From Nocardioides sp. HDW12B (lineage in GTDB: Bacteria; Actinomycetota; Actinomycetes; Propionibacteriales; Nocardioidaceae): a stretch of 64,000 bases of DNA. The DNA lies in NCBI RefSeq assembly GCF_011299595.1, contig NZ_CP049867.1, forward strand, positions 2,852,001-2,916,000, written 5' to 3'. Shown piece after piece: positions 1 through 64,000 of the stretch (positions within the stretch are counted from its first letter, which is position 1; each line of letters opens with the position of its first letter). Below the pieces are notes generated by a model. It ran no database searches. It saw only the letters and a program-made list of their open reading frames with translations, and was not told the DNA's origin. The translations under genes and the position numbers were made by a program.

Positions 1-177
1 GTGAGCCGCGCCGTGGAGGGGCGGTCGGTCGGGCGCGCACCCGTCGACGGGTTCGTGGCGGCGGAGGTCATGGCTCCATTGTCGGGCCTCGACAAGGCAC
101 TAGGGTGCAGGCACCGTGGGGGTGGACCGGGCGCTCACTCGGCGCGTCCGACGCCGGCACGGTGCAAGGGGGCGACC

Positions 178-900
178 ATGACCGCACAGGGGTCAGGACC
201 GAACGGCACCGGCGGCACCGGCAGCGCCTGCGGTGCCGCGGGTCCCGGGACGGGCCGCCGTCGCGTCGAGCTGCGGCGCGAGGAGATCCTGGCGGCCACG
301 GTGACGCACATCGCGGGGGTGGGCCTGGCCCAGACCCGGGTCGGTGACGTCGCCGGCGCACTCGGTGTCAGCCCGGCGCTGGTCTTCTACCACTTCGGCA
401 CCAAGGACGAGCTCCTCGCCGAGGCGTTCACCTACGCCGTCGACCAGGACCTCCAGCGCATCGACCGCGCCGCGGCCCGCGGGCGTACGGCGACCGAGCG
501 GCTACGCGCGCTGGTGCACGGCTACGGGCCGTCGGGGAAGGCCGTCGGCTGGCGGCTGTGGATCGACGCGTGGGCCCTCGCCCAGCGCGACGCGGGCATC
601 CGCACGGTCCTCCGTCGGCTCGACCGGCGCTGGCGTGACACGTTCCTCGAGATCGTGCAGGAGGGCGTCGCGGACGGCAGCTTCACGTGCGCCGACCCCG
701 AGGCCACCGTCGTGCGGGTCGGTGCCCTGCTCGACGGCCTGTCCGTGGCCACCTTGGTCAACCGGTCGGTGACCCGCGCGCAGCTGCGGGCGTGGACCGC
801 CTCGACCGTGGCCGCCGAGCTCGGCCTGCCGGCCGACTGGACCGAGAGCTCCGCGGGGAACGGCAGGACCGGAGGGAGACGCCCCGAGCCGGACAGGTGA
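178..900 (+). CDS. TetR family transcriptional regulator
   Basis: A 240-residue TetR-type repressor. An N-terminal helix-turn-helix lies at about residues 33-83 and contains the recognition segment VSPALVFYHFGTKDEL, typical of the family. The C-terminal ligand domain has a WRLWIDAWA stretch resembling BetI-like TetR C-terminal domains. The frame is open to the window edge, but the ATG at 178 is preceded by an AAGGGGG Shine-Dalgarno and leaves a normal-length protein, so I prefer it. The next gene, a GcvT-like protein 311 bases downstream on the same strand, is the likeliest target because a palindrome sits between them. The ligand is unknown. Confidence 0.9.
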   Translation: MTAQGSGPNGTGGTGSACGAAGPGTGRRRVELRREEILAATVTHIAGVGLAQTRVGDVAGALGVSPALVFYHFGTKDELLAEAFTYAVDQDLQRIDRAAARGRTATERLRALVHGYGPSGKAVGWRLWIDAWALAQRDAGIRTVLRRLDRRWRDTFLEIVQEGVADGSFTCADPEATVVRVGALLDGLSVATLVNRSVTRAQLRAWTASTVAAELGLPADWTESSAGNGRTGGRRPEPDR

Positions 901-1211
901 CGGGGGATGGCACCTGCCCGGCGATCGTGGGCGACCCATGGCCCGCTTCGGAGAGGACCCTAACGCTTCGGATCCCGCGCGATGACGGATCGGCGCAAGA
1001 ACCGCGAGCACCGTCCACCGGACGTGTCTCGACAGCCCCTTCCCCCGCCCCTCCTGCGACGCGCTGACTCACGAGTCAGCAGCATCCTGGCATCCGGCGG
1101 TCCCGGAGGGAAGAGCACGGACGGGCCAGACCTCGATCGCCCCTGCTCGCTCCGTCCCAGGGCCTCCGGAGACCCTGCTCTAGGCTGACCGGGGCGCCAG
1201 GAAGGGAGCCG
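901..1211. other. Intergenic region with candidate promoter and operator
   Basis: A 311-base gap between the TetR gene and the GcvT-like operon. I see no convincing gene in it. It contains an 8-bp-arm inverted repeat at 1063-1080 (listed separately). The last bases before the next start read GGAAGGGAGCCG, a usable Shine-Dalgarno for the ATG at 1212. Confidence 0.6.
1063..1080. promoter_or_regulatory. Candidate TetR operator palindrome
   Basis: GCTGACTC-AC-GAGTCAGC is a perfect inverted repeat with 8-bp arms and a 2-bp spacer, 132 bases upstream of the GcvT-like start. The size and symmetry suit a TetR dimer. Assignment to the TetR protein at 178-900 is inference from position only. Confidence 0.45.
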
Positions 1212-2534
1212 ATGATCCGGACCACGCCGTTCCACCCGCGGCTGAGCGAGCTGAACACCCAGGGCCTCTACACCCACTGGCAGGGCTTCCTCTCCCCGCT
1301 GCGCTACACCCAGGCCGCCAAGCACGAGTACTTCGCGGTGCGGAATTCGGTCGGCGTCTTCGACACCTCCCCCCTGTTCAAGTACGCCGTCACCGGCCCC
1401 GACGCCGAGACGTTCCTCGCCGGCATGCTGCTGCGCGACGTACGGCGGCTGCGACCGGGTCGGGCGCAGTACACCCTGTGGTGCGACGACCGCGGGTTCG
1501 TCATGGAGGACGGCGTCGTCCTGCGCCACTCGGCGACCGACTTCCTGCTGACCGCAGCACGGCCCGCCCTGGGCTGGCTGAGCGACCACCGCGGCCGGCT
1601 GCGGGTCGAGGTCGAGGACGTCTCCGACGACCACGGCATCCTGGCCGTCCAGGGCCCCCGGTCCCGGGCGGTGCTCGCGCAGCTGAGCGACGAGGTCGCC
1701 GGCCTGGGCTTCTTCGACCACGTCGCGACGAAGGTCGCCGGCGTGCCCGTGACCCTGAGCCGGACCGGCTACACCGGCGACCTCGGCTACGAGCTGGTCG
1801 TGCCCGCGGACGGCGCGCTCGCGGTGCTCGACGCGGTCCTCGAGGCCGGGAAGCCGCACAGCCTGCGCCCGTTCGGCGAGCAGGCACTCATGACCCTGCG
1901 CATCGAGGCCGGCCTGCCCCTGCTCGACGTCGAGTGGCACAACAGCCGTCTCGCGATGACCGACCACGACCGGGTCACCCCCACCGAGCTCGGCATGGGG
2001 TGGATGGTGCGCCCGGCGCTCACCGACGACCGGGCGTTCGTCGGCGCCGCCGCGATCCGTCGCGAGGTGGCCGAGGGGACGTCACGCTGGGCCACCACCG
2101 GCATCGTGCTCGACTGGGCCGAGTGGGACGCGCTGCACCGCGACGCCGGGGTGTTCCCGACCAAGGACGACCAGCCGCTGCCCTACGCGTCGGCGCTGCG
2201 GCTCCCGGCTGGGGTCTCGACGGGCTCGACCACCGGCGACCGCTCGACCACCGGCGACCGCTCGACCACCGGCGACCGCTCGACCACCGGCGACCGCTCG
2301 ACCACCGGCGACCGCTCGACCATCGGCGACGGGGAGCAGGTCGGGTACTGCACGAGCCTGGTCTACTCGCCGGTGCTGCAGAAGCACATCGGCATCGCCC
2401 GGGTCCGGCCCGACCTCGGCTCCCCCGGAACGGCGCTGCGGCTCGAGACGACGCTGCACCACCGCACCACCACCGTGGGGGCGACCACCACGACGATGCC
2501 CTTCTTCACCCCCGACCGGAAGGTGGCCCCGTGA
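1212..2534 (+). CDS. GcvT-like aminomethyltransferase family protein
   Basis: A 440-residue protein of the folate-binding GcvT/YgfZ/dimethylglycine-dehydrogenase family. Family features are the N-terminal GVFDTSPLFKYAVTGPDA segment, FSRTGYTG-type sequence near residue 190 (LSRTGYTGDLGYELVVP) and LRIEAGLPLLDVEW around 235. Members transfer one-carbon units from amines to tetrahydrofolate. This is not the canonical glycine-cleavage T protein, since no gcvH or gcvP is nearby. Residues 340-369 are five exact TTGDRS repeats, an insertion before the C-terminal barrel that I do not know from the family. The stop overlaps the start of the next gene (GTGA), so the two proteins probably act together on an N-methylated or amine substrate (inference). 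A Shine-Dalgarno GGAAGGGAG precedes the ATG. Confidence 0.85.
   Translation: MIRTTPFHPRLSELNTQGLYTHWQGFLSPLRYTQAAKHEYFAVRNSVGVFDTSPLFKYAVTGPDAETFLAGMLLRDVRRLRPGRAQYTLWCDDRGFVMEDGVVLRHSATDFLLTAARPALGWLSDHRGRLRVEVEDVSDDHGILAVQGPRSRAVLAQLSDEVAGLGFFDHVATKVAGVPVTLSRTGYTGDLGYELVVPADGALAVLDAVLEAGKPHSLRPFGEQALMTLRIEAGLPLLDVEWHNSRLAMTDHDRVTPTELGMGWMVRPALTDDRAFVGAAAIRREVAEGTSRWATTGIVLDWAEWDALHRDAGVFPTKDDQPLPYASALRLPAGVSTGSTTGDRSTTGDRSTTGDRSTTGDRSTTGDRSTIGDGEQVGYCTSLVYSPVLQKHIGIARVRPDLGSPGTALRLETTLHHRTTTVGATTTTMPFFTPDRKVAP
2229..2336 (+). repeat. In-frame 18-bp tandem repeat (minisatellite)
   Basis: Five 18-bp units of ACCACCGGCGACCGCTCG run from 2229 to 2318. A degenerate sixth unit (ACCATCGGCGACGGGGAG) extends to 2336. 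The period is a multiple of three, so copy-number change would add or remove TTGDRS hexapeptides without breaking the frame. Confidence 0.9.
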
Positions 2535-4159
2535 GCGACGCACAGGACCCGGCAGCACCCGGCGCGCCCGGCGCGAGCGGGTCGACGTACGACGCGATCG
2601 TGGTCGGCGGCGGGCACAACGGGCTGGTCAACGGCGCATACCTGGCGAAGGCGGGCCTGCGCACGCTGATCCTGGAACGGCGCCACCTGGTCGGGGGCGC
2701 GGCGATCACCGAGGAGCCGGTGCCCGGCTTCCACTTCACGACGTTCTCCTACGCGCTGAGCCTGCTGCGCCCCGAGATCATCCAGGAGCTCGACCTCGTC
2801 CGGCACGGCTTCATGCCGCTGATGATGCCGTCGGGCTTCCACCCCACCGGGGACGGCGGCCACCTGCTGCTCGGCGAGGACCACGCCCAGAACGTCCAGG
2901 AGATCCGACGTCACTCGCGTCACGACGCGGACGCCTACGACCGCTTCCACCACGACCTCGACCTGGTGCGCCGCGCGGTGCGTCCGCTGTTCGACAACCC
3001 GCCCCCGAACGTGTTCGGCAGCGACCCCGAGGACCAGGCCGACGTCCGCTGGCTGCTGAATCATTTAGGTAACGTCGACAAGAACACAATGCACGACGTC
3101 GCCCGGCTGCTCACGGGCAGTGCCGCGGACTGGCTCGACGACTACTTCGAGCACGACGCCGTCAAGGGCTACCACGCCTCCTCGTCCATCATCGGCTCGA
3201 AGGTCGGTCCGATGTCGCAGGGCTCCGGGCTGGTGATGCTGTTCCACAAGATGGGCGAGCACGACGGCGCCATGGGCGCGTGGGCGTTCCACAAGGGCGG
3301 CAACGGCGGCTTCACCCAGGTGCTCGCCCGCGCCGCGGAGTCCTTCGGCGCCGAGATCCGGGTGGGCGCGGCGGTGTCCTCGGTGCTGACCGACGGGGAC
3401 CGCACCACCGGCGTGGTGCTCGCCGACGGCACGGAGATCCGCGCGACCACGGTCGTCTCCGCGCTCGACGCGCGGCGCACCTTCACCGAGCTCGTCGACC
3501 CGCGCGCGCTGCCCGACGACCTGGTCGACGCGGTCCGGCGCACGCGCTACCGCGGCGTCTCGGCCAAGGTGAACTTCGCCCTCGACGCGCTGCCGACCTT
3601 CCCCGGGCTGCCCGACACCGTCGACCACTTCGGCGGCTTCCTCAACATCGGGCCCACCATGGAGTACGTCGAGCGGGCCTTCGACGCCTCGAAGTACGGC
3701 TGGTACAGCGACCGGCCCTTCATCGACGCCGCCGTGCAGTCGGTCGTCGACCCCGACATGGCGCCGCCCGGCAAGCACGTCATGTCCTGCTTCGTGCAGT
3801 ACGCGCCGTACGAGCTGCGCGGGTCGGACTGGGAGACCGAGCGCGAGCCCTTCGGCGACACCGCGCAGGCGGTGCTCGAGGAGCACTTCCCCGGCTTCGG
3901 CGACCTGGTGCTGCACCGCGAGGTCGTCACGCCGCAGGACATCGAGACGCACACCGGGCTGAGCGAGGGCAACATCTTCGCCGGGGAGTTCCTGGCGCCG
4001 CAGATGTACTTCTTCCGTCCCGCCCCGGGGTGGAGCCAGTACCGCACCCCGATCGAGGGCTACTACCAGTGCGGCTCGGGCACGCACCCCGGCGGCTGCG
4101 TCATGGGCTCGCCCGGCAAGCTGGCCGCCCAGCGGATCCTCAAGGACCGCCAGGCGTGA
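2531..4159 (+). CDS. FAD-dependent oxidoreductase, phytoene desaturase-like
   Basis: A 542-residue NAD(P)/FAD oxidoreductase. The dinucleotide-binding motif VVGGGHNGLVNGAYLAKAG lies at about residue 20 and the ribose-binding Glu follows in LILERRHLVGGAA. The C-terminal FAD segment reads GYYQCGSGTHPGGCVMGSPG. This pattern is typical of the phytoene dehydrogenase-like superfamily, whose members oxidize diverse amines, lipids or polyenes rather than only carotenoids. No carotenoid genes are nearby. The GTG start overlaps the stop of the GcvT-like gene by the GTGA arrangement, which indicates translational coupling. I infer an amine- or N-methyl-oxidizing pair in which the GcvT-like partner takes up the one-carbon unit. 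The substrate is not deducible from sequence. Confidence 0.85.
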   Translation: MSDAQDPAAPGAPGASGSTYDAIVVGGGHNGLVNGAYLAKAGLRTLILERRHLVGGAAITEEPVPGFHFTTFSYALSLLRPEIIQELDLVRHGFMPLMMPSGFHPTGDGGHLLLGEDHAQNVQEIRRHSRHDADAYDRFHHDLDLVRRAVRPLFDNPPPNVFGSDPEDQADVRWLLNHLGNVDKNTMHDVARLLTGSAADWLDDYFEHDAVKGYHASSSIIGSKVGPMSQGSGLVMLFHKMGEHDGAMGAWAFHKGGNGGFTQVLARAAESFGAEIRVGAAVSSVLTDGDRTTGVVLADGTEIRATTVVSALDARRTFTELVDPRALPDDLVDAVRRTRYRGVSAKVNFALDALPTFPGLPDTVDHFGGFLNIGPTMEYVERAFDASKYGWYSDRPFIDAAVQSVVDPDMAPPGKHVMSCFVQYAPYELRGSDWETEREPFGDTAQAVLEEHFPGFGDLVLHREVVTPQDIETHTGLSEGNIFAGEFLAPQMYFFRPAPGWSQYRTPIEGYYQCGSGTHPGGCVMGSPGKLAAQRILKDRQA

Positions 4160-4197
4160 GCCCTGCCGACGGCCCGCCGCGGGCCGGTCACGACATC

Positions 4198-4236
4198 GTG
4201 TGCGCCTGAGGTCACCTGGTGGCACCAGGCGCACAC
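4198..4236. terminator. Hairpin after the oxidoreductase operon
   Basis: GTGTGCGCCTG and CAGGCGCACAC form 11-bp arms around a 17-base loop, 39 bases past the stop codon at 4159. There is no T-run, so it may be a weak terminator or an mRNA-stabilizing 3' structure. Confidence 0.5.
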
Positions 4237-4259
4237 GTTCCTGCGCGAGAGGATGACGC

Positions 4260-5099
4260 ATGACGGTCATGGAGAAGCTGCTGGTGCCGGCGACGACGGC
4301 CCGCATCGTCGAGCGCGGGCACGACGAGATCGGCGGGCCGGTCCACCGCGCCGCCGACCTCTCCGGCCTCGGGGCCCAGGAGCGGGTCGCGGCGCACGGC
4401 CTGGCCGGCACCTCCGGGCCGTTCGGCGACGACCCGGCCTTCGTCGACGTCCTCCGCTTCCCGACCTGGCCGACCGTGCAGCTGCTCACCCCGACGTCGC
4501 CCTCGACGCCGGGCGAGCGGCCCTGGCCGGTCTTCGTGCACGGGTTCCTGCTCAACGCCGTCCCGGTGTGGACCCTGACGGCCACCCGGGTCCCGACGGG
4601 GTCACGCGTCGTGCGCATCGGGCGCGACGGGCGCGAGACCGAGCTGTCGTCGTACGGCGGCGCCGGGTGGGGCTGGCAGCGCGCGAAGGGCTACACGCCG
4701 CCCCTCGGCCTGCTCGGACCGCGTGCGCAGTGGCAGGGCCAGGAGCTTCCCGGCTCCTACAGCGAGGACCAGAGGTCCTTCGAGCTCGTCCGCGCCGGCG
4801 TCGCCGAGGCGCCCCCGGGGTTCCGGGAGAGCCGGCCGCGGGTCTTCGTGCGCGAGGTCCCGCTCAGCGAGTGCGACGCCGTCTTCGAGGTGGTGCTGAC
4901 CGCGCGCTGGCGCGGCGTCGACGTCCGCGTCGTGCGGAGCACCGGACGCGAGCTGCTCCTGCAGCTCACCGACCCGACGCTCGCGGCGATCGCGGAGACC
5001 GGAGCCTCGCCGCTCGACCCGTGGACCTTCCAGGTCGTCGCACCCTCCGAGGAGGTCACGGACGTGTTCGGCATCCGCAACGAGGCCGCCCCGGACTGA
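4260..5099 (+). CDS. Conserved hypothetical protein, unknown function
   Basis: A 279-residue soluble-looking protein. I recognise no domain, signal peptide or membrane segment. It is rich in Trp, Pro and Arg, with a GAGWGWQRAKGYTPP segment in the middle and a C-terminal half of beta-like alternation (VFEVVLTARWRGVDVRVV). The ATG at 4260 is chosen because GAGAGGA lies 7 bases upstream. The out-of-frame ATG at 4253 is too close to that site. It follows the GcvT-like/oxidoreductase operon after a hairpin and precedes the lipoprotein pair, so it is probably its own unit. Confidence 0.7.
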   Translation: MTVMEKLLVPATTARIVERGHDEIGGPVHRAADLSGLGAQERVAAHGLAGTSGPFGDDPAFVDVLRFPTWPTVQLLTPTSPSTPGERPWPVFVHGFLLNAVPVWTLTATRVPTGSRVVRIGRDGRETELSSYGGAGWGWQRAKGYTPPLGLLGPRAQWQGQELPGSYSEDQRSFELVRAGVAEAPPGFRESRPRVFVREVPLSECDAVFEVVLTARWRGVDVRVVRSTGRELLLQLTDPTLAAIAETGASPLDPWTFQVVAPSEEVTDVFGIRNEAAPD

Positions 5100-5184
5100 G
5101 CGGGTGCGCCACCGGCGCCGGCTCGGGATCGATCCGTGCCAGGCGGTGACACGGATCGCCACGGATGTCGGGCACAGTGGCGTC

Positions 5185-5853
5185 GTGCACCGTCGACCCG
5201 CCGCCGCCCGCCTCGCAGCCAGCCCCGCCGCCCCCCTCGCCGCCGCCCTCCTCGTCGTCGGTGCTCTGGCCGGCTGCGGGGAGCAGTCCTCCCCCGACCC
5301 GACCGGAGCCGCGGGCGACGTACCCGTCACGCCGCAGGCGCTGGCGTGGGTGGTCTCCGAGCAGCTCGGCGCCCCGGGCTCGGCCGAGGGCACCGACCAG
5401 CTGCGAGACCTCGGTGAGGGCACGGTCGCGACGTCGGTGCGCTTCGGCTCGGCCCGGCGGGGCCACTCGCTCGTCCTCGGGGTCAGCCCCGACGCCCCCA
5501 CGGGCTACCTCGACTGCTCCTCCGGGGAGAACTTCTTCGACGACTGCCAGGAGGTCGCCGACGGCGTGACGCTGGCGTGGCAGGAGGAGGAGCCCGAGGA
5601 GGACCCCGGCGTCGTCTACCTCTTCGCCACCAAGGGAGACACCACGGTCGCGGTCTACCAGTCCTCCACCCCGATCACCGGTGACCCCCGCGAGGTCGAC
5701 CTGCCGGTCTCGGTCGAGGCCATGGTCGAGCTCGCCCAGGACCCCCGGGTCGACCTCACCACGTCGCAGGAGGCGGTCGACGCCGGTGCGTCGCTGGACT
5801 TCTGGCGCGGCGGCTACGCCCCAGGCCCCACCGAGACCGAGGACGCCGGATGA
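5185..5853 (+). CDS. Putative lipoprotein, first of a tandem paralogous pair
   Basis: A 222-residue exported protein. The N-terminus is basic (HRRPAAARL), followed by a hydrophobic stretch ending in the lipobox LAGC, so lipidation at that Cys is expected. The mature part is acidic and contains GDVPVTPQALAWVVSEQLG and a C-terminal VDLPVSVEAMVELAQDPRV segment that recurs in the next gene. No enzymatic motif is seen. The GTG at 5185 places the signal peptide at the true N-terminus; the upstream in-frame ATG at 5104 would bury it. Function unknown; a surface or cell-wall role is only inference. Confidence 0.75.
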   Translation: MHRRPAAARLAASPAAPLAAALLVVGALAGCGEQSSPDPTGAAGDVPVTPQALAWVVSEQLGAPGSAEGTDQLRDLGEGTVATSVRFGSARRGHSLVLGVSPDAPTGYLDCSSGENFFDDCQEVADGVTLAWQEEEPEEDPGVVYLFATKGDTTVAVYQSSTPITGDPREVDLPVSVEAMVELAQDPRVDLTTSQEAVDAGASLDFWRGGYAPGPTETEDAG

Positions 5854-5878
5854 CCCCGGCGTCCGGCACAGTGGAGCC

Positions 5879-6475
5879 ATGACACGTCGACTCCTCGCCG
5901 CGGCTCTGCTCCTCGCCACGCTCACCGCCTGCGGCGACCGGGGCGAGGACGCCTCGACCCCGGAGGCCGGCGACGTCCCCACCACGCCCCGCGCGCTGGC
6001 CTGGGTCGCGGCGCAGACCCTGCCGGCGCCCGACCGGGCCTCGGCCACCGACGACTTCGACGAGCTCGGGCGGGACGCGGTGGGGATCGAGATGCGCTAC
6101 GGCAGCGACGGGGAGTACGACGGCGACCTGCTGGCCCTCGGCGTCTCGGACCGGCTGCCCCGCGACCTGGTCGACTGCGAGGCCAACGACTACCTCTCCG
6201 GCTGCGTCACCACCGACGACGGCGTGGTCCTGCAGTGGGAGGAACAGGTCCCCGAGGAGGACCCCGGGACCGTCATCGTCATCGTTCCCCGCGCGGAGGG
6301 CGCGGCCGTGCTGTTCCAGTCGGGCGAGCCGGTCACCGGCGACCCGCGCGAGCTCGACCTGCGTGTCAGTGTCGACGAGATGATCGCGCTCGGGCAGGAC
6401 CCACGGGTCGCCCCCACGACGACACAGGAGGCCGTCGACGGCGGCGAGGACCTCGCGTTCTGGGTCGACTCCTGA
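5879..6475 (+). CDS. Putative lipoprotein, second of a tandem paralogous pair
   Basis: A 198-residue protein with a clear lipoprotein signal: MTRR, then a hydrophobic run and the lipobox LTAC. It shares the architecture of the preceding protein: GDVPTTPRALAWVAAQTL near the mature N-terminus, PEEDPG in the middle, and VTGDPRELDLRVSVDEM plus TTQEAVDGGE at the C-terminus. The pair is therefore a tandem duplication that has diverged. It starts 25 bases after its paralog's stop, on the same strand, and is probably co-transcribed. No known domain. Confidence 0.75.
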   Translation: MTRRLLAAALLLATLTACGDRGEDASTPEAGDVPTTPRALAWVAAQTLPAPDRASATDDFDELGRDAVGIEMRYGSDGEYDGDLLALGVSDRLPRDLVDCEANDYLSGCVTTDDGVVLQWEEQVPEEDPGTVIVIVPRAEGAAVLFQSGEPVTGDPRELDLRVSVDEMIALGQDPRVAPTTTQEAVDGGEDLAFWVDS

Positions 6476-6522
6476 CAGCGGGGAGCATCGACGTTATGTG
6501 GTGACCTCGACGGTCCCCGACG

Positions 6523-7206
6523 TCACCCGTCCAGGCGTACGACGAGGTCGGCGCGGCCCCGCGTGGTCGCGACCAGGTCGGCGTTGGGCTGGTCGACCCG
6601 GTCGACCCAGTCCCGGGCGGCGTCGGCCGACTTGCCGAACCTGACGTGGCGCGCGACGAGCCGCTCGCGGCGTACGGCGTCGTCGGTCTCGACGAACCAC
6701 GTCTCGTCGAGCGCGGCGGCGACCGCGTGCCAGCGGGGGTCGTCGAGGAGCAGGTAGTTGCCCTCGGTGACGACCACCCGCGCCGAGGCGGGGACCGTCA
6801 CGGCGGCGGCGAGCGGCTGCTCGAGGTCACGCTCGAACCCCGGCGCGTAGACCGGACGGGTTCCGCCAGACCGCAGCCGTGCCAGCAGCGCGGCGTAGCC
6901 GTCGGCGTCGAAGGTCTCGGGCGCACCCTTGCGGTCGCGCAGGCCGAGGGCGTCGAGGATGACGTCGGCGAGGTGGAAGCCGTCCATCGGCACGACCGCC
7001 ACGGCGCCCTCCCCCGTCCGCTCCGTCAGCGCCCGGGCCAGGTCGCCGGCCAGGGTGGACTTGCCGGCCCCCGGCGCCCCGGTCAGGCCGAGCAGCACCC
7101 GCGGGCCCGCGGAGGCCGAGCCCGCGGAAGCCGAGCCCGCGGTGGTCGAGCCCGCCGAGACCCGCCCCAGCACCCGCTCGACGAGCTCCTCGAGGATCGG
7201 CGTCAC
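6523..7206 (-). CDS. Nucleoside/nucleotide kinase family protein
   Basis: A 227-residue P-loop kinase of the uridine kinase/pantothenate kinase-like group. Walker A is GAPGAGKS near residue 44, followed by the family motif VVPMDGFHLAD and the LGLRDRKGAPETFDADGY segment. TEGNYLLL is the Walker-B-like strand. Members phosphorylate small hydroxylated molecules (nucleosides, fructose or pantothenate analogues), and the substrate here is not determined. An alanine/glycine/serine linker with repeated SAGSA precedes the P-loop. The GTG start overlaps the stop of the upstream glycosylase gene (GTGA). Confidence 0.85.
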   Translation of the reverse strand: MTPILEELVERVLGRVSAGSTTAGSASAGSASAGPRVLLGLTGAPGAGKSTLAGDLARALTERTGEGAVAVVPMDGFHLADVILDALGLRDRKGAPETFDADGYAALLARLRSGGTRPVYAPGFERDLEQPLAAAVTVPASARVVVTEGNYLLLDDPRWHAVAAALDETWFVETDDAVRRERLVARHVRFGKSADAARDWVDRVDQPNADLVATTRGRADLVVRLDG

Positions 7207-8030
7207 GACGCGCGCGCCTGCACGGCGTCGGGGCCTGGGCCCGGCTGGCAGGTGGGGCACCACCAGGTGCGGCGGCGCGAGGGGTCGTTGACCACCGCGT
7301 CGACGACGCGCACCTCGGTGCCGCAGCGCAGGCAGGGCCGGCGCGCCCGACCGGCCACGTAGTGCTGCTCGCCGCGACGCGTGTTGCCCGTCGTCACCTG
7401 GTAGGCCCCGGGCACCTTGGCCGAGCGACGCAGCGCCTTGACGCCGAGGCGCACCAGCGCCGGCACGTCGACGTCCCCGATCGGCGTCCACGGGCTGTGC
7501 CCGCGCAGGAAGCACAGCTCGTTGGCCCACAGGTTGCCCCAGCCGGCCACCAGCCGCTGGTCGAGGATGGCAGCCGCCAGCGGCACGCCCGGGTCGGCCT
7601 CGAGCCGGCGCACCGCCTCGGCCTCGTCCCAGTCGGCGCGGAGCGGGTCGGGGCCCAGGTGGCCGATGACGGTGGCCTCCTCGGAGGTGCGGACCAGGTC
7701 GACGACCGGCAGCAGCACGCCGTACGCGGTGGAGCCGGAGTCGACCCCGAGCACGACGCGGACGTCCGGCATGAGGCGCCGGGGCAGCTGCTTGCCGGGG
7801 CCGGTGACGGTCCACGAGCCGTCCATGCGCAGGTGCGTGTGGAGGGTGAGGTCGCCGGAGAGCCGGGTGAGCAGGTGCTTGCCGTGCGTGTCGTGGGCCA
7901 GCACCCGGTGACCCACGAGGTCGGCGGTCGCGTGCTGCGGCACGCGCAGGTCCGAGCGCGTCAGGGTGTGCCCGTCGAGGCTGCGCTCCAGCCGGCGGGC
8001 GACGAGGTACACGCTGTCTCCCTCGGGCAC
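7203..8030 (-). CDS. Fpg/Nei family DNA glycosylase (endonuclease VIII-like)
   Basis: A 275-residue base-excision repair glycosylase/AP lyase. After removal of the initiator residue the N-terminus is PEGD, giving the catalytic Pro and Glu characteristic of the Nei branch. THGKHLL contains the conserved lysine loop, AGWGNLWANELCFL is the helix-two-turn-helix, and the C-terminus has a CxxC...CxxC zinc finger (CLRCGTEVR...WCPTC). It removes oxidized bases such as thymine glycol. The GTG start at 8030 is forced by the need for PEGD at the N-terminus. The gene is coupled to the downstream kinase gene. Confidence 0.92.
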   Translation of the reverse strand: MPEGDSVYLVARRLERSLDGHTLTRSDLRVPQHATADLVGHRVLAHDTHGKHLLTRLSGDLTLHTHLRMDGSWTVTGPGKQLPRRLMPDVRVVLGVDSGSTAYGVLLPVVDLVRTSEEATVIGHLGPDPLRADWDEAEAVRRLEADPGVPLAAAILDQRLVAGWGNLWANELCFLRGHSPWTPIGDVDVPALVRLGVKALRRSAKVPGAYQVTTGNTRRGEQHYVAGRARRPCLRCGTEVRVVDAVVNDPSRRRTWWCPTCQPGPGPDAVQARAS

Positions 8031-8148
8031 CCGGCCATCCAACCAGGCCGTTCCAGCCCGTCCTGCGCGCTCACCCCTCGGGGTGGGCGTGGCCGGTGAC
8101 GACCTGGGTAAGCGTGAAGCGTCAACCAACCGTCCCCGAAAGGACACG

Positions 8149-8814
8149 ATGACCACCCTCGCCATCATCGGAGCCGGCCGCGGCCTCGGCGCGGCCGTCG
8201 CCCGACGCTTCGGACGTGAAGGCTTCGCCGTCGCGCTCATCTCCCGCCACCAGGGCCGTCTCGACGCACTCGCCTCCGAGCTCGAGGAGGACGGCGTGCG
8301 GGCCCAGGGCTTCGCCGCCGACGTGCGCGACCCCGCCTCCCTCGCCCGGGCCCTCGAGCAGGCGACCGAGGCCCTCGGCCCCATCGAGGTCCTGCAGTAC
8401 AGCCCGCTGCCGCAGAAGGACTTCATGCGCCCGGTGCTGGAGACCACCCCGGCCGACCTCGTCGGGCCGGTCGAGTTCTCGATCTACGGCCCCGTCGCCG
8501 CCGTGCACCAGGTCGTGCCCGGCATGCGCTTCCTGGGCGAGGACAAGGGCACCATCCTCTTCGTCAACGGCGGCTCCGCGGTCAAGCCCGGCCGCAACGT
8601 CACCGGCACCTCGGTCGCCTTCGCCGGCCAGGCGGCGTACGCCGAGCTGCTGCACGAGGTCCTCGCCGAGGAGGGCATCCACGTCTCCCAGCTGATCATC
8701 GGCGGGGCGATCGTGGAGGGCGACGACGAGAAGGACCCGGCCGTGCTGGCCGAGCACCTCTGGCGCCTGCACACCGAGCGGGACACGTTCCGCTTCCAGG
8801 TCAGCGCGGACTGA
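8149..8814 (+). CDS. SDR family oxidoreductase lacking the YxxxK motif
   Basis: A 221-residue Rossmann-fold protein. The N-terminal cofactor motif is IIGAGRGLGAAVA, followed by SRHQGRLDAL and ADVRD, all normal for classical SDRs. The catalytic region is odd: the expected Tyr-x-x-x-Lys is missing (the segment reads FAGQAAYAELLHEV, with a Tyr but no Lys four residues on). The NGGS motif is present upstream. It may be a non-catalytic or atypical reductase. An AAAGGA Shine-Dalgarno lies 6 bases before the ATG. It is transcribed divergently from the glycosylase gene, with about 118 bases between them. Confidence 0.8.
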   Translation: MTTLAIIGAGRGLGAAVARRFGREGFAVALISRHQGRLDALASELEEDGVRAQGFAADVRDPASLARALEQATEALGPIEVLQYSPLPQKDFMRPVLETTPADLVGPVEFSIYGPVAAVHQVVPGMRFLGEDKGTILFVNGGSAVKPGRNVTGTSVAFAGQAAYAELLHEVLAEEGIHVSQLIIGGAIVEGDDEKDPAVLAEHLWRLHTERDTFRFQVSAD

Positions 8815-8903
8815 GACGGGCCGGGCCCGACCGACACCGGACCTTCAACCGGCACGTCCGCGGGCATCACCGCCCGTTCACCCGGTTCGGTGACGGTCGT
8901 GGC

Positions 8904-10061
8904 ATGAGAGTCGCGATCGTCACCGAGTCGTTCCTGCCGCAGGTCAACGGCGTCACCAACACGGTGCGTCACGTGGTCCGCCACCTCGTCCGCTCCGGCC
9001 ACGAGCCGCTCGTGGTCGCCCCCGGCCCCGGGGACACCGACCACGACGGCGTGCGGGTGCACCGCGCCCGGTCGGTCCGGCTGCCGCGCTACTCGTCCTT
9101 CCCCCTCGGGCTGCCCGACGTGGAGGTGCGGCGGGTGCTCGCCGACTTCGGCCCCGACGTCGTCCACCTCGCCTCCCCGGTCGCGCTGGGCGCGGTCGGG
9201 CTGCGCGCGGCGCGACGCCTCGACCTGCCGACGGTGGCCGTCTACCAGACCGACGTCGGCGGGTTCGCCCGTCACTACGGCGTCCCGGCCGACGCCCTGC
9301 TCGACCGGTGGGTGGCGCGCGTGCACCGCCGCGCCGACCGCACCCTGGTGCCGTCCGACGCGGCGCGCGCACAGCTGGCGGGCTGGGGCGTGCCGGACCT
9401 CCACCTGTGGCGGCGCGGCGTCTCCTTCGACCTCTTCGGCCCCGGCCGGCGCGACCCCGGGCTGCACGCGGCCTGGAGCGGCGGCGGCCGTGACGTGGTG
9501 GTCGGCTACGTGGGCCGGCTGGCGGCGGAGAAGCAGGTACGCCGGCTCCTCGAGCTCGCCGACCTGCCCGGGACCCGGCTCGTCGTGATCGGCGACGGCC
9601 CGGAGCGCGCACGCCTCGAGCGGCTGCTGCCCGACGCCGTCTTCACCGGCTTCCTCCAGGGCACCGAGCTCGCGGCGGCGTTCGCGTCCCTCGACGTCTT
9701 CGTGCACCTCGGGGTCAACGAGACCTTCTGCCAGACCGTGCAGGAGGCGCAGGCCAGCGGCGTCGCCGTGGTCGCACCCAACCGCGGCGGACCCGTCGAC
9801 CTGGTCGAGACCGGGCGGTCGGGCCTGCTGTTCGACGTCGCCGACCCCGGGTCGCTGCGCCGGGCGGTGGCCACGCTGGCCGCCGAGCCGCTCGCCCGTC
9901 AGGGGTTGGCCCTCGGGGGCCGCGCGGCCGTGGCAGGGCGAACCTGGGGCCGGCTGGTGGCCGAGCTGGTCGAGGTCCACTACACCGAGGTCATCGGCGC
10001 CCGGCGCACGAGCGCCCTCACGCCCACCGGCCCCGCTCGTCGTACACCCCGCGCGGCCTGA
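8904..10061 (+). CDS. GT4 glycosyltransferase, probable GDP-mannose-dependent
   Basis: A 385-residue GT-B fold transferase. The N-terminal donor/acceptor segment ESFLPQVNGVTNTV and SSFPLGLPD match the actinobacterial mannosyltransferases of the MgtA/PimB group. The C-terminal half has VGYVGRLAAEKQVRRLLEL, IGDGPERARLE and the E-x7-E-like region NETFCQTVQEAQASG. Such enzymes transfer mannose in mannolipid, phosphatidylinositol-mannoside or lipomannan synthesis at the cytoplasmic face of the membrane. The exact acceptor is not inferable. No other cell-envelope gene adjoins it. Confidence 0.88.
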   Translation: MRVAIVTESFLPQVNGVTNTVRHVVRHLVRSGHEPLVVAPGPGDTDHDGVRVHRARSVRLPRYSSFPLGLPDVEVRRVLADFGPDVVHLASPVALGAVGLRAARRLDLPTVAVYQTDVGGFARHYGVPADALLDRWVARVHRRADRTLVPSDAARAQLAGWGVPDLHLWRRGVSFDLFGPGRRDPGLHAAWSGGGRDVVVGYVGRLAAEKQVRRLLELADLPGTRLVVIGDGPERARLERLLPDAVFTGFLQGTELAAAFASLDVFVHLGVNETFCQTVQEAQASGVAVVAPNRGGPVDLVETGRSGLLFDVADPGSLRRAVATLAAEPLARQGLALGGRAAVAGRTWGRLVAELVEVHYTEVIGARRTSALTPTGPARRTPRAA

Positions 10062-10076
10062 GGCCCGCGGGCTCAC

Positions 10077-11177
10077 TCAGGCGTCGTAGTCGACGACCAC
10101 CCGGTCGCTGACGGGGAAGCTCTGGCAGGTGAGCACGAAGCCCTGCTCGACCTCGACCGGCTCGAGGGCGTAGTTGCGGACCATCTCCACCTCGCCCTCG
10201 ACGACCCGGGCCCGGCAGGTGCCGCAGACCCCGCCCTTGCAGGCGAACGGCAGGTCGCTGCGCACGCGCTGGGCCGCGTCGAGCAGCGTGCGGTCGCGCG
10301 GCAGCGGGTCGGTGGTGCGGCGACCGTCGAGGACGACCTCGACCTCGCTGGTCTCCCCGACCGGAGCCGCCCGGTCGGCACGCCGCAGCTCCGGTGGCGC
10401 CTCGTCGACGTAGAAGAGCTCGACGTGCACCCGCTCCGGGGGGACGCCGAGCGCGGTCAGCACCTCCTGGGCACCGCTGGTCAGCGCGTGGGGTCCGCAC
10501 AGCCAGACGTGGTCGACGTCGGCGAGCGGGACCAGCCGGGTGAGCAGGTCGCGCAGGCGCCCGACGTCGAGGCGCCCGCTGAAGAGCTCGACCTCGCGAG
10601 GCTCGCGCGAGAGGACGTGGACCAGGTCGAAGCGGGCCGGGTGGCGGTCCTTGAGGTCGGCGAGCTCCTCGGCGAACATCACCGAGCTCGTGGTCCGGTT
10701 GCCGTAGAGCAGGGTCACGCTCGAGGCCGGGTCGCGCAGCGCGGTGGCCGCGACCGAGAGCATCGGGGTGATGCCCGACCCGGCCGCGATGCACAGGTGG
10801 CGCTCCCCCGCGCCGACCGGGGCACGGAACCCGCCCGACGGCGGCTGCACCTCGACGACCTCACCGACGCGGAGCTCCCGGGTCAGCCAGCGCGAGAACA
10901 GCCCGCCCGGGATCTCGCGGACCGCGATCCTCGGCGGCTCGCCCTCGGCGGCGCAGATCGAGTAGCTGCGACGGTGCTCCTCGCCGTCCACCACCCGCCG
11001 CACGGTCAGCGACTGGCCCGCGGCGAAGGCGAAGACCTCGGCGAGGTCGTCGGGGACGTCGAAGGTGACGGCGACGGCGTCGTCGGTCAGCGCGTCGACC
11101 CCGGCGACGGGGAGCGCGTGGAAGTCCGGACGCCCGCGTCGGCCGCCGGTCGCTGCCTCGACGGCGGTGGCGGACAC
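10077..11177 (-). CDS. paaE: 1,2-phenylacetyl-CoA epoxidase reductase subunit PaaE
   Basis: A 366-residue reductase that passes electrons from NADPH to the PaaAC di-iron oxygenase. The N-terminal two thirds are a ferredoxin-NADP reductase-like module: RSYSICAAEGE is the flavin-binding motif and GSGITPMLSV the nucleotide-binding one. The C-terminus is a plant-type 2Fe-2S ferredoxin with CKGGVCGTCRARV and a fourth cysteine in LTCQSFP. The length matches the family. It is the last gene of paaABCDE. Its GTG start follows the paaD stop codon with no intervening base. Confidence 0.95.
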   Translation of the reverse strand: MSATAVEAATGGRRGRPDFHALPVAGVDALTDDAVAVTFDVPDDLAEVFAFAAGQSLTVRRVVDGEEHRRSYSICAAEGEPPRIAVREIPGGLFSRWLTRELRVGEVVEVQPPSGGFRAPVGAGERHLCIAAGSGITPMLSVAATALRDPASSVTLLYGNRTTSSVMFAEELADLKDRHPARFDLVHVLSREPREVELFSGRLDVGRLRDLLTRLVPLADVDHVWLCGPHALTSGAQEVLTALGVPPERVHVELFYVDEAPPELRRADRAAPVGETSEVEVVLDGRRTTDPLPRDRTLLDAAQRVRSDLPFACKGGVCGTCRARVVEGEVEMVRNYALEPVEVEQGFVLTCQSFPVSDRVVVDYDA

Positions 11178-11693
11178 TCAGATCTCCTTGACGTGGTCGA
11201 AGGGCTCCCCGCAGGCGCCACAGGCGTAGATCGCCTTGCAGGCGGTCGATCCGAACTCGCTGACCAGACGGACGCCGCTGGCACCGCACCGCGGGCAGGT
11301 CACGTCGCGGCGCCGGGGCACCAGCGTCAGCGCCACCGGACCGGCGGCGGCCGGCCCGGCCGCTCCCGGCGGGGAGATCCCGTGGCGCCGCAGCACGTCG
11401 CGCCCCTGGGGCGTGATGTCGTCGCTGCTCCACGGCGGGCTGAGCTCGACGCGCACCACCGCGTCGTACCCGGCGGCCGCGAGGCTCGCGACCAGGTCGT
11501 CACGCATGGTCGCCATCGCCGGACAGCCGGAGTACGTCGGCGTCAGCCCGACGACGACGCGACCGTCCTCCTCGGTGACCGAGCGCAGCACGCCCAGGTC
11601 GGCCAGGGTCAGCATCGGCAGCTCGGGGTCGGTGACGGAGGCCGCCGCCTCCCGGGCGCGGACGAGGTCGAGCGCGGTGCCGGTCGACGTCAT
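11178..11693 (-). CDS. paaD: Phenylacetyl-CoA epoxidase subunit PaaD (MIP18-like)
   Basis: A 171-residue protein with the N-terminal DUF59/MIP18 fold (VTDPELPMLTLADLGVL, YSGCPAMATM) and a C-terminal zinc-binding region with CPRCGAS and CGACGEPF. PaaD is thought to help mature the iron-sulfur centre of the epoxidase complex. Its ATG overlaps the paaC stop codon (TGATG), as expected for a tightly coupled operon. A GTG one codon upstream is an alternative start. Confidence 0.93.
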   Translation of the reverse strand: MTSTGTALDLVRAREAAASVTDPELPMLTLADLGVLRSVTEEDGRVVVGLTPTYSGCPAMATMRDDLVASLAAAGYDAVVRVELSPPWSSDDITPQGRDVLRRHGISPPGAAGPAAAGPVALTLVPRRRDVTCPRCGASGVRLVSEFGSTACKAIYACGACGEPFDHVKEI

Positions 11694-12661
11694 CACCACA
11701 CCCCCGTGGGGTGGGCGCGCGCCACGACCTGCATCTCGGCCAGCATCCGGCCGAGGGCCTCGGTGTGGAGCCCGTCGCGTCCCGCGCGGCCGCCGCTGAC
11801 CGCGCCGACGCACGGCCCGTGCGGCCGCTCGAGACCGGCCGCCCGGAGGACCTCCTCGAGCACGCCCTCGACCTCCGCGCGGACCTCGGCGGGGTCGACC
11901 CCGACTCCCGCCGCCGCCACCCGCTGCTCGACGGGGTGCGAGCGCAGGGTCTCGTCGAGGAAGGGCCAGACCGCCGCCAGGCCGGCGCGCGTGCGCGCGC
12001 GGGACTCGTCGGTGCCCCGGGCCAGCGTCACGACCCAGCGGGCCGACCAGTCCCGGTGGTAGGTCAGCTCCTTGACCCCCTTGGCCGCGATCGCCGCCAG
12101 CACCGGGTCACGGCTCCCGCGCAGCCGGGTCAGCAGGGCGAGCCGGACGGTGGAGGCCAGCAGCAGCCGCACCACGGTGCGGGCGAAGTCGCCGTTGGCG
12201 ACCTCCGCCAGCCGCACGTTGCGGAAGCCGCGGTCGTCGCGAAAGAACGCCAACGCGTCCTCGGCCGGCACCGGGGACCCCTCGGGCAGGGCCGGCACCA
12301 CCGTGGGGTCGGCCGCCGCGGCCCGCGCCAGCAGCAGCCGCGCCTGGCCCAGCAGGTCCAGGGCGACGTTGGCCAGCGCGATGTCGTCCTCGAGGTCCGG
12401 TCCGCGGCTGCACCACTCCGCCAGCCGTTGCGACAGCACCAGCGCGTCGTCACCGAGCATGAGGCAGTACGCCGCCAGGTCGCCCGGGTCGACGTCGGAG
12501 GGCACCGTCGTGTCCACCCCGGCCAGCGGGTCCTCGAAGTCCGTGCCGAAGGCCCAGTGCGCGTCGCCCTGGCCCTCGAGCGGCAGGTCGTGGTCGAGCA
12601 GCCCGTCGTAGGGCGAGACCTCGTCCGGGGCGGTGCTGCTGGTGGTGGGATCGGGACTCAT
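11693..12661 (-). CDS. paaC: Phenylacetyl-CoA epoxidase structural subunit PaaC
   Basis: A 322-residue ferritin-like helical protein that forms the PaaAC heterodimer without binding the catalytic iron itself. Recognisable segments are LMLGDDALVLSQRLAEWC, LGQARLLL, and VKELTYHRDWSARWVV with the conserved KE-YH helix. It carries an N-terminal extension of about 45 residues (SPDPTTSSTAPDE onward) beyond the usual E. coli length. The ATG at 12661 is preceded by an in-frame GTG at 12664. It lies 7 bases after the paaB stop. Confidence 0.93.
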   Translation of the reverse strand: MSPDPTTSSTAPDEVSPYDGLLDHDLPLEGQGDAHWAFGTDFEDPLAGVDTTVPSDVDPGDLAAYCLMLGDDALVLSQRLAEWCSRGPDLEDDIALANVALDLLGQARLLLARAAAADPTVVPALPEGSPVPAEDALAFFRDDRGFRNVRLAEVANGDFARTVVRLLLASTVRLALLTRLRGSRDPVLAAIAAKGVKELTYHRDWSARWVVTLARGTDESRARTRAGLAAVWPFLDETLRSHPVEQRVAAAGVGVDPAEVRAEVEGVLEEVLRAAGLERPHGPCVGAVSGGRAGRDGLHTEALGRMLAEMQVVARAHPTGVW

Positions 12662-12668
12662 CACGGCC

Positions 12669-12965
12669 TCACAGGTGCGGGACGTCGTCGGGCAGGTCGT
12701 AGAAGGTCGGGTGCCGGTAGGCCTTGTCGCCGCTGGGGGCGAACATCGGGTCCTTCTCGTCGGGGCTGGAGGCGGTGATGTCGCTCGAGCGGACCACCCA
12801 GATGCTCACGCCCTCGTTGCGGCGCGTGTAGACGTCGCGGGCGTTGAGCAGCGCGGTGCGGTCGTCGGCGGCGTGCAGCGACCCGACGTGCACGTGGTTG
12901 AGGCCGCGCTTGCCCCGCACGAAGACCTCGTAGAGGGGCCACTCCCCTCGTGGCTGCTCGCTCAT
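12669..12965 (-). CDS. paaB: Phenylacetyl-CoA epoxidase small subunit PaaB
   Basis: A 98-residue protein with the PaaB signature [23 protein letters not shown] read in two parts, then [21 protein letters not shown] and [16 protein letters not shown] near the C-terminus. PaaB bridges PaaAC heterodimers in the epoxidase complex. The ATG overlaps the paaA stop (ATGA). Length and order (A-B-C-D-E) are canonical. Confidence 0.95.
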
Positions 12966-13936
12966 GCGCCGGCCCCCCGCTCGGCGTACGCCGTCGCCGC
13001 CTCGCGCACCCACGCGCCCTCGTCGCGGGCGTCGCGGAAGTGCTCGAGGCGCTGGGCGTTGCACGGCCCGCCCCCCTTCACCACGGTCCAGAAGTCGTCC
13101 CAGTCGGGCTGGCCGAAGTCGTGGGCGCCGCGCTCCTCGTTCCACCGCAGGTCGGGGTCCGGCAGCGTGACGCCGAGGCGCTCGGCCTGCGGAACGGTCA
13201 TGTCGACGAACTTCTGACGCAGCTCGTCGTTCGTGTGCCGCTTGATCCCCCAGGCCAGCGACCGCTCGGTGTGGGCGCTGTCGGCGTCGGGCGGGCCGAA
13301 CATCATCAGCGACGGCCACCAGAACCGGTCGACCGACTCCTGCACCATCGCGCGCTGGTCGTCGGTGCCGCCCATCATCGTCATGAGCAGCTCGAAGCCC
13401 TGGCGCTGGTGGAAGGACTCCTCCTTGCAGACGCGGATCATGGCGCGGCCGTAGGGGCCGTAGGAGGTGCGGCACAGCGGCACCTGGTTGCAGATGGCGG
13501 CCCCGTCGACGAGCCAGCCGATCGTGCCGACGTCGGCGTACGACAGCGTCGGGTAGTTGAAGATCGAGGAGTACTTCTGCGCGCCGGAGGCGAGCTTGGC
13601 GAGCAGCTCGTCGCGGCTGACGCCGAGGGTCTCGCACGCCGAGTAGAGGTAGAGCCCGTGCCCGGCCTCGTCCTGCACCTTGGCCAGCAGGATCGCCTTG
13701 CGGCGCAGGCTCGGCGCCCGGCTGATCCAGCTGCCCTCCGGCTGCATCCCGATGATCTCGGAGTGCGCGTGCTGGGCGATCTGGCGCACCAGTCCCGCAC
13801 GATAGGCCTCGGGCATCCAGTCGCGCGGCTCGATGCGCTCGTGGCGCGCCAGGGTCGCCTCGAACCCGGCCTCCAGCGCCGCCTCGGACCCGGCGTCGGG
13901 CCCGTCGCGGCGTACGTCGTCCAGCGTGCTCGTCAT
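12962..13936 (-). CDS. paaA: Phenylacetyl-CoA epoxidase catalytic subunit PaaA
   Basis: A 324-residue di-iron oxygenase subunit that epoxidizes the aromatic ring of phenylacetyl-CoA. Iron ligands are expected in the ferritin-like helices [16 protein letters not shown] and [15 protein letters not shown] (E and H residues visible). [14 protein letters not shown] is a family segment. It is the first gene of the operon. The ATG at 13936 is chosen; an in-frame GTG two codons upstream (13942) is possible. A palindrome 9 bases upstream of the start probably controls the operon. No paaG, paaZ, paaK or paaR is in the window, so the rest of the pathway is encoded elsewhere or outside. Confidence 0.95.
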
Positions 13937-13945
13937 GGCCACCTC

Positions 13946-13971
13946 ATTAACCGACCGATCAGTCGGTTAAT
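13946..13971. promoter_or_regulatory. Candidate operator of the paa operon
   Basis: ATTAACCGAC and GTCGGTTAAT are perfect 10-bp arms around CGATCA, forming a 26-bp palindrome immediately upstream of the paaA start. The AT-rich ends overlap where a promoter or leader must lie, since the GNAT gene ends only 56 bases upstream of paaA. It is the kind of site used by TetR-type PaaR repressors (inference). The regulator gene is not in the window. Confidence 0.65.
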
Positions 13972-13992
13972 CATCCCACGGCGGCCGGACGC

Positions 13993-14445
13993 TCACAAGG
14001 CGACCGGCTTGGTGAAGTGGTGCGCGGTCGCGGACATCCGCTCGCGGAAGTAGAACCGGTGGGCCTCGAAGCGGGTGACGCCCGAGTCGAGGGTCAGCCA
14101 GCCGCTGCCCGCCTCGGCGGCGCGGCGCTCCAGCTCGGCCAGCAGAGCGCGCCCCACTCCGCCCGAGCGGGCGGCTGCGGAGGTGACCAGGTCGTCGACG
14201 TACAGGCGGCGGACGAGGCTGGTGCACGCGATCATGCGCCAGCCGGCGACGCCCACGCACCGCTCGCCGTCGTACGCCGCGAGGAAGCGCAGCCCCTGCG
14301 GGTGCCCCTCCTCGTAGACGGCCGTGAACGACTCCGGTGTCAGGTGGGGACGCAGCTCGAGGAGCACCGGCAGCGCCTCGGTGACGAGGCGGGCGTCGCC
14401 GGGCTCGAGGTCGACCAGGTCCAGCTCACGGCTCTTCTCGCTCAT
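13993..14445 (-). CDS. GNAT family N-acetyltransferase
   Basis: A 150-residue GNAT protein. The acetyl-CoA pyrophosphate-binding loop is SGGVGRALLAELERRAAEAG, preceded by VRRLYVDDLVTSAAAR. The C-terminus FEAHRFYFRERMSATAHHF contains the aromatic residues usual in motif B. The substrate (amine or antibiotic) is unknown. It lies just upstream of paaA on the same strand, but the palindrome between them suggests separate transcription. Confidence 0.85.
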   Translation of the reverse strand: MSEKSRELDLVDLEPGDARLVTEALPVLLELRPHLTPESFTAVYEEGHPQGLRFLAAYDGERCVGVAGWRMIACTSLVRRLYVDDLVTSAAARSGGVGRALLAELERRAAEAGSGWLTLDSGVTRFEAHRFYFRERMSATAHHFTKPVAL

Positions 14446-14583
14446 GGCGCCACGCTAGCCACCCGACGCCACCCCGCCCGCGTGACGACGGCGGCAGATG
14501 GGTACCAGTTCTCCCGAGACCCCGGGGATCTCGGGACCCCGGGGCCTCCCCCAGGATCCCGGGACCGGACGAGAGGTGGAGAC

Positions 14584-14913
14584 GTGCCGCAGCAGGGGTG
14601 GAGCAAGAAGCGCGAGCGTCAGTACGAGCACATCAAGGACGGGCTCGAGGACAAGGGCAAGCCGGAGGAGGTCGCGAAGGAGATCGCGGCGCGCACCGTC
14701 AACAAGGAGCGCGCCCAGGCCGGTGAGAGCGAGCAGGCATCGAAGACCTCCACCGAGGACATCTCCGCGAGCCGGCGCGGCGGTCTGCGCTCGCACCGGG
14801 GCGAGGGCGGACGGACCAAGGACCAGCTCTACGCGGAGGCGCAGAAGAAGAACGTCGAGGGCCGGTCCTCGATGACCAAGGACGAGCTCGAGAAGGCCGT
14901 CGACGACGCCTGA
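14584..14913 (+). CDS. Plasmid-stabilization-like / Rho-N-like small basic protein
   Basis: A 109-residue highly charged protein. GWSKKRERQYEHIKDGLEDKG and AARTVNKERAQAGES are the hallmarks of actinobacterial proteins annotated as plasmid stabilization protein. The C-terminus TKDQLYAEAQKKNVEGRSSM resembles a Rho N-terminal/SAP-like helix-extended-loop module that binds nucleic acid. The GTG start lies just after GAGAGGTGGAGAC. It is chromosomal context here, so a plasmid role is not implied. Function unproven; nucleic-acid binding is an inference from the C-terminal module. Confidence 0.8.
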   Translation: MPQQGWSKKRERQYEHIKDGLEDKGKPEEVAKEIAARTVNKERAQAGESEQASKTSTEDISASRRGGLRSHRGEGGRTKDQLYAEAQKKNVEGRSSMTKDELEKAVDDA

Positions 14914-14940
14914 CGACGCCTGACGACGCCTGACGACGCC
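14911..14940 (+). repeat. Triple 10-bp repeat carrying stops in all three frames
   Basis: Three exact copies of TGACGACGCC begin at the stop codon of the preceding gene, and the 10 bases before them (CGACGACGCC) are a fourth near-copy. Because the period is 10, the three TGA triplets fall in three different frames. Confidence 0.9.
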
Positions 14941-14968
14941 GGACGGGGCGTTTCGGTAGGTTGCGCGG

Positions 14969-16366
14969 GTGGAGCCGTACGACGTCGCCGTGCTGGGGGC
15001 GGGGCTGTCCGGCCTCGTGGCCGCCCGCGACCTCACCCGCGCCGGCCGACAGGTGGTCGTGCTCGAGGCCCGTGACCGGGTGGGCGGGCGCATCCTCGAC
15101 CACCCCCTCGACTCCGGCGGCGTGGTCGAGTCCGGTGCCGCCTTCATCGGCCCCACGCAGGACCGGCTGCAGGCGCTCGCCGACGAGCTCGGCGTGGCGA
15201 CGTTCCGCGGGCCCCGCGGGCTGAGCACCTACGCCACCCACCGCCTCGGCGTACGGCGCATGCCGACGACCGTCGTGCCGGCCGACCCCGTGCTGTGGCC
15301 CGACAGCGTGCAGCTGCTGCTGCGCATGAACCGCATGGCGGCGAGCATCGACGTCGAGGCCCCGTGGGCGCACCCGCAGGCCGCGGCGTGGGACGCGGAG
15401 ACCTTCGGGTCCTGGCTGCGCCGCTCGACCCTGGCGACGCGGCGCGCGGTCGACTACCTCACCGGCTGGTCCCAGCCGGCCTTCGGCGCCGACCCCGACG
15501 AGCTGTCGCTGCTCTACGTGCTCTGGTACGTCGCCTGCTCCGGCAACGCCGACAAGCGCGGCACGGTGGAGCGCAACGGCGGCACCACCCGCGCCGCCCA
15601 GGAACGGCGCTTCGACGGCGGCGCCCAGCAGCTGCCCCTGCGCCTGGCCGCGACACTGCCCGACGGGACCGTCCGCCTCACCTCGGCCGTCACCACCGTC
15701 CGGCAGGACGCCGACGGCGTCGACCTCACGACCACCGACGGCACGGTCCGCGCACGTCGGCTCGTGCTGGCCGCCCCGCCCGATCCGCTGGGCCGCGTCG
15801 ACTGGGGCGACGCGCTCCCCGCGTCGCGCACCGACCTGTGGCGACGCATGCCGATGGGCCGGCTGATGAAGGTCGACGCCGTCTACGACCGTCCGTTCTG
15901 GCGCGACGAGCGGCGCAACGGCTTCGCGATGGCGCCGGACGGCCCCGTCCGGGTCACCTTCGACAACACCGCCCGGACCCCGGGCGCCCCCGGCGTCCTG
16001 CTCGCGTTCATCGGCGGGGCCGCCTGGCGCGAGGTGGCCGACCTCGCTCCGCACCCGCGCCGCGACGCCGTGCTCCGCGGCCTCGCCCGGCTGTACGGCG
16101 AGCGCGCGCTCACCCCGGTCGAGTACGTCGAGTACGACTGGGCCGAGCCCCGACCCGGGCCCGACGACCCGGCGCGCTGGACGGGCGGCGCCCCCGTCCC
16201 GGTCCTCGCACCCGGCGTGATGACCGGCGGGTTCGACCAGGTCCGCACGCCGGTGGGGCGCATCCACGTCGCCGGCACCGAGACCTCGACGTACTGGACG
16301 GGCTACATGGACGGCGCCGTCCGCGCCGGCGAGCGGGCCGCCCGCGAGGTGCTCACCGCGCGGTGA
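14969..16366 (+). CDS. Flavin monoamine oxidase family protein
   Basis: A 465-residue FAD enzyme. The N-terminal GxGxxG motif (VLGAGLSGLVAARDLTRAG) is followed by VVLEARDRVGGRI, the classic amine oxidase signature, and the C-terminal FAD segment IHVAGTETSTYWTGYMDGAVRAGERAA was read in parts. These enzymes oxidatively deaminate primary or poly-amines to aldehydes with release of hydrogen peroxide. The GTG start has no Shine-Dalgarno, and TAGGTTGCGC 15-20 bases upstream could be a -10 for a leaderless mRNA (weak). It converges on the carrier gene with only 6 bases between stops. Confidence 0.9.
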   Translation: MEPYDVAVLGAGLSGLVAARDLTRAGRQVVVLEARDRVGGRILDHPLDSGGVVESGAAFIGPTQDRLQALADELGVATFRGPRGLSTYATHRLGVRRMPTTVVPADPVLWPDSVQLLLRMNRMAASIDVEAPWAHPQAAAWDAETFGSWLRRSTLATRRAVDYLTGWSQPAFGADPDELSLLYVLWYVACSGNADKRGTVERNGGTTRAAQERRFDGGAQQLPLRLAATLPDGTVRLTSAVTTVRQDADGVDLTTTDGTVRARRLVLAAPPDPLGRVDWGDALPASRTDLWRRMPMGRLMKVDAVYDRPFWRDERRNGFAMAPDGPVRVTFDNTARTPGAPGVLLAFIGGAAWREVADLAPHPRRDAVLRGLARLYGERALTPVEYVEYDWAEPRPGPDDPARWTGGAPVPVLAPGVMTGGFDQVRTPVGRIHVAGTETSTYWTGYMDGAVRAGERAAREVLTAR

Positions 16367-16372
16367 GCGCGC

Positions 16373-17740
16373 TCAGGGACGGAGCACGAGCCCCGCGGCC
16401 CAGAGGGCGAGCGTCCCGAGCAGCAGCTGCGCCGGGACGGTGAGCAGGCCGTGGCGCAGGAAGGTGCCCCACGCCACCTCCTCGCCGTTCCACCGCAGCG
16501 AGCGCCGCCACAGCAGCGTCGCCAACGAGCCGACGTAGGTCAGGTTCGGACCGACGTTCACCCCGATGAGGACCGCGAGCACCGCCAGCGGCCCGGCCGC
16601 GGCCGCCGGCACCAGCAGCACCAGCAGGGCCGGCAGGTTGTTGGCCAGGTTGGCCAGCACCGCGCCGAGAAAGGTGAAGCCGAGCAGCGCGAGCAGGCCC
16701 TCCCCGGACGGGGTCAGCGCGTGCACCACCTCACCCACCCGCGACTCGACCACCGCCCGGACCACCACCGTCAGACCGGCGACGAAGACCAGGAACGGCA
16801 CGTCGAGCGCCCGGGCGAGGGTCGCCGGGCGCGTGCGCCCACGCGCCAGCGCGTGCACCGCGAGCACCAGCGCCCCCGCGGTCGCGGCCCAGACCGGCTC
16901 GAGCCCCAGCGACCCGGTGACTGCGATCGCGCCGAGCGTCAGCCCCAGCAGGACGATCGCCGGCCAGGGGGTCGGCTCACCGTCCGCGTGGTCGGGTCCG
17001 GAGGCCGCGGCGGGGCCGGGGGCGGGCGACGCGCTCGGCTCCTCGGCCCGGAAGAACCGACGCGTGCCGACGAGCTCGACAGCGAGCACCACCAGCGCCG
17101 GCAGCGCCATCAGCGCGACGTAGTCGAGGAACCCCACCCCCATCCCGGTGAGCGTCGCCAGCGCCAGCAGGTTGGTGAGGTTCGCCACCGGCAGCAGCAG
17201 CGACGCGGAGTTCGTCAGGTGGCCGACCAGGTGGACCGAGGCCCGCGGCCGCAGCCCGGCGCGCCGTGCGGCCACGAGGACCGTCGGGGTGAGCAGCACG
17301 GCGGTCGCGTCGAGGCTCAGCGCCAGCGTGGTCAGCGTCCCCACCACGAACGTCGCCGTGAGGAAGCGGCGCTGCCGCTGCGCGGCACCGTCCGGCGGCC
17401 CGCCACCCGGCCCGCCACCCGGCCCGACACCCGCACCTCGGACCAGCCGGCGCCCGGCCGCCTCGAAGACGCCCTCGTCGGCGCACAGCCGGGCCAGCAC
17501 CAGCAGCGCCGCCAGGAAGGCCACCACCGGCGCCAGCCGCTCGAGCTCCGCCTCGGCGTCGGCCACGTCCACCGCGCCGACACCCAGCACGACGGCCGCC
17601 GCTCCCACGGCCACCACCGCCTCCGGCAGCCGGTGCGGGCGGAGCACGGCCGCGACGAGGGTGGCGGCCAGCAGCACCACCGGGACGACGTCCTGCGTCA
17701 GCACCGCGACGGCGCCCACCTCACCCTGCACGAGCTGCAC
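16373..17740 (-). CDS. ArsB/NhaD-type (SLC13-like) membrane transporter
   Basis: A 455-residue polytopic membrane protein with at least ten hydrophobic segments. The intracellular re-entrant region DATAVLLTPTVLVAARRAG and the second-half counterpart ANLANNLPALLVLLV with GVNVGPNLTYVGSLATLLW match the ArsB/CitMHS ion-transporter superfamily. Substrates in the family are arsenite, citrate or Na+, and no ars gene is adjacent, so the substrate is open. A Pro/Gly-rich loop with repeated GGGPPGG-like sequence lies near residue 110. The GTG start at 17740 puts a hydrophobic segment soon after the N-terminus. Confidence 0.85.
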   Translation of the reverse strand: MQLVQGEVGAVAVLTQDVVPVVLLAATLVAAVLRPHRLPEAVVAVGAAAVVLGVGAVDVADAEAELERLAPVVAFLAALLVLARLCADEGVFEAAGRRLVRGAGVGPGGGPGGGPPDGAAQRQRRFLTATFVVGTLTTLALSLDATAVLLTPTVLVAARRAGLRPRASVHLVGHLTNSASLLLPVANLTNLLALATLTGMGVGFLDYVALMALPALVVLAVELVGTRRFFRAEEPSASPAPGPAAASGPDHADGEPTPWPAIVLLGLTLGAIAVTGSLGLEPVWAATAGALVLAVHALARGRTRPATLARALDVPFLVFVAGLTVVVRAVVESRVGEVVHALTPSGEGLLALLGFTFLGAVLANLANNLPALLVLLVPAAAAGPLAVLAVLIGVNVGPNLTYVGSLATLLWRRSLRWNGEEVAWGTFLRHGLLTVPAQLLLGTLALWAAGLVLRP

Positions 17741-17860
17741 CCTGGCACTCTGCCCCGGCGGGACAACCCCGACCCCCGCACGTGCGGCCGACCCGGACCG
17801 GTCACGCGGTCGGCGGTGGTTCGGGTGGTGGACGTGACGGACGAGTGCCACGATGCCCCC

Positions 17861-19882
17861 GTGACGGCGATCAAGGGCGACCTCGACTCGTGGGCCGTGG
17901 AGCCCCGGGGCGAGCGGCGGGTGCTGCGCGTCGACCTGTACTCCGCGCTCGGCGTGACCCTCGTCGCGGCGCTGGCCTACCTGGTGGCGATCTTCACCCA
18001 GGCCCAGCCGCCGGAGGGCTTCGCGGTCTCGCTGGTCACCGTCGCGCCCCTCTCGGGCGCCCTGGCGCTCGTCATCCTGTGGTTCTGCGGTCGCGCGTTC
18101 GACGACCCGCTGCTGCGGTGGTACGCCGTCGGTCTCGCGGTCGCCGTGCCCGCCATGGCGCTGCAGCTGATCTCGTTCCCGCTGGTCGCCGCGGACGGCG
18201 GGCCGCTGGGCACCGGCCGCGACAGCAGCGCCACCCTCTACCTGCTGTTCCACCTCGTCCCCGCCGCCTGCACCTTCGCAGGCGTGCGCCGGGCCTCGAC
18301 CGGCGCCGGGCGCGTCGTCGTCGTGGTCGGGGTCGCGGTGGGCGTCCTCGTCGCCGCCGACGTGGTGCCGCTGCCGTCCCTCATCGACGTCGACGGCTCC
18401 TTCACCACGACCCTGCTCGTCCTCGAGGGCGTCTGCGCGCTGGTCGTGCTCGCCGCCGCCGTGGTCTGGACCCGCTCGGTGGGTCGCACCCCCTCCGCCC
18501 CGCACGCCTGGATCGGCGTCTCGCTCATGCTCAACTTCGCGGACCTGCTGTTCAACGTCCTCGGCGGGGCCAGGTTCACCCCCGTGTGGTGGGCCAGCCT
18601 GTCGATGCGCGCCGCGACGTACGCCGTACTGCTCGTCGGCTGCCTGGTCTGGCTGCTGCTGTCGCTGAGCAACGCCGAGCGCTACACCGAGCGGGAGCTG
18701 TCACGGCGCGAGGGCCAGCTCGGGGTGGCCTTCGGCCTGACCCGCCGCCTCCTCGGCGTCTCCGAGCGGCTCTCGCTGGCGGTCTCGCTGCGGGACGTCA
18801 CCGACGCCGTCGTCGACCTCGCCCGGGACGGCACCTCCATGACCGCCGGGCGCCTGCACGTGCCCGGCGCCGACACCCCACCCCCCAGTCCCGCCTTCGC
18901 CTCGATGATGGCCGCGCACCGGCGCGGCAACGGCGTGGTCCTGGCCTCCGGGCGCGAGGACCTGGCCCGCCTGCTGCCGGGCGCGGAGGTCCCCGACGAG
19001 GTCCGCGCCGTCGCGCTGGTGCCCATCGCGCTCGGCGCCCGGGAGGTCGCCCACCTCGCCCTCTGGTCCCACCACGACCACCGCTGGAGCCACGAGGACG
19101 CCCAGTTCCTCGCGGGGTTGGCCGACCAGGCCGGCCAGGCCCTCCAGCGGGCTGCCGCCTACGAGTCGATGGCCACCGCCGCCACCACGCTTCAGGAGTC
19201 GCTGCTGCCGGCCCGGCTGCCCGCCCTCGACGGTCTGCACCTGCTGTCGGCGTACCGCCCGCTGACCGAGCACACGCAGGTCGGGGGCGACTGGTACGAC
19301 TGCGTCGAGATCGACCACCGCCGCGTCGCGCTCGTCATCGGCGACGTCATGGGCAAGGGCCTGCGCGCCGCCGCCGTGATGGGCCAGGTGCGGGTCGCCA
19401 TGCGCACCGCCATCGGCTTCGACCCCAGCCCGACCGCGGTGCTGCGCGCCCTCGACACCGGCGTCCTCGACCTCGAGGACGACGAGATCATCACGCTCAC
19501 CTACGCCGTGCTGGACCTCGAGACCGGGCTCCTCGGCGTGGCCCGGGCCGGCCACCCGCCGGTGCTCATCGCGCGCCCGGAGGCGGGCGTGGAGACGCTC
19601 GAGGACGGCGGCTCACCGCCGATCGGGGTCCCGGTCGGCACCCGCGCCGAGGTCTGGACCCAGCTCGAGCCGGGCTCCGCGCTCGTCCTCTACACCGACG
19701 GCCTGGTCGAGAGCCGCCACGCCAGCCTCGACGTCGGCATCGACGAGACCGCCCGGCAGGTCGAGCGGGTCCACGCCGAGGCCGCGACACGTCACGCCGC
19801 CTGGGCCGCGTGGCTGGCCGAGATCCAGGCGCGCAGCGGCTGGCAGGACGACGTCGCCGTCCTCATCGCGCTCTACCGCTGA
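17861..19882 (+). CDS. Membrane-anchored SpoIIE-type protein phosphatase with GAF domain
   Basis: A 673-residue PP2C-like phosphatase. About seven hydrophobic helices fill residues 25-265 and end in a WLLLSLSNAERYTERELSRRE helix leading to a GAF-like region (about 280-430). The catalytic domain begins near 440 with LQESLLPARLP, then GGDWYDC and VIGDVMGKGLRAAAVM, which carry the metal-binding Asp residues. FYTDGLVESR-type sequence (LYTDGLVESRHAS) and GWQDDVAVLI close it. Such enzymes dephosphorylate anti-sigma-factor antagonists in stress pathways. No anti-sigma kinase gene is nearby. The GTG at 17861 is chosen because it immediately precedes the first coherent sequence; an upstream in-frame GTG at about 17828 is possible. 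Confidence 0.88.
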   Translation: MTAIKGDLDSWAVEPRGERRVLRVDLYSALGVTLVAALAYLVAIFTQAQPPEGFAVSLVTVAPLSGALALVILWFCGRAFDDPLLRWYAVGLAVAVPAMALQLISFPLVAADGGPLGTGRDSSATLYLLFHLVPAACTFAGVRRASTGAGRVVVVVGVAVGVLVAADVVPLPSLIDVDGSFTTTLLVLEGVCALVVLAAAVVWTRSVGRTPSAPHAWIGVSLMLNFADLLFNVLGGARFTPVWWASLSMRAATYAVLLVGCLVWLLLSLSNAERYTERELSRREGQLGVAFGLTRRLLGVSERLSLAVSLRDVTDAVVDLARDGTSMTAGRLHVPGADTPPPSPAFASMMAAHRRGNGVVLASGREDLARLLPGAEVPDEVRAVALVPIALGAREVAHLALWSHHDHRWSHEDAQFLAGLADQAGQALQRAAAYESMATAATTLQESLLPARLPALDGLHLLSAYRPLTEHTQVGGDWYDCVEIDHRRVALVIGDVMGKGLRAAAVMGQVRVAMRTAIGFDPSPTAVLRALDTGVLDLEDDEIITLTYAVLDLETGLLGVARAGHPPVLIARPEAGVETLEDGGSPPIGVPVGTRAEVWTQLEPGSALVLYTDGLVESRHASLDVGIDETARQVERVHAEAATRHAAWAAWLAEIQARSGWQDDVAVLIALYR

Positions 19883-19907
19883 GCGACCGCGCCGGACGAG
19901 AGCCGGG

Positions 19908-20351
19908 TCAGGCCACCGGCTCCAGCAGGAACACCGGGATGAGGCGGTCGGTCTTCTCCTGGTACGACGCGTACGTCGACCAGGTCGCCACCGCGTGCTC
20001 CCACCACGTGGTCCGCTCCTCGCCCTCGAGCTCGCGCACGGTGTAGCTGCGCGGCTCGGGGCCGTCCTGGAGGTCCACGAGCGGGTGGGCGCGGAAGTTG
20101 TCGGCCCACACCGGGTCCTCGGGCGCACCGCCCTTGGACGCGATGGCGACGTACGTCCCGTTCTTCTCCACGCGCATCACGGGGTTCTTGCGCAGCTTGC
20201 CCGAGGTGGCGCCCACCGACGTGATGACCACGATCGGGTCGCCGGTGCGCGGCAGCGTGTTCGCCTCCCGCCCGCCGGAGGCCTCGTACTCCGCGACCTG
20301 ATCGCGGACCCACTGCGAGCTGCTCGGGACGTACTCACCCTGAAGTGTCAT
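19908..20351 (-). CDS. F420-dependent nitroreductase family protein (Ddn-like)
   Basis: A 147-residue split-barrel protein of the deazaflavin-dependent nitroreductase family. Typical segments are ITSVGATSGKLRKNPVMRV, GTYVAIASKGGAPEDPVW and NFRAHPLVDLQDG. Ddn-type proteins use reduced coenzyme F420 to reduce quinones or nitro compounds at the membrane. The ATG at 20351 gives MTLQGEYVPS, the normal N-terminus of the family. It is convergent with the phosphatase gene. Confidence 0.9.
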   Translation of the reverse strand: MTLQGEYVPSSSQWVRDQVAEYEASGGREANTLPRTGDPIVVITSVGATSGKLRKNPVMRVEKNGTYVAIASKGGAPEDPVWADNFRAHPLVDLQDGPEPRSYTVRELEGEERTTWWEHAVATWSTYASYQEKTDRLIPVFLLEPVA

Positions 20352-20449
20352 GCCCGCCACAACACCACACCCGCCCGCCGTGTTCCGCCCCGCCTCCTCC
20401 CGCCGCTGCGGGTGGGGCGGGGCTCCCCCGCGAGGGCTACGTTGACCCC

Positions 20450-20890
20450 ATGAGCACCAACACCCGCGCGATCGACGCGACCCCCGACCAGGTCTGGCAG
20501 GTGCTCGCCGACGGCTGGCTCTACCCCCTGTGGGTGGTGGGCGCCTCGCGGATGCGCGAGGTCGACGACGCCTGGCCGGCGGCCGGCGCCAAGCTCCACC
20601 ACTCGGTCGGCAGCTGGCCGGCGCTGGTCAGCGACGAGACCGAGGTCCTGGAGTCCGTGCCGGGGTCCCTGATACGGCTGCGGGCGGCGGCCTGGCCGAC
20701 CGGCGAGGCGGGCGTGACCATCCGGCTCCGGCCCGTCGGTGGCGGCACCGAGGTCACCATCGAGGAGGACGCGATCGCCGGACCGGGCCGTCTGGTGCCC
20801 GCGCCGCTGCGCCACGCCGGGCTGAAGTGGCGCAACACCGAGACCCTGCGTCGCCTCGCCTTCGTCGCCGAGCGACGCACGCACGCGTGA
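20450..20890 (+). CDS. SRPBCC family (polyketide cyclase/START-like) protein
   Basis: A 146-residue protein with the SRPBCC beginning IDATPDQVWQVLADGWLYPLWVVG and a C-terminal long helix (RHAGLKWRNTETLRRLAFVAE). The fold makes a hydrophobic ligand-binding cavity. The stop overlaps the GTG of the following FAD oxidoreductase (GTGA), so the two are translationally coupled and may handle the same hydrophobic substrate (inference). Confidence 0.85.
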   Translation: MSTNTRAIDATPDQVWQVLADGWLYPLWVVGASRMREVDDAWPAAGAKLHHSVGSWPALVSDETEVLESVPGSLIRLRAAAWPTGEAGVTIRLRPVGGGTEVTIEEDAIAGPGRLVPAPLRHAGLKWRNTETLRRLAFVAERRTHA

Positions 20891-22491
20891 TCGGCGGACC
20901 CTCCCCGACGTACGATGCCGTCGTCGTCGGCTCCGGCCCGAACGGCCTGGTGGCCGCCAACAAGCTCGCCGACGCCGGCTGGAGCGTGCTCGTCCTCGAG
21001 GCCCAGCCCGAGCTCGGCGGCGCCGTGCGCAGCGACCACGGGGTCGACCCGGCGTTCGTGCACGACACCTTCAGCGCGTTCTACCCGCTGGCGCTGGCCT
21101 CTCCGGTGATCCGCAGCCTCGAGCTTGAGCGGCACGGCCTGGAGTGGTCGCACGCCCCCGCTCCCCTCGGCCACCCCCTCCCGGGCGGCGCGTGGGCCGT
21201 GATCCACCCCGACCGCCACGACACCGCGTCCGGGCTCGATGCGCTGCACCCCGGTGACGGTGAGGCGTGGCTGAAGCTGTGCGCCGACTGGGACCGGGTC
21301 GGCGACCCGATCGTCGAGGCGCTGATGGCGACCTGGCCGCCGGTCCGCGGCGGCGTGAGGGCGTTGGCGTCGATGCGCCACGTCGGGGGCCTCGCCTTCG
21401 TCAAGGAGCTGCTGACCCCCGCGGTCGGCCTGGGCCGCGCCCGCTTCGGCGGCGAGGCACCGCGCCTGCTGCTCGCCGGCAACGGCGGGCACTCCGACAT
21501 CCCGCTCGAGTCTCCGGGCTCCGGCATCTTCGGGATGATCCTGACGATGCTGGCCCAGACGGTCGGCTTCCCCGTCCCCCGCGGCGGGGCCGGTGAGCTG
21601 ACCCAGGCGATGGCGCGCCGGCTCACCTCCCTCGGCGGCGAGATCCGGCTCGACTCAGCCGTCGCGCGCATCGAGGTCGACCGGGGTCGCGTCAGCGCCG
21701 TGCGCACGGTCGGGGGCGAGCGGTTCGCCGTACGCCGCGCCGTGGTGGCCGACGTGTCCGCCCCGGTGCTCTACGAGCGGCTGGTCGCACCCGAGGACCT
21801 CCCTGCGTCGGTGGCGCGCGGGATGACGCGCTTCGAGCTCGACCCCGGCACCGTGAAGGTGGACTGGGCGCTGGACGGGCCGGTGCCGTGGACCTCGCCG
21901 CCGCCGGTGGCGCCGGGCTGCCTGCACGTGGCGGACTCGGTCTCGGCGATGCAGGAGTCGTTGAGCCAGGTGGTGGCCGGGGTCGTCCCGCGCGAGCCGT
22001 TCCTGCTGGCGGGCCAGATGACGACCGCCGACGCGAGCCGCTCGCCGCAGGGCACGGAGTCGATGTGGGCCTACACCCACGTGCCCCACGAGACGTCGTA
22101 CGACGCGGGGAGCGGTGGCGGCCCGGCGGTGCGCGGGACCTGGGACCGCGACGACTGCGAGCGCTTCGCCGACCGCATGCAGGCCCAGCTCGAGAAGCAC
22201 GCCCCCGACCTCGCCTCGCGGATCCGCGCCCGACGCGTGCTCGGGCCGCACGAGCTCGAGCAGCGCAACGGCAGCCTGATCGGCGGTGCGGTCAACGGCG
22301 GCACCTCCCAGCTGCACCAGCAGCTGGTGTTCCGTCCGGTGCCGGGCACGGGTCGCCCGACGACGGGGATCAAGGGTCTCTACCTCGGGTCCTCCTCGGC
22401 CCACCCCGGAGGCGGCGTACACGGGGCCTGCGGCGCGAACGCCGCACGGGCGGCCGTGGTCGGAGCCCGGGTGCCGCGGCTGCGGGGGTGA
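20887..22491 (+). CDS. Phytoene dehydrogenase-like FAD oxidoreductase
   Basis: A 534-residue flavoprotein. VVVGSGPNGLVAANKLADAG plus LVLEAQPELGGAVRS is the N-terminal FAD site. The C-terminal LYLGSSSAHPGGGVHGACGANAAR is the second FAD contact of the family (read in two halves). It resembles the earlier oxidoreductase at 2531-4159 in plan but has clearly different sequence. No carotenoid synthesis genes (crtB, crtE) are present, so the name phytoene dehydrogenase is only a family label. Coupled to the upstream SRPBCC protein. Confidence 0.87.
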   Translation: MIGGPSPTYDAVVVGSGPNGLVAANKLADAGWSVLVLEAQPELGGAVRSDHGVDPAFVHDTFSAFYPLALASPVIRSLELERHGLEWSHAPAPLGHPLPGGAWAVIHPDRHDTASGLDALHPGDGEAWLKLCADWDRVGDPIVEALMATWPPVRGGVRALASMRHVGGLAFVKELLTPAVGLGRARFGGEAPRLLLAGNGGHSDIPLESPGSGIFGMILTMLAQTVGFPVPRGGAGELTQAMARRLTSLGGEIRLDSAVARIEVDRGRVSAVRTVGGERFAVRRAVVADVSAPVLYERLVAPEDLPASVARGMTRFELDPGTVKVDWALDGPVPWTSPPPVAPGCLHVADSVSAMQESLSQVVAGVVPREPFLLAGQMTTADASRSPQGTESMWAYTHVPHETSYDAGSGGGPAVRGTWDRDDCERFADRMQAQLEKHAPDLASRIRARRVLGPHELEQRNGSLIGGAVNGGTSQLHQQLVFRPVPGTGRPTTGIKGLYLGSSSAHPGGGVHGACGANAARAAVVGARVPRLRG

Positions 22492-22525
22492 GCCCCCCGC
22501 ACGGCACGGCTGACAGGATGACCCC

Positions 22526-25147
22526 ATGCCGACCCGCCTGAAGCTCCCGTCGGGCGGTGCCGGCGGTGACGGTGCGGTCGACGCCGACCGGCTCTACGAC
22601 CTCTTCACCACCTGGGTCACCGAGCAGGGTCTCGAGCTCTACGAGCACCAGGACGAGGCGCTCATCGAGCTGCTGAGCGGCGCCAACGTCATCCTGGCCA
22701 CGCCGACCGGCTCGGGGAAGTCGCTGGTCGCCACCGCGGCGCACTTCGCCGCGATCGCCACCGACCGCGTGACGTTCTACACCGCGCCCATCAAGGCGCT
22801 GGTGAGCGAGAAGTTCTTCGCCCTGTGCGACGTCTTCGGCGCCGAGAACGTCGGCATGCTCACCGGTGACGCCTCGGTGAACCCCGACGCCCCGGTCATC
22901 TGCTGCACCGCCGAGATCCTCGCCCACCTGGCGCTGCGCGAGGGCCCGGACGCCGACGTCGGCCTCGTCGTCATGGACGAGTTCCACTACTACTCCGAGC
23001 CCGACCGCGGCTGGGCCTGGCAGGTCCCGCTACTGGAGCTGCCGCAGGCGCAGTTCCTGCTCATGTCGGCGACCCTCGGGCCCGTCGACCGGTTCGTCGA
23101 GGACCTGACCGCGCGGACCGGACGGCCGACCTCGGTGGTCGACGACGCCGAGCGCCCGGTGCCGCTGAGCTTCACCTGGGCCGTCACCCCGCTCGACGAG
23201 ACCGTCGAGGAGCTCGTCGCCACGCGCCAGGTGCCGGCGTACGTCGTGCACTTCACGCAGGCCAACGCCGTGGAGCACTCGACGAACCTCAAGGCCGGTC
23301 TGCGCAGCCCGCGGGGCACCGTGCTGGTGGACGCGGCGGAGAAGGAGCGGATCGCCGAGGTGATCGGCGACTTCCGCTTCGGCGCCGGCTTCGGGCGGAC
23401 GCTCTCGACCCTGGTGCGCAACGGCATCGGCGTCCACCACGCCGGCATGCTGCCGCGCTACCGGCGGCTCGTCGAGCAGCTGGCCCAGCAAGGGCTGCTC
23501 AAGGTCATCTGCGGCACCGACACCCTCGGCGTCGGGATCAACGTGCCGATCCGGACGGTGCTCTTCACCGCGCTGGCGAAGTTCGACGGCAACCGGCAGC
23601 GGATCCTGCGGACCCGCGAGTTCCTCCAGATCGCGGGCCGTGCCGGGCGGGCCGGCTACGACACCGTCGGCTACGTGGTGGTGCAGGCGCCGGAGCACGT
23701 GATCGAGAACGAGCGCCTCGTCCGCAAGGCCGGCGACGACCCGAAGAAGCTCAAGCGCATCCAGCGCAAGAAGCCCCCCGAGGGCCAGGTGGTGTGGACC
23801 GAGCAGACCTACGACAAGCTCGTGGCCGGGGTCCCGGAGCCGCTCGTGTCGCGGATGCGCGTCGACAACGCGATGCTCATCCACGTCGCCGCCCGGGAGT
23901 CCGACGGCGTCGAGGTGATGCGGCGGCTGCTGCGCGACAACCACGAGGACCCGCGCAACCAGCTGCGGCTCGTGCGGCGTGCGCTGCGGCTGGCGCGCTC
24001 ACTCGTGCGCTCGGGCATCCTCACGCGGCTCGACGAGGTCGACGAGCTCGGGCGCCGCTACGTGCTGACGGTGGACCTGCCTCCCGACTTCGCCCTCAAC
24101 CAGCCGCTGGCGCACTTCGCCCTCGCCGCATTGGACGTGCTCGACCCGGAGGCGGAGACCTACCCGCTCGACGTCATCTCCGTGATCGAGGCGGTCTTGG
24201 AGTCACCACGACAAATAATCTTCGCCCAGCAGCACGTCGCACGTGGCGAGGCCATCGGGCAGATGAAGGCCGACGGGCTGGAGTACGACGAGCGCATGGC
24301 CCTGCTCGACGAGGTGACGTGGCCGAAGCCGCTCGAGGAGCTCCTCGGGGCGACGTACGAGATCTATCGGCAGAGCCACCCCTGGCTGCCCGAGGACGGG
24401 CTGGAGCCCAAGTCCGTGGTCCGGGAGATGTGGGAGCGGGCGATGAGCTTCACCGACCTCGTCTCGCGCTACCAGCTCGCCCGGTCCGAGGGGCTGGTGC
24501 TTCGCTACCTCACCGACGCCTACCGGACGCTGCGCCAGACGGTGCCTGACGCCCACCGCTCGCCCGAGCTCGAGGAGATCATCGAGTGGCTGGGCGAGAC
24601 CGTCCGCCAGACCGACTCCTCGCTGCTCGACGAGTGGGAGGCGCTGACCGACCCCGAGCACCACGAGCTGCACGGGGTCGGCCCCGGCGCCGCACCCCCG
24701 CCGCCCCGCGCGCTGTCGCAGCAGGAGCGGCCGCTGCGCGTCATGGTGCGCAACGCCGTCTTCCGCCGGGTCGAGCTGGTCGCGCGCGACGACGTACCGG
24801 CGCTGGCCGCGCTGGAGCGCACCGCCGCCGGACGCGCCGACCCGCCGCTCGAGCCGCTGATGGACTCCGACGCCTGGGACGCCGCCCTCGAGACGTACTT
24901 CGACGAGCACGACCGTGTCGGCACCGGACCCGACGCCCGCGGCCCCGAGCTCTTCGTCGTCGACACCCACCCGCCCACCGACCCCGACGCCCCCGACGCC
25001 TTCCCGCGCCGCACGTGGCGGGTGCGCCAGACCCTCGACGACCCCGCGGGCCACCGCGACTGGGTCATCGACGCGCTCGTCGACCTCGACGCCACCGACG
25101 AGGCCGGCGAGGCCGTCGTCCTCGCCACCGCCTTCCACCGCCTCTGA
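22526..25147 (+). CDS. SKI2-like DEAD/DEAH-box RNA helicase with DUF3516
   Basis: An 873-residue superfamily 2 helicase. Motif I is ATPTGSGKS (about residue 64), motif Ia TAPIKALVSEKF, motif II DEFH in VVMDEFHYYSEPDRG, motif III LLMSATLG, and motif VI QIAGRAGRAG. VHHAGMLPRYR and CGTDTLGVGINVPIRTV are Ski2/Mtr4 features. The C-terminal 400 residues contain the actinobacterial DUF3516 region. It is expected to unwind RNA in turnover or ribosome quality control. Note that motif II is DEFH rather than DEVH. It starts 34 bases after the oxidoreductase stop. Confidence 0.93.
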   Translation: MPTRLKLPSGGAGGDGAVDADRLYDLFTTWVTEQGLELYEHQDEALIELLSGANVILATPTGSGKSLVATAAHFAAIATDRVTFYTAPIKALVSEKFFALCDVFGAENVGMLTGDASVNPDAPVICCTAEILAHLALREGPDADVGLVVMDEFHYYSEPDRGWAWQVPLLELPQAQFLLMSATLGPVDRFVEDLTARTGRPTSVVDDAERPVPLSFTWAVTPLDETVEELVATRQVPAYVVHFTQANAVEHSTNLKAGLRSPRGTVLVDAAEKERIAEVIGDFRFGAGFGRTLSTLVRNGIGVHHAGMLPRYRRLVEQLAQQGLLKVICGTDTLGVGINVPIRTVLFTALAKFDGNRQRILRTREFLQIAGRAGRAGYDTVGYVVVQAPEHVIENERLVRKAGDDPKKLKRIQRKKPPEGQVVWTEQTYDKLVAGVPEPLVSRMRVDNAMLIHVAARESDGVEVMRRLLRDNHEDPRNQLRLVRRALRLARSLVRSGILTRLDEVDELGRRYVLTVDLPPDFALNQPLAHFALAALDVLDPEAETYPLDVISVIEAVLESPRQIIFAQQHVARGEAIGQMKADGLEYDERMALLDEVTWPKPLEELLGATYEIYRQSHPWLPEDGLEPKSVVREMWERAMSFTDLVSRYQLARSEGLVLRYLTDAYRTLRQTVPDAHRSPELEEIIEWLGETVRQTDSSLLDEWEALTDPEHHELHGVGPGAAPPPPRALSQQERPLRVMVRNAVFRRVELVARDDVPALAALERTAAGRADPPLEPLMDSDAWDAALETYFDEHDRVGTGPDARGPELFVVDTHPPTDPDAPDAFPRRTWRVRQTLDDPAGHRDWVIDALVDLDATDEAGEAVVLATAFHRL

Positions 25148-25151
25148 CCCC

Positions 25152-25237
25152 CGCGAAACGTCTCACGCACACGCGAAACGTCACGTGTGCACGCGCGAAA
25201 CGTCACTCGTGCTCGCGCGAGACGTCACTTCTGCCCG
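25152..25237 (+). repeat. Left array of 22-bp repeats
   Basis: Four units begin 4 bases after the helicase stop: one of 20 bases (25152-25171) and three of exactly 22 (25172-25193, 25194-25215, 25216-25237). The unit consensus is CGCGAAACGTCACTCGTGCNCG. The array is the inverted counterpart of the one at 25926-26079 and starts within the same GACCCCCGCGARACG sequence. Confidence 0.88.
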
Positions 25238-25377
25238 ACGTACCGCGGTCCAAGGTCCCGTATCAGGCTCCGGCGGGCGTACGACGTACGCGCAACCGTC
25301 GAGCGCGCTCCTCCCCGACCGAGCCGGTCCGCGGCTCGACCGAACCGGCGGGACACCGCCGCCCCCAGGAGGACACC

Positions 25378-25869
25378 ATGACCACGCTCACCCCCCGCCG
25401 CCGCACCGCTGCCGCCCTCGGCCTCACCGCCCTGGTGACCGCCGGTATCACCACCACCCTCTCGGGCAGTGCCGAGGCCGTCCCGACCGTCCAGCGCAGC
25501 TGTGCCACCAACGTCGTCTCGACCCTGGCGCAGAACGGCTGGACCTCGATGGGCCTGACCGCGACCGTGAAGAACGGCACCGCGCCGCGCCAGGTGATCG
25601 CGCAGCTGTCCTCCGACGCCGGCGTCGCCCCGAACGCCGAGATCCGGGTGGGGTACTCCGTCGACGGCGGCCCGGTCCGCGAGGGCGTCTACGGTCCCGC
25701 GAACTTCGCCAACCACACGGACTTCTGGGAGACCCGGACCACGATGGCGGTGCTCCCGCTCGGCGCCGGCACCCACACGGTCCAGGCCTTCTGGCGCATC
25801 AGCGGCGCGACCGGCACCAACGGGGTGCTCAACGTCCGCTGCTTCACCCTCGAGAGCCGTACAAGCTGA
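25378..25869 (+). CDS. Small secreted protein of unknown function
   Basis: A 163-residue exported protein. The signal peptide has a TPRRR n-region, a hydrophobic AAALGLTALVTAGITTTL core and a likely cleavage after SGSAEA. The mature part of about 128 residues is beta-rich, with two cysteines (SCATNVV near the mature N-terminus and VRCFTLE at the C-terminus) that could form a disulfide. Segments such as IRVGYSVDGGPVREGVYG look like an immunoglobulin- or jelly-roll-like fold, but I cannot name a family. A perfect AGGAGG lies 6 bases before the ATG. It is bracketed by the two inverted 22-bp repeat arrays. Confidence 0.8.
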   Translation: MTTLTPRRRTAAALGLTALVTAGITTTLSGSAEAVPTVQRSCATNVVSTLAQNGWTSMGLTATVKNGTAPRQVIAQLSSDAGVAPNAEIRVGYSVDGGPVREGVYGPANFANHTDFWETRTTMAVLPLGAGTHTVQAFWRISGATGTNGVLNVRCFTLESRTS

Positions 25870-25925
25870 TCTCAGCACCCCGGCGAGTGCAACCGGCGCC
25901 TCGCCCGTGCGCGACCGACGCCGCG

Positions 25926-26079
25926 CGCGTGCACGAGTGACGTTTCGCGCGTGCACGAGTGACGTTTCGCGCGTGCACGAGTGACGCTTCGCGCGTGCAC
26001 GACCGACGTCTCGCGCGTGCACGAGTGACGTCTCGCGCGTGCACAACCGACGTCTCGCGCCTGCAGAAAGGGCGTCTCG
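25926..26079 (-). repeat. Right array of 22-bp repeats, inverted relative to the left array
   Basis: Seven consecutive units of exactly 22 bases, starting at 25926, 25948, 25970, 25992, 26014, 26036 and 26058. The first two are identical (CGCGTGCACGAGTGACGTTTCG) and later ones drift to CGACGTCTCG ends. Read on the minus strand the array starts GACCCCCGCGAGACG, 19-33 bases past the azlD stop. Each unit contains the 8-bp palindrome CGTGCACG or a near copy. Confidence 0.92.
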
Positions 26080-26108
26080 CGGGGGTCGGAACGGTCGGAA
26101 CGGCGGGG

Positions 26109-26435
26109 TCAGGTGAGGGCGCGCAGCAGCGCCGTCACGGTGACCGCGACGGCCACCGCGAGGACGAGGGAACGCCCTCGCCAGAGGAGGACTCCGGCGA
26201 GGGCGACGCCCACGGTGTGGGCGCCCACCGACCAGCGCTGGCCGTCGGCGAAGGTCGAGGTCACCACAAGTGCCGCCAGCAGGGCGGCCGCCATCAGCGC
26301 GATGACCCGGCCGAACCAGGCCGGCAGGTCCCGACCTCCGAGCGCGACCGGGCCGGCGGCCTTGATGACGGCCGTCACGACCACGAGACCGAGGATCAGC
26401 CACCAGAGGGCGGCGCCCTGCACCGGCGGGCTCAT
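26109..26435 (-). CDS. azlD: AzlD family branched-chain amino acid exporter subunit
   Basis: A 108-residue membrane protein with three to four hydrophobic helices, matching AzlD in size. LWWLILGLVVVTAVIKAAGPVAL and ADGQRWSVGAHTVGVALAGVLL are typical segments. AzlCD pairs export branched-chain amino acids or related molecules. Its ATG overlaps the azlC stop by four bases (ATGA). Confidence 0.88.
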   Translation of the reverse strand: MSPPVQGAALWWLILGLVVVTAVIKAAGPVALGGRDLPAWFGRVIALMAAALLAALVVTSTFADGQRWSVGAHTVGVALAGVLLWRGRSLVLAVAVAVTVTALLRALT

Positions 26436-27163
26436 CGGGCCTCCCCGTAGCGGGTCAGCCCGAGCAGCGCGGCGGCCGCCGCGGCGAGGATCGGCACGCC
26501 CGGTGGCGTGAGGGGCACCAGCGCCAGCGCGATGACCGCGCCCAGCAGCGCCACCACCCGCGACCGCGCGTCGCGCAGCTCCGCGATCACGAGCCCGAGG
26601 AAGAACGTGGGGTAGACCGCGTCGAGACCGAAGCGCTCGACGTCCCCCAGCTGGTCACCGGCGAAGGCCCCGGTCGTCGTGCCGAGCACCCAGGTGAGGT
26701 ACTGCGGGGCGGTCGCCCCGAACAGCAGCCACCGGTCGAACGAGCCGTCGCGCCGGTTCGCCATGGCCCACGAGCTGTCGACGACCGCCTGGCCCTGTGC
26801 CGCGCGCGCCGGGGCCGAGCCGGGCAGCGACGGCGCCAGCGCGATCCCCATCGCGAGGAAGCGCGCGTTCATCAGCCCCGCGGCCGACACCGCGGCCCCG
26901 ACCCCGCCCCCGGCGACCACGATCGACAGCGCGGCGAACTGGGCGGACCCGGCGAAGACCAGCGCCGAGGTCGCCACCGCCTGCAGCGCGGAGAAGCCGG
27001 CCTGGCGCGCGAGCACGCCGAAGCTCAGCGACAGCACGAACCCCACGGCGGCGAAGGGCAGACCGCGGCGCACCCCGTCGCGGAAGGACTCCGCCCGCGT
27101 GAGGCCCGGCCCGGTCTCCCCGGGCGGCCCGTCCTCGTCGTCGCGGTCGGGTCCATCGGGCAC
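26432..27163 (-). CDS. azlC: AzlC family branched-chain amino acid exporter subunit
   Basis: A 243-residue membrane protein of the AzlC/YgaZ family. Characteristic segments are GLPFAAVGFVLSLSFGVLARQAGF, SALVFAGSAQFAALSI and MNARFLAMGIALAPSLPG, with a FDLDAVYPTFFLGLV-like stretch late. It is the large subunit and pairs with the overlapping azlD. The GTG at 27163 leaves a 28-residue hydrophilic N-terminal tail rich in Asp and Gly; other downstream starts are possible. Confidence 0.85.
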   Translation of the reverse strand: MPDGPDRDDEDGPPGETGPGLTRAESFRDGVRRGLPFAAVGFVLSLSFGVLARQAGFSALQAVATSALVFAGSAQFAALSIVVAGGGVGAAVSAAGLMNARFLAMGIALAPSLPGSAPARAAQGQAVVDSSWAMANRRDGSFDRWLLFGATAPQYLTWVLGTTTGAFAGDQLGDVERFGLDAVYPTFFLGLVIAELRDARSRVVALLGAVIALALVPLTPPGVPILAAAAAALLGLTRYGEAR

Positions 27164-27239
27164 GTCGGGAACGTTACCCGGCCGTCCCGACCGTTCGTCG
27201 CCCGGGACGGCTGGTCGCCGAGACGGCGGATACCGGTGA

Positions 27240-27255
27240 GTAGAACGAGTTCTAC
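27240..27255. promoter_or_regulatory. Palindrome TAGAAC-N2-GTTCTA, TetR/KstR-like operator
   Basis: GTAGAAC-GA-GTTCTAC is a perfect palindrome in the 251-base divergent region between azlC and the membrane/surface-protein operon. It fits the published KstR-type consensus TNNAACNNGTTNNA as I remember it. The TetR gene at 30903-31565 downstream of the operon is a candidate binder (inference). Confidence 0.5.
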
Positions 27256-27316
27256 CGCTGATTTTGCGTGTGACGCGGCATACCCACGGACGGATTTCGC
27301 AAACTACGATCTGTAA

Positions 27317-27331
27317 GTTACGCTCTGTAAC
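27317..27331. promoter_or_regulatory. Second inverted repeat, GTTAC-N5-GTAAC
   Basis: GTTAC-GCTCT-GTAAC, extended on the left by CTGTAA, in an AT-richer stretch 84 bases before the start of the membrane-protein gene. This local AT content marks the likely promoter. It may be a second operator. Confidence 0.4.
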
Positions 27332-27414
27332 AAGCCCGCCGGTGACGGTCGTCACCCGGGCGGATCGACACGGAGGGTGTCGGTCGCACTCATCCTCGAA
27401 GGGAGCGCGCCAGC

Positions 27415-28041
27415 ATGCGCACATCGTTGCTGGTCGGACTGAGCCTTGCCCTGACCGCCGCCGTGGCGGTCGTCGTGAGCTCGTTGTTCGACCTCCAGAT
27501 CGAGTCGGTGGCCCTGCTGGGCGCTGCGACGGGCGCCGTGCTGGCCCTCGTCCCCGACACCACCCCCCTGGCCCGCATGGGCGGTGCGCTCCTCGGCGTG
27601 CTGGCCTCGCTGGTCGGCTTCGCGCTCCGCGCCGCCGAGCTGCCCGACACCGCCGGCGGCCGTGCCGTCGCCGTCGTGGTGGTCATCCTGCTCTGCACCG
27701 TCGTCGCGGTCGTCAGCCGTCAGCGCATCGCGCTGTGGGCCCCGCTCCTGGGTGCGGCGGCCTTCGCCGGCGCCTACGAGCGGGTGTACGCCGTCGCGCC
27801 GGCCGAGCTGCCCGACACCGCCCTCACCACCGTCACCGCCCTGCTCATGGCGCTGGCCGTCGGATTCCTCGCCACCAGCTGGGCCGCCCCGCGTACCGAG
27901 CGCGGCACCCGCACCCCGACCACCGACCCGCGCCCGCCGGCGCGCCCCGGTGACGAGCACACCGAGCCCACCACCGACCTGGAGACCCTGCTGAACCGCG
28001 AAGCGGCCGGCACCGACGCCCGTATGGAGAACGCCCGATGA
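27415..28041 (+). CDS. Integral membrane protein coupled to the LxxG-repeat protein
   Basis: A 208-residue protein with about five hydrophobic helices in residues 1-158 and a hydrophilic, Pro/Thr/Asp-rich C-terminal tail of about 50 residues. I recognise no named family. GAATGAVLALVPDTTPLARMG and VSRQRIALWAPLLGAAAF connect helices. The ATG follows GAAGGGAGCGCGCCAGC. The stop overlaps the next ATG (ATGA), so it is made together with the 905-residue surface protein and may be its membrane partner or exporter (inference). Confidence 0.75.
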   Translation: MRTSLLVGLSLALTAAVAVVVSSLFDLQIESVALLGAATGAVLALVPDTTPLARMGGALLGVLASLVGFALRAAELPDTAGGRAVAVVVVILLCTVVAVVSRQRIALWAPLLGAAAFAGAYERVYAVAPAELPDTALTTVTALLMALAVGFLATSWAAPRTERGTRTPTTDPRPPARPGDEHTEPTTDLETLLNREAAGTDARMENAR

Positions 28042-30755
28042 GCCCCCGCCCCGTCTTCTTCCGTGCCGCCGCCGTTGCCGGCGCCGGCGCGCTCGGCCTC
28101 ATGGCCGTCGGCGGCCCCGCGGCCGCCGCGACCGGTGACGACCTCACCGTCGTCAACACCGAGACCGTCCAGGCCTACACCGACGCCACCGGCGAGGTGG
28201 AGGAGAGCCGCCTCTACGAGCAGCTCCACCTGACCGGCGAGGGCTCGACCAGCCTGGAGAACCCGGCCGTCGTCGAGGGCCTGCGCAACCTCGAGGGCTT
28301 CAGCGGCTTCGACACCGAGGACGGCGAGCAGTACCTCGAGCTCGACGTCGACGGCACCGAGGACGTCCGCACCGTCACCGACTACGAGGAGGACCTCCCC
28401 CTCGACATCTCGGTGACCTACACCCTCGACGGCAAGCGCGTCGAGCCGGCCGACCTCGTCGGCTCCACCGGCGACCTCGAGGTCGAGTACACCGTGGAGA
28501 ACGTCACCGAGCGCGTCCAGACCGTCTCGTTCGACGACGGCAAGGGCGGCACGACGACCGAGGACGTCCCGGTCTCCCTGCCCATGGTCGGCAGCCTCAC
28601 CACGGTCCTGCCGCCGTCCTTCCGCAAGGTCACCTCGGGCCAGGCCAACATGGCCGGCGACGGTCGTGGCAACATCAAGATGAGCTTCACGATGACGCTC
28701 GTGCCGCCGGTCGGCTCCGACACCGCTGTCTTCGGCTACACCGCCGAGATCCGCGACGCCGTCCTGCCGCGTGCCAGCGTCACCGCGCTGCCGGTGAACC
28801 CCATGGAGAGCCCCACCTTCAAGAGCGCGGGCGACTCGTACGCCGCCGGCGCCGCGACGGGTGCCGAACTCACCGACGGCGCCACGCAGATCGACTCGAA
28901 CCTGCTGCTGCTCCGTGACGGCGCCGGCAACCTGCTCGCCGGCCTCATCAAGCTGCGCGACGGCTCCGCCGAGCTGCAGGACGGCCTGCAGGGCAAGGCC
29001 GCCCCCGGTGCCGAGAAGCTCGCCGCCGGTGCTGACACCCTCCGCGCCGGGCTGCAGGACAAGGCCTACCCGGGCAGCCAGGAGCTGTTCGCGGGTGCCG
29101 ACCTGCTCCGTGCCGGTCTCCAGGACCGCGCGGTCCCCGGCTCGGAGAAGATCGCCGACGGCACCGCCGAGCTCGCCGGTGGCCTGACCGGCACCGCCGT
29201 CCCCGGTGCCAACAAGCTGGCTGACGGCTCTGCCGAGCTCGCCGACGGTCTCGGCCGCCTCGACGCCGGCGCCGGCAAGCTCGCCGGCGGCGCCGGCCAG
29301 GTCGCCGACGGTGCGACCTCGGCCGCGGCCGGTGGCGCCAAGCTGACCACCGGTCTGTCGCAGATCAGCGCCGGTCTCGGCCAGCTCGCCGCGGTCGACG
29401 GTCTCCCCGCCGCCGCGGTCGGCATCGACAAGCTGCAGGCGGGTGTCGACCTCGTGAACGCCGGGCTCGGCTCGGTGGAGAGCCCGACCAGCCTCATCGG
29501 CGGTCTCGCCCGGCTCGAGGGTGGCCTCTCCGCGCTCGTGACCGGTCAGGGCAACCTGGTCGCCGGTCTCGAGCAGTCCGCGACCAAGCTCCCCGCCGCG
29601 AAGGGCGGTGTCGACCAGGCCAAGGGTGCGGTCAACGGCGCCAGCGGCGCCATCGGTGGCGCCGTGGGCGACATCAACGCCGCTCGCGGCGTGCAGGAGT
29701 GCGCGGACGTCCCCGCGTGCGTCGACAACCTCGACGCCGCGCTCACCAAGCTGGGCAACGCCCAGGGTCTGCTCGGTGCCGCCGACGGTGCGCTCGGTGC
29801 GGTCTCCACCGGCCTCGGCGAGGCGCTCACCGGCCTGAACAGCCAGCTGCTGCCGGGTGCCCGTCAGATCGAGACCGGCCTGACCGACGCCAGGAACGGT
29901 GCGACCAGCGCCAAGAACGGCGCCCTGCAGATCAAGGGTGGCGTGGTCCAGGTCTCCGACGGCCTGGCTGCCCTGGAGATCGGAGTCACCAAGGCCGTCT
30001 CCGGCATCTCGGCCCTGTCCGCCGGCGCCAGCGACGCCTACACCGGCTCGCAGACCCTCAGCACCGGCCTGAACGCGCTCGGCGCCGGGGCCACCCAGGT
30101 CGCCGACGGTGCGGGCGAGCTCGCCCAGGGCGCGGGCGAGGCCAAGAGCGGCGCCAGCCGCATCGCGGCCGGCAACGCCACGCTGGCCGAGGGCCTGCTG
30201 ACCGCCTCGGTCGGCTCCGAGAAGCTCGCCGCCGGCACCCGCGAGCTGGCCGACAAGCTCGTCGAGGCCGCTGACGGCTCCGGCAAGCTGACCGACGGCG
30301 CCGAGAAGCTCTCCGACGGCCTCGGCGACGCCGCCGAGGGCTCCGGCAAGCTGGCCGACGGCGCCGGGGTGCTCTCCGACGGCCTGCAGGACGCCGCCGA
30401 GGGCTCCGGCAAGCTGACCGAGGGTCTCGGCACCGCCGCCGAGGGTGCGCCCAAGCTCGTCGACGGCGCCCAGCGCCTCTCCGACGAGGGCACCTCCAAG
30501 CTGGTCGAGGCCGGCGAGGACACCGCCGCGAAGTACGGCGTCATGTACGCCACGCTCGAGGCGGGCGCCGAGCGCGCGAAGGACGAGCGGATGATCGTCG
30601 GGGCCCCCGACGGTGCCGTCGGCCTGGCGGCGTACACCTTCGAGATCAAGGGCGAGGACGGCGAGGGCGGCCGCAACCTCACCCGCGGACTGGCGGCCCT
30701 CGGGCTGCTCTCCGCGGCCGGCGGGACGCTGTTCCTCCGCCGTCGCCTGGTCTGA
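28038..30755 (+). CDS. Surface-anchored LxxG heptad-repeat protein (YhgE/Pip-like repeats)
   Basis: A 905-residue protein. A signal peptide (residues 1-31, ending in a run of alanines) is followed by a non-repetitive beta-rich domain of about 240 residues. From about residue 280 to 830 it is built of heptad-like repeats of the form L-A-x-G-A-x-x-L-x-x-G (for example KLADGSAELADGLGRL), like the X-x-x-Leu-x-x-Gly repeats of YhgE/Pip proteins. The repeats are interrupted near residue 555 by a CADVPAC segment holding the two cysteines I can find. A C-terminal hydrophobic helix followed by RRR anchors it. Expected topology: long extracellular rod tethered at its C-terminus. Function unknown. Confidence 0.8.
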   Translation: MSPRPVFFRAAAVAGAGALGLMAVGGPAAAATGDDLTVVNTETVQAYTDATGEVEESRLYEQLHLTGEGSTSLENPAVVEGLRNLEGFSGFDTEDGEQYLELDVDGTEDVRTVTDYEEDLPLDISVTYTLDGKRVEPADLVGSTGDLEVEYTVENVTERVQTVSFDDGKGGTTTEDVPVSLPMVGSLTTVLPPSFRKVTSGQANMAGDGRGNIKMSFTMTLVPPVGSDTAVFGYTAEIRDAVLPRASVTALPVNPMESPTFKSAGDSYAAGAATGAELTDGATQIDSNLLLLRDGAGNLLAGLIKLRDGSAELQDGLQGKAAPGAEKLAAGADTLRAGLQDKAYPGSQELFAGADLLRAGLQDRAVPGSEKIADGTAELAGGLTGTAVPGANKLADGSAELADGLGRLDAGAGKLAGGAGQVADGATSAAAGGAKLTTGLSQISAGLGQLAAVDGLPAAAVGIDKLQAGVDLVNAGLGSVESPTSLIGGLARLEGGLSALVTGQGNLVAGLEQSATKLPAAKGGVDQAKGAVNGASGAIGGAVGDINAARGVQECADVPACVDNLDAALTKLGNAQGLLGAADGALGAVSTGLGEALTGLNSQLLPGARQIETGLTDARNGATSAKNGALQIKGGVVQVSDGLAALEIGVTKAVSGISALSAGASDAYTGSQTLSTGLNALGAGATQVADGAGELAQGAGEAKSGASRIAAGNATLAEGLLTASVGSEKLAAGTRELADKLVEAADGSGKLTDGAEKLSDGLGDAAEGSGKLADGAGVLSDGLQDAAEGSGKLTEGLGTAAEGAPKLVDGAQRLSDEGTSKLVEAGEDTAAKYGVMYATLEAGAERAKDERMIVGAPDGAVGLAAYTFEIKGEDGEGGRNLTRGLAALGLLSAAGGTLFLRRRLV

Positions 30756-30902
30756 CCCGGCCGGTCCGGGGCGCGGAACCCCCGCCGCGCCCCGGACCTC
30801 TCCCCCGACCTCCGCCGAGGTCACCCCGCTCCACCAAGGCGTCACCCCGCACGCCGACTCTCGTTAGACTCAGAACCGATCTCCACGATCACGGGGGAAC
30901 CC

Positions 30903-31565
30903 ATGGCAACAACCCGTATGTCCCACGACGACCGGAGCACGCAGCTCCTGGACGTGGCCGAGGCGCTCTTCACCACGCGCGGCTACGACAAGGTCTCGGT
31001 CGAGGACATCGCGCGCGGGGCCGGCGTCAGCCGGCCCATCGTCTACCAGCACTTCGGCAGCAAGGAAGGCCTGTTCCTCGCCTGCGCGATCCGCGCCCGC
31101 GAGGAGTTCGAGGCCTCGCTCACCGCGGCCCACCTCGCCTCGGACGGCGACCTGGCCACCTTCGTCGAGCGCGGGGGCAACCTGCTCTTCGACCTGCTCT
31201 TCGACCAACCGAGCCGGTGGGCGCTGCTGTTCAGCGGCGCCGTCGGCGAGAGCGGGGACCTGGCGGTCCAGCTGTCGCAGCTGCGGTTCTCCACCGTCGG
31301 CAAGCTCGGCCTCCTCGCGGGCGAGTACGCCCCCGGTCTCGACACAGAGGAGCTGCAGGCCTTCGCCAACGCCATCTCCGGCATCAGCGACTCCTTCTGC
31401 CGCTGGTCGCTGCACAACCCGGAGATCCCGCGCAGCCGCATCCTGGGCTACTACCGCGACTTCATCACCAGCGCGATCACCGCGGCACAGCTGCGCAGCG
31501 CCGAGCGTGCCCGGGCCCGCATCCAGGAGCGGGTCGTCGAGGAGCGGGCGCTCGCCGAGGGCTGA
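30903..31565 (+). CDS. TetR family transcriptional regulator
   Basis: A 220-residue TetR protein. The helix-turn-helix spans about residues 12-58 with VSVEDIARGAGVSRPIVYQHFGSKEGLF as core (read in parts). The C-terminal domain is typical in length. A GGGGGAAC sequence precedes the ATG. It lies 147 bases downstream of the LxxG-repeat surface protein gene and is the obvious candidate to regulate that operon through the palindromes upstream of 27415. It ends before a strong bidirectional terminator. Confidence 0.9.
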   Translation: MATTRMSHDDRSTQLLDVAEALFTTRGYDKVSVEDIARGAGVSRPIVYQHFGSKEGLFLACAIRAREEFEASLTAAHLASDGDLATFVERGGNLLFDLLFDQPSRWALLFSGAVGESGDLAVQLSQLRFSTVGKLGLLAGEYAPGLDTEELQAFANAISGISDSFCRWSLHNPEIPRSRILGYYRDFITSAITAAQLRSAERARARIQERVVEERALAEG

Positions 31566-31612
31566 GCGCTCCCGGCCTCCACGCCCGCCTCCGAGGCCGA
31601 CGACGTACGACG

Positions 31613-31650
31613 AAGGGGCCGACCCCGCCACGTGGCGGGGTCGGCCCCTT
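31613..31650. terminator. Bidirectional terminator hairpin
   Basis: AAGGGGCCGACCCCGCC and its exact complement GGCGGGGTCGGCCCCTT form 17-bp arms with an ACGT loop between the convergent TetR and M23 peptidase genes. A/T-ended arms on both sides let it work in both directions. Confidence 0.92.
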
Positions 31651-31727
31651 CTCGTCTCCTGCGTGCCAGGAGTGTCACCTACCGCACGCGAGAGGTGCCG
31701 GCGGAGCCGGCGGGCTGGTCGGGCCGG

Positions 31728-32459
31728 TCAGGGAGCGATGCCCTGGGCGGCCAGGAAGGACGCCGGGTCGACGGGCTGGTCGCCCTGGCGGATCTCCAGG
31801 TGGAGGTGCGAGCCGGTCACGTTGCCGGTCGCGCCGACGTAGCCGAGCACCTCGCCGGCCGAGAGCTGCTGGCCCTTGCTGACGCTCAGCTCGTTCTGGT
31901 GGCAGTACCACGCCTCGCTGCCGTCGGGCAGCGTGACGACGGTCTTGTAGCCGTAGGAGCCGTCGTAGCCGGCCTCGGTGACCACGCCGTCGGCGATGGA
32001 GCGGATCGGCGTGCCCGTCGGGGCGGCGAAGTCCAGCCCGGTGTGGCTGCTCGACCAGAGACCGCTGACGGACCCGAAACGCCCGGTGAGGTCGTAGCCG
32101 CTCACGGGGAGCACCCAGCGGACCTCCTCGCGGATCACCACGGGCGTGGCGACGGGCTGCGGCTCCTGGCTCACGGCGGGCACGACGCGGGTGCCCGAGC
32201 GGGACACGCGGGTGTCGCGGTCCAGGATCTTGTCGGCGATGGCGGGCCGCGCGGAGGCGCCCGAGACGCTCGAGGCCCCGGCGGAGCCGAGGTCAGAGCC
32301 CCCGAGGCCGCTCTTGGCCTCGATGACGGTGGATCCGACGGTGGCGGCCACTCCGGCGACCGGGTACTCACCTACGGCGACGGCAGCGGGGGCGGCGACC
32401 AGCGTGGTCACCACGGTCATCCCGAGCGTGCGCCTGATGGCGGTTCGACGTGTCGACAT
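31728..32459 (-). CDS. Secreted M23 family metallopeptidase
   Basis: A 243-residue exported peptidase. The signal peptide covers residues 1-30 (RRTLGMTVVTTLVAAPAAVA). The C-terminal LytM/M23 domain contains SSSHTGLDFAAPTGTPI and GSHLHLEIRQGDQPVDP, supplying the zinc-binding His/Asp and HxH motifs. Such enzymes cut peptidoglycan cross-bridges, or serve as activators when catalytically degenerate; here all the motif residues are present. No LysM or SH3 domain is seen. The linker is Ser/Ala/Gly-rich. Confidence 0.92.
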   Translation of the reverse strand: MSTRRTAIRRTLGMTVVTTLVAAPAAVAVGEYPVAGVAATVGSTVIEAKSGLGGSDLGSAGASSVSGASARPAIADKILDRDTRVSRSGTRVVPAVSQEPQPVATPVVIREEVRWVLPVSGYDLTGRFGSVSGLWSSSHTGLDFAAPTGTPIRSIADGVVTEAGYDGSYGYKTVVTLPDGSEAWYCHQNELSVSKGQQLSAGEVLGYVGATGNVTGSHLHLEIRQGDQPVDPASFLAAQGIAP

Positions 32460-32613
32460 AACGGAATGGGGTCCTCACCCCACGGTCCCTACCGACTTGT
32501 GTGCACGTACAGCGACCGACCTGGGCGGGTAGGGGACGTCGTTCCCGGGTGGCGCCTGGATCCGAGATCCGCTTGCTTTTGCAAGCAAGCAACTACTCCA
32601 GTACGCCACATCA

Positions 32614-32639
32614 GCGCCCTCGTCTCAAATCGAGGGCGC
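32614..32639. terminator. Hairpin between the 57-residue gene and the peptidase gene
   Basis: GCGCCCTCG and CGAGGGCGC form perfect 9-bp arms around an 8-base loop. It lies about 100 bases past the stop of the minus-strand small gene and 155 bases upstream of the peptidase, so it could terminate the former or structure the latter's leader. A smaller GCTTGC-TTTT-GCAAGC hairpin lies at 32571-32586. Confidence 0.5.
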
Positions 32640-32742
32640 AATTCGTGACCGAGACCACGTCGAACCCGTGGCCCCGGTCACGCCCGCCGCGGTCCGCGCC
32701 CGCCCGGTCGCCCGGGCGCGTACGTCGACCCGCGTGCGTCGT

Positions 32743-32916
32743 TCAGCGCTTGCGCAGCTTGCCGAGGGCCGTGCGGACGCCGCGGCCGATGGCCTCGTCC
32801 TGCGTGCGGCCCCCGCGCGAGCCTGCGGCTCCGGCGTGTCCGGTCGGGCCGGCGGGGCGTCCGCCGGCTCGGCGTCCTCCCGCGAACCGTGAGACCAGCT
32901 GGCTGAGTGCTCCCAT
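32743..32916 (-). CDS. Small basic protein of 57 residues
   Basis: A short open frame with a strong Shine-Dalgarno (GGAGGG, 7 bases before the ATG at 32916). It reads MGALSQLVSRFAGGRRAGG at the N-terminus, a Gly/Arg/Ala-rich middle, and ends in VRTALGKLRKR. It contains ten or more arginines and no acidic cluster, so it may bind nucleic acid or membrane. I do not recognise the family. The good ribosome-binding site and the amphipathic ends argue for a real gene rather than chance. Confidence 0.55.
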   Translation of the reverse strand: MGALSQLVSRFAGGRRAGGRPAGPTGHAGAAGSRGGRTQDEAIGRGVRTALGKLRKR

Positions 32917-33014
32917 GACGTGCTCCCTCCGAGTCGAGTGCGCCGGCGGCTCCGATCACCGCCCGACGAGGGACTGTGCCCCGTCGGGGACGGTTCACTC
33001 CTCCGTCCGCCCGA

Positions 33015-33872
33015 TCAGTCGCGCGGGACCAGCCCGAGCCGCTCGCCCTGCCGCGCCAGGGAGGCCACGACCTCGTCCTCGGAGCGGTCGGGCAGGCCCC
33101 AGATCGCGTGGGTGACGCCCGCCGCGTCCCACGCCGCCAGCCGCGCGGGGTCCGGCCGGCTGGTGGCGAGCACGTGGATCTCGGGCGCCCCGCCGCGCCC
33201 CGCCGCGCCCCACGCGTCCCGCAGCCGCCCGGCCTGTCCCTCGACGTCCTGCTGGCGCGGCGTGGTCATCCAGCCGTCGGCCGACCGGGCGATCCAGGCG
33301 AAGGTCTTCGGGCCGGCGTCGGCGCCGACCACGACCGGGACGTACGCCTGCACGGGCTTGGGGAAGGCCCAGGAGGCGCCGAAGGAGACGAACTCGCCGT
33401 CGTAGGACGCCTCGTCCTGGGTCCAGAGCGCGCGCATGGCCTCGACGTACTCGCGCAGGACCGTCCGCCGGCGCGGAGCGGGGACCCCGTGGTCGGCGAG
33501 CTCGTCGGTGTTCCACCCGAAGCCGGCGCCCAGCGTCACCCGTCCCCCGGAGAGGTGGTCGAGGGTGGCGACGGTCTTGGCGAGCGTGATCGGGTCGTGC
33601 TCGACCGGCAGGGCGACCGCGGTGGCGAGCCGGATGGTGGAGGTCACGGTGGCGGCGCTCGCCAGCGCCACCCAGGGGTCGAGCGTGCGGGCGTAGCGGT
33701 CGTCGGGGAGCGAGGCGTCCCCCGTGCCGGGGTGTGCGGCCTCCCGACGGACGGGGATGTGCGTGTGCTCCGGCACGTAGAACGTGGAGAAGCCGGCTCG
33801 CTCGGCGGCGCGGGCGGCGGCCGCCGGTGTGATGCCGCGGTCGCTGGTGAACAGCACGATCCCGTGCTCCAT
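33015..33872 (-). CDS. LLM class F420-dependent oxidoreductase
   Basis: A 285-residue TIM-barrel protein of the luciferase-like monooxygenase family. Typical segments are YVPEHTHIPVRRE, VALPVEHDPITLAKTVATLDHLSGGR (in parts) and GAGFGWNTDELADHG, with RSADGWMTTP late, all characteristic of the F420-dependent subgroup. Substrate unknown. The ATG at 33872 lacks a strong Shine-Dalgarno. The 248 bases upstream hold no visible gene. Confidence 0.9.
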   Translation of the reverse strand: MEHGIVLFTSDRGITPAAAARAAERAGFSTFYVPEHTHIPVRREAAHPGTGDASLPDDRYARTLDPWVALASAATVTSTIRLATAVALPVEHDPITLAKTVATLDHLSGGRVTLGAGFGWNTDELADHGVPAPRRRTVLREYVEAMRALWTQDEASYDGEFVSFGASWAFPKPVQAYVPVVVGADAGPKTFAWIARSADGWMTTPRQQDVEGQAGRLRDAWGAAGRGGAPEIHVLATSRPDPARLAAWDAAGVTHAIWGLPDRSEDEVVASLARQGERLGLVPRD

Positions 33873-34120
33873 CGGGGCCCCCTGGTGACGACGACACGTG
33901 CCGCCACCGTAGAGCACCGGCGCGCCGCGACGGCCGACCGGGGCGGGGGCACCGGAGCCGTCACGACGTACACCGCCGGACACGCGGTCGTCCCCTCCCA
34001 GAAGGCCGACCGCCGGGCGCTCTCCCGGGCGCCTCAGCCAGTGTGCACGGCGCACGACCGGCGGGACAGGCGCGCAGGGGCCGTTCGGCGCTGGTGCATC
34101 GGCACCACGCGCGAGGACCC

Positions 34121-34825
34121 TCAGGCGTCGGGGAGCAGGCCGCGGCGCACCGCGATGGAGAGCGCCTCCAGCTTGCTGTGGGCTCCGAGCTTGGCGGAGA
34201 GGTTCGCGACGTGGTTGCGCACGGTGTGCACGCTGACGAAGAGGTCGGCGGCGATGGCGGCGTTGGACTTGCCCTCAGCCAGGAGCTCGAGCACGTCCTG
34301 CTCCCGCGGCGTCAGCTCCACCGTGGGCCCCGAGCTGCGGGTCAGCTTGGGCAGCAGGCGCGAGAGCATCTCGCCGGAGATGACGGCCTCGCCGGCGGCC
34401 GCGGCCCGGACGGCTCCGATGACCTCGCCCAGGCCCCTGCTCTTCGACAGGAAGCCGGACGCGCCGGCCTCGATCGCCTGCACCAGGACCTGGTCGGTGT
34501 CGCTGGCGGTGAGGACGACGACCTTGCTGGCCGGGCTCAGGGTGCGCAGCTCACCGATGGCCTCGATGCCGTCCCCGTCGGGCAGGCGCCGGTCGAGCAG
34601 GATGACGTCGGGCTGGTGCTCGACCACCTGACGGCGCGCCTCGGCCAGGTCGCGCGCCACCCCGACCGCCTCCATGTCGGCCTCGGCGCCCACGACCAGT
34701 GCGAGGCTGCCGCTGAGCACCTCGTGGTCGTCGACGACCAGGACGCGCACCGGCGGCCGGACGTCCTCCTCGCCGGTGGTCCCGGTGGGTCCGCCCGCGC
34801 TCGCGGGAGCGTCTCCGTCGGACAT
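34121..34825 (-). CDS. NarL/FixJ-type response regulator
   Basis: A 234-residue regulator. The receiver domain (about 27-145) has VLVVDDHEV, the phospho-acceptor Asp in ILLDRRLPDGDG and the conserved Lys in GFLSKSRG. The C-terminal LuxR-type HTH is LTPREQDVLELLAEGKSNAAI followed by VSVHTVRNHVANLSAKLGA. It is divergent from the stand-alone receiver gene at 34967 and probably belongs with the histidine kinase at 35516. A 25-residue Gly/Thr/Ala-rich N-terminal extension precedes the receiver. Confidence 0.9.
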   Translation of the reverse strand: MSDGDAPASAGGPTGTTGEEDVRPPVRVLVVDDHEVLSGSLALVVGAEADMEAVGVARDLAEARRQVVEHQPDVILLDRRLPDGDGIEAIGELRTLSPASKVVVLTASDTDQVLVQAIEAGASGFLSKSRGLGEVIGAVRAAAAGEAVISGEMLSRLLPKLTRSSGPTVELTPREQDVLELLAEGKSNAAIAADLFVSVHTVRNHVANLSAKLGAHSKLEALSIAVRRGLLPDA

Positions 34826-34867
34826 GCGGACGACCCCCCTTGTTGGCTCGTGGAGCGACACGTGGCT

Positions 34868-34887
34868 CCTAGTATGCAGGCACTAGG
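34868..34887. promoter_or_regulatory. Inverted repeat in the divergent regulator promoter region
   Basis: CCTAGT-N8-ACTAGG, a 20-bp inverted repeat overlapping a TAGTAT -10-like sequence, between the divergent response regulator and receiver genes. The sequence GCACTAGG recurs once at about 37923-37932 after the kinase gene. It could be an autoregulatory site for the NarL-type regulator (inference). Confidence 0.45.
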
Positions 34888-34966
34888 CCGTCTGCGGTGC
34901 GCGTGCACCTTCCGGAGGGGTGCCGGTTCAGCGGATCCTCGGATGCCAGGGCAGGAGCGGAGGGAC

Positions 34967-35422
34967 ATGAACGCCAGTCGCGCGGTCCGCGTGGTGATCG
35001 CCGACGACCACGCGACCGTCCTGTCCGCCGTCGTCAACGTGGTCGAGGGTGAGCCCGGCTTCGAGGTCGTGGGCTCGGTGGGCACCGGCCACGAGGCCGT
35101 CGAGGTGGCCCGCGAGCAGCGTGCCGATCTCGTCCTCATCGACGTGCAGATGCCCTCGGGCGGCGCCGTCGCCGCGGCGGCGCTCACGCGCCTGCGCCCG
35201 GCGCCGGTCGTGGTGGCGATCTCCGGGCAGACGGCGGCGTCGACCCTGGAGGACCTGCTCCTGGCCGGGGTCACCGGGTTCGTGACCAAGGGGCACGCCG
35301 GGACCGACCTGGTCGAGGTGCTCGAGCGCTGCGCCCGCGGCGAGGTCGTGCTGGCCTCCCCGGCTGCGGCCTCCGCCCTGGCCTCGCTCGTGGCGCGCGC
35401 GGGACGTCCGTCGCCCACCTGA
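34967..35422 (+). CDS. Stand-alone response regulator receiver protein
   Basis: A 151-residue CheY-like protein with VVIADDHAT, the phospho-Asp in VLIDVQMPSGG, a Ser/Thr switch region (VVAISGQ) and the Lys in GFVTKGHAG. There is no output domain. The segment after the receiver (LASPAAASALASLVARAG) is only a helix. It may act as a phosphate sink or protein-interaction switch for the adjacent kinase, whose gene follows 93 bases later on the same strand. Confidence 0.88.
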   Translation: MNASRAVRVVIADDHATVLSAVVNVVEGEPGFEVVGSVGTGHEAVEVAREQRADLVLIDVQMPSGGAVAAAALTRLRPAPVVVAISGQTAASTLEDLLLAGVTGFVTKGHAGTDLVEVLERCARGEVVLASPAAASALASLVARAGRPSPT

Positions 35423-35515
35423 TCGCTCTCCGTCCGCGAGGGTGTGCTCGACGACCGGCCGACGGCATAGCATGCGGTCACGTCGACAGCCGACCGGGCG
35501 GAGGGGGCGAGTCAC

Positions 35516-37882
35516 GTGGAGACCTACCCGGACGCTCCCGCGGCGTGGCTGCGCGCGACGCCCTCGATCGTCTACGCCTTCGACGCCCACGGCACCTGCA
35601 CCATGTCCGAGGGGCCGGGCCTGGCCCAGCTCGGGCTGCGCTCGGGCGAGATGGTCGGGCTGGACCTCTTCGAGGTGTACGCCGACGACCAGGACTTCCT
35701 CGTCAGCATGGGGCGGGTGCTCGGGGGCGAGACCTTCGTCTTCTCCCGCGAGATCAACGGCCGGGTGCTCGAGACGTTCCTGCAGCCCCTGGCCTCGCGT
35801 GACGGTGGCCGGGCCGGCGCGCTCGGCGTCGTCAGCGACCTGACCGACCAGCGGCGCCTGGAGACCGAGGCACAGGAGCACGAGCGTCGGCTCCGGTCCC
35901 TCGTGGAGCTCGACGCGGCACTCGCCCGCGACGTCGTCGACCTGCCGGCCCTGCTCGACACCGCGGTGAAGACAGCCACCTCGGGCACCGCGTCGTCGGG
36001 GTCGGTGTGGTTGCTGGACCCCGACGGGGACCGGATGCGGCTGGCGGCCTTCGCCACCGCCCGCACCGCCACCGACGAGGAGCTGCGACCGCCCCCGGGA
36101 CAGGCCACTCCCGAGCAGCTCGCGATCGACCGGCGCCTGGCCGAGGGCATCGACCGCGCGCTCCTCCTCGACCTCGACGACACCGCCGCTCGCGAGCTGT
36201 ACGGCGACCCCTTCCTCGTGTCGTGGCTGCGCGAGACCGGGGTGCACTCGGCGCTGCGGGTGCCGCTGCGGGCGCGCGGTGCGCTCCTGGGCGCCCTCGA
36301 CCTCGTCCGCCGGGACGGGACGCCGTCGTTCCACGACAAGGACACCGACTTCGCCGTCGACGTGGCCGAGCGCGTCGCGATGGCGCTCGACAACGCCCTG
36401 CTGCTGCAGTCCCAGCGGGAGGCGCTCGAGGAGCAGGTGAAGTTCAAGGCCCTGGCCGACGCCACCAGCGACCTGATCGCGATGACCGACACCGAGGCGG
36501 TGGCGACCTACGTCAACGCGCGCGTCGCCGACGTCGGCGAGGAGTGGGTCGGGCGCAGCATGCACGACATCTTCGGCTCCTCCATCGTCGAGGACGTCGC
36601 CGCCGAGGTGGAGAGCAGCCTCGCCGCCCGAGGGCGCTGGCGGGGCGACCTCACGTTGCGCGACGCCGCGAGCTCCACCGTGGCCCGCACCGAGGCCTTC
36701 CACATCTTCCACCCGGAGTCGCAGGAGCCCCTGGGCACGGTGTGGGTCGCCCAGGACGTCACCGAGCTGCGCTCGGCCGAGCAGGCCCTGCGCGCCGCCA
36801 ACGTCGAGCTGCTGCGCTTCAAGGTCCTGGTCGACGCCTGTCCCGAGTTCATCGCGATCGCCGCCCTCGACGGCACCGTGCTCTACGTCAACCCGCCCGG
36901 TCGCGCCATGGTCGGCATGTCCCCCGACGTCGACGTGACGACGACCCGCATCGCGGACTTCCTGACCGAGGAGGGGCTGGAGCGGTCGCTGCAGATCGAG
37001 CAGCCGGCGGTCATCGCCCACGGGTCGTGGGAGGGCGAGTCGACGCTCCGTGACATGCGGGGCGGTCCGGCGATCCCGGTGCAGATCGCCAGCTTCCTCA
37101 TCCGTGACCCCGAGACCGGGGAGCCCTTCGCGCTGGCCACCGTCCAGCGCGACCTCTCCGACCGCGTCGCGGCCGAGGAGGCGCTGCGCGACCTCGCCGA
37201 GCAGCGACGGCACCTGCTCACCCGCCTCGTCGACGCCCAGGACGCGGAGCGGGCGCACATCGCGGCCGAGGTGCACGACGACTCGGTGCAGTCGCTGGCG
37301 GCGGTCGACCTGCGTCTCGGCCTGCTCGCACGCCGCATCGCGGCCGGCGCCCCCCACCTCCTGGAGTACGTCGACCCGCTGCGGGCCACCGTCACCGAGG
37401 CAACCGACCGGCTCCGCACGCTGCTGTTCGACCTGACCCCGGTGGACCTCGACCACGGCCTGGCGACCGCGCTGCGGGAGACGGCGCGCGAGATCTTCGA
37501 CGACAGCATCACCGAGGTCGACGTGGTGACCGAGCCCGCGGTCGACGTCCCGGGCAGCATCCCCGTGCCGACCCTCCGGGTGGCGCACCGGATCGCCCGC
37601 GAGGCCCTCATCAACGCCCGCAAGCACGCGCGGGCGGACCGGGTCAGGGTGAGCGTGCGGGGACGCGACGGCGGGATCGAGGTGCGCGTGCTCGACGACG
37701 GCATCGGCATCCCGCTCGACCGGGCATCGGCGGCGGCCGGTCATCTCGGGCTGTCGACCATGCAGGACCGGGCCCAGATCGCGGGCGGGACGTGGTCGGC
37801 CGGGCGGCGGGCCGAGGGCGGCACCGAGGTGCTGCTCTGGCTGCCCGGGGAGCCCGACCCGAGTCCGCCGCCAGCTCGGTAG
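35516..37882 (+). CDS. Cytosolic multi-sensor histidine kinase (PAS-GAF-PAS-PAS-HisKA_3)
   Basis: A 788-residue soluble kinase. Order by reading: PAS (about 10-120), GAF (about 130-310), PAS (320-430), PAS (435-560), then a NarX/DesK-type dimerization domain with the phospho-acceptor His587 in AAEVHDDSVQSLAAVDLRLG, and an HATPase (about 660-785) with EALINARKHA (N box), DDGIGIP (G1) and GLSTMQDRA. No membrane segment. The HisKA_3 type matches NarL-type regulators, so the protein at 34121-34825 is a likely partner. The signal is unknown. Confidence 0.92.
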   Translation: METYPDAPAAWLRATPSIVYAFDAHGTCTMSEGPGLAQLGLRSGEMVGLDLFEVYADDQDFLVSMGRVLGGETFVFSREINGRVLETFLQPLASRDGGRAGALGVVSDLTDQRRLETEAQEHERRLRSLVELDAALARDVVDLPALLDTAVKTATSGTASSGSVWLLDPDGDRMRLAAFATARTATDEELRPPPGQATPEQLAIDRRLAEGIDRALLLDLDDTAARELYGDPFLVSWLRETGVHSALRVPLRARGALLGALDLVRRDGTPSFHDKDTDFAVDVAERVAMALDNALLLQSQREALEEQVKFKALADATSDLIAMTDTEAVATYVNARVADVGEEWVGRSMHDIFGSSIVEDVAAEVESSLAARGRWRGDLTLRDAASSTVARTEAFHIFHPESQEPLGTVWVAQDVTELRSAEQALRAANVELLRFKVLVDACPEFIAIAALDGTVLYVNPPGRAMVGMSPDVDVTTTRIADFLTEEGLERSLQIEQPAVIAHGSWEGESTLRDMRGGPAIPVQIASFLIRDPETGEPFALATVQRDLSDRVAAEEALRDLAEQRRHLLTRLVDAQDAERAHIAAEVHDDSVQSLAAVDLRLGLLARRIAAGAPHLLEYVDPLRATVTEATDRLRTLLFDLTPVDLDHGLATALRETAREIFDDSITEVDVVTEPAVDVPGSIPVPTLRVAHRIAREALINARKHARADRVRVSVRGRDGGIEVRVLDDGIGIPLDRASAAAGHLGLSTMQDRAQIAGGTWSAGRRAEGGTEVLLWLPGEPDPSPPPAR

Positions 37883-38198
37883 GACGACTGTCCTGGTCGG
37901 GTGAACAGGTTGAATAGCGCGGCAGCACTAGGCAAGTTCGTACGCCCGCACCGCGCGCCAGAGACGGGCAGGCGGTCACACTGGAGGTGCGTCGGCCGGC
38001 TCGTTCCCCCGTCGAGCCGGTCGGCGCCACGCACGTGGGTCCTGCCCGCGGCCTTTCGTCAGGCCCGGCAGGACCCCCTCACGATGGCGGCGCCTCCCAA
38101 GCTGGCGCCGCCATCGGCCTGTCCGGGGCCGTCCTGGGGTCGGGTCCCGGGTCAGGTACGAGGTCGGCGAGGGTGCACCGACGGGGTCGCACCGAGGC
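37883..38198. other. Intergenic region with three successive hairpins
   Basis: A 316-base gap between convergent genes. It holds inverted repeats at 37996-38020 (CCGGCTCG arms, 8 bp), 38037-38076 (GGGTCCTGCC arms, 10 bp) and 38082-38116 (13 bp, listed separately). The first 80 bases are AT-richer than the surroundings (GGTTGAATAG) and show no gene. I find no further feature. Confidence 0.6.
38082..38116. terminator. Terminator-like hairpin
   Basis: CGATGGCGGCGCC and GGCGCCGCCATCG form perfect 13-bp arms with a 9-base loop, 83 bases past the flavin reductase stop and 200 past the kinase stop. No T-run follows. Confidence 0.7.
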
Positions 38199-38729
38199 TC
38201 AGCCCGCGCGGCGCAGGGGGGTGTCGAGACGTTCGAACCCGCTGCGGTGGAACACCAGCGGTGAGGCGCTGTCGCCGTCCTCGACGCCGTGGAGCCGCAG
38301 CAGCACCATCGTGTGGTCGCCGGCCTCGATCTCGCGCTCCACGCTGCAGTGGAACGACGCCACGGCGTCGGGCAGCGTCACGGCCCCCCGCTCGCTCACC
38401 CGCGCCTCGAGACCGGCGAACCGCTCCGCGGCCGGGCCGGCGAGCTGGCGGCAGACCCGGTCCTGGTGGCTGGCCAGCACCGACAGGCCGAGGTGGTCGG
38501 CCCGACGCAGCACGGGCCACGTGGAGGAGGAGTTCGCCACCGAGAACGCCACGAGCGCCGGCGTCAGGCTGATCGAGGTGAACGAGCTGGCGGCGATGCC
38601 GACCTCGGCACCGTCCACCACGGCCGCGACGGCGACCACGCCGCTGGGGAACGCGGCGAAGGCGTCCCGCAGCTCGTGCGGGTCCAGCTCGGGTGCGCCC
38701 TCGCCGTCGGGCGTGAGCGTCGCGGTCAT
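38199..38729 (-). CDS. Flavin reductase family protein (monooxygenase component)
   Basis: A 176-residue HpaC-like flavin:NAD(P)H reductase. FPSGVVAVAAVVDG, GIAASSFTSISLTPALVAFSV and AGDHTMVLLRLHGVE are the FMN-binding family segments. It would supply reduced flavin to the SsuD-like monooxygenase encoded immediately upstream. The ATG overlaps that gene's stop (ATGA), which supports a two-component system. Confidence 0.92.
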   Translation of the reverse strand: MTATLTPDGEGAPELDPHELRDAFAAFPSGVVAVAAVVDGAEVGIAASSFTSISLTPALVAFSVANSSSTWPVLRRADHLGLSVLASHQDRVCRQLAGPAAERFAGLEARVSERGAVTLPDAVASFHCSVEREIEAGDHTMVLLRLHGVEDGDSASPLVFHRSGFERLDTPLRRAG

Positions 38730-39868
38730 GAGGCGGCCGCACCGAACGGGACGGAGGCGGCGTACGTGCTGGGGGCCGGGTGCTTCCACAGCCCGCGCTT
38801 CTCCAGCACCGGGAGCACACCCTCGCCGAACCAGTAGGCACCCTCGAGGTGGGGGTAGCCGGAGAGCACGAACTCGTCGATGCCGAGCGCGTGGTACTCC
38901 TCGATGCGGTCGGCGACCTCGTCGAAGCTGCCGACCAGCGCGGTGCCGGCGCCGCCGCGGACCAGGCCGACCCCGGCCCAGACGTTGGGGTAGATCTCGA
39001 GGTCGTCCTTGCTGCCGCGGTTGAGGTCGAGCATGCGTCGCTGGCCCTCGGACTCGCTCTTGCGCAGCCCTGCCTGGACCTTCGCGATCGTCTCGTCGTC
39101 GATGCCCTCGAGCAGGCGACCGGCCTCGTGCCACGCCTCCTCGGAGGTGTCGCGGGTGATGGTGTGCATGCGGATGCCGAAGCGGACCTCGCGCCCCTCC
39201 TTCTCGGCCAGCTCCCGGATCCAGGCGATCTTCGCCGCGACCGCCTCCGGCGGCTCGCCCCACGTGAGGTAGACGTCGCTGTGCTTCGCCGCGACCGTGC
39301 CGGCCGCCGGTGACGACCCGCCGAAGTAGATCTCGGGCGTCGGGCTCGGCAGCTGCTGGAGCTGCGCGCCCTCGACGTGCACGTGCTCGCCCTCGAAGGT
39401 GACCTTCTCCCCCGTCCACAGCTCGCGCACGACGGTGAGGAACTCGTCGCAGCGGGCGTAGCGCCCGTCCTTGTCGAGGAAGTCGCCGTAGCCACGCTGC
39501 TCGTGGCTCTCGCCGCCGGTGACGACGTTGAGCAGCAGCCGGCCCCCGGTCATGTTCTGGAAGGTGGCGGCCATCTGGGCCGCGAGGGTGGGCGAGGTGA
39601 GGCCCGGCCGGAAGGCGACCAGGAACTTCAGGCGCTCGGAGACCGGCGCCAGCATCGCGGTCGCCAGCCACGCGTCCTCGCACCACGCGCCGGTGGGCGT
39701 GAGGGCGGCCTCGAAGCCGAGCTGCTCGGCGCTGCGCGCGACCTGGCCGAGGTACGGCACCGAGGCCGGACGCCCGCCGGAGCCGGCGTCGACACCGTGC
39801 CCGCCGCTCACGACGTGACGGCCGTCGCCGCCGTTGGTGGGCAGGAACCAGTGGAAGGTGAGGGACAT
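38726..39868 (-). CDS. SsuD-like FMNH2-dependent alkanesulfonate monooxygenase
   Basis: A 380-residue luciferase-like monooxygenase, nearly the same length as E. coli SsuD. LTFHWFLPTNGGDGRH at the N-terminus, FRPGLTSPTLAAQMAATFQN and LLNVVTGGE are diagnostic of the SsuD branch. The enzyme uses reduced flavin and O2 to cleave a C-S bond and release sulfite. Close relatives act on other sulfonates, so I withhold a gene symbol. No ssuABC transporter is present; the MHS carrier at 41082 may do uptake. AAAGGAG lies 8 bases before the ATG. The leader contains the shared regulatory motif. Confidence 0.88.
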   Translation of the reverse strand: MSLTFHWFLPTNGGDGRHVVSGGHGVDAGSGGRPASVPYLGQVARSAEQLGFEAALTPTGAWCEDAWLATAMLAPVSERLKFLVAFRPGLTSPTLAAQMAATFQNMTGGRLLLNVVTGGESHEQRGYGDFLDKDGRYARCDEFLTVVRELWTGEKVTFEGEHVHVEGAQLQQLPSPTPEIYFGGSSPAAGTVAAKHSDVYLTWGEPPEAVAAKIAWIRELAEKEGREVRFGIRMHTITRDTSEEAWHEAGRLLEGIDDETIAKVQAGLRKSESEGQRRMLDLNRGSKDDLEIYPNVWAGVGLVRGGAGTALVGSFDEVADRIEEYHALGIDEFVLSGYPHLEGAYWFGEGVLPVLEKRGLWKHPAPSTYAASVPFGAAAS

Positions 39869-39903
39869 GCGCGTCTCCTTTCGGAGGAAGTATGTGTACT
39901 GGG

Positions 39904-39916
39904 TTAGTCTACTTAG
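39904..39916. promoter_or_regulatory. Shared 13-bp motif TTAGTNNACTTAG, copy 1
   Basis: TTAGTCTACTTAG lies 36-48 bases upstream of the SsuD-like start, in a short AT-rich stretch of an otherwise GC-rich region. The same TTAGTNNACTTAG pattern occurs upstream of the MHS carrier. Candidate binding site for the intervening LysR regulator (inference). Confidence 0.55.
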
Positions 39917-40017
39917 CCACGGTCCCCCGGAGGCCCGGGTTCAACCCCGGGATCGCCGACCCGGACCTCGGCAGGTCCGATCACGGCTGCCCCACCCCCC
40001 GACTGGAAGGCCGTCCC

Positions 40018-40992
40018 GTGAGGATCGAGCAGCTGGAGTACATCGCCGCGGTGACCGAGCACGGATCGCTGCGGCGCGCCGGTGAGCGGCTGCACGTCTC
40101 GCAGCCCGCGCTGAGCGAGGCCGTGGCCAAGCTGGAGCGCGAGCTGGGCGTCACCCTGCTCGACCGGCGCCGCTCGGGCGCACGCATCAGCCGACGCGGC
40201 GCCGACCTGCTGCAGCCGATGATCGACGTGCTCGACGCCGTGGAGCGCCTCAAGGCCGCCGCCCGCACTGAGTCGCCGGCCTCGCGCCTCGTGCGTCTCG
40301 GCACCGTCAGCACCGCGACGTCCACCCTGCTGGTGCCGGCCGTGCTCGCCTGCCGCGAGGCCCATCCCGAGGTCACGGTCGAGCTGGTCAACGCCCAGCA
40401 GGCGCGGATCTCCGAAGGAATCGCCGAGGGACGCCTGGACCTGGGCCTCGTGAACCTCTTCGAGGGCGACGACGCGCCGCACGACACCACGGCCACCGAG
40501 CTGCTGCGGGGCACACCCGTGGCCGTGCTGCCGCGCGACCACCCGCTGTGCAGCCGCGACGCCGTCTCGGTCGACGACCTGCGCTCGGCCGACCTGGTGG
40601 GCATGCGCCCGGGCTACCTGATGCACCGCTTCACCCAGCGCCTCTTCGGCGGCGAGCCGCCCCGGGTCTCGGCGGTCACCGACGGCGCGGAGATGGGCAA
40701 GCTCATGGTGGCCGAGGGACTGGGCGTGACCCTGCTCCCTGACTTCAGCGTGGTGCAGGACCCGCTGTTCCGCGCCGGGCTCATCACCGCCCGTCCGCTC
40801 GCCGGCGCTGCCACCCGCGTCTCCCTGGTGGCGCTGCGGCGGGTCGGGGACTCCTCGGCCGCCACGCAGCGTCTCCTCGAGGCCCTGCTGGCCGGCGCCA
40901 GCACCTACCGGTCGCCGGTCGCCACCACCGCCGGCGTCCGCTCGGTCTCGTCCGCCTCGCCGGTCGCGCCCGTCGCCGCCACCGGCAGCTGA
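40018..40992 (+). CDS. LysR family transcriptional regulator
   Basis: A 324-residue LysR protein. The winged HTH (residues 1-60) reads IEQLEYIAAVTEHGSLRRAG and LHVSQPALSEAVAKLERELG. The effector domain is of the usual length, with a C-terminal Ser/Val/Ala-rich tail. The GTG at 40018 gives the normal LysR start. It lies divergently from the SsuD-like/flavin reductase operon and 89 bases before the MHS carrier, so it most likely controls both; the shared motif fits this. Two small hairpins lie in its leader (39934-39951 and 39962-39979). Confidence 0.92.
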   Translation: MRIEQLEYIAAVTEHGSLRRAGERLHVSQPALSEAVAKLERELGVTLLDRRRSGARISRRGADLLQPMIDVLDAVERLKAAARTESPASRLVRLGTVSTATSTLLVPAVLACREAHPEVTVELVNAQQARISEGIAEGRLDLGLVNLFEGDDAPHDTTATELLRGTPVAVLPRDHPLCSRDAVSVDDLRSADLVGMRPGYLMHRFTQRLFGGEPPRVSAVTDGAEMGKLMVAEGLGVTLLPDFSVVQDPLFRAGLITARPLAGAATRVSLVALRRVGDSSAATQRLLEALLAGASTYRSPVATTAGVRSVSSASPVAPVAATGS

Positions 40993-41043
40993 CACGCAGA
41001 AGATCTGTCGCAGATGTGACTCCTGACCGGATTGTCTAGTAAC

Positions 41044-41056
41044 TTAGTTGACTTAG
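41044..41056. promoter_or_regulatory. Shared 13-bp motif TTAGTNNACTTAG, copy 2
   Basis: TTAGTTGACTTAG, 25 bases before the MHS carrier start, within the 9-bp direct repeat ACTTAGTTG-ACTTAGTTG. A related CTAGTAACTTAG overlaps it on the left (41036-41047). The whole region 41030-41062 is unusually AT-rich. Confidence 0.55.
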
Positions 41057-41081
41057 TTGCTTCCGGTCTGAAGGACTGCCC

Positions 41082-42461
41082 ATGCCTGTCACCCCACCCC
41101 CCGCGCGTGTGACCCCGCCGGCCGACGACCCCGCCGGAGGGCGGGTCGACGCCCCGAGCGCGACCAAGGTCTCGATGGCCTCGGCCGTCGGCGCCACGAT
41201 CGAGTGGTACGACTTCTTCCTCTACGGCACGGCCGCGGGCCTGGTCTTCGACAAGCTCTTCTTCAACGGCCTCGAGGGCCCCGCCGCCCAGTTCGCCGCG
41301 TTCGGCACCTTCGCCGTCGGCTTCTTCGCCCGGCCGATCGGCGGCCTGATCTTCGGCCACTTCGGCGACCGGGTCGGCCGCAAGAAGATGCTGATCCTCA
41401 CGCTGCTGATCATGGGCGTCGGCACGGCGGCCATCGGGCTGCTGCCGACGTACGACCAGATCGGGGTGTGGGCGCCGGTCCTGCTCGTGACCCTGCGGGT
41501 GCTGCAGGGCATCGGCGTGGGCGGTGAGTACGGCGGCGCGGTCCTGCTCGCCGTGGAGTACGCGCCGGCGCGACGACGCGGCTTCTTCGGCAGCTTCGCG
41601 CACGTCGGGGTGCCGGCCGGGCTGCTGCTGGCCAGCGGCGCCTTCTCGATCGCCAGCCTGCTGCCCGACGAGGCCTTCCTGGCCTGGGGCTGGCGCGCCT
41701 GCTTCCTGGTGAGCGTCGCGCTGCTCGCCGTGGGCGCCTACATCCGCCTGAGCGTCATGGAGACGCCGGCCTTCGCGAAGGTGCAGGAGCGCAAGGAGGT
41801 CTCCACCCTCCCGGTGCGTGACCTGCTGCGGACCCAGCCGGGCCGCGTGGTGCTGGCGATGGGCACCCGCTACATCGAGGGCTTCACCTTCAACCTGTTC
41901 TCGGTCTACCTGCTGGCCTACGCCGTCACCAACCTCGAGCTGCCGAAGTCGCTGGCGCTCAACGGCATCATGGTCGGCGCCTTCCTCGGCATGGTGCTGG
42001 TGGTGGTCACCGGCGGGCTGTCGGACCGGTTCGGCCGCAAGCGCGTCTACCGGTACGGCGCCTGGGCCGCCCTTCTCTTCGCCTTCCCGGCGGCCGCCCT
42101 CATCCAGAGCAAGGGCTCGGCGGCGGTCTTCGCGGTCTTCGCCGTCGGTCTCGCGCTGTACGGCGTGGTCTACGGGCCCCTCGCGGCGTTCTGGTCCGAG
42201 CTGTTCGACACCTCCTCCCGCTACACGGCGCTGAGCACCGTCTACCAGGTCTCCGGCATCCTCGCGTCGGGACTGACCCCGCTGATCGCCGCCTGGCTGG
42301 TGACGAAGGGAGACGGGACCCTGTGGTGGGTGGCCGGCTACAACGTCCTGGTCGCGGCCATCAGCCTGGTCTCGATGCACCTGCTGCCCGAGACCCGCGG
42401 CCGCGACCTCGACGTCACCGCCGCCGAGGAGGCCACCGACCGCGAGCTGGTCAGCGCCTGA
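41082..42461 (+). CDS. MFS transporter of the metabolite:H+ symporter (MHS) family
   Basis: A 459-residue twelve-helix carrier. TIEWYDFFLYGTAAG (first helix), GHFGDRVGRKKMLILTLLIMG (loop 2-3 signature, read in parts) and RVLQGIGVGGEYGGAVLL (helix 4) are hallmarks of MHS carriers such as ProP, KgtP and ShiA. It should import an organic acid or zwitterion with protons. Placed between the LysR gene and a terminator, it is the probable uptake system of the SsuD locus (inference). Confidence 0.92.
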   Translation: MPVTPPPARVTPPADDPAGGRVDAPSATKVSMASAVGATIEWYDFFLYGTAAGLVFDKLFFNGLEGPAAQFAAFGTFAVGFFARPIGGLIFGHFGDRVGRKKMLILTLLIMGVGTAAIGLLPTYDQIGVWAPVLLVTLRVLQGIGVGGEYGGAVLLAVEYAPARRRGFFGSFAHVGVPAGLLLASGAFSIASLLPDEAFLAWGWRACFLVSVALLAVGAYIRLSVMETPAFAKVQERKEVSTLPVRDLLRTQPGRVVLAMGTRYIEGFTFNLFSVYLLAYAVTNLELPKSLALNGIMVGAFLGMVLVVVTGGLSDRFGRKRVYRYGAWAALLFAFPAAALIQSKGSAAVFAVFAVGLALYGVVYGPLAAFWSELFDTSSRYTALSTVYQVSGILASGLTPLIAAWLVTKGDGTLWWVAGYNVLVAAISLVSMHLLPETRGRDLDVTAAEEATDRELVSA

Positions 42462-42477
42462 GCGGGCCCCGCGCGCA

Positions 42478-42521
42478 CGACACGGCCCCCGCCCTCCGTG
42501 AGGAGGACGGGGGCCGTGTCG
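42478..42521. terminator. Bidirectional terminator hairpin
   Basis: CGACACGGCCCCCG pairs perfectly with CGGGGGCCGTGTCG (14 bp), with a nested CTCC-GTGA-GGAG helix in the loop. It lies between the convergent MHS carrier and 5'-nucleotidase genes. Confidence 0.9.
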
Positions 42522-42542
42522 TCGTGCAGGTCGTGCTCGGGG

Positions 42543-44447
42543 TCAGGGCTGCTGGCTGATCCGGTCCGTCGCGGTGGGCGCGACCGGGTCGTTGGCCACC
42601 AGGTACTCCCGCAGCGCGTCGATGTCGAGACCCTCGGTGATGCGGTTCGTCGCCTGCTTGAAGGTGGCGAAGTTGTCGCCGCCGTCAGCCAGGAAGTTGC
42701 TCGCCGCCACCCGGTAGGTGTCACCGTCGACGAGCGGCACCAGAGCGGTGCTCGGGTCACCGTCGGCGTCGACCAGGACGTCACCCACGATGGCGTTGGT
42801 GTCGGGCAGCCCCGCGTCGGACAGGTCCCACGTGTACTTCAGGCCCGAGACCTGCAGGATCTTGCGGGACGTCGCCGCCTCGTTGGAGCCGTTCCACTGC
42901 TCGTTGAGCAGCTGCTCGATCTGCGCCCCGGTCAGGTCGAACGACGTCATGACGTTGTTGAAGGGCTGCATCTCGAACGCCGCGCCGTACGTCACGTCGC
43001 CCGCGGAGTTCTCGATGAGGTCGGCGCGGATGCCACCGGGGTTCATGAAGGACACCACCGGCGCAGGCGTCCCCTCGGGGGCGATCGTGGTGAACACCCT
43101 CTGGGCGTCGGCGATCAGGTTCCCCGCCGGGGAGTCGCCGCCGTTGGTGTCGGCCGTGCGCGTGATCGTCGAGCCGGGCTCGATGTGGCCGAGCACCTCG
43201 TCGGCGATCGGCTTGACCAGCTCCTTGTACGTCGCGATCAGGTCGAGCACCGACTGCTGGGGAGTCACGTCGGGGCCGTTCTCGGCGATCAGGTTCTCTG
43301 CGAAGGCGGCCGGTCGGACGATGTCTCCGTTGCGGGGGTCGATGAGGAAGTGCAGCTTGCTGACCATGCGACCGAACGAGGCGGCGCTGGTGAGCAGCCG
43401 GTTGTTGCCCTTCGGGTCCTTGACCACGCAGTTGTAGGGCTGGTGGGTGTGACCCGAGACGACTGCGTCGACGGCGGGCTTGAGCTGCTGGGCGATCTCG
43501 AGAGCGGGACCGGCCGCACCCGTGCAGTCGTTGTACGCCGTGGCGTCGGTGGGGGTCACGCCCTCGTGCAGCAGCACCACGATCGACTCGGCGCCGCGGG
43601 CCCGCAGCTGCGGCACGAGCGCGTTGGCGGTCTCGACCTCGTCGCGGAACGAGATCCCCTGAATGCCGGCCTGGCTGACGATGGAGGCGGTGCCCTCGAG
43701 GGTCATGCCGATGAAGGCGACCTTCTGGCCCTCGACCTTCATGATCTTGGTCGCCGGCAGGACCGTGTCGCCCGCACGGCGACCCGCGTCGTACGTCACG
43801 TTCGCGCCGAGGTACTGGAACGCCGCGCCGGGGAAGCCCTGGTCGCCGGGGCAGGAGTTCTGCCCGTCCACGCCGTCCGGGCCGTCGTCGAGGCAGCCGC
43901 CGCGCTGCATGCGCAGCAGCTCGCGGTAGCCCTCGTCGAACTCGTGGTTGCCCACCGAGGCGACCTGCAGGCCCACCCGGTTCATCGCCTTCACGGCCGG
44001 CTCGTCGTGGAACGCGGCCGAGACGAGCGGCGAGGCGCCGATCAGGTCACCCGCGGCCACGGTGATCGGCGTGGCCCCCGCGGCGCGGGACTTCGCCCGC
44101 TCCTCGCGCAGCAGCGCCCCGAGGTACGCCGCTCCGCCGGCGGGGGTCTGGTTGATCCGACCGCTCGAGCTCTTGACGGGGTCGATGGTCTCGAGGTTGC
44201 CGTGGAAGTCGTTGAGGGCCAGCAGGTCGAGCTTGACGTAGTCGCGCGCACGGGCCCGGTCGCGGGACTGGCCGCGCGCCTGGCTCGCACCGTCCGACGT
44301 GGTCATCGCGTCGTAGACACGCTCGGCATCGGCCCGGTCGGGGTCGGCGGCCGAGACGTTGCTCGCCACCAGGGTGGTGGCGGCGAGGCTGAGGGACGCC
44401 GCGAGCACGGCCGGGACGGCCAGGGCGCGACGAGGCATTCGGGGCAT
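42543..44447 (-). CDS. Secreted 5'-nucleotidase / metallophosphatase
   Basis: A 634-residue exported enzyme. The signal peptide is residues 1-33 (ending NVSAADP). The metallophosphatase domain has LLALNDFHGNLE, AGDLIGASPLVS, SVGNHEFDEG and VVSGHTHQPYNC, which carry the dinuclear metal ligands. The C-terminal nucleotide-binding domain begins near residue 430 (GNLIADAQ, MNPGGIRADL). It should release phosphate from nucleotides or nucleotide sugars outside the cell. There is no sortase signal or C-terminal anchor. AAGGAG lies 6 bases before the ATG at 44447; a second Met is at 44438. Confidence 0.93.
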   Translation of the reverse strand: MPRMPRRALAVPAVLAASLSLAATTLVASNVSAADPDRADAERVYDAMTTSDGASQARGQSRDRARARDYVKLDLLALNDFHGNLETIDPVKSSSGRINQTPAGGAAYLGALLREERAKSRAAGATPITVAAGDLIGASPLVSAAFHDEPAVKAMNRVGLQVASVGNHEFDEGYRELLRMQRGGCLDDGPDGVDGQNSCPGDQGFPGAAFQYLGANVTYDAGRRAGDTVLPATKIMKVEGQKVAFIGMTLEGTASIVSQAGIQGISFRDEVETANALVPQLRARGAESIVVLLHEGVTPTDATAYNDCTGAAGPALEIAQQLKPAVDAVVSGHTHQPYNCVVKDPKGNNRLLTSAASFGRMVSKLHFLIDPRNGDIVRPAAFAENLIAENGPDVTPQQSVLDLIATYKELVKPIADEVLGHIEPGSTITRTADTNGGDSPAGNLIADAQRVFTTIAPEGTPAPVVSFMNPGGIRADLIENSAGDVTYGAAFEMQPFNNVMTSFDLTGAQIEQLLNEQWNGSNEAATSRKILQVSGLKYTWDLSDAGLPDTNAIVGDVLVDADGDPSTALVPLVDGDTYRVAASNFLADGGDNFATFKQATNRITEGLDIDALREYLVANDPVAPTATDRISQQP

Positions 44448-44522
44448 GGAGGCTCCTTGTGAGGTAGGTCGCGGCGACCTTATGTCGCCTTCAGGGCTTT
44501 GGGCACCCCCTGCAGGGGGAGC

Positions 44523-44544
44523 GCGCCCCGAACGTTGCGTGAAC
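44523..44544 (-). promoter_or_regulatory. PHO-box-like direct repeats upstream of the 5'-nucleotidase
   Basis: On the minus strand GTTCACGCAAC is followed at exactly 11 bases by GTTCGGGGCGC. Streptomyces PHO boxes are 11-bp direct repeats of GTTCACC-type sequence. The site is 76-97 bases upstream of a secreted phosphatase, a classic target. A perfect CCCCCTGCAGGGGG palindrome lies at 44506-44519 between it and the gene. Confidence 0.5.
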
Positions 44545-44585
44545 GAGACCGGCGCCGCTGCTCGCCCGGCCACTACCCTGCGTGC

Positions 44586-45107
44586 ATGGCGACCCTCGTG
44601 CTCACCGTCCTCGGCGACGACCGTCCCGGCCTGGTGTCGGCGGTCTCCGCCGCGCTCGACTCCCACGGCGCGAGCTGGGAGCGCAGCCGGATGGCACGCC
44701 TGGCCGGCAAGTTCGCCGGGGTGGTCGAGGTGGGCGCGCCGGACGGCACCGTCGGCGACCTCGTCACCGACCTCGAGGCGCTGTCCTCGACCGGGCTGAC
44801 CGTGGTGGTCGAGCGCACCGACGCCCCGGAGGCGGCCGAGCCGACCCGGCTGACCCTCGACCTGGTCGGGTCCGACCGACCGGGGATCGTCGCCAGCATC
44901 TCCTCGCTGCTGGCCGAGCGCGGCGTCAGCGTCGAGGAGCTGGAGACCGAGGTGCGCGACGCCCCCATGGCCGGAGGGACGCTCTTCGAGGCCCACGCCG
45001 TCCTCGTCGTCCCCGCCGACCTCTCCTCCGAGGACCTGCGCGCCGCTCTCGAGGCGTTGGCCGACGAGCTCCTCGTCGACGTGGAGCTCGCCGACGTGCC
45101 CGTCTGA
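44586..45107 (+). CDS. ACT domain protein (GcvR-like)
   Basis: A 173-residue protein of two ACT domains, each beginning with the amino-acid-binding turn: VLGDDRPGLVSAVS at the N-terminus and LVGSDRPGIVASISSLLAERG near residue 95. This is the layout of glycine cleavage regulator GcvR and related proteins, which sense amino acids without binding DNA. No gcv operon adjoins it, so the GcvR label is by architecture only. The ATG has no strong Shine-Dalgarno. Confidence 0.87.
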   Translation: MATLVLTVLGDDRPGLVSAVSAALDSHGASWERSRMARLAGKFAGVVEVGAPDGTVGDLVTDLEALSSTGLTVVVERTDAPEAAEPTRLTLDLVGSDRPGIVASISSLLAERGVSVEELETEVRDAPMAGGTLFEAHAVLVVPADLSSEDLRAALEALADELLVDVELADVPV

Positions 45108-45144
45108 ACGACCCGGCCGGAGCGCGGCCGGTGTGACCCCGATG

Positions 45145-45177
45145 GCCGGAGGTCATCGGGTGGCGATGACCTCCGGC
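45145..45177. terminator. Terminator hairpin after the ACT gene
   Basis: GCCGGAGGTCATC and GATGACCTCCGGC form perfect 13-bp arms with a 7-base loop, 38 bases after the ACT-domain stop. Confidence 0.85.
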
Positions 45178-45269
45178 ACCCCGGGTGACGACCGGCAGCC
45201 CTGACGGGCGCCCCCTGCGGGGACCGATGCTCGAGATGTCAACGAGCACCGCTCACCGAGGAGACCGCC

Positions 45270-45902
45270 ATGAGCCACACCACCGACCGGGGAAGCACCC
45301 GCAGCACGGGACCGGCGCGACGCGCCGTCGCCCACGCCGTCCACAGGGTCGGCCACGTGCCCGGCCCCCGCCAGGGACACGACCACGAGGGCGTCGGGGA
45401 CGAGGGCACCGCGACGTCGAGCGGCGTACGCCTGCTGGCAGCGGGGCTGCGGCTCGCGCTGGGGTGGACCTTCCTGTGGGCCTTCCTGGACAAGACCTTC
45501 GGGCTCGGTCACGAGACCGCTGCGGCCGACGCCTGGACCGAGGGCGGCAGCCCCACCGAGGGCTTCCTGTCCTTCGCCACCGCCGGCCCGTTCGCCGACA
45601 CCTACCAGGGCATCGCCGGCGCCGCCTGGGCCGACTGGCTCTTCATGATCGGCCTGCTCGGCATCGGGGTCGCGCTGGTGCTCGGCGTGGCCATGCGCAT
45701 CGCCGTCGCCAGCGGCGCGCTGATGCTCGTGCTGATGTGGACCGCCGTGCTCCCCCCGGCCAACAACCCGTTCATGGACGACCACCTGATCTACGCCGGG
45801 CTCCTGGTCCTGCTGGCCGCGCTCGGCGCCGGTCGCACCCTCGGCCTGGGGACCTGGTGGGAGAGCCTCCCGATCGTCCGCAGCAACAGCTGGCTGCGCT
45901 GA
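45270..45902 (+). CDS. DoxX-like membrane protein
   Basis: A 210-residue protein with a hydrophilic, His/Gly/Arg-rich N-terminal 50 residues and then four hydrophobic helices. GLRLALGWTFLWAFLDKTFGLG and MIGLLGIGVALVLGVAMRIA resemble DoxX/DoxD-type quinone-linked membrane proteins. Related proteins are often found with universal stress proteins in actinobacteria. AGGAGA lies 5 bases before the ATG. It is followed 19 bases later by the USP gene, so the two are probably one unit. Confidence 0.72.
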   Translation: MSHTTDRGSTRSTGPARRAVAHAVHRVGHVPGPRQGHDHEGVGDEGTATSSGVRLLAAGLRLALGWTFLWAFLDKTFGLGHETAAADAWTEGGSPTEGFLSFATAGPFADTYQGIAGAAWADWLFMIGLLGIGVALVLGVAMRIAVASGALMLVLMWTAVLPPANNPFMDDHLIYAGLLVLLAALGAGRTLGLGTWWESLPIVRSNSWLR

Positions 45903-45921
45903 GCCGGCGGGGGTGAGCACG

Positions 45922-46821
45922 ATGAACGAGCCCGTACCCAGCGGAGCGGTGGTCGTCGGCATCGACGGCTCCGACCACAGCCACCGGGCCCTCGACGCCG
46001 CCTGCGAGGTGGCGGCCCGGGAGCACCGCTCCCTCCACGTGCTGCACTGCTACGAGCCCTACCCGGCGGCCATGGGTCCGGTGCTCCCCTCCCGGGACGT
46101 CACCTCGACGCTGCGCGGCATCGCGGAGGGCGTCGTCCAGGAGGCCCGGGAGCGGGTCGCCGGGCGTCACCCCGCCCTGACGGTGTCGACCAGCCTCAGC
46201 ACCCACGACGCACGGGAGAAGCTCGCGGCGGTGTCGCACCAGGCGTCGCTGCTCGTGGTCGGCTCCCGCGGGCGCGGGGGGATGCGCAGCCTGCTGCTGG
46301 GGTCGACCAGCCTCTGGGTCGCCCACCACAGTGCGTGCCCGGTCCTGGTGGTCCGCCCCGAGCCGAACCGGGCACCCGGCACGGCCGACGAGCCGGTGCG
46401 CGGCGTGGTCGTGGGAGCGGACGACAACGTCCGGTCCCGGGCGGCCGTCGAGCTGGCCTTCGCGCAGGCGTCGCTGCGGCAGCTGCCCCTGCGCGTGGTG
46501 CACTGCGTGCCGCCGCTGCCCTACCGCGACGACCCCGACGTGCCCCTCGACGAGGACCTCGACGACCTCCAGCTGCACCGGCTGGAGCTGTCTGAGGCGG
46601 TCGCCGGTCTGCGGGAGAAGTACCCCGACGTGGCCGTCGAGCTCACCCTCGCCCGCGGCCCCGCTGCCGGCCACCTCGTCGAGGAGTCGCGGCACCACCG
46701 TCTGCTGGTGGTCGGGGCCCACCACCGCAGCGTGTGGGACCTCTTCCTCGGCTCCGTGAGCCGAGCGGTCGTCGAGCACGCCGCGTGTCCCGTGATCGTG
46801 GCGTCGAGCGGCCGTCGCTGA
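45922..46821 (+). CDS. Tandem universal stress protein
   Basis: A 299-residue protein with two USP domains. The first (about 8-145) has VVVGIDGSDHSHRALDAA and the ATP-loop-like VVGSRGRGGMRSLLLGSTS. The second (about 155-298) has VVVGADDNVRSRAAVEL and VVGAHHRSVWDLFLGSVS, where the GxxG ATP-loop glycines are poorly kept. ATP-binding USPs help persistence under hypoxia or starvation. The ATG at 45922 sits 7 bases after GGGGGTGAG; the GTG at 45913 is an alternative. It is convergent with the DevS-like kinase gene. Confidence 0.92.
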   Translation: MNEPVPSGAVVVGIDGSDHSHRALDAACEVAAREHRSLHVLHCYEPYPAAMGPVLPSRDVTSTLRGIAEGVVQEARERVAGRHPALTVSTSLSTHDAREKLAAVSHQASLLVVGSRGRGGMRSLLLGSTSLWVAHHSACPVLVVRPEPNRAPGTADEPVRGVVVGADDNVRSRAAVELAFAQASLRQLPLRVVHCVPPLPYRDDPDVPLDEDLDDLQLHRLELSEAVAGLREKYPDVAVELTLARGPAAGHLVEESRHHRLLVVGAHHRSVWDLFLGSVSRAVVEHAACPVIVASSGRR

Positions 46822-46833
46822 TCCGCACGCGGC

Positions 46834-49243
<2,410 letters not shown>

Positions 49244-49355
49244 GGCGCCCATTGGAGCAACGATCGCCGCAGAGCGGAAGGCCCCCCGGTGCCAGGTGGC
49301 CACCAGGTGGCCACCAGGTGGGGCGCCGGCCGGGCCCGGGTCCGCGCCTGCGGGC

Positions 49356-49778
49356 TCAGTGACCGAGCACCCGGCGCCCGGTGATGCTGGTGGCGCGGAT
49401 GCGCACGAGCACCGAGCGGACCCCCTCGGGCCACGGCTCCGGCTCGGGGCCGGGCACGTGCCCGAGCACCACCTCGACCGGACCGCGCACCAGCACGCTC
49501 CACCCCGACTCGGTGTAGTCGTCGGTCTCGTCGACCTCGAACGCGACCTGCGACCCGCTGCCCTGCTGGGCGATGCGGGCGTAGGGCGAGGTGCGGAAAC
49601 GGATCCCGTCGCCGTCGGCGACGTAGTTGACCGGGAAGACCGTCGGGCCCTCGTCGCCCCAGAAGGCGACGCGGCCGATCTTCTTCAGCGCCAGCAGATC
49701 GCGGCACTCCTCCGCACCGAGCTCGTGGAACGAGCCCCGCAACCACGGGGGTGGGCTCGCCGGGTCCGTGACCACCAT
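49356..49778 (-). CDS. Pyridoxamine 5'-phosphate oxidase family protein
   Basis: A 140-residue split-barrel protein. LGAEECRDLLALKKIGRVAF and VFPVNYVADGDGIRFRTSP are the usual start of the small PNPOx-like proteins that bind FMN or F420. Many of these are in dormancy regulons. AGGAGG lies 7 bases before the ATG. The upstream region contains two palindromes and an octamer repeat array. Substrate unknown. Confidence 0.88.
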   Translation of the reverse strand: MVVTDPASPPPWLRGSFHELGAEECRDLLALKKIGRVAFWGDEGPTVFPVNYVADGDGIRFRTSPYARIAQQGSGSQVAFEVDETDDYTESGWSVLVRGPVEVVLGHVPGPEPEPWPEGVRSVLVRIRATSITGRRVLGH

Positions 49779-49801
49779 GACCGCCTCCTGCTGAGTCGTG
49801 C

Positions 49802-49831
49802 GGACGCGGGTCCGCGTCCTGCTCTCAGGAC
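49802..49831. promoter_or_regulatory. Two adjacent inverted repeats upstream of the PNPOx gene
   Basis: GGACGCG-N4-CGCGTCC (49802-49819) overlaps GTCCTG-CTCT-CAGGAC (49816-49831), 24-53 bases before the start of the PNPOx-like gene. They are possible operators. They do not match the DosR box. Confidence 0.4.
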
Positions 49832-49892
49832 CAGTCAACTCCGCGTGGTGCCGGGCGCGGAGAGGAGGAAGTCACCGCCGCAATGGTCCTTC

Positions 49893-49956
49893 GTCGTCGC
49901 GTCGTCGCGTCGTCGCGTCGTCGCGTCGTCGCGTCGTCGCGTCGTCGCGTCGTCGC
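49893..49956. repeat. Octamer tandem repeat, eight copies
   Basis: Eight perfect copies of GTCGTCGC followed by a partial ninth. It lies in the non-coding gap between the PNPOx-like gene (starting at 49778 on the minus strand) and the DksA/TraR gene, about 115 bases upstream of the former. Confidence 0.93.
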
Positions 49957-49992
49957 GTCGTCCGAGGGGACGTCGTGGCGGCGGCGTCGTGC

Positions 49993-50349
49993 TCAGGCGT
50001 GCTGCAGGCAGCGGGCGGCCCACGGCCGGGCCTCCAGCCGCGCGGCCGGGATCGGGGTCCCGCACACCTCGCAGACGCCGTAGCTGCCGTCGGCCACCCG
50101 CTCCCGCGCGCGACGTACGTCGTCGAGCATCGTCAGCAGCTCCTCCTGGGCCGAGACCGCCGTCAGGCGGTCGACCGCCATGTTGGTGCCCTCCCCGACC
50201 CTCTTGCCGAAGGAGATGTTGCCCATCTCGGCGGGGGCGGCCGTGAGCGTGGCGAGCTGGTCGACGAGCCGGGTCTCGCGCTCGGCCAGCAGCAGGTCCG
50301 CCTCGGCGTGCGTGGGGGCGGGCTGCGGGGGACCTGTGGGGTCAGCCAC
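49993..50349 (-). CDS. TraR/DksA family zinc-finger protein
   Basis: A 118-residue protein. A helical N-terminal half (AEADLLLAERETRLVDQLATL) precedes the TraR/DksA signature VADGSYGVCEVCGTPIPAARL, and the C-terminus is AARCLQHA. The zinc site is CxxC plus CxxH instead of the usual fourth Cys. Such proteins bind the RNA polymerase secondary channel or remain uncharacterised in actinobacteria. The GTG start overlaps the stop of the SDR gene by 8 bases. Confidence 0.88.
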   Translation of the reverse strand: MADPTGPPQPAPTHAEADLLLAERETRLVDQLATLTAAPAEMGNISFGKRVGEGTNMAVDRLTAVSAQEELLTMLDDVRRARERVADGSYGVCEVCGTPIPAARLEARPWAARCLQHA

Positions 50350-51286
50350 GGTCCTCCGCCTCCGCACGCAGACCCGCGGCGAGCTCGGCCAGGGCGGCGT
50401 CGAGGTCCAGCTGCGGCGTCCAGCCCCAGCGGCGGGCCCGCTCGGAGACGAGGTCACCGGTCCACGACTCGCCCTCCTCCCACACGGGCTCGAGGCCGAG
50501 GGCCCCGGTCACCGCACCGAGGTAGTCGCGCTGGGTGCCGGTGCCGGCGGCCACGTTGACCGGGGTGCAGGCGCCCTCGACCGGTCCGCGCTCGGGGTCG
50601 TCGGCGCAGGCGACGCGCCCCGTGGCGACGTCGGCGGCCAGCCGCGCGAGGTCGTCGACGTGGACCCAGGCGAAGGACTTCTCGGGCACGGCGGTCCGCT
50701 CGGACGCGTCGTCGCGGATCTGGGCGGGACGGACGCTGTTCCAGATCGAGGTCTCGCCGACGCCGAGGATGGCCGGCGGGCGCAGCAGCACGCGGGTGAT
50801 GCCGTCCACCTCGGCCAGGGCCGCGTCGGTGTCGCGCTTGGTGACGGCGTACACGTCGCTGTCGTCGGCGACCAGGGCGGAGTGCTCGTCGACGTCACCG
50901 GCCGAGGGCGAGCGGTCGTAGACGGCCGCGGTGGAGACGTGGACCAGCCAGGTGACGCCGTTGTCGCGCGCGGCGCGGGCGATGACGGGGGTGCCCTCGA
51001 CCGCCACGGTGCGCTGCGACTCGTCGTCGCCGCCGAGCGGGTGCACGGTGGTCACGACGGCGGTCGCACCGGCGGTGACCCGGGCCGCGAGCTCCGGGTC
51101 GGCGAAGTCGCCGACGTGCTCCTCGAGGTCGGGCAGGGACGGCGAGGTGCCGGCTCGGCGGACGACGGCGCGGACGGTGGCGCCGCGGTCGTCGAGCGCG
51201 GCACAGACCCGGGAGCCGACCAGGCCGTTGCCGCCGGTGACGACCACGACGGGGGTGGGGGACGCGGGGGCGGTGGAGTCGCTCAT
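50342..51286 (-). CDS. NAD-dependent epimerase/dehydratase (extended SDR)
   Basis: A 314-residue Rossmann protein. VVTGGNGLVGSRVCAAL is the nucleotide motif, and a Tyr-x-x-x-Lys (YAVTKRDTD) and a VHVSTAAVYD segment give the catalytic Ser/Thr, Tyr and Lys. The C-terminal half has the substrate-binding RPPAILGVGE. Likely acts on a nucleotide sugar or a steroid/flavonoid-like carbonyl; unresolved. GGGAGG precedes the ATG. Linked to the DksA/TraR gene by overlap. Confidence 0.9.
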   Translation of the reverse strand: MSDSTAPASPTPVVVVTGGNGLVGSRVCAALDDRGATVRAVVRRAGTSPSLPDLEEHVGDFADPELAARVTAGATAVVTTVHPLGGDDESQRTVAVEGTPVIARAARDNGVTWLVHVSTAAVYDRSPSAGDVDEHSALVADDSDVYAVTKRDTDAALAEVDGITRVLLRPPAILGVGETSIWNSVRPAQIRDDASERTAVPEKSFAWVHVDDLARLAADVATGRVACADDPERGPVEGACTPVNVAAGTGTQRDYLGAVTGALGLEPVWEEGESWTGDLVSERARRWGWTPQLDLDAALAELAAGLRAEAEDRG

Positions 51287-51324
51287 GGGTCCACCCTCCC
51301 CCTCCTGGGGTGGCGGCACACCGG

Positions 51325-52689
51325 TCAGCGGGTGCCGGCCTGTCCGGTCCGCCGGGACGGGCGGGTCGCCCGGCGCCGCAGCTCGCCCCACAGCTCGGGG
51401 TCGTCGTCGAGGTAGCGGGCGCGCGCCTTGTGGCGGTAGCGCCAGATCTGGAGCAGCCCGAGCCCCCAGAGCAGGTACTGGAACGACATCGCCCAGCGGA
51501 ACGCCTCCGGGGTGTACGCCGTCGAGTCGCCCGGGGTGCGCCAGTCCAGGATCAAGCCGATCGCGGCGACCAGCACCAGGCTGGCGTAGAAGCCGCCCTG
51601 GTTGATGATGCCGGTGGCCGAGGCCAGCCGTTCGGAGGGGTTGGAGGTGCGTCCGAGGTCGAAGCCGATCATCGAGGCCGGCCCGCCGACGCCGGTGACC
51701 ACGACCAGCAGCACGAGCAGCGGCAACGGGGCGTCGCCCGGCCAGACGAGCACCACGGTCCACACCGCGACGATGGCCGCGACGATGCCCAGCACGAGCG
51801 TGGAGCGCTGCCAGGGCTGCACGGTGATGCGCCAGCCGAGCACGGGGCCGGCGGAGATGACCGCGACCACCATGATCGTCAGCAGCACGCCGGCGGTGGC
51901 CTCGCTCAGACCCTCCCCGCGCACGAGGAACGGGTAGCCCCACAGCAGACCGAGGGTGGTCGCGCTGAACTGGGTGGAGAAGTGCATCCAGAAGCCGAGC
52001 CGGGTGCCCGGGTGCTCCCACGAGGCCCCGAGGCTGGCCCGGATGGCGCGCACCGACATCGCCTCACCGCGCCGCGACCGCTCCCCCGGCTGGTCGTGGA
52101 CGACCAGCAGCAGCCCGAGGGTCACGAACACCCCGACGGACGCGGCGAGCAGGTAGGCCCCGGTCCACCCCAGGCGCCCCAGCGCCCACGTCATCGGCAC
52201 CGCCGCCACGATGGCGCCCCCCTGGCCGATGACGCCGGTCAGCTGGGTGATGAGCGGGATGCGGCGCGGGGCGAACCAGGAGTTCACCAGGCGGAGCACG
52301 CAGATGAACGTCATGGCGTCGCCCAGGCCGACGAAGAACCGCGCCAGCAGCGCCACCGGGTAGCTCTCGGCCAGCGCGAAGCCGACCTGCGCCAGCGTCA
52401 GCACCGCGGCGCCGGTGAGCAGCACCGACCGCGGGCCGAAGCGGTCGACGAGCAGCCCGACCGGGATCTGCATCGCGGCGTAGACGAGCAGCTGGAGCAC
52501 CGCGAAGGTCGCGAGCTGCGAGGCGTTGATGTCGAAGCGCTCGGTCGCCATCAGCCCGGCGACGGCCAGGGACGAGCGGTGGAAGACGGCCAGGAAGTAC
52601 GTCGCCAGCGCCACCAGCCAGATCACGACCGCCTGCCGGAGCCGTCGGTCGGCCTCGCCCCAGGAGGCGGGGTCGACGGGGGTGCTCAT
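51325..52689 (-). CDS. MFS transporter
   Basis: A 454-residue twelve-helix major facilitator. FLAVFHRSSLAVAGLMATERFDI lies at the first helix, LLVDRFGPRSVLLTGA is the loop 2-3 motif, and the C-terminal tail is Arg-rich (RRATRPSRRTGQAG). It resembles the bacterial MFS branch near nitrate/oxalate-type carriers, but the substrate cannot be read from sequence. It is oriented divergently from the PHP gene (113 bases apart). Confidence 0.85.
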   Translation of the reverse strand: MSTPVDPASWGEADRRLRQAVVIWLVALATYFLAVFHRSSLAVAGLMATERFDINASQLATFAVLQLLVYAAMQIPVGLLVDRFGPRSVLLTGAAVLTLAQVGFALAESYPVALLARFFVGLGDAMTFICVLRLVNSWFAPRRIPLITQLTGVIGQGGAIVAAVPMTWALGRLGWTGAYLLAASVGVFVTLGLLLVVHDQPGERSRRGEAMSVRAIRASLGASWEHPGTRLGFWMHFSTQFSATTLGLLWGYPFLVRGEGLSEATAGVLLTIMVVAVISAGPVLGWRITVQPWQRSTLVLGIVAAIVAVWTVVLVWPGDAPLPLLVLLVVVTGVGGPASMIGFDLGRTSNPSERLASATGIINQGGFYASLVLVAAIGLILDWRTPGDSTAYTPEAFRWAMSFQYLLWGLGLLQIWRYRHKARARYLDDDPELWGELRRRATRPSRRTGQAGTR

Positions 52690-52802
52690 CCCCCGATCGT
52701 AGGGAGCGGCCGCCACCGGACCGGCAGCGGCCGATCGCTCCGTTCACCCGGTGTTCGCCGCACGCACCAGTAACCGGCGGGCGCGGGCCGCGTTGACCGG
52801 AC

Positions 52803-54173
52803 ATGTGCACCTCGAGCCCGCACCCCCACGCGTCCGTCCCCCTGCCGGCGCCACCCGGCGACGACCTCGACGCCCAGATCGAGGCCGGGCTGACCCGGCG
52901 CGGCGTGATCGCCGCCGGGGGCGGGCTGCTGGTGGCCACGGCCGGGGCCGGCGTCCTCACGACGGCCGCCTCCGCGACGGCGGACGCCGTACCGGCGGGG
53001 GGCGCGGCGCGGACCTCGCGGCTGACCCGCGGCACCTCCCTGGTGCACGCCGACCTGCACAACCACACGCTGCTCTCCGACGGCGACGGCGACCCCGCGG
53101 ACGCCTTCGTGTCGATGCGCGCGGCCGGGCTCGACGTCGCGGCGCTGACCGACCACGCCACCTTGTCGGACAACCTGCTCGGCGACGTGGCGACCGGGGC
53201 GCTGCCGCCGGAGTACACCCAGCTCGGTGGTCTCACCCCCGCCGGCTGGGCGCGCACCCGCGAGCTCGCGGACGCTGCGAACCGCCCCGGCCGCTTCACC
53301 GCGATCCGGGGCTTCGAGTGGTCCGAGCCCGCGCTGGGGCACGTGAACGTCTGGTTCTCCCAGGCGTACGTCGACGTGCTGCAGGCCGGGACGATGCGAC
53401 CGTTCTACGAGTGGCTGCTGCGCGACCCGGACGCGACCGGGACCGGGCTCGTCGACGGCGGCTCCGACGGCCTGGCCGGCTTCAACCACCCGGGTCGCGA
53501 GCCGGGACGCTTCCAGGAGTTCACCTACGACGCGCGCCTGCGGAAGCGCTTCGTGAGCATGGAGATCTTCAACCGCGGCGACGACTACCTCTTCGAGGGC
53601 CACGCCGACGGCCGCACCTCCCCGCTGTGCGCCTGCCTGAACGCCGGCTGGCGCACCGGCCTCTCCGGGGTCACCGACGAGCACGGCACGGACTGGGGCT
53701 TCCCGGAGGACAAGGGCCGCACGGGCTTGTGGGTCAAGGAGCACTCGCGCGCCGGCGTGCGCGAGGCGATGCGGGCCCGGCGCTTCTTCGCCACCCGCAC
53801 CTCCGGCCTCCGCCTCGACGCGACGCTGGAGATGGGCGGGCGCGCGCACCGCATGGGGCGGGTGCTGCCCGTCTCCCGCGGGCGGGCGACGTTCCGCCTC
53901 GACCTGGCGCGCGACCGCGACTGGCGCGGTCGCCGTCTCCACGTGCAGGTGCTGCGCCCCGGTCCCGACGTGCCCGAGGTGCTCGAGGTGGTGCCGTTCG
54001 AGGTGGGCGCTCCCGTCACGGTGCGCTCCCGTCTCGACGCCGCCGACGGCGACTGGGTGGTGCTGCGGGTCAGCGACCCCGAGCAGCCCAACGCCACTCC
54101 CGGGCCCGCGGGCCACCCGTGCAACGACCTCGCGATCGCCTACAGCTCGCCCTGGTGGCTGCGACGCCCCTGA
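52803..54173 (+). CDS. Tat-exported PHP-domain metal-dependent hydrolase
   Basis: A 456-residue protein. A twin-arginine signal (TRRGVIAAGGG, residues 31-41, then a hydrophobic run) follows a 29-residue N-terminal extension. The PHP motif HADLHNHTLLSDGDGDP begins near residue 81, and further metal ligands appear in LTDHATLSDN and GFNHPG. PHP domains are phosphoesterases with a trinuclear metal site. The C-terminal 120 residues look like a beta-sandwich. Substrate unknown; location outside the membrane is predicted from the Tat signal. Confidence 0.88.
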   Translation: MCTSSPHPHASVPLPAPPGDDLDAQIEAGLTRRGVIAAGGGLLVATAGAGVLTTAASATADAVPAGGAARTSRLTRGTSLVHADLHNHTLLSDGDGDPADAFVSMRAAGLDVAALTDHATLSDNLLGDVATGALPPEYTQLGGLTPAGWARTRELADAANRPGRFTAIRGFEWSEPALGHVNVWFSQAYVDVLQAGTMRPFYEWLLRDPDATGTGLVDGGSDGLAGFNHPGREPGRFQEFTYDARLRKRFVSMEIFNRGDDYLFEGHADGRTSPLCACLNAGWRTGLSGVTDEHGTDWGFPEDKGRTGLWVKEHSRAGVREAMRARRFFATRTSGLRLDATLEMGGRAHRMGRVLPVSRGRATFRLDLARDRDWRGRRLHVQVLRPGPDVPEVLEVVPFEVGAPVTVRSRLDAADGDWVVLRVSDPEQPNATPGPAGHPCNDLAIAYSSPWWLRRP

Positions 54174-54192
54174 GGGGACCGGCCGGGTCCGC

Positions 54193-56301
54193 TCAGGCTT
54201 CCGGCGCCACCGCCTCGTCGCGCGCCTCCCGGACCACCGCGCAGCCACCGGCCGCGACGCGCAGCAGGCCGGCTGCCTCGTCGGCGGCGCCAACGGCCCG
54301 CTGCGTGACGAGGTCGTGCCCGCTGACGTCGAGCGTGACCTCGGCGTCGGTGTGGTTGACGACGAAGAGCCAGCTCCGGTCGCCGTCGCGCCGCCGGGTG
54401 ACGTCGACACCGACGGGGACGTCGGGCACGACGGGCGCCACGCCGGCCTCGGCCAGCACCCGCGACGTCAGGGCGTCGGTGCCCGACGGGTCGAGCCGGG
54501 TGGCGACGTACCAGGCGGCACCGCCCGCGCCCGCGCCCGTGCCCTCGCCCTCCCCGCCACCGAGACCGCGGCGCGTGACCGCGGGGACGCCGGGGACGGG
54601 TCCGTCGACGAAGGAGGTGACCGCCTCCGCGTCGGTGCAGGTGAGGTCCTCGGCCCAGGTGGTGCCGTGGGCGCCGGCCACGAGGCGGCCGTCGAGCCTC
54701 AGGCTGACGCCGGGCAGCACGGGCGCGAACTCCTCGACGCGGACACCGAGCAGGTCGCGGAACGCTCCCGGGTAGCCGCCGAGCCGGACGTGGTCGCGCT
54801 CGTCGACGATGCCGGAGAAGTAGGTCACCACCACGTGCGCGCCCGCGTCGGCGGCGGCCTGCACGGCCGCCGCAGTGGCGTCGCTGGTGAGGTAGAGGGT
54901 GGGCACCAGCACGACGCGGTAGCCGGTCAGGTCGGGCGTCGTCGTGACGGCGTCGCTGACGGGTACGACGTCCACGGTGACGCCCTGGCGCCGCAACGAC
55001 GCGTGCAGGTCGTGGGCGACCGCGCCGTAACGGACCTCCGCGCTGGGGTGGGCCTCCTGGTCGCACGCCCAGTCGGCGTGGTGGTCCCAGAGCAGCGCCA
55101 CCTCGGCGTCGACACGGCTGCCGCGCACCTCGGCGAGCCTGCCCGCGACGGCCCCGAGCTCGACGACCTCGCGCCAGAGCCGGGAGTCGGTGCCGGCGTG
55201 CGGCACGAGGCCGGAGTGGTACTTCTCGGCCCCCGCACGCGACGCGCGCCACTGGAAGAAGCCGAGGGCGTCGGCGCCGCGGGCGACGTGCCCGAGGCTG
55301 TGCCGCATCATCTGCCCGGGCCGCTTGGCCACGTTGACCGGCTGCCAGTTGACCGCGCTCGTCGAGTGCTCCATGAGCAGCCACGGATCCCCGCCGGCGA
55401 GGCCGCGGGTGTGGTCGGCGGTGAAGGCCAGCTCGGCCTCGGGGTCGGCCAGCGCGCCGACGACGTAGTGGTCGGTGGACAGCACGTCGACGTGCTCCGC
55501 CCAGGCGGCGTAGTCGAGGTGACGGAAGTGGTCGTTGGTCATGAAGTTGGTGGTGACCGGCACGTCGGGGGTGACACGACGCAGCACCTCGAGCTCGGCG
55601 CGGTACTGGCCCAGCAGGGCGTCGGACTGGAAGCGGCGGTAGTCGAGGACCTGCCCGGGGTTGGCGAAGGTCGGGACGGTGCGCGGCGGCACGATCTCCT
55701 CGATCTCGCCGTAGCGCTGGCTCCAGAACGCCGTGCCCCAGGCCTCGTTGACCCCGTCGAGGTCGCCGTACCGCGCGAGGAGCCAGACCCGGAACGCCGC
55801 CGCGCAGGTGTCGCAGTGGCACGGCACGTCGTGGCAGCCGTACTCGTTCGAGACGTGCCACATCGTCAGGGCCGGGTGGTCGGCGTACCGGGTGGCGACC
55901 TTCTCCGCGAGGGCCGTGGCGTGCTCGGTGAACACCGTCGAGCTCGGGCACCACGCCTGGCGGCTGCCCTGCCACAGCCGGGTGCCGTCGGCACGCTGCG
56001 GGAGCGTCTCGGGGAAGCGGCGCGAGAACCAGGGCGGCGGGGAGGCGGTGGCGGTGGCGAGGTCGACCGCGACGCCGTTCGCGTGGAGCAGGTCCATGGC
56101 GTCGTCCAGCCAGCCGAACTCCCAGCGGTCCGGCGCCGGCTGCAGGTGCGACCACGAGAAGATCCCGAGCGAGACGAAGGTGACGCCGGCCTCGCGCATG
56201 AGCACGACGTCCTCGTCCCAGGTCTCGCGCGGCCACTGCTCGGGGTTGTAGTCGCCGCCGAAGGCGATGCCCGGACCTGCCCACTCACGCCATTTCCGCA
56301 T
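54193..56301 (-). CDS. GH42 beta-galactosidase
   Basis: A 702-residue glycoside hydrolase of family 42. GGDYNPEQWPRETWDEDV is the family N-terminus, the acid/base Glu lies in MWHVSNEYGCHD, the nucleophile Glu in LLMEHSTSAVNWQ, and a Cys-rich CHDVPCHCDTC zinc site is present. It has the trimerization and C-terminal beta domains, ending in ATP-free AA-rich sequence. No signal peptide, so it should act on imported galactosides in the cytosol. The ATG at 56301 is chosen because MRKWREW leads directly into the domain. No sugar transporter adjoins it. Confidence 0.95.
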   Translation of the reverse strand: MRKWREWAGPGIAFGGDYNPEQWPRETWDEDVVLMREAGVTFVSLGIFSWSHLQPAPDRWEFGWLDDAMDLLHANGVAVDLATATASPPPWFSRRFPETLPQRADGTRLWQGSRQAWCPSSTVFTEHATALAEKVATRYADHPALTMWHVSNEYGCHDVPCHCDTCAAAFRVWLLARYGDLDGVNEAWGTAFWSQRYGEIEEIVPPRTVPTFANPGQVLDYRRFQSDALLGQYRAELEVLRRVTPDVPVTTNFMTNDHFRHLDYAAWAEHVDVLSTDHYVVGALADPEAELAFTADHTRGLAGGDPWLLMEHSTSAVNWQPVNVAKRPGQMMRHSLGHVARGADALGFFQWRASRAGAEKYHSGLVPHAGTDSRLWREVVELGAVAGRLAEVRGSRVDAEVALLWDHHADWACDQEAHPSAEVRYGAVAHDLHASLRRQGVTVDVVPVSDAVTTTPDLTGYRVVLVPTLYLTSDATAAAVQAAADAGAHVVVTYFSGIVDERDHVRLGGYPGAFRDLLGVRVEEFAPVLPGVSLRLDGRLVAGAHGTTWAEDLTCTDAEAVTSFVDGPVPGVPAVTRRGLGGGEGEGTGAGAGGAAWYVATRLDPSGTDALTSRVLAEAGVAPVVPDVPVGVDVTRRRDGDRSWLFVVNHTDAEVTLDVSGHDLVTQRAVGAADEAAGLLRVAAGGCAVVREARDEAVAPEA

Positions 56302-56476
56302 GCGCTCACGGTGGCGGGCGGCGCAGCGCGGGTCAACTCCCGCCCGCCGGTCCGGCTCCGAGTGACGGGTTCCACGAAGGGGTGAGGTTCCGGGCCTGAA
56401 ACCTCCACGGGATGGGTAGTTCTCCTGCACGCCCGGCGAGCGTCGGGAGACTCGGAAGACTCGGGAAGGAGAGCCC

Positions 56477-56686
56477 ATGATCCGCACCGGCAGCGAGGTG
56501 TCCTGGAAGTGGGGCAGCAGCACGGCCTCCGGCAAGGTCACGGAGGTGCACCAGGAGAAGGTCACGCGCCAGAGCAAGGGCGAGAAGATCACCCGCGACG
56601 GCAGCGACGACAACCCGGCCTACGTCATCGAGCAGGAGGACGGCACGACCGTCCTCAAGCTGAAGAGCGAGCTGCAGGAGTCCTGA
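56477..56686 (+). CDS. DUF2945 (HVA1/Tudor-like) small protein
   Basis: A 69-residue protein with the DUF2945 pattern GSEVSWKWGSSTASGKV, ITRDGSDDNPAYVIEQEDG and KLKSELQ. It forms a small Tudor-like beta barrel with unknown ligand, sometimes linked to hypervirulence in fungi. GGAAGGAGAG lies 5 bases before the ATG. It is divergent from the GH42 gene. Confidence 0.93.
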   Translation: MIRTGSEVSWKWGSSTASGKVTEVHQEKVTRQSKGEKITRDGSDDNPAYVIEQEDGTTVLKLKSELQES

Positions 56687-56697
56687 GCACGCGAGCG

Positions 56698-56726
56698 GGC
56701 CCCGGCGTCACCTCGACGTCGGGGCC
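56698..56726 (+). terminator. Hairpin after the DUF2945 gene
   Basis: GGCCCCGGCGTC and GACGTCGGGGCC form 12-bp arms with one G-T pair and a 5-base loop, 11 bases after the DUF2945 stop. A TGCTGCTG-rich stretch follows. Confidence 0.75.
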
Positions 56727-56777
56727 TGCTGCTGCGCGTGCGTGGGTGCTGCTGGGTGCTGCTGCGTGCGGCCGGGC

Positions 56778-57284
56778 TCAGAGCTCGATGGTGCGGTTCT
56801 CGGCCGGGAACGCGTCCGGGTTCTTGGTGACGGCGGCCCGGAGCGCCCCGACCGCGGTCTTGATCGTCGACGACGGGGCGTCCCAGTACTCCGCCGAGGT
56901 CGTCTCGACCTTGAGCAGCGCGACGCCCTCGGTCTCGAGCCCCTCGGGGAACCACACCTTCAGCGCCGGCGAGTAGAGCTGCTCGGCCTTGGCGCGGTCG
57001 TGCACGACGCTCGCCCGCCCGGACACCGAGGTCCAGGTGCTGTGCTTGGCGTCGGCGAAGGCGACGTTGACCTCGGGGTTCGCGGCCACCTGGCGCGCCT
57101 TGTCCGAGTCGTCGTAGGTGAAGAACCACAGGTCGCCGTCGAACTCGGCGTCCTGCACGGCCATCGGACGGCTCACGTGCTTGCCGTCCTCGGTCATGGT
57201 CGTGAGCATGCAGATGCGGGCGTTGCCCAGCAGGTCGCCGAGGTCCTTGACCGCCTGGTCCGTGGTCTGGCCGGTATCGCTCAT
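56778..57284 (-). CDS. PNPOx-family general stress protein
   Basis: A 168-residue split-barrel protein of the general stress protein 26-like group. DLLGNARICMLTTMTEDGKHVSRPMAVQ (in parts), LWFFTYDDSDKARQVAANP and a WDAPSSTIKTAVG segment are typical. It should bind a flavin. Its ATG overlaps the stop of the small membrane protein gene upstream (ATGA), so they form an operon. Confidence 0.92.
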   Translation of the reverse strand: MSDTGQTTDQAVKDLGDLLGNARICMLTTMTEDGKHVSRPMAVQDAEFDGDLWFFTYDDSDKARQVAANPEVNVAFADAKHSTWTSVSGRASVVHDRAKAEQLYSPALKVWFPEGLETEGVALLKVETTSAEYWDAPSSTIKTAVGALRAAVTKNPDAFPAENRTIEL

Positions 57285-57649
57285 GCGCGGGCCGCCTTCT
57301 CGTCGGCGAGCAGCGCGAGGGTGTTCAGCACGCCCCAGCCGATCGTCACCGCCAGCACCTTGCCGCGGACCTTCTGGTTGGGCGCGTAGCGCGAGAGGAT
57401 CGTGGCGTCGCTGAGGTCGCCGGCGATGCGCAGCGCCATGGCGGCCCGCACCAGGGCGGGGGTGCCGAGGATGCCGAGGGCGGAGATGCCCAGGTCACGG
57501 GCACCGTAGGTGTAGGCGACCTGGTCGATCGCAGGGCGCTGGACGTGCGGCGCCTCGAGGGCGTCGCCGAGGTGGCGCGGCTTGGCGAGGGCGAACAGGC
57601 CGTAGGCGGCCGTCGCGGCTGAGATGGTGCGGCTCCGAGAGTAGGTCAT
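57281..57649 (-). CDS. Small membrane protein (DUF4267-like)
   Basis: A 122-residue protein with three or four moderately hydrophobic segments: TISAATAAYGLFALAKP, ARDLGISALGILGTPALVRAAMALRIAGDLSDA (in two parts) and VLAVTIGWGVLNTLALL. This pattern matches the DUF4267 membrane proteins I recall from actinobacteria. Function unknown. Coupled to the downstream stress protein. Confidence 0.75.
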   Translation of the reverse strand: MTYSRSRTISAATAAYGLFALAKPRHLGDALEAPHVQRPAIDQVAYTYGARDLGISALGILGTPALVRAAMALRIAGDLSDATILSRYAPNQKVRGKVLAVTIGWGVLNTLALLADEKAARA

Positions 57650-57720
57650 GTCCTCGAACGTACCCAGGGCCAGGCTGGCGACCCTTGTCGGAGGTGCGCG
57701 CGATCGCCTGCCTGAGCGTG

Positions 57721-57769
57721 CTTGTGCGGTGGGTTGTGACGGACATGCCGTCGCAACCCACCGCACAAG
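57721..57769. terminator. Long stem-loop downstream of eda
   Basis: Two 22-base arms (starting CTTGTGCGGTGGG and ending CCCACCGCACAAG) pair with a single mismatch around a 5-base ACATG loop, 15 bases past the eda stop. It likely ends the zwf-edd-eda transcript. The arm length is greater than that of any other hairpin here, and there is no T-run. Confidence 0.75.
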
Positions 57770-57783
57770 GATCGGCTGGGCCG

Positions 57784-58443
57784 TCAGCCGGCGCGCAGGG
57801 CGTGCGACTCCTCGGCCAGGCGGGCGACGCGGTCCCAGTCCCGGTCCGCGAGCGCGTCGGCCGGGGTGAGCCAGGAGCCGCCGACGCAGCCGACGTTGGG
57901 CAGCGCGAGGTACGACGCCGCGTTCGCCGGGCTGATCCCGCCGGTGGGGCAGAAGCGTGCCGCCGGGACCACGCTCGCGATCGCCTTGAGGAAGCCCGCT
58001 CCCCCGGACTGCTCGGCCGGGAAGAATTTCAGCTCCGTGACGCCGGCCTCGAGGGCGGTCAGCACCTCCGAGACCGTCGCGGTCCCGGGCAGGAACGGCA
58101 GCCCGGTGTCGGACATGGCGGCGAGCAGGCTCGGCGTACACCCGGGAGAGACGAGGAACGACGCACCGGCGGCGCGCGCGGCCTCGGCCTGACGGGGGTC
58201 CAGCACCGTGCCGGCACCGACGCGGATCTCGGGCACCTCGTCGGCGATCGCGCGGATCGCCTCGAGCGCCACGGGGGTCCGCAGCGTGAGCTCGATGACC
58301 GGCACGCCGCCGGCCGCGAGGGCGCGGGCGACGGGGACGGCGGTGCTCAGGTCGTGCACGACCACGACCGGGACCACCGGCGCGAGGTCGAGCAGCGAGC
58401 CGGTGGCGACCGTGCGGTCCAGGACGTCAGATGTGCTCGGCAA
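57784..58443 (-). CDS. eda: KDPG aldolase
   Basis: A 219-residue 2-keto-3-deoxy-6-phosphogluconate aldolase. [34 protein letters not shown] with the catalytic Glu, [26 protein letters not shown] with the Schiff-base Lys, and [22 protein letters not shown] (in parts) closely match E. coli Eda. It splits KDPG to pyruvate and glyceraldehyde-3-phosphate. The start is the rare TTG at 58443, overlapping the edd end by 17 bases; no ATG or GTG gives a full N-terminus. Confidence 0.94.
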
Positions 58444-60331
58444 CGCGGTTCTCCTCGTGGCTGAAGTCGTAGGGCTGGAGCGCCGGGAAGACGCTCGCCC
58501 CGGTGTCGGCGGCCCCGACGGTGGCGCGGAACCCGGCGAACAGCTCGCGGCCGGTGCCGACCCACTCCTCGCCGGTCGGGGCGCGGCCCGTGGACTGGCG
58601 GGCGCGCAGCTCCTGCTCGCTGACCACCAGCTCCAGGACGCCGCGCTCGGCGTCGACGGTGATGACGTCGCCGTCCTGGACGCGGCCGAGCACGCCGCCC
58701 AGCGCCGCCTCGGGGGTGACGTGGATGGCGGCCGGGACCTTGCCGCTGGCGCCCGACATGCGGCCGTCGGTGACGATCGCGACCTGCTGGCCGCGGTCCT
58801 GCAGCACCCCGAGAGCGGGGGTCAGCTTGTGCAGCTCGGGCATGCCGTTGGCGGCCGGCCCCTGGTAGCGCACGACGGCCACGAGGTCACGGCCGTCGAG
58901 ACGGCCCTCGGCGAAGGCGGCCAGCAGGGAGTCCTGGTCGTCGAAGACCATCGCCGGGGCGGTGACGACCCGGTGCTGGTCCTTGACCGCCGAGGTCTTG
59001 ATGACCGCGGTGCCGAGCGGGCCGTGCAGCACCCGCACCCCGCCGTCGGCGGCGAAGGGGTCCTCGATCCCGCGCAGGACGCCGGTGTCGAGGGAGGCCT
59101 TCGGCCCCTCCTCCCACGCGACCCCCGGGGCTCCGGTCGTCCCCCCCAGGCCGTCCGGAGCCAACCGGGGCTCGGTGGTGTAGCGCCACAGGCCGCGGCC
59201 CATGACCGTCTGCACGTCGTCGTGGAGCAGCCCTCCCCCGAGCAGCGTGTGCACGAGGAAGGCCACCCCGCCGGCGGCGTGGAAGTGATTGATGTCAGCC
59301 TGACCATTGGGGTAGACCCGGGCCAGGAGCGGCACCACGGCCGACAGGTCCGCGAGGTCCTGCCAGGTCAGCACGATGCCGGCGGCGCGTGCCATCGCGA
59401 CGAGGTGCAGCGTGTGGTTGGTCGAGCCGCCGCTGGCGAGCAGGGCCACGCAGGCGTTGACGACCGTCTTCTCGTCGACCAGACGGCCGATCGGCGTCGG
59501 CTCGCCGCCCTGCGGGGTGAGCGCGGTGACCCGGGCCGCGGCGGCGCGGGTCAGCGCCTCGCGCATCGACGTGCCGGGATTGGCGAACGAGGCGCCGGGC
59601 AGGTGCAGGCCCATGACCTCCATGAGGAGCTGGTTGGAGTTCGCCGTGCCGTAGAAGGTGCAGGTGCCGGCGGAGTGGTACGACGCGGCCTCGGCGTCGA
59701 GCAGCTCCTCGCGGCCGACCTTGCCCTCGGCGTGGAGCTGGCGGACGCGTGCCTTCTCGTTGTTCGGCAGGCCGGAGGTCATCGGACCGGCCGGGACGAA
59801 CACGGTCGGCAGGTGCCCGAAGGACAGCGCGCCGATCACGAGCCCGGGCACGATCTTGTCGCAGACGCCGAGCATGAGCGCGCCGTCGAACATGTCGTGG
59901 CTCAGCGCCACCGCCGCCGACATCGCGATCAGGTCGCGGCTGAAGAGCGAGAGCTGCATGCCGTCGCGCCCCTGGGTGATGCCGTCGCACATGGCGGGGA
60001 CGCCGCCGGCGACCTGGGCGATGCCGCCGGCGCGGAGCACGGCGTCCTTGAGGATCGGCGGGTAGGCGCCGTAGGGCTGGTGGGCCGAGAGCATGTCGTT
60101 GTAGGACGTCACGATGGCGACGTTCGGCTTGCTCCGGCGGCGCAGCGCCTGCTTCTCCTTCGGCTCCGAGGCGGCGAAGCCGTGGGCGAGGTTGCCGCAG
60201 GCCAGCTTGGTGCGGGCCGGCCCCTTGTCGGTCGCGGCGTCGATGCGCGCCAGGTAGGCGTCGCGGTGCGGGCGGCTGCGGTCGGTGATGCGGCGCGTCA
60301 CCTCGGCGACGACGGGGTGGAGAGAAGTCAC
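58427..60331 (-). CDS. edd: 6-phosphogluconate dehydratase
   Basis: A 634-residue IlvD/Edd-family dehydratase. [37 protein letters not shown] and [20 protein letters not shown] provide the iron-sulfur cysteines and substrate residues. It converts 6-phosphogluconate to KDPG, the first dedicated Entner-Doudoroff step. The GTG at 60331 overlaps the zwf stop (GTGA). Length equals the usual Edd length, so it is not IlvD. Confidence 0.95.
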
Positions 60332-61827
60332 TGGTCGGTCTCCTGCCAGGCTCGGCCGTCCCGCTCGAGGAGCGTGGCGGCGGCGGTGGGTCCGGTGGTT
60401 CCGGCGGGGTACTTCCGCGGACGCTCGGGCGTGCTCGCCCAGCGGTCGAGGATCGGCTCGACCCAGGTCCAGGCGGCCTCGACCTCGTCGCGGCGCATGA
60501 ACAGGGTCGGGTTGCCGCGGATGACGTCCATGAGCAGGCGCTCGTAGGCGTCGGGGAGCCGCTGCTCGAAGGTGGCGGCGTAGCTCAGGTCGAGCGAGAC
60601 CGGACGCAGCCGGATCCCTCCCGGGCCGGGCTCCTTGGCGGTCATGTGCATCCGCATGCCCTCGTCGGGCTGCAGGTGGATGTGCAGGCGGTTGGCCTCG
60701 TTGACGCCCTCGCTGTGCGGGAACATCGCGTGCGGCGGCTGCTTGAAGACCACCACGATCTCCGAGAGGCGACGGTCCATGCGCTTGCCGGTGCGCAGGT
60801 AGAACGGCACGCCGGCCCAGCGCCAGTTGTTGACCTCGGCCTTGAGCGCCACGTAGGTCTCGGTGCGGGTGTCGGGGACACCGACCTCCTCGGCGTACGA
60901 CGCGACGGGCTCGCCGTCGACCAGCCCGGCGCCGTACCGGCCGCGGACGGTGTCGCGGTCGACCTCGGCCGCAGTGAGCGGCTTGAGCGCCTTGAGGACC
61001 TTGAGCTTCTCGTCGCGGACGTCCTCGCGCGACGCGACCGTCGGAGGCTCCATGGCGACGAGGCAGAGCAGCTGGAGCAGGTGGTTCTGCACCATGTCGC
61101 GCAGCGCGCCGGCGCGGTCGTAGTAGCCGCCGCGGCTGCCGACGCCGAGCGACTCGGCCACCGTGATCTGCACGTGGTCGATCCAGTGCGCGTTCCACAC
61201 CGGCTCGAGGAAGGTGTTGGCGAAGCGCGTGACCAGCAGGTTCTGGACGCTCTCCTTGCCGAGGTAGTGGTCGATGCGGAAGACCTGCGACTCGTCGAAG
61301 ACGCGGCCGACTGCGTCGTTGACCGCGCGGGCCGACTCGAGGTCGTGGCCGATCGGCTTCTCCATGACCACGCGCGAGCGCTCGTCGACGGCACCGACCT
61401 GCTCGAGGCGCTCGCAGATGAGGCCGAAGAGGCTGGGGGCGACGGCGAGGTAGAAGACGCGCACCGGGTCGGGCTCGCCCAGGGGGCGGTTCTTGAGCAG
61501 GCCGTGCAGCAGGTGCCAGCCCTCGGCGTCGTCGAACTCGAGCGGGACGTGGTGCAGGCGGCCCAGGAACCGGTCGACGGCGACCGGGTCGGCGTCGGGC
61601 ACGTGGTCGGCCAGGCCGGCACGGGCGCCGGCCCGGTAGGCGGCGTCGTCCACGTCGGCCCGGGAGACACCGATGATGCGGGCGTCGTCGGCGAGCTGGT
61701 CCTCGGCGTCGCGCAGGAACAGGGCCGGCAGCAGCTTGCGCAGGGCCAGGTCACCGGTGCCGCCGAAGACGACGAAGTCGCAGGACGCGGGTCCGGCGGG
61801 TCCGCCGGGGGCAGGAGTGGGGCTCAC
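60328..61827 (-). CDS. zwf: Glucose-6-phosphate dehydrogenase
   Basis: A 499-residue enzyme. [16 protein letters not shown] is the NADP site, [15 protein letters not shown] contains the active-site His and Lys, and [11 protein letters not shown] and [10 protein letters not shown] are substrate segments. It oxidizes glucose-6-phosphate to 6-phosphogluconolactone. No pgl gene follows, so lactone hydrolysis is encoded elsewhere or spontaneous. The GTG at 61827 is chosen; the in-frame extension to 61890 adds 21 residues of unlike composition. It heads the zwf-edd-eda operon. Confidence 0.94.
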
Positions 61828-61930
61828 GTCATCGACGGTAGGCCGCAGATCGGACCGTGGCAAGCGGAACTTACGTTTTATGACGATCAAAGTGCCGGGA
61901 GGTTAGGCTCACGCGACGCAGGAGGAGGAC

Positions 61931-63100
61931 GTGGTGACCCCAGAGGTGTCGGCCGGAGGGCTGCTGGAGCTGGTGCGGACCGGGCGCGCGGGCACGCGCA
62001 CCGAGCTCGCTCAGGCGACCGGTCTGTCGCGCACCGCCGTCGTCACCCGGGTCACCGCACTGCTCGACGCCGGACTGCTGCTCGCCGGCGAGGAGCGCGC
62101 CTCCACCGGGGGACGTCCCCCGGCCTCCCTGGTGTTCCACAACCGCGCCGGCGTCGTGCTGGCGGCCGCGGTGGGCCGCTCGCGCACCCAGCTCGGCGTC
62201 TTCGACCTCGACGGCCAGGAGCTCGCCGGGGTGTGGTCGGACCACGAGGTCGGCGTCGGGCCCGAGGAGCTCATGCCCCAGGTGGCCGGCCGGCTGCGCG
62301 CGCTGCTGGACGGCGTGGAGCCGCGGGTGGTGGCGGTCGGCATGAGCCTGTCCGGCACGGTCGACCCGGAGCGGGTCATGAGCGTCGACTCCCCCGTCAT
62401 GCGCGGCTGGGACGGCGTGCCCCTGGCGCCGTACCTCGCGGAGGTCACCGACGCCCCCGTCCACCTGGCCAACGACGCCTCCGCGCTCGCCACGTCCGAG
62501 CTGCTCGGACAGCCCGACCCGCCGCGCGAGGCGCTGGTGCTCAAGGCCTCGACCGGCCTGGGGCTCGGCATCATCGCCGGCGGCGAGGTGCTCCACGGCG
62601 CCGGCGGCGCGACCGGCGAGATGGGCCACAGCAAGCACTCCGCCGCCGTCGGGCTGACCTGCCGCTGCGGGGCCAGCGGGTGCCTGGAGACGATCGCCGG
62701 CGGCTGGGCGCTCGTGCAGCGGCTGCAGGAGAGCGCGCCGGAGCTCGGGGCCGGGCACGTGCGCGACCTCGTGCGGCTCGCGCTGGACGGCGACCCCGTC
62801 GCGCGCGGGCTGCTCATCGAGAGCAGCCGCCACGTCGGCGACCTGCTGGCCAACGCGGTGAACCTGCTCAACCCCGAGGTCGTCGTGATCGGGGGCGACA
62901 TGGGAGGGGCGTTCGACCTCTACGTGGCGGGGGTGCGGCAGCAGGTCTACGCCAACGCCGCGGCGATGAACACCCGCGACCTCGTCTTCCGCCCCGCTGC
63001 CCACGGCGACCGCGCCGGGCTCCTGGGCTGCGCCGCCATCGCCATCGAGGCCGTCCTGGCGCCGGCCGCCGTCGACGCCTTCCTCGCCTCCCGCCCCTGA
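61931..63100 (+). CDS. ROK family transcriptional regulator
   Basis: A 389-residue protein. The N-terminal winged HTH (TRTELAQATGLSRTAVVTRV, residues 20-40) is followed by a ROK kinase fold with the zinc motif CRCGASGCLE and GGATGEMGHSKH. VLKASTGLGLGIIAGGEVLHGAGG is the sugar-binding loop. It is probably a glucose- or gluconate-responsive regulator. It is divergent from zwf with about 103 bases between starts, so it is the obvious controller of the ED operon (inference). AGGAGGAGGAC precedes the GTG. The GTG at 61934 is an alternative. Confidence 0.93.
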   Translation: MVTPEVSAGGLLELVRTGRAGTRTELAQATGLSRTAVVTRVTALLDAGLLLAGEERASTGGRPPASLVFHNRAGVVLAAAVGRSRTQLGVFDLDGQELAGVWSDHEVGVGPEELMPQVAGRLRALLDGVEPRVVAVGMSLSGTVDPERVMSVDSPVMRGWDGVPLAPYLAEVTDAPVHLANDASALATSELLGQPDPPREALVLKASTGLGLGIIAGGEVLHGAGGATGEMGHSKHSAAVGLTCRCGASGCLETIAGGWALVQRLQESAPELGAGHVRDLVRLALDGDPVARGLLIESSRHVGDLLANAVNLLNPEVVVIGGDMGGAFDLYVAGVRQQVYANAAAMNTRDLVFRPAAHGDRAGLLGCAAIAIEAVLAPAAVDAFLASRP

Positions 63101-63140
63101 CGCGTCCCCGGTTCCGGCCCGCGCGTGGCAGGCTCGGCGC

Positions 63141-63941
63141 GTGCTGCTGACCCTCACGACCGGTTCAGCGACGGCCGCGACGCCGGACCCGGACCTGCGC
63201 CTCGCGGTCGTCCTCGTCCTGCTCGTCGGGATCGCGGTCGCGGCGTCGTACGCCGGACGGCTCGGCGTGGCGCGCGAGCAGGTGACGGCCGCCGTCCGGG
63301 CGGTGGTCCAGCTGGCGGTCGTCTCGCTGGTGATCGCGGCGGCGCTGGCGTCGGTGTGGTGGTCGCTGGCCTTCGTCCTCCTCATGTACGGCGTCGCGAC
63401 GCTCACCTCCGCGCGTCGGCTCGACGTGGCGCGCCGCCAGGTCGTCTGGGTGGGGGCGGCGGTGGCAGCCGGCGCCCTGCCGGTGCTCGTCCTGGCGCTC
63501 GGGTCCGGGGTCGTGCCCTTCAACGGCGCCGGCGTCATCCCGGTCGCCGGGATCGTGATCGGCAACGTGATGACGGCCTCGACGCTCACCGGTCGACGCG
63601 CCTTCGACCAGCTCCGTGACCAGCGCGGCACCTACGAGGCGGCCCTCGCGCTGGGCCTCCCCGGACGGGACGCGGCCGAGCTCGTCGTACGACCCACGGC
63701 GCGCGAGGCCCTCCTGCCCGGCCTCGACCAGACCCGCACCGTCGGGCTCGTCACGCTGCCGGGCGCGTTCATCGGCGTCCTTCTTGGGGGCGGGACACCC
63801 CTGCAAGCCGGCGCCGCGCAGGTCCTCGTGCTCGTCGGCCTCATGGCCGGCCAGGCCGTCACGTGCGCGGTCCTCCTGCGCCTCGTCGCCACCCGCCGCG
63901 TCGTCCGCGCCGACCTCCGCGCCCACCCCCTGCCGCGCTGA
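63141..63941 (+). CDS. FetB/UPF0014-type ABC transporter permease
   Basis: A 266-residue membrane protein with about six to seven helices. SYAGRLGVAREQVTAAVRAVVQL, PVAGIVIGNVMTASTLTGRR and ALGLPGRDAAELVVRPTAREALLPGLDQTRTVGLVTLPGAF (in parts) match the UPF0014/FetB family. FetB works with an ATPase (FetA) in iron export and oxidative-stress resistance. The ATPase gene is not in the window. The GTG start is 40 bases after the ROK stop. Confidence 0.88.
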   Translation: MLLTLTTGSATAATPDPDLRLAVVLVLLVGIAVAASYAGRLGVAREQVTAAVRAVVQLAVVSLVIAAALASVWWSLAFVLLMYGVATLTSARRLDVARRQVVWVGAAVAAGALPVLVLALGSGVVPFNGAGVIPVAGIVIGNVMTASTLTGRRAFDQLRDQRGTYEAALALGLPGRDAAELVVRPTAREALLPGLDQTRTVGLVTLPGAFIGVLLGGGTPLQAGAAQVLVLVGLMAGQAVTCAVLLRLVATRRVVRADLRAHPLPR

Positions 63942-64000
63942 TGACCCCCCGCAGATTCGTTCACAAGAGCGTTCAGGCGACTGATGGGGTACTCCCACGT

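Follow-up and report, generated by a model that had tools for sequence, protein, structure and literature searches.

Results

Two inverted repeat arrays lie behind a helicase gene and azlD

We analysed a stretch of 64,000 nucleotides (the window), positions 2852001-2916000 of the 4.19-Mb single-contig chromosome of Nocardioides sp. HDW12B (labelled G000 where it stands beside relatives). In window coordinates, the locus is composed as follows.

22526..25147, plus strand: DUF3516/DEAD-box helicase gene, with the left array at its 3′ end
25148..25151, plus strand: C-rich lead CCCC, from the helicase stop codon (25145-25147) to the left array
25152..25237, plus strand: left array of four units in head-to-tail order, with the CGA end facing the helicase gene
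25378..25869, plus strand: gene for a small protein of 163 aa with a start that looks like a signal peptide (by eye), between the arrays
25884..25927, minus strand: the right array's two distal, degenerate units, which keep the register (starts 25906 and 25884; scores 17 and 20 of 22)
25928..26081, minus strand: right array of seven units spaced at exactly 22 bp, with the CGA end facing azlD
26082..26108, minus strand: C-rich, G-poorer lead of 27 nt, from the azlD stop to the right array
26109..26435, minus strand: azlD gene, with the right array at its 3′ end
26432..27163, minus strand: AzlC gene

An earlier sequence-only reading of the window had described two oppositely oriented arrays of 22-bp repeats, at 25152-25237 and about 25926-26079, together with a helicase gene on the plus strand, a secreted-type protein and azlD on the minus strand. 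Both arrays are present, and the neighbouring genes are as described. The left array consists of four units, the number originally given, starting at 25152, 25172, 25194 and 25216 with steps of 20, 22 and 22 bp. The right array had been counted as seven units. It contains six units with at most three mismatches (starts 25928, 25950, 25972, 25994, 26016 and 26038), a weaker match at the gene-proximal end (26060-26081) and the two degenerate distal units, making nine units at exactly 22 bp over 25884-26081. With up to three mismatches, the 22-mer unit matched nine times in the window and not once in 100 dinucleotide-preserving shuffles.

The protein encoded between the arrays had no Pfam match. 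We found no intrinsic terminator (a GC-rich hairpin followed by a T-run) within 24900-26500 of the window, for which the shuffle mean was 0.2, and an Rfam search of 24900-26400 gave two matches, both far under the gathering score. Other repeats of the window include an 8-bp unit, CGTCGTCG, repeated perfectly in tandem almost nine times at 49892-49962, and 21/63-bp tandem repeats at 30212-30445, a repetitive coding region within a 905-aa ORF (28038-30755).

The units are dispersed across the chromosome and mostly begin behind stop codons

The sequence-only reading had proposed a single dispersed element directed at gene 3′ ends, with a shared boundary and an exact spacing. A search of the chromosome for the 19-mer CGCGARRCGTCRSTYGTGYACG with up to three mismatches returned 96 matches (49 + 47 by strand), compared with 3 for the reversed control (2 + 1); 48 matches were obtained with up to two mismatches. 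At two mismatches, 10 of the 57 relatives searched had between 1 and 4 isolated matches, a level close to that of the reversed control.

Our list of HDW12B arrays covers 33 stretches fetched around pattern matches and is not a full census, with candidate loci near 927 and 2119 kb lying outside it; it holds 43 intergenic arrays by the placement rule and 42 by the printing rule. Two further 20-kb stretches of this chromosome served only as search queries. With genes called by a home-made codon-usage ORF caller, 36 of the 43 arrays begin no more than 110 nt past a stop codon on their own strand. Most follow a common plan: a stop codon, a C-rich lead, head-to-tail units opening with CGCGA, and a distal end that decays. 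The boundary first read from the two window arrays (stop TGA, C-run, CGCGA) recurs at most of the HDW12B arrays that were printed, and a TGA stop precedes 38 of the 39 arrays that a separate rule scored as stop-following, compared with 87 of 98 control genes. The proposal of one dispersed, 3′-end-directed element is thus supported, as the units occur far beyond this locus and in relation to gene ends.

The lead between the stop codon and the array has C and G fractions of 0.59 and 0.18 in HDW12B, 0.75 and 0.06 in G008, and 0.76 and 0.06 in G355, while control gene ends have 0.41 and 0.36 (98 in HDW12B) or 0.42 and 0.37 (39 in G008). Among other genomes of the family, the bias was strong in G141 (0.67/0.05) and G164 (0.75/0.08), moderate in G003 (0.58/0.22), and lacking in G143 (0.40/0.25), G207 (0.41/0.29) and G124 (0.41/0.27), whose leads resemble the controls. 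Rho-dependent termination uses a long stretch of C-rich, G-poor RNA. The median lead in G008 is 4 nt, which is too short for a Rho site.

A common core recurs at spacings of whole helical turns

The arrays share an 11-bp core, CGARNCGTCRC, repeated head to tail and patchily distributed across the genomes of the family. When the spacing was left free between 16 and 44 bp, 81 of 341 family genomes carried at least one pair of exact cores, many of them as single matches that are possibly due to chance, and 260 carried none. Rich genomes include G143 (214 matches), G223 (193), G207 (157), G330 (122), G281 (104), G000 (73), G003 (59) and G141 (57); the reversed core gave 0 or 1 in each of these eight.

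We tallied the period per genome by hand from the matches listed for 18 genomes. Among these matches, and for genomes with at least three places, the period is mostly 22 bp in G000 and G008, 21 bp with doubles at 42 in G141, G143 and G207, and 32 bp in G003, G031, G120, G123, G124 and G164. Also among the matches listed, G113 has mixed distances (19, 31, 41 and 42 bp) off the simple spacing rule, G169 is mixed on three matches (21, 30 and 42 bp), and G104 (29/30), G016 (27) and G190 (24) have one or two places each. Among loci fetched from 14 genomes, the distance from one core to the next was 22 bp in 358 cases, 21 bp in 120 and 32 bp in 96; no other distance from 10 to 60 bp occurs more than 21 times, and the reversed-core control never exceeds 16 at any distance. 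The loci of G008, G328, G355, G193 and G258 had been found with 22-only patterns, and the free test of spacing is therefore that of the 21- and 32-bp genomes only.

Two-turn and three-turn forms coexist in three genera among the matches listed: G000 and G003, respectively, in genus g1; G008 as opposed to G031, G120, G123 and G124 in genus g5; and G141, G143 and G207 as opposed to G164 in genus g7. This coexistence is our main reason for regarding the units as predicted sites for a protein aligned along a single face of the DNA duplex, in preference to an RNA hairpin.

Searches tied to the 22-bp form were narrower. A double pattern with up to three mismatches matched 16 of the 341 family genomes, most strongly G000 (126), G328 (16), G355 (13), G008 (5) and G193 (4), and of 394 genomes from the class, G000 and G008 alone matched a three-copy pattern. 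The family in G008 runs parallel to that of HDW12B but differs in its spacer; its unit is GCCGAGAGGTCACTCCCTGACC (by register), with 117 double matches. No arrays were seen in sister species, G001, G002 and G112 being array-free sisters of array-rich genomes. A scan of named genomes returned 21 stretches, five of them from Nocardioides and four of these five from one MAG, several of the stretches having arrays shortly past stops; short arrays were also seen in Actinotalea and Lacisediminihabitans, and the other stretches look like chance or unrelated repeats. Overall, the arrays are real and dispersed, and the class is wider than first reported.

Arrays of all three periods tend to follow gene ends and, when they share a gap, mostly point inward

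The array starts at most 110 nt beyond a stop codon of its own strand in 84 of 115 cases at period 22 (leaving 31 outside this distance), in 20 of 28 at period 21 and in 18 of 27 at period 32. This count leaves out arrays centred in called genes (four in HDW12B, six in G141, three in G143, and one each in G008, G193, G164 and G124), and period-21 repeats can themselves create open frames; G113, having no single period, stands outside it. When compared with array-free gaps of 30 nt or more from these neighbourhoods, array-bearing gaps are more often convergent at period 22 (40/76 versus 16/199, p 8e-15) and period 21 (8/14 versus 4/44, p 5e-4), with a weak enrichment at period 32 (8/21 versus 4/34, p 0.04).

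Single arrays are common. Where a gap holds two or more arrays, a plus array precedes a minus array in all 33 cases at period 22 and all four at period 32; at period 21 this order is found in six of eight gaps, the remaining two reading +-- and +-+-+-. In G008, the genes on either side are divergent at 5 of the 28 gaps with arrays, and four of these gaps hold inward pairs, suggesting that pairs can act as a unit of their own.

Folding tests give little sign of a stem within the unit

A short stem can be drawn by eye in the units of some genomes. A hairpin inside the unit (CGTCA/TGACG, or a self-pairing CGTGYACG) was not supported, as candidate pairs exceed the column-frequency expectation by at most 0.04 in G000, G008, G355 and G328 and mean folding is ordinary. 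In G008, three candidate column pairs, on few rows, have mutual information above shuffles (z 5.6-8.7). The mean sense fold z was -0.42 for 41 HDW12B arrays and -0.69 for 42 G008 arrays, no better than the antisense means of -0.61 and -1.08. Of the window arrays, the left gave z -2.9 in sense and -2.0 in antisense, and the right 0.2. Other hairpins at -20 kcal/mol were found in 5 of 19 array gaps and 14 of 36 other gaps in HDW12B, and in 0 of 13 and 4 of 12 in G008; this shortage is biased because masking the arrays leaves little sequence.

Orthologous sites differ, and arrays appear to grow locally

At one convergent gene pair, G008 carries an array pair of eleven repeat units where G117 has a 60-nt gap with a hairpin of -53.8 kcal/mol; in G112 and G119 the place is taken by a different gene, and the hairpin is missing. 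At a co-directional site at 197 kb, the G008 gap is 244 nt with an array pair, while G117 and G119 have 43 nt and G112 has 42 nt. By eye, this one inserted site showed no direct target duplication.

At the window locus, the helicase end has different neighbours in G001, G002 and G003, azlC/azlD lie elsewhere in G001, G003 and G004, and a 50%-identical homologue of the secreted protein lies elsewhere in G002. The window arrangement is therefore lineage-specific, and the gene in the middle is probably incidental. The idea of that gene as cargo of an element is not supported, since few HDW12B array pairs enclose any gene. Other repeats were seen behind the same helicase gene: in G003, of the same genus, three tandem 32-bp copies with the related core CGAGNCGTCGC, the third diverged (L278:1394-1503); and in G009, a different inverted repeat set with the core CGAGTGGCGCAAR and 21-bp steps (L225:2826-3104), possibly another family of the same class. 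Elsewhere in the HDW12B chromosome, a stretch with three array sites (L253, 4060000-4079900) has neighbours unlike those in at least some of three relatives, and arrays may sit at points of insertion or rearrangement.

Units are more alike within an array than between loci (0.80 versus 0.68 in HDW12B, 0.85 versus 0.79 in G008), so that arrays appear to grow by local duplication. The first unit is nearer to the consensus than the last (0.82 versus 0.72 in HDW12B, 0.92 versus 0.82 in G008, 0.84 versus 0.75 in G355). Plus and minus partners are about as alike as arrays of different loci (0.689 versus 0.683 in HDW12B, 0.776 versus 0.790 in G008, 0.671 versus 0.717 in G355); hence pairs do not look like copied units, nor is a long RNA hairpin of plus with minus arrays supported as the selected feature.

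An origin from phages or plasmids found no support. Searches gave 0, 3 and 6 viral stretches, and the eight inspected look mostly like coding repeats or chance, with one clustered palindromic set among them: a viral contig (L326, about 1290-1460) carries clustered palindromic GTGACGAAACGTCAC units that are iteron-like. One HDW12B array queried against a plasmid collection had no match. No RAYT (Y1) transposase (PF01797) was detected in any of 10 genomes by a search that, as a control, succeeded in 5 of 14 known genomes.

Discussion

A predicted protein-bound signal at gene ends

We tentatively favour a reading in which the arrays form a dispersed REP-like family whose units are predicted, helically phased protein sites acting as a polar transcription-end signal, and we place its chance at somewhat below even. 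A putative sequence-specific DNA-binding protein would occupy the 11-bp core of each unit, and the phased spacing (22 bp in HDW12B, 21 or 32 bp in related genomes) would align its copies on one face of the DNA. With the array just past the stop codon and its CGA side facing the gene, and with arrays of one gap pointing inward, RNA polymerase leaving a gene would meet a protein-bound array and be stopped or paused; the C-rich lead would perhaps assist in some genomes, suiting Rho. What the sequences show directly is the copy number, the core, the spacing rule, the orientation, the position at gene ends and, at one site, an array standing where a relative has a terminator-like hairpin; that a protein exists and binds there, that it stops polymerase and that Rho takes part, we infer. 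The sequence-only reading had offered three roles: a REP/BIME-like element, a phased protein-binding array and a transcription end signal. Protein binding gains most, because in other genomes this core recurs with a period of 21 or 32 bp, and an end-signal function we likewise infer. Several observations sit uneasily with the favoured reading: the four G008 gaps with inward pairs between divergent genes are places where a terminator is not expected, the replacement of a hairpin by an array is seen at one site only, and the C-rich lead is not general. A signal of this kind would also be dispensable, given that arrays stand at only dozens of gene ends per genome and that most family genomes have no core pair. 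A more specific form, in which lineages inherit, patchily, a putative protein that polymerises on phased cores and stops transcription in one direction, as a bacterial counterpart of the Sal box, with the spacing switching between two and three turns while the core is kept, seems to us unlikely on balance. BldC-like oligomer binding is only a lead.

The most serious competitor, a real possibility that we consider less probable than the favoured reading, is that the arrays are REP-like mobile or selfish repeats with no function at gene ends, spread by an enzyme or by recombination and surviving mostly where they are harmless, behind genes and between convergent ones. Their patchy distribution, the same divergent gaps in G008 and the 244-nt G008 gap at a site where three relatives have 42-43 nt all speak for it, as does a placement equal to that given for REPs in PMC3733652. 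Such repeats would leave the strict orientation relative to genes and the preserved helical phasing unexplained; moreover, the missing Y1/RAYT transposase, the lack of a visible target duplication at the inserted site and the ordinary likeness of plus and minus partners count against it. A functional gene-end signal, which we prefer, and a mobile repeat tolerated behind genes are not mutually exclusive. We consider it improbable that the transcribed array acts as an RNA element, folding or binding an RNA-binding protein in the 3′ UTR to stabilise or process the messenger. The sense orientation behind stops, the fold of the left window array, the short stems seen by eye and the three column pairs of G008 would suit it, but pairing barely above expectation, mean sense folding near that of shuffles and a rule of two or three helical turns are not what a single-stranded RNA would lead one to expect. 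It is just as improbable, in our estimate, that the arrays serve chromosome organisation or replication-fork control through a nucleoid or barrier protein, with gene ends simply being free places. Helical phasing fits this idea, and 15 of the 33 hand-listed HDW12B loci fall in the fifth of the chromosome that is no more than 430 kb from coordinate 1 (p 0.0016, tested post hoc). Against it, the arrays take the direction of the adjacent gene on either strand, and sister species do without arrays.

Comparison with known systems

Hairpins are the usual explanation for dispersed bacterial gene-end repeats, together with a RAYT transposase in many cases. In the present class neither was found; the spacing is one of whole helix turns, and the core is common across genera while the spacer and period differ. 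Core and phase together offer a simple handle for finding the protein, and a protein-on-DNA signal at gene ends is directly testable. Many transcription ends in GC-rich actinobacteria are without classic terminators, and a protein-based stop, if true, would fill this gap. In the open-access literature, with most subscription papers outside its scope, we recognised no description of a class of phased gene-end arrays.

The closest resemblance in placement is to REP/BIME elements, which, according to PMC3733652, are likewise dispersed, extragenic and of high copy number near gene 3′ ends, favour convergent and co-directional gaps and are often inverted in arrangement. The same paper reports that, in convergent gaps, most REPs lie under 20 bp from a 3′ end, and it describes CGTC-tagged REPs that, like the arrays, have no known dedicated transposase and in which a head-to-tail arrangement is negligible; the word Actinobacteria is absent from its main text (PMC3733652). 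REPs are mainly inverted dimers and seldom head to tail, whereas our arrays run head to tail over several units, with inversion only between arrays. The units also fail the palindrome stem-loop test and are locked to 21, 22 or 32 bp, with the core common across genomes while the spacer changes.

Plasmid iterons are direct repeats of about 20-22 bp, phased at two turns, that load an initiator protein and stand next to its gene and an origin. The arrays resemble them as phased direct repeats of about two turns but are chromosomal and lie behind dozens of different gene ends. The MIRUs of mycobacteria are dispersed tandem repeats near stop codons in gene orientation, as the arrays are, with units of 46-101 bp as opposed to 21, 22 or 32 bp and of another sequence. 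Tn7/Mu-type ends consist of inward-facing sets of several 22-bp transposase sites on a transposase-carrying element that makes a target duplication; inward pairs are alike in the two systems, whereas single arrays are common in ours, in a comparison for which only Y1 transposases were sought. The Sal-box/TTF-I repeats behind rRNA genes and the Ter/Tus sites are tandem or polar protein sites oriented toward the incoming polymerase or fork. Our arrays, with a putative protein, share this single orientation, but where those systems serve one locus or the terminus, the arrays stand behind many unrelated genes.
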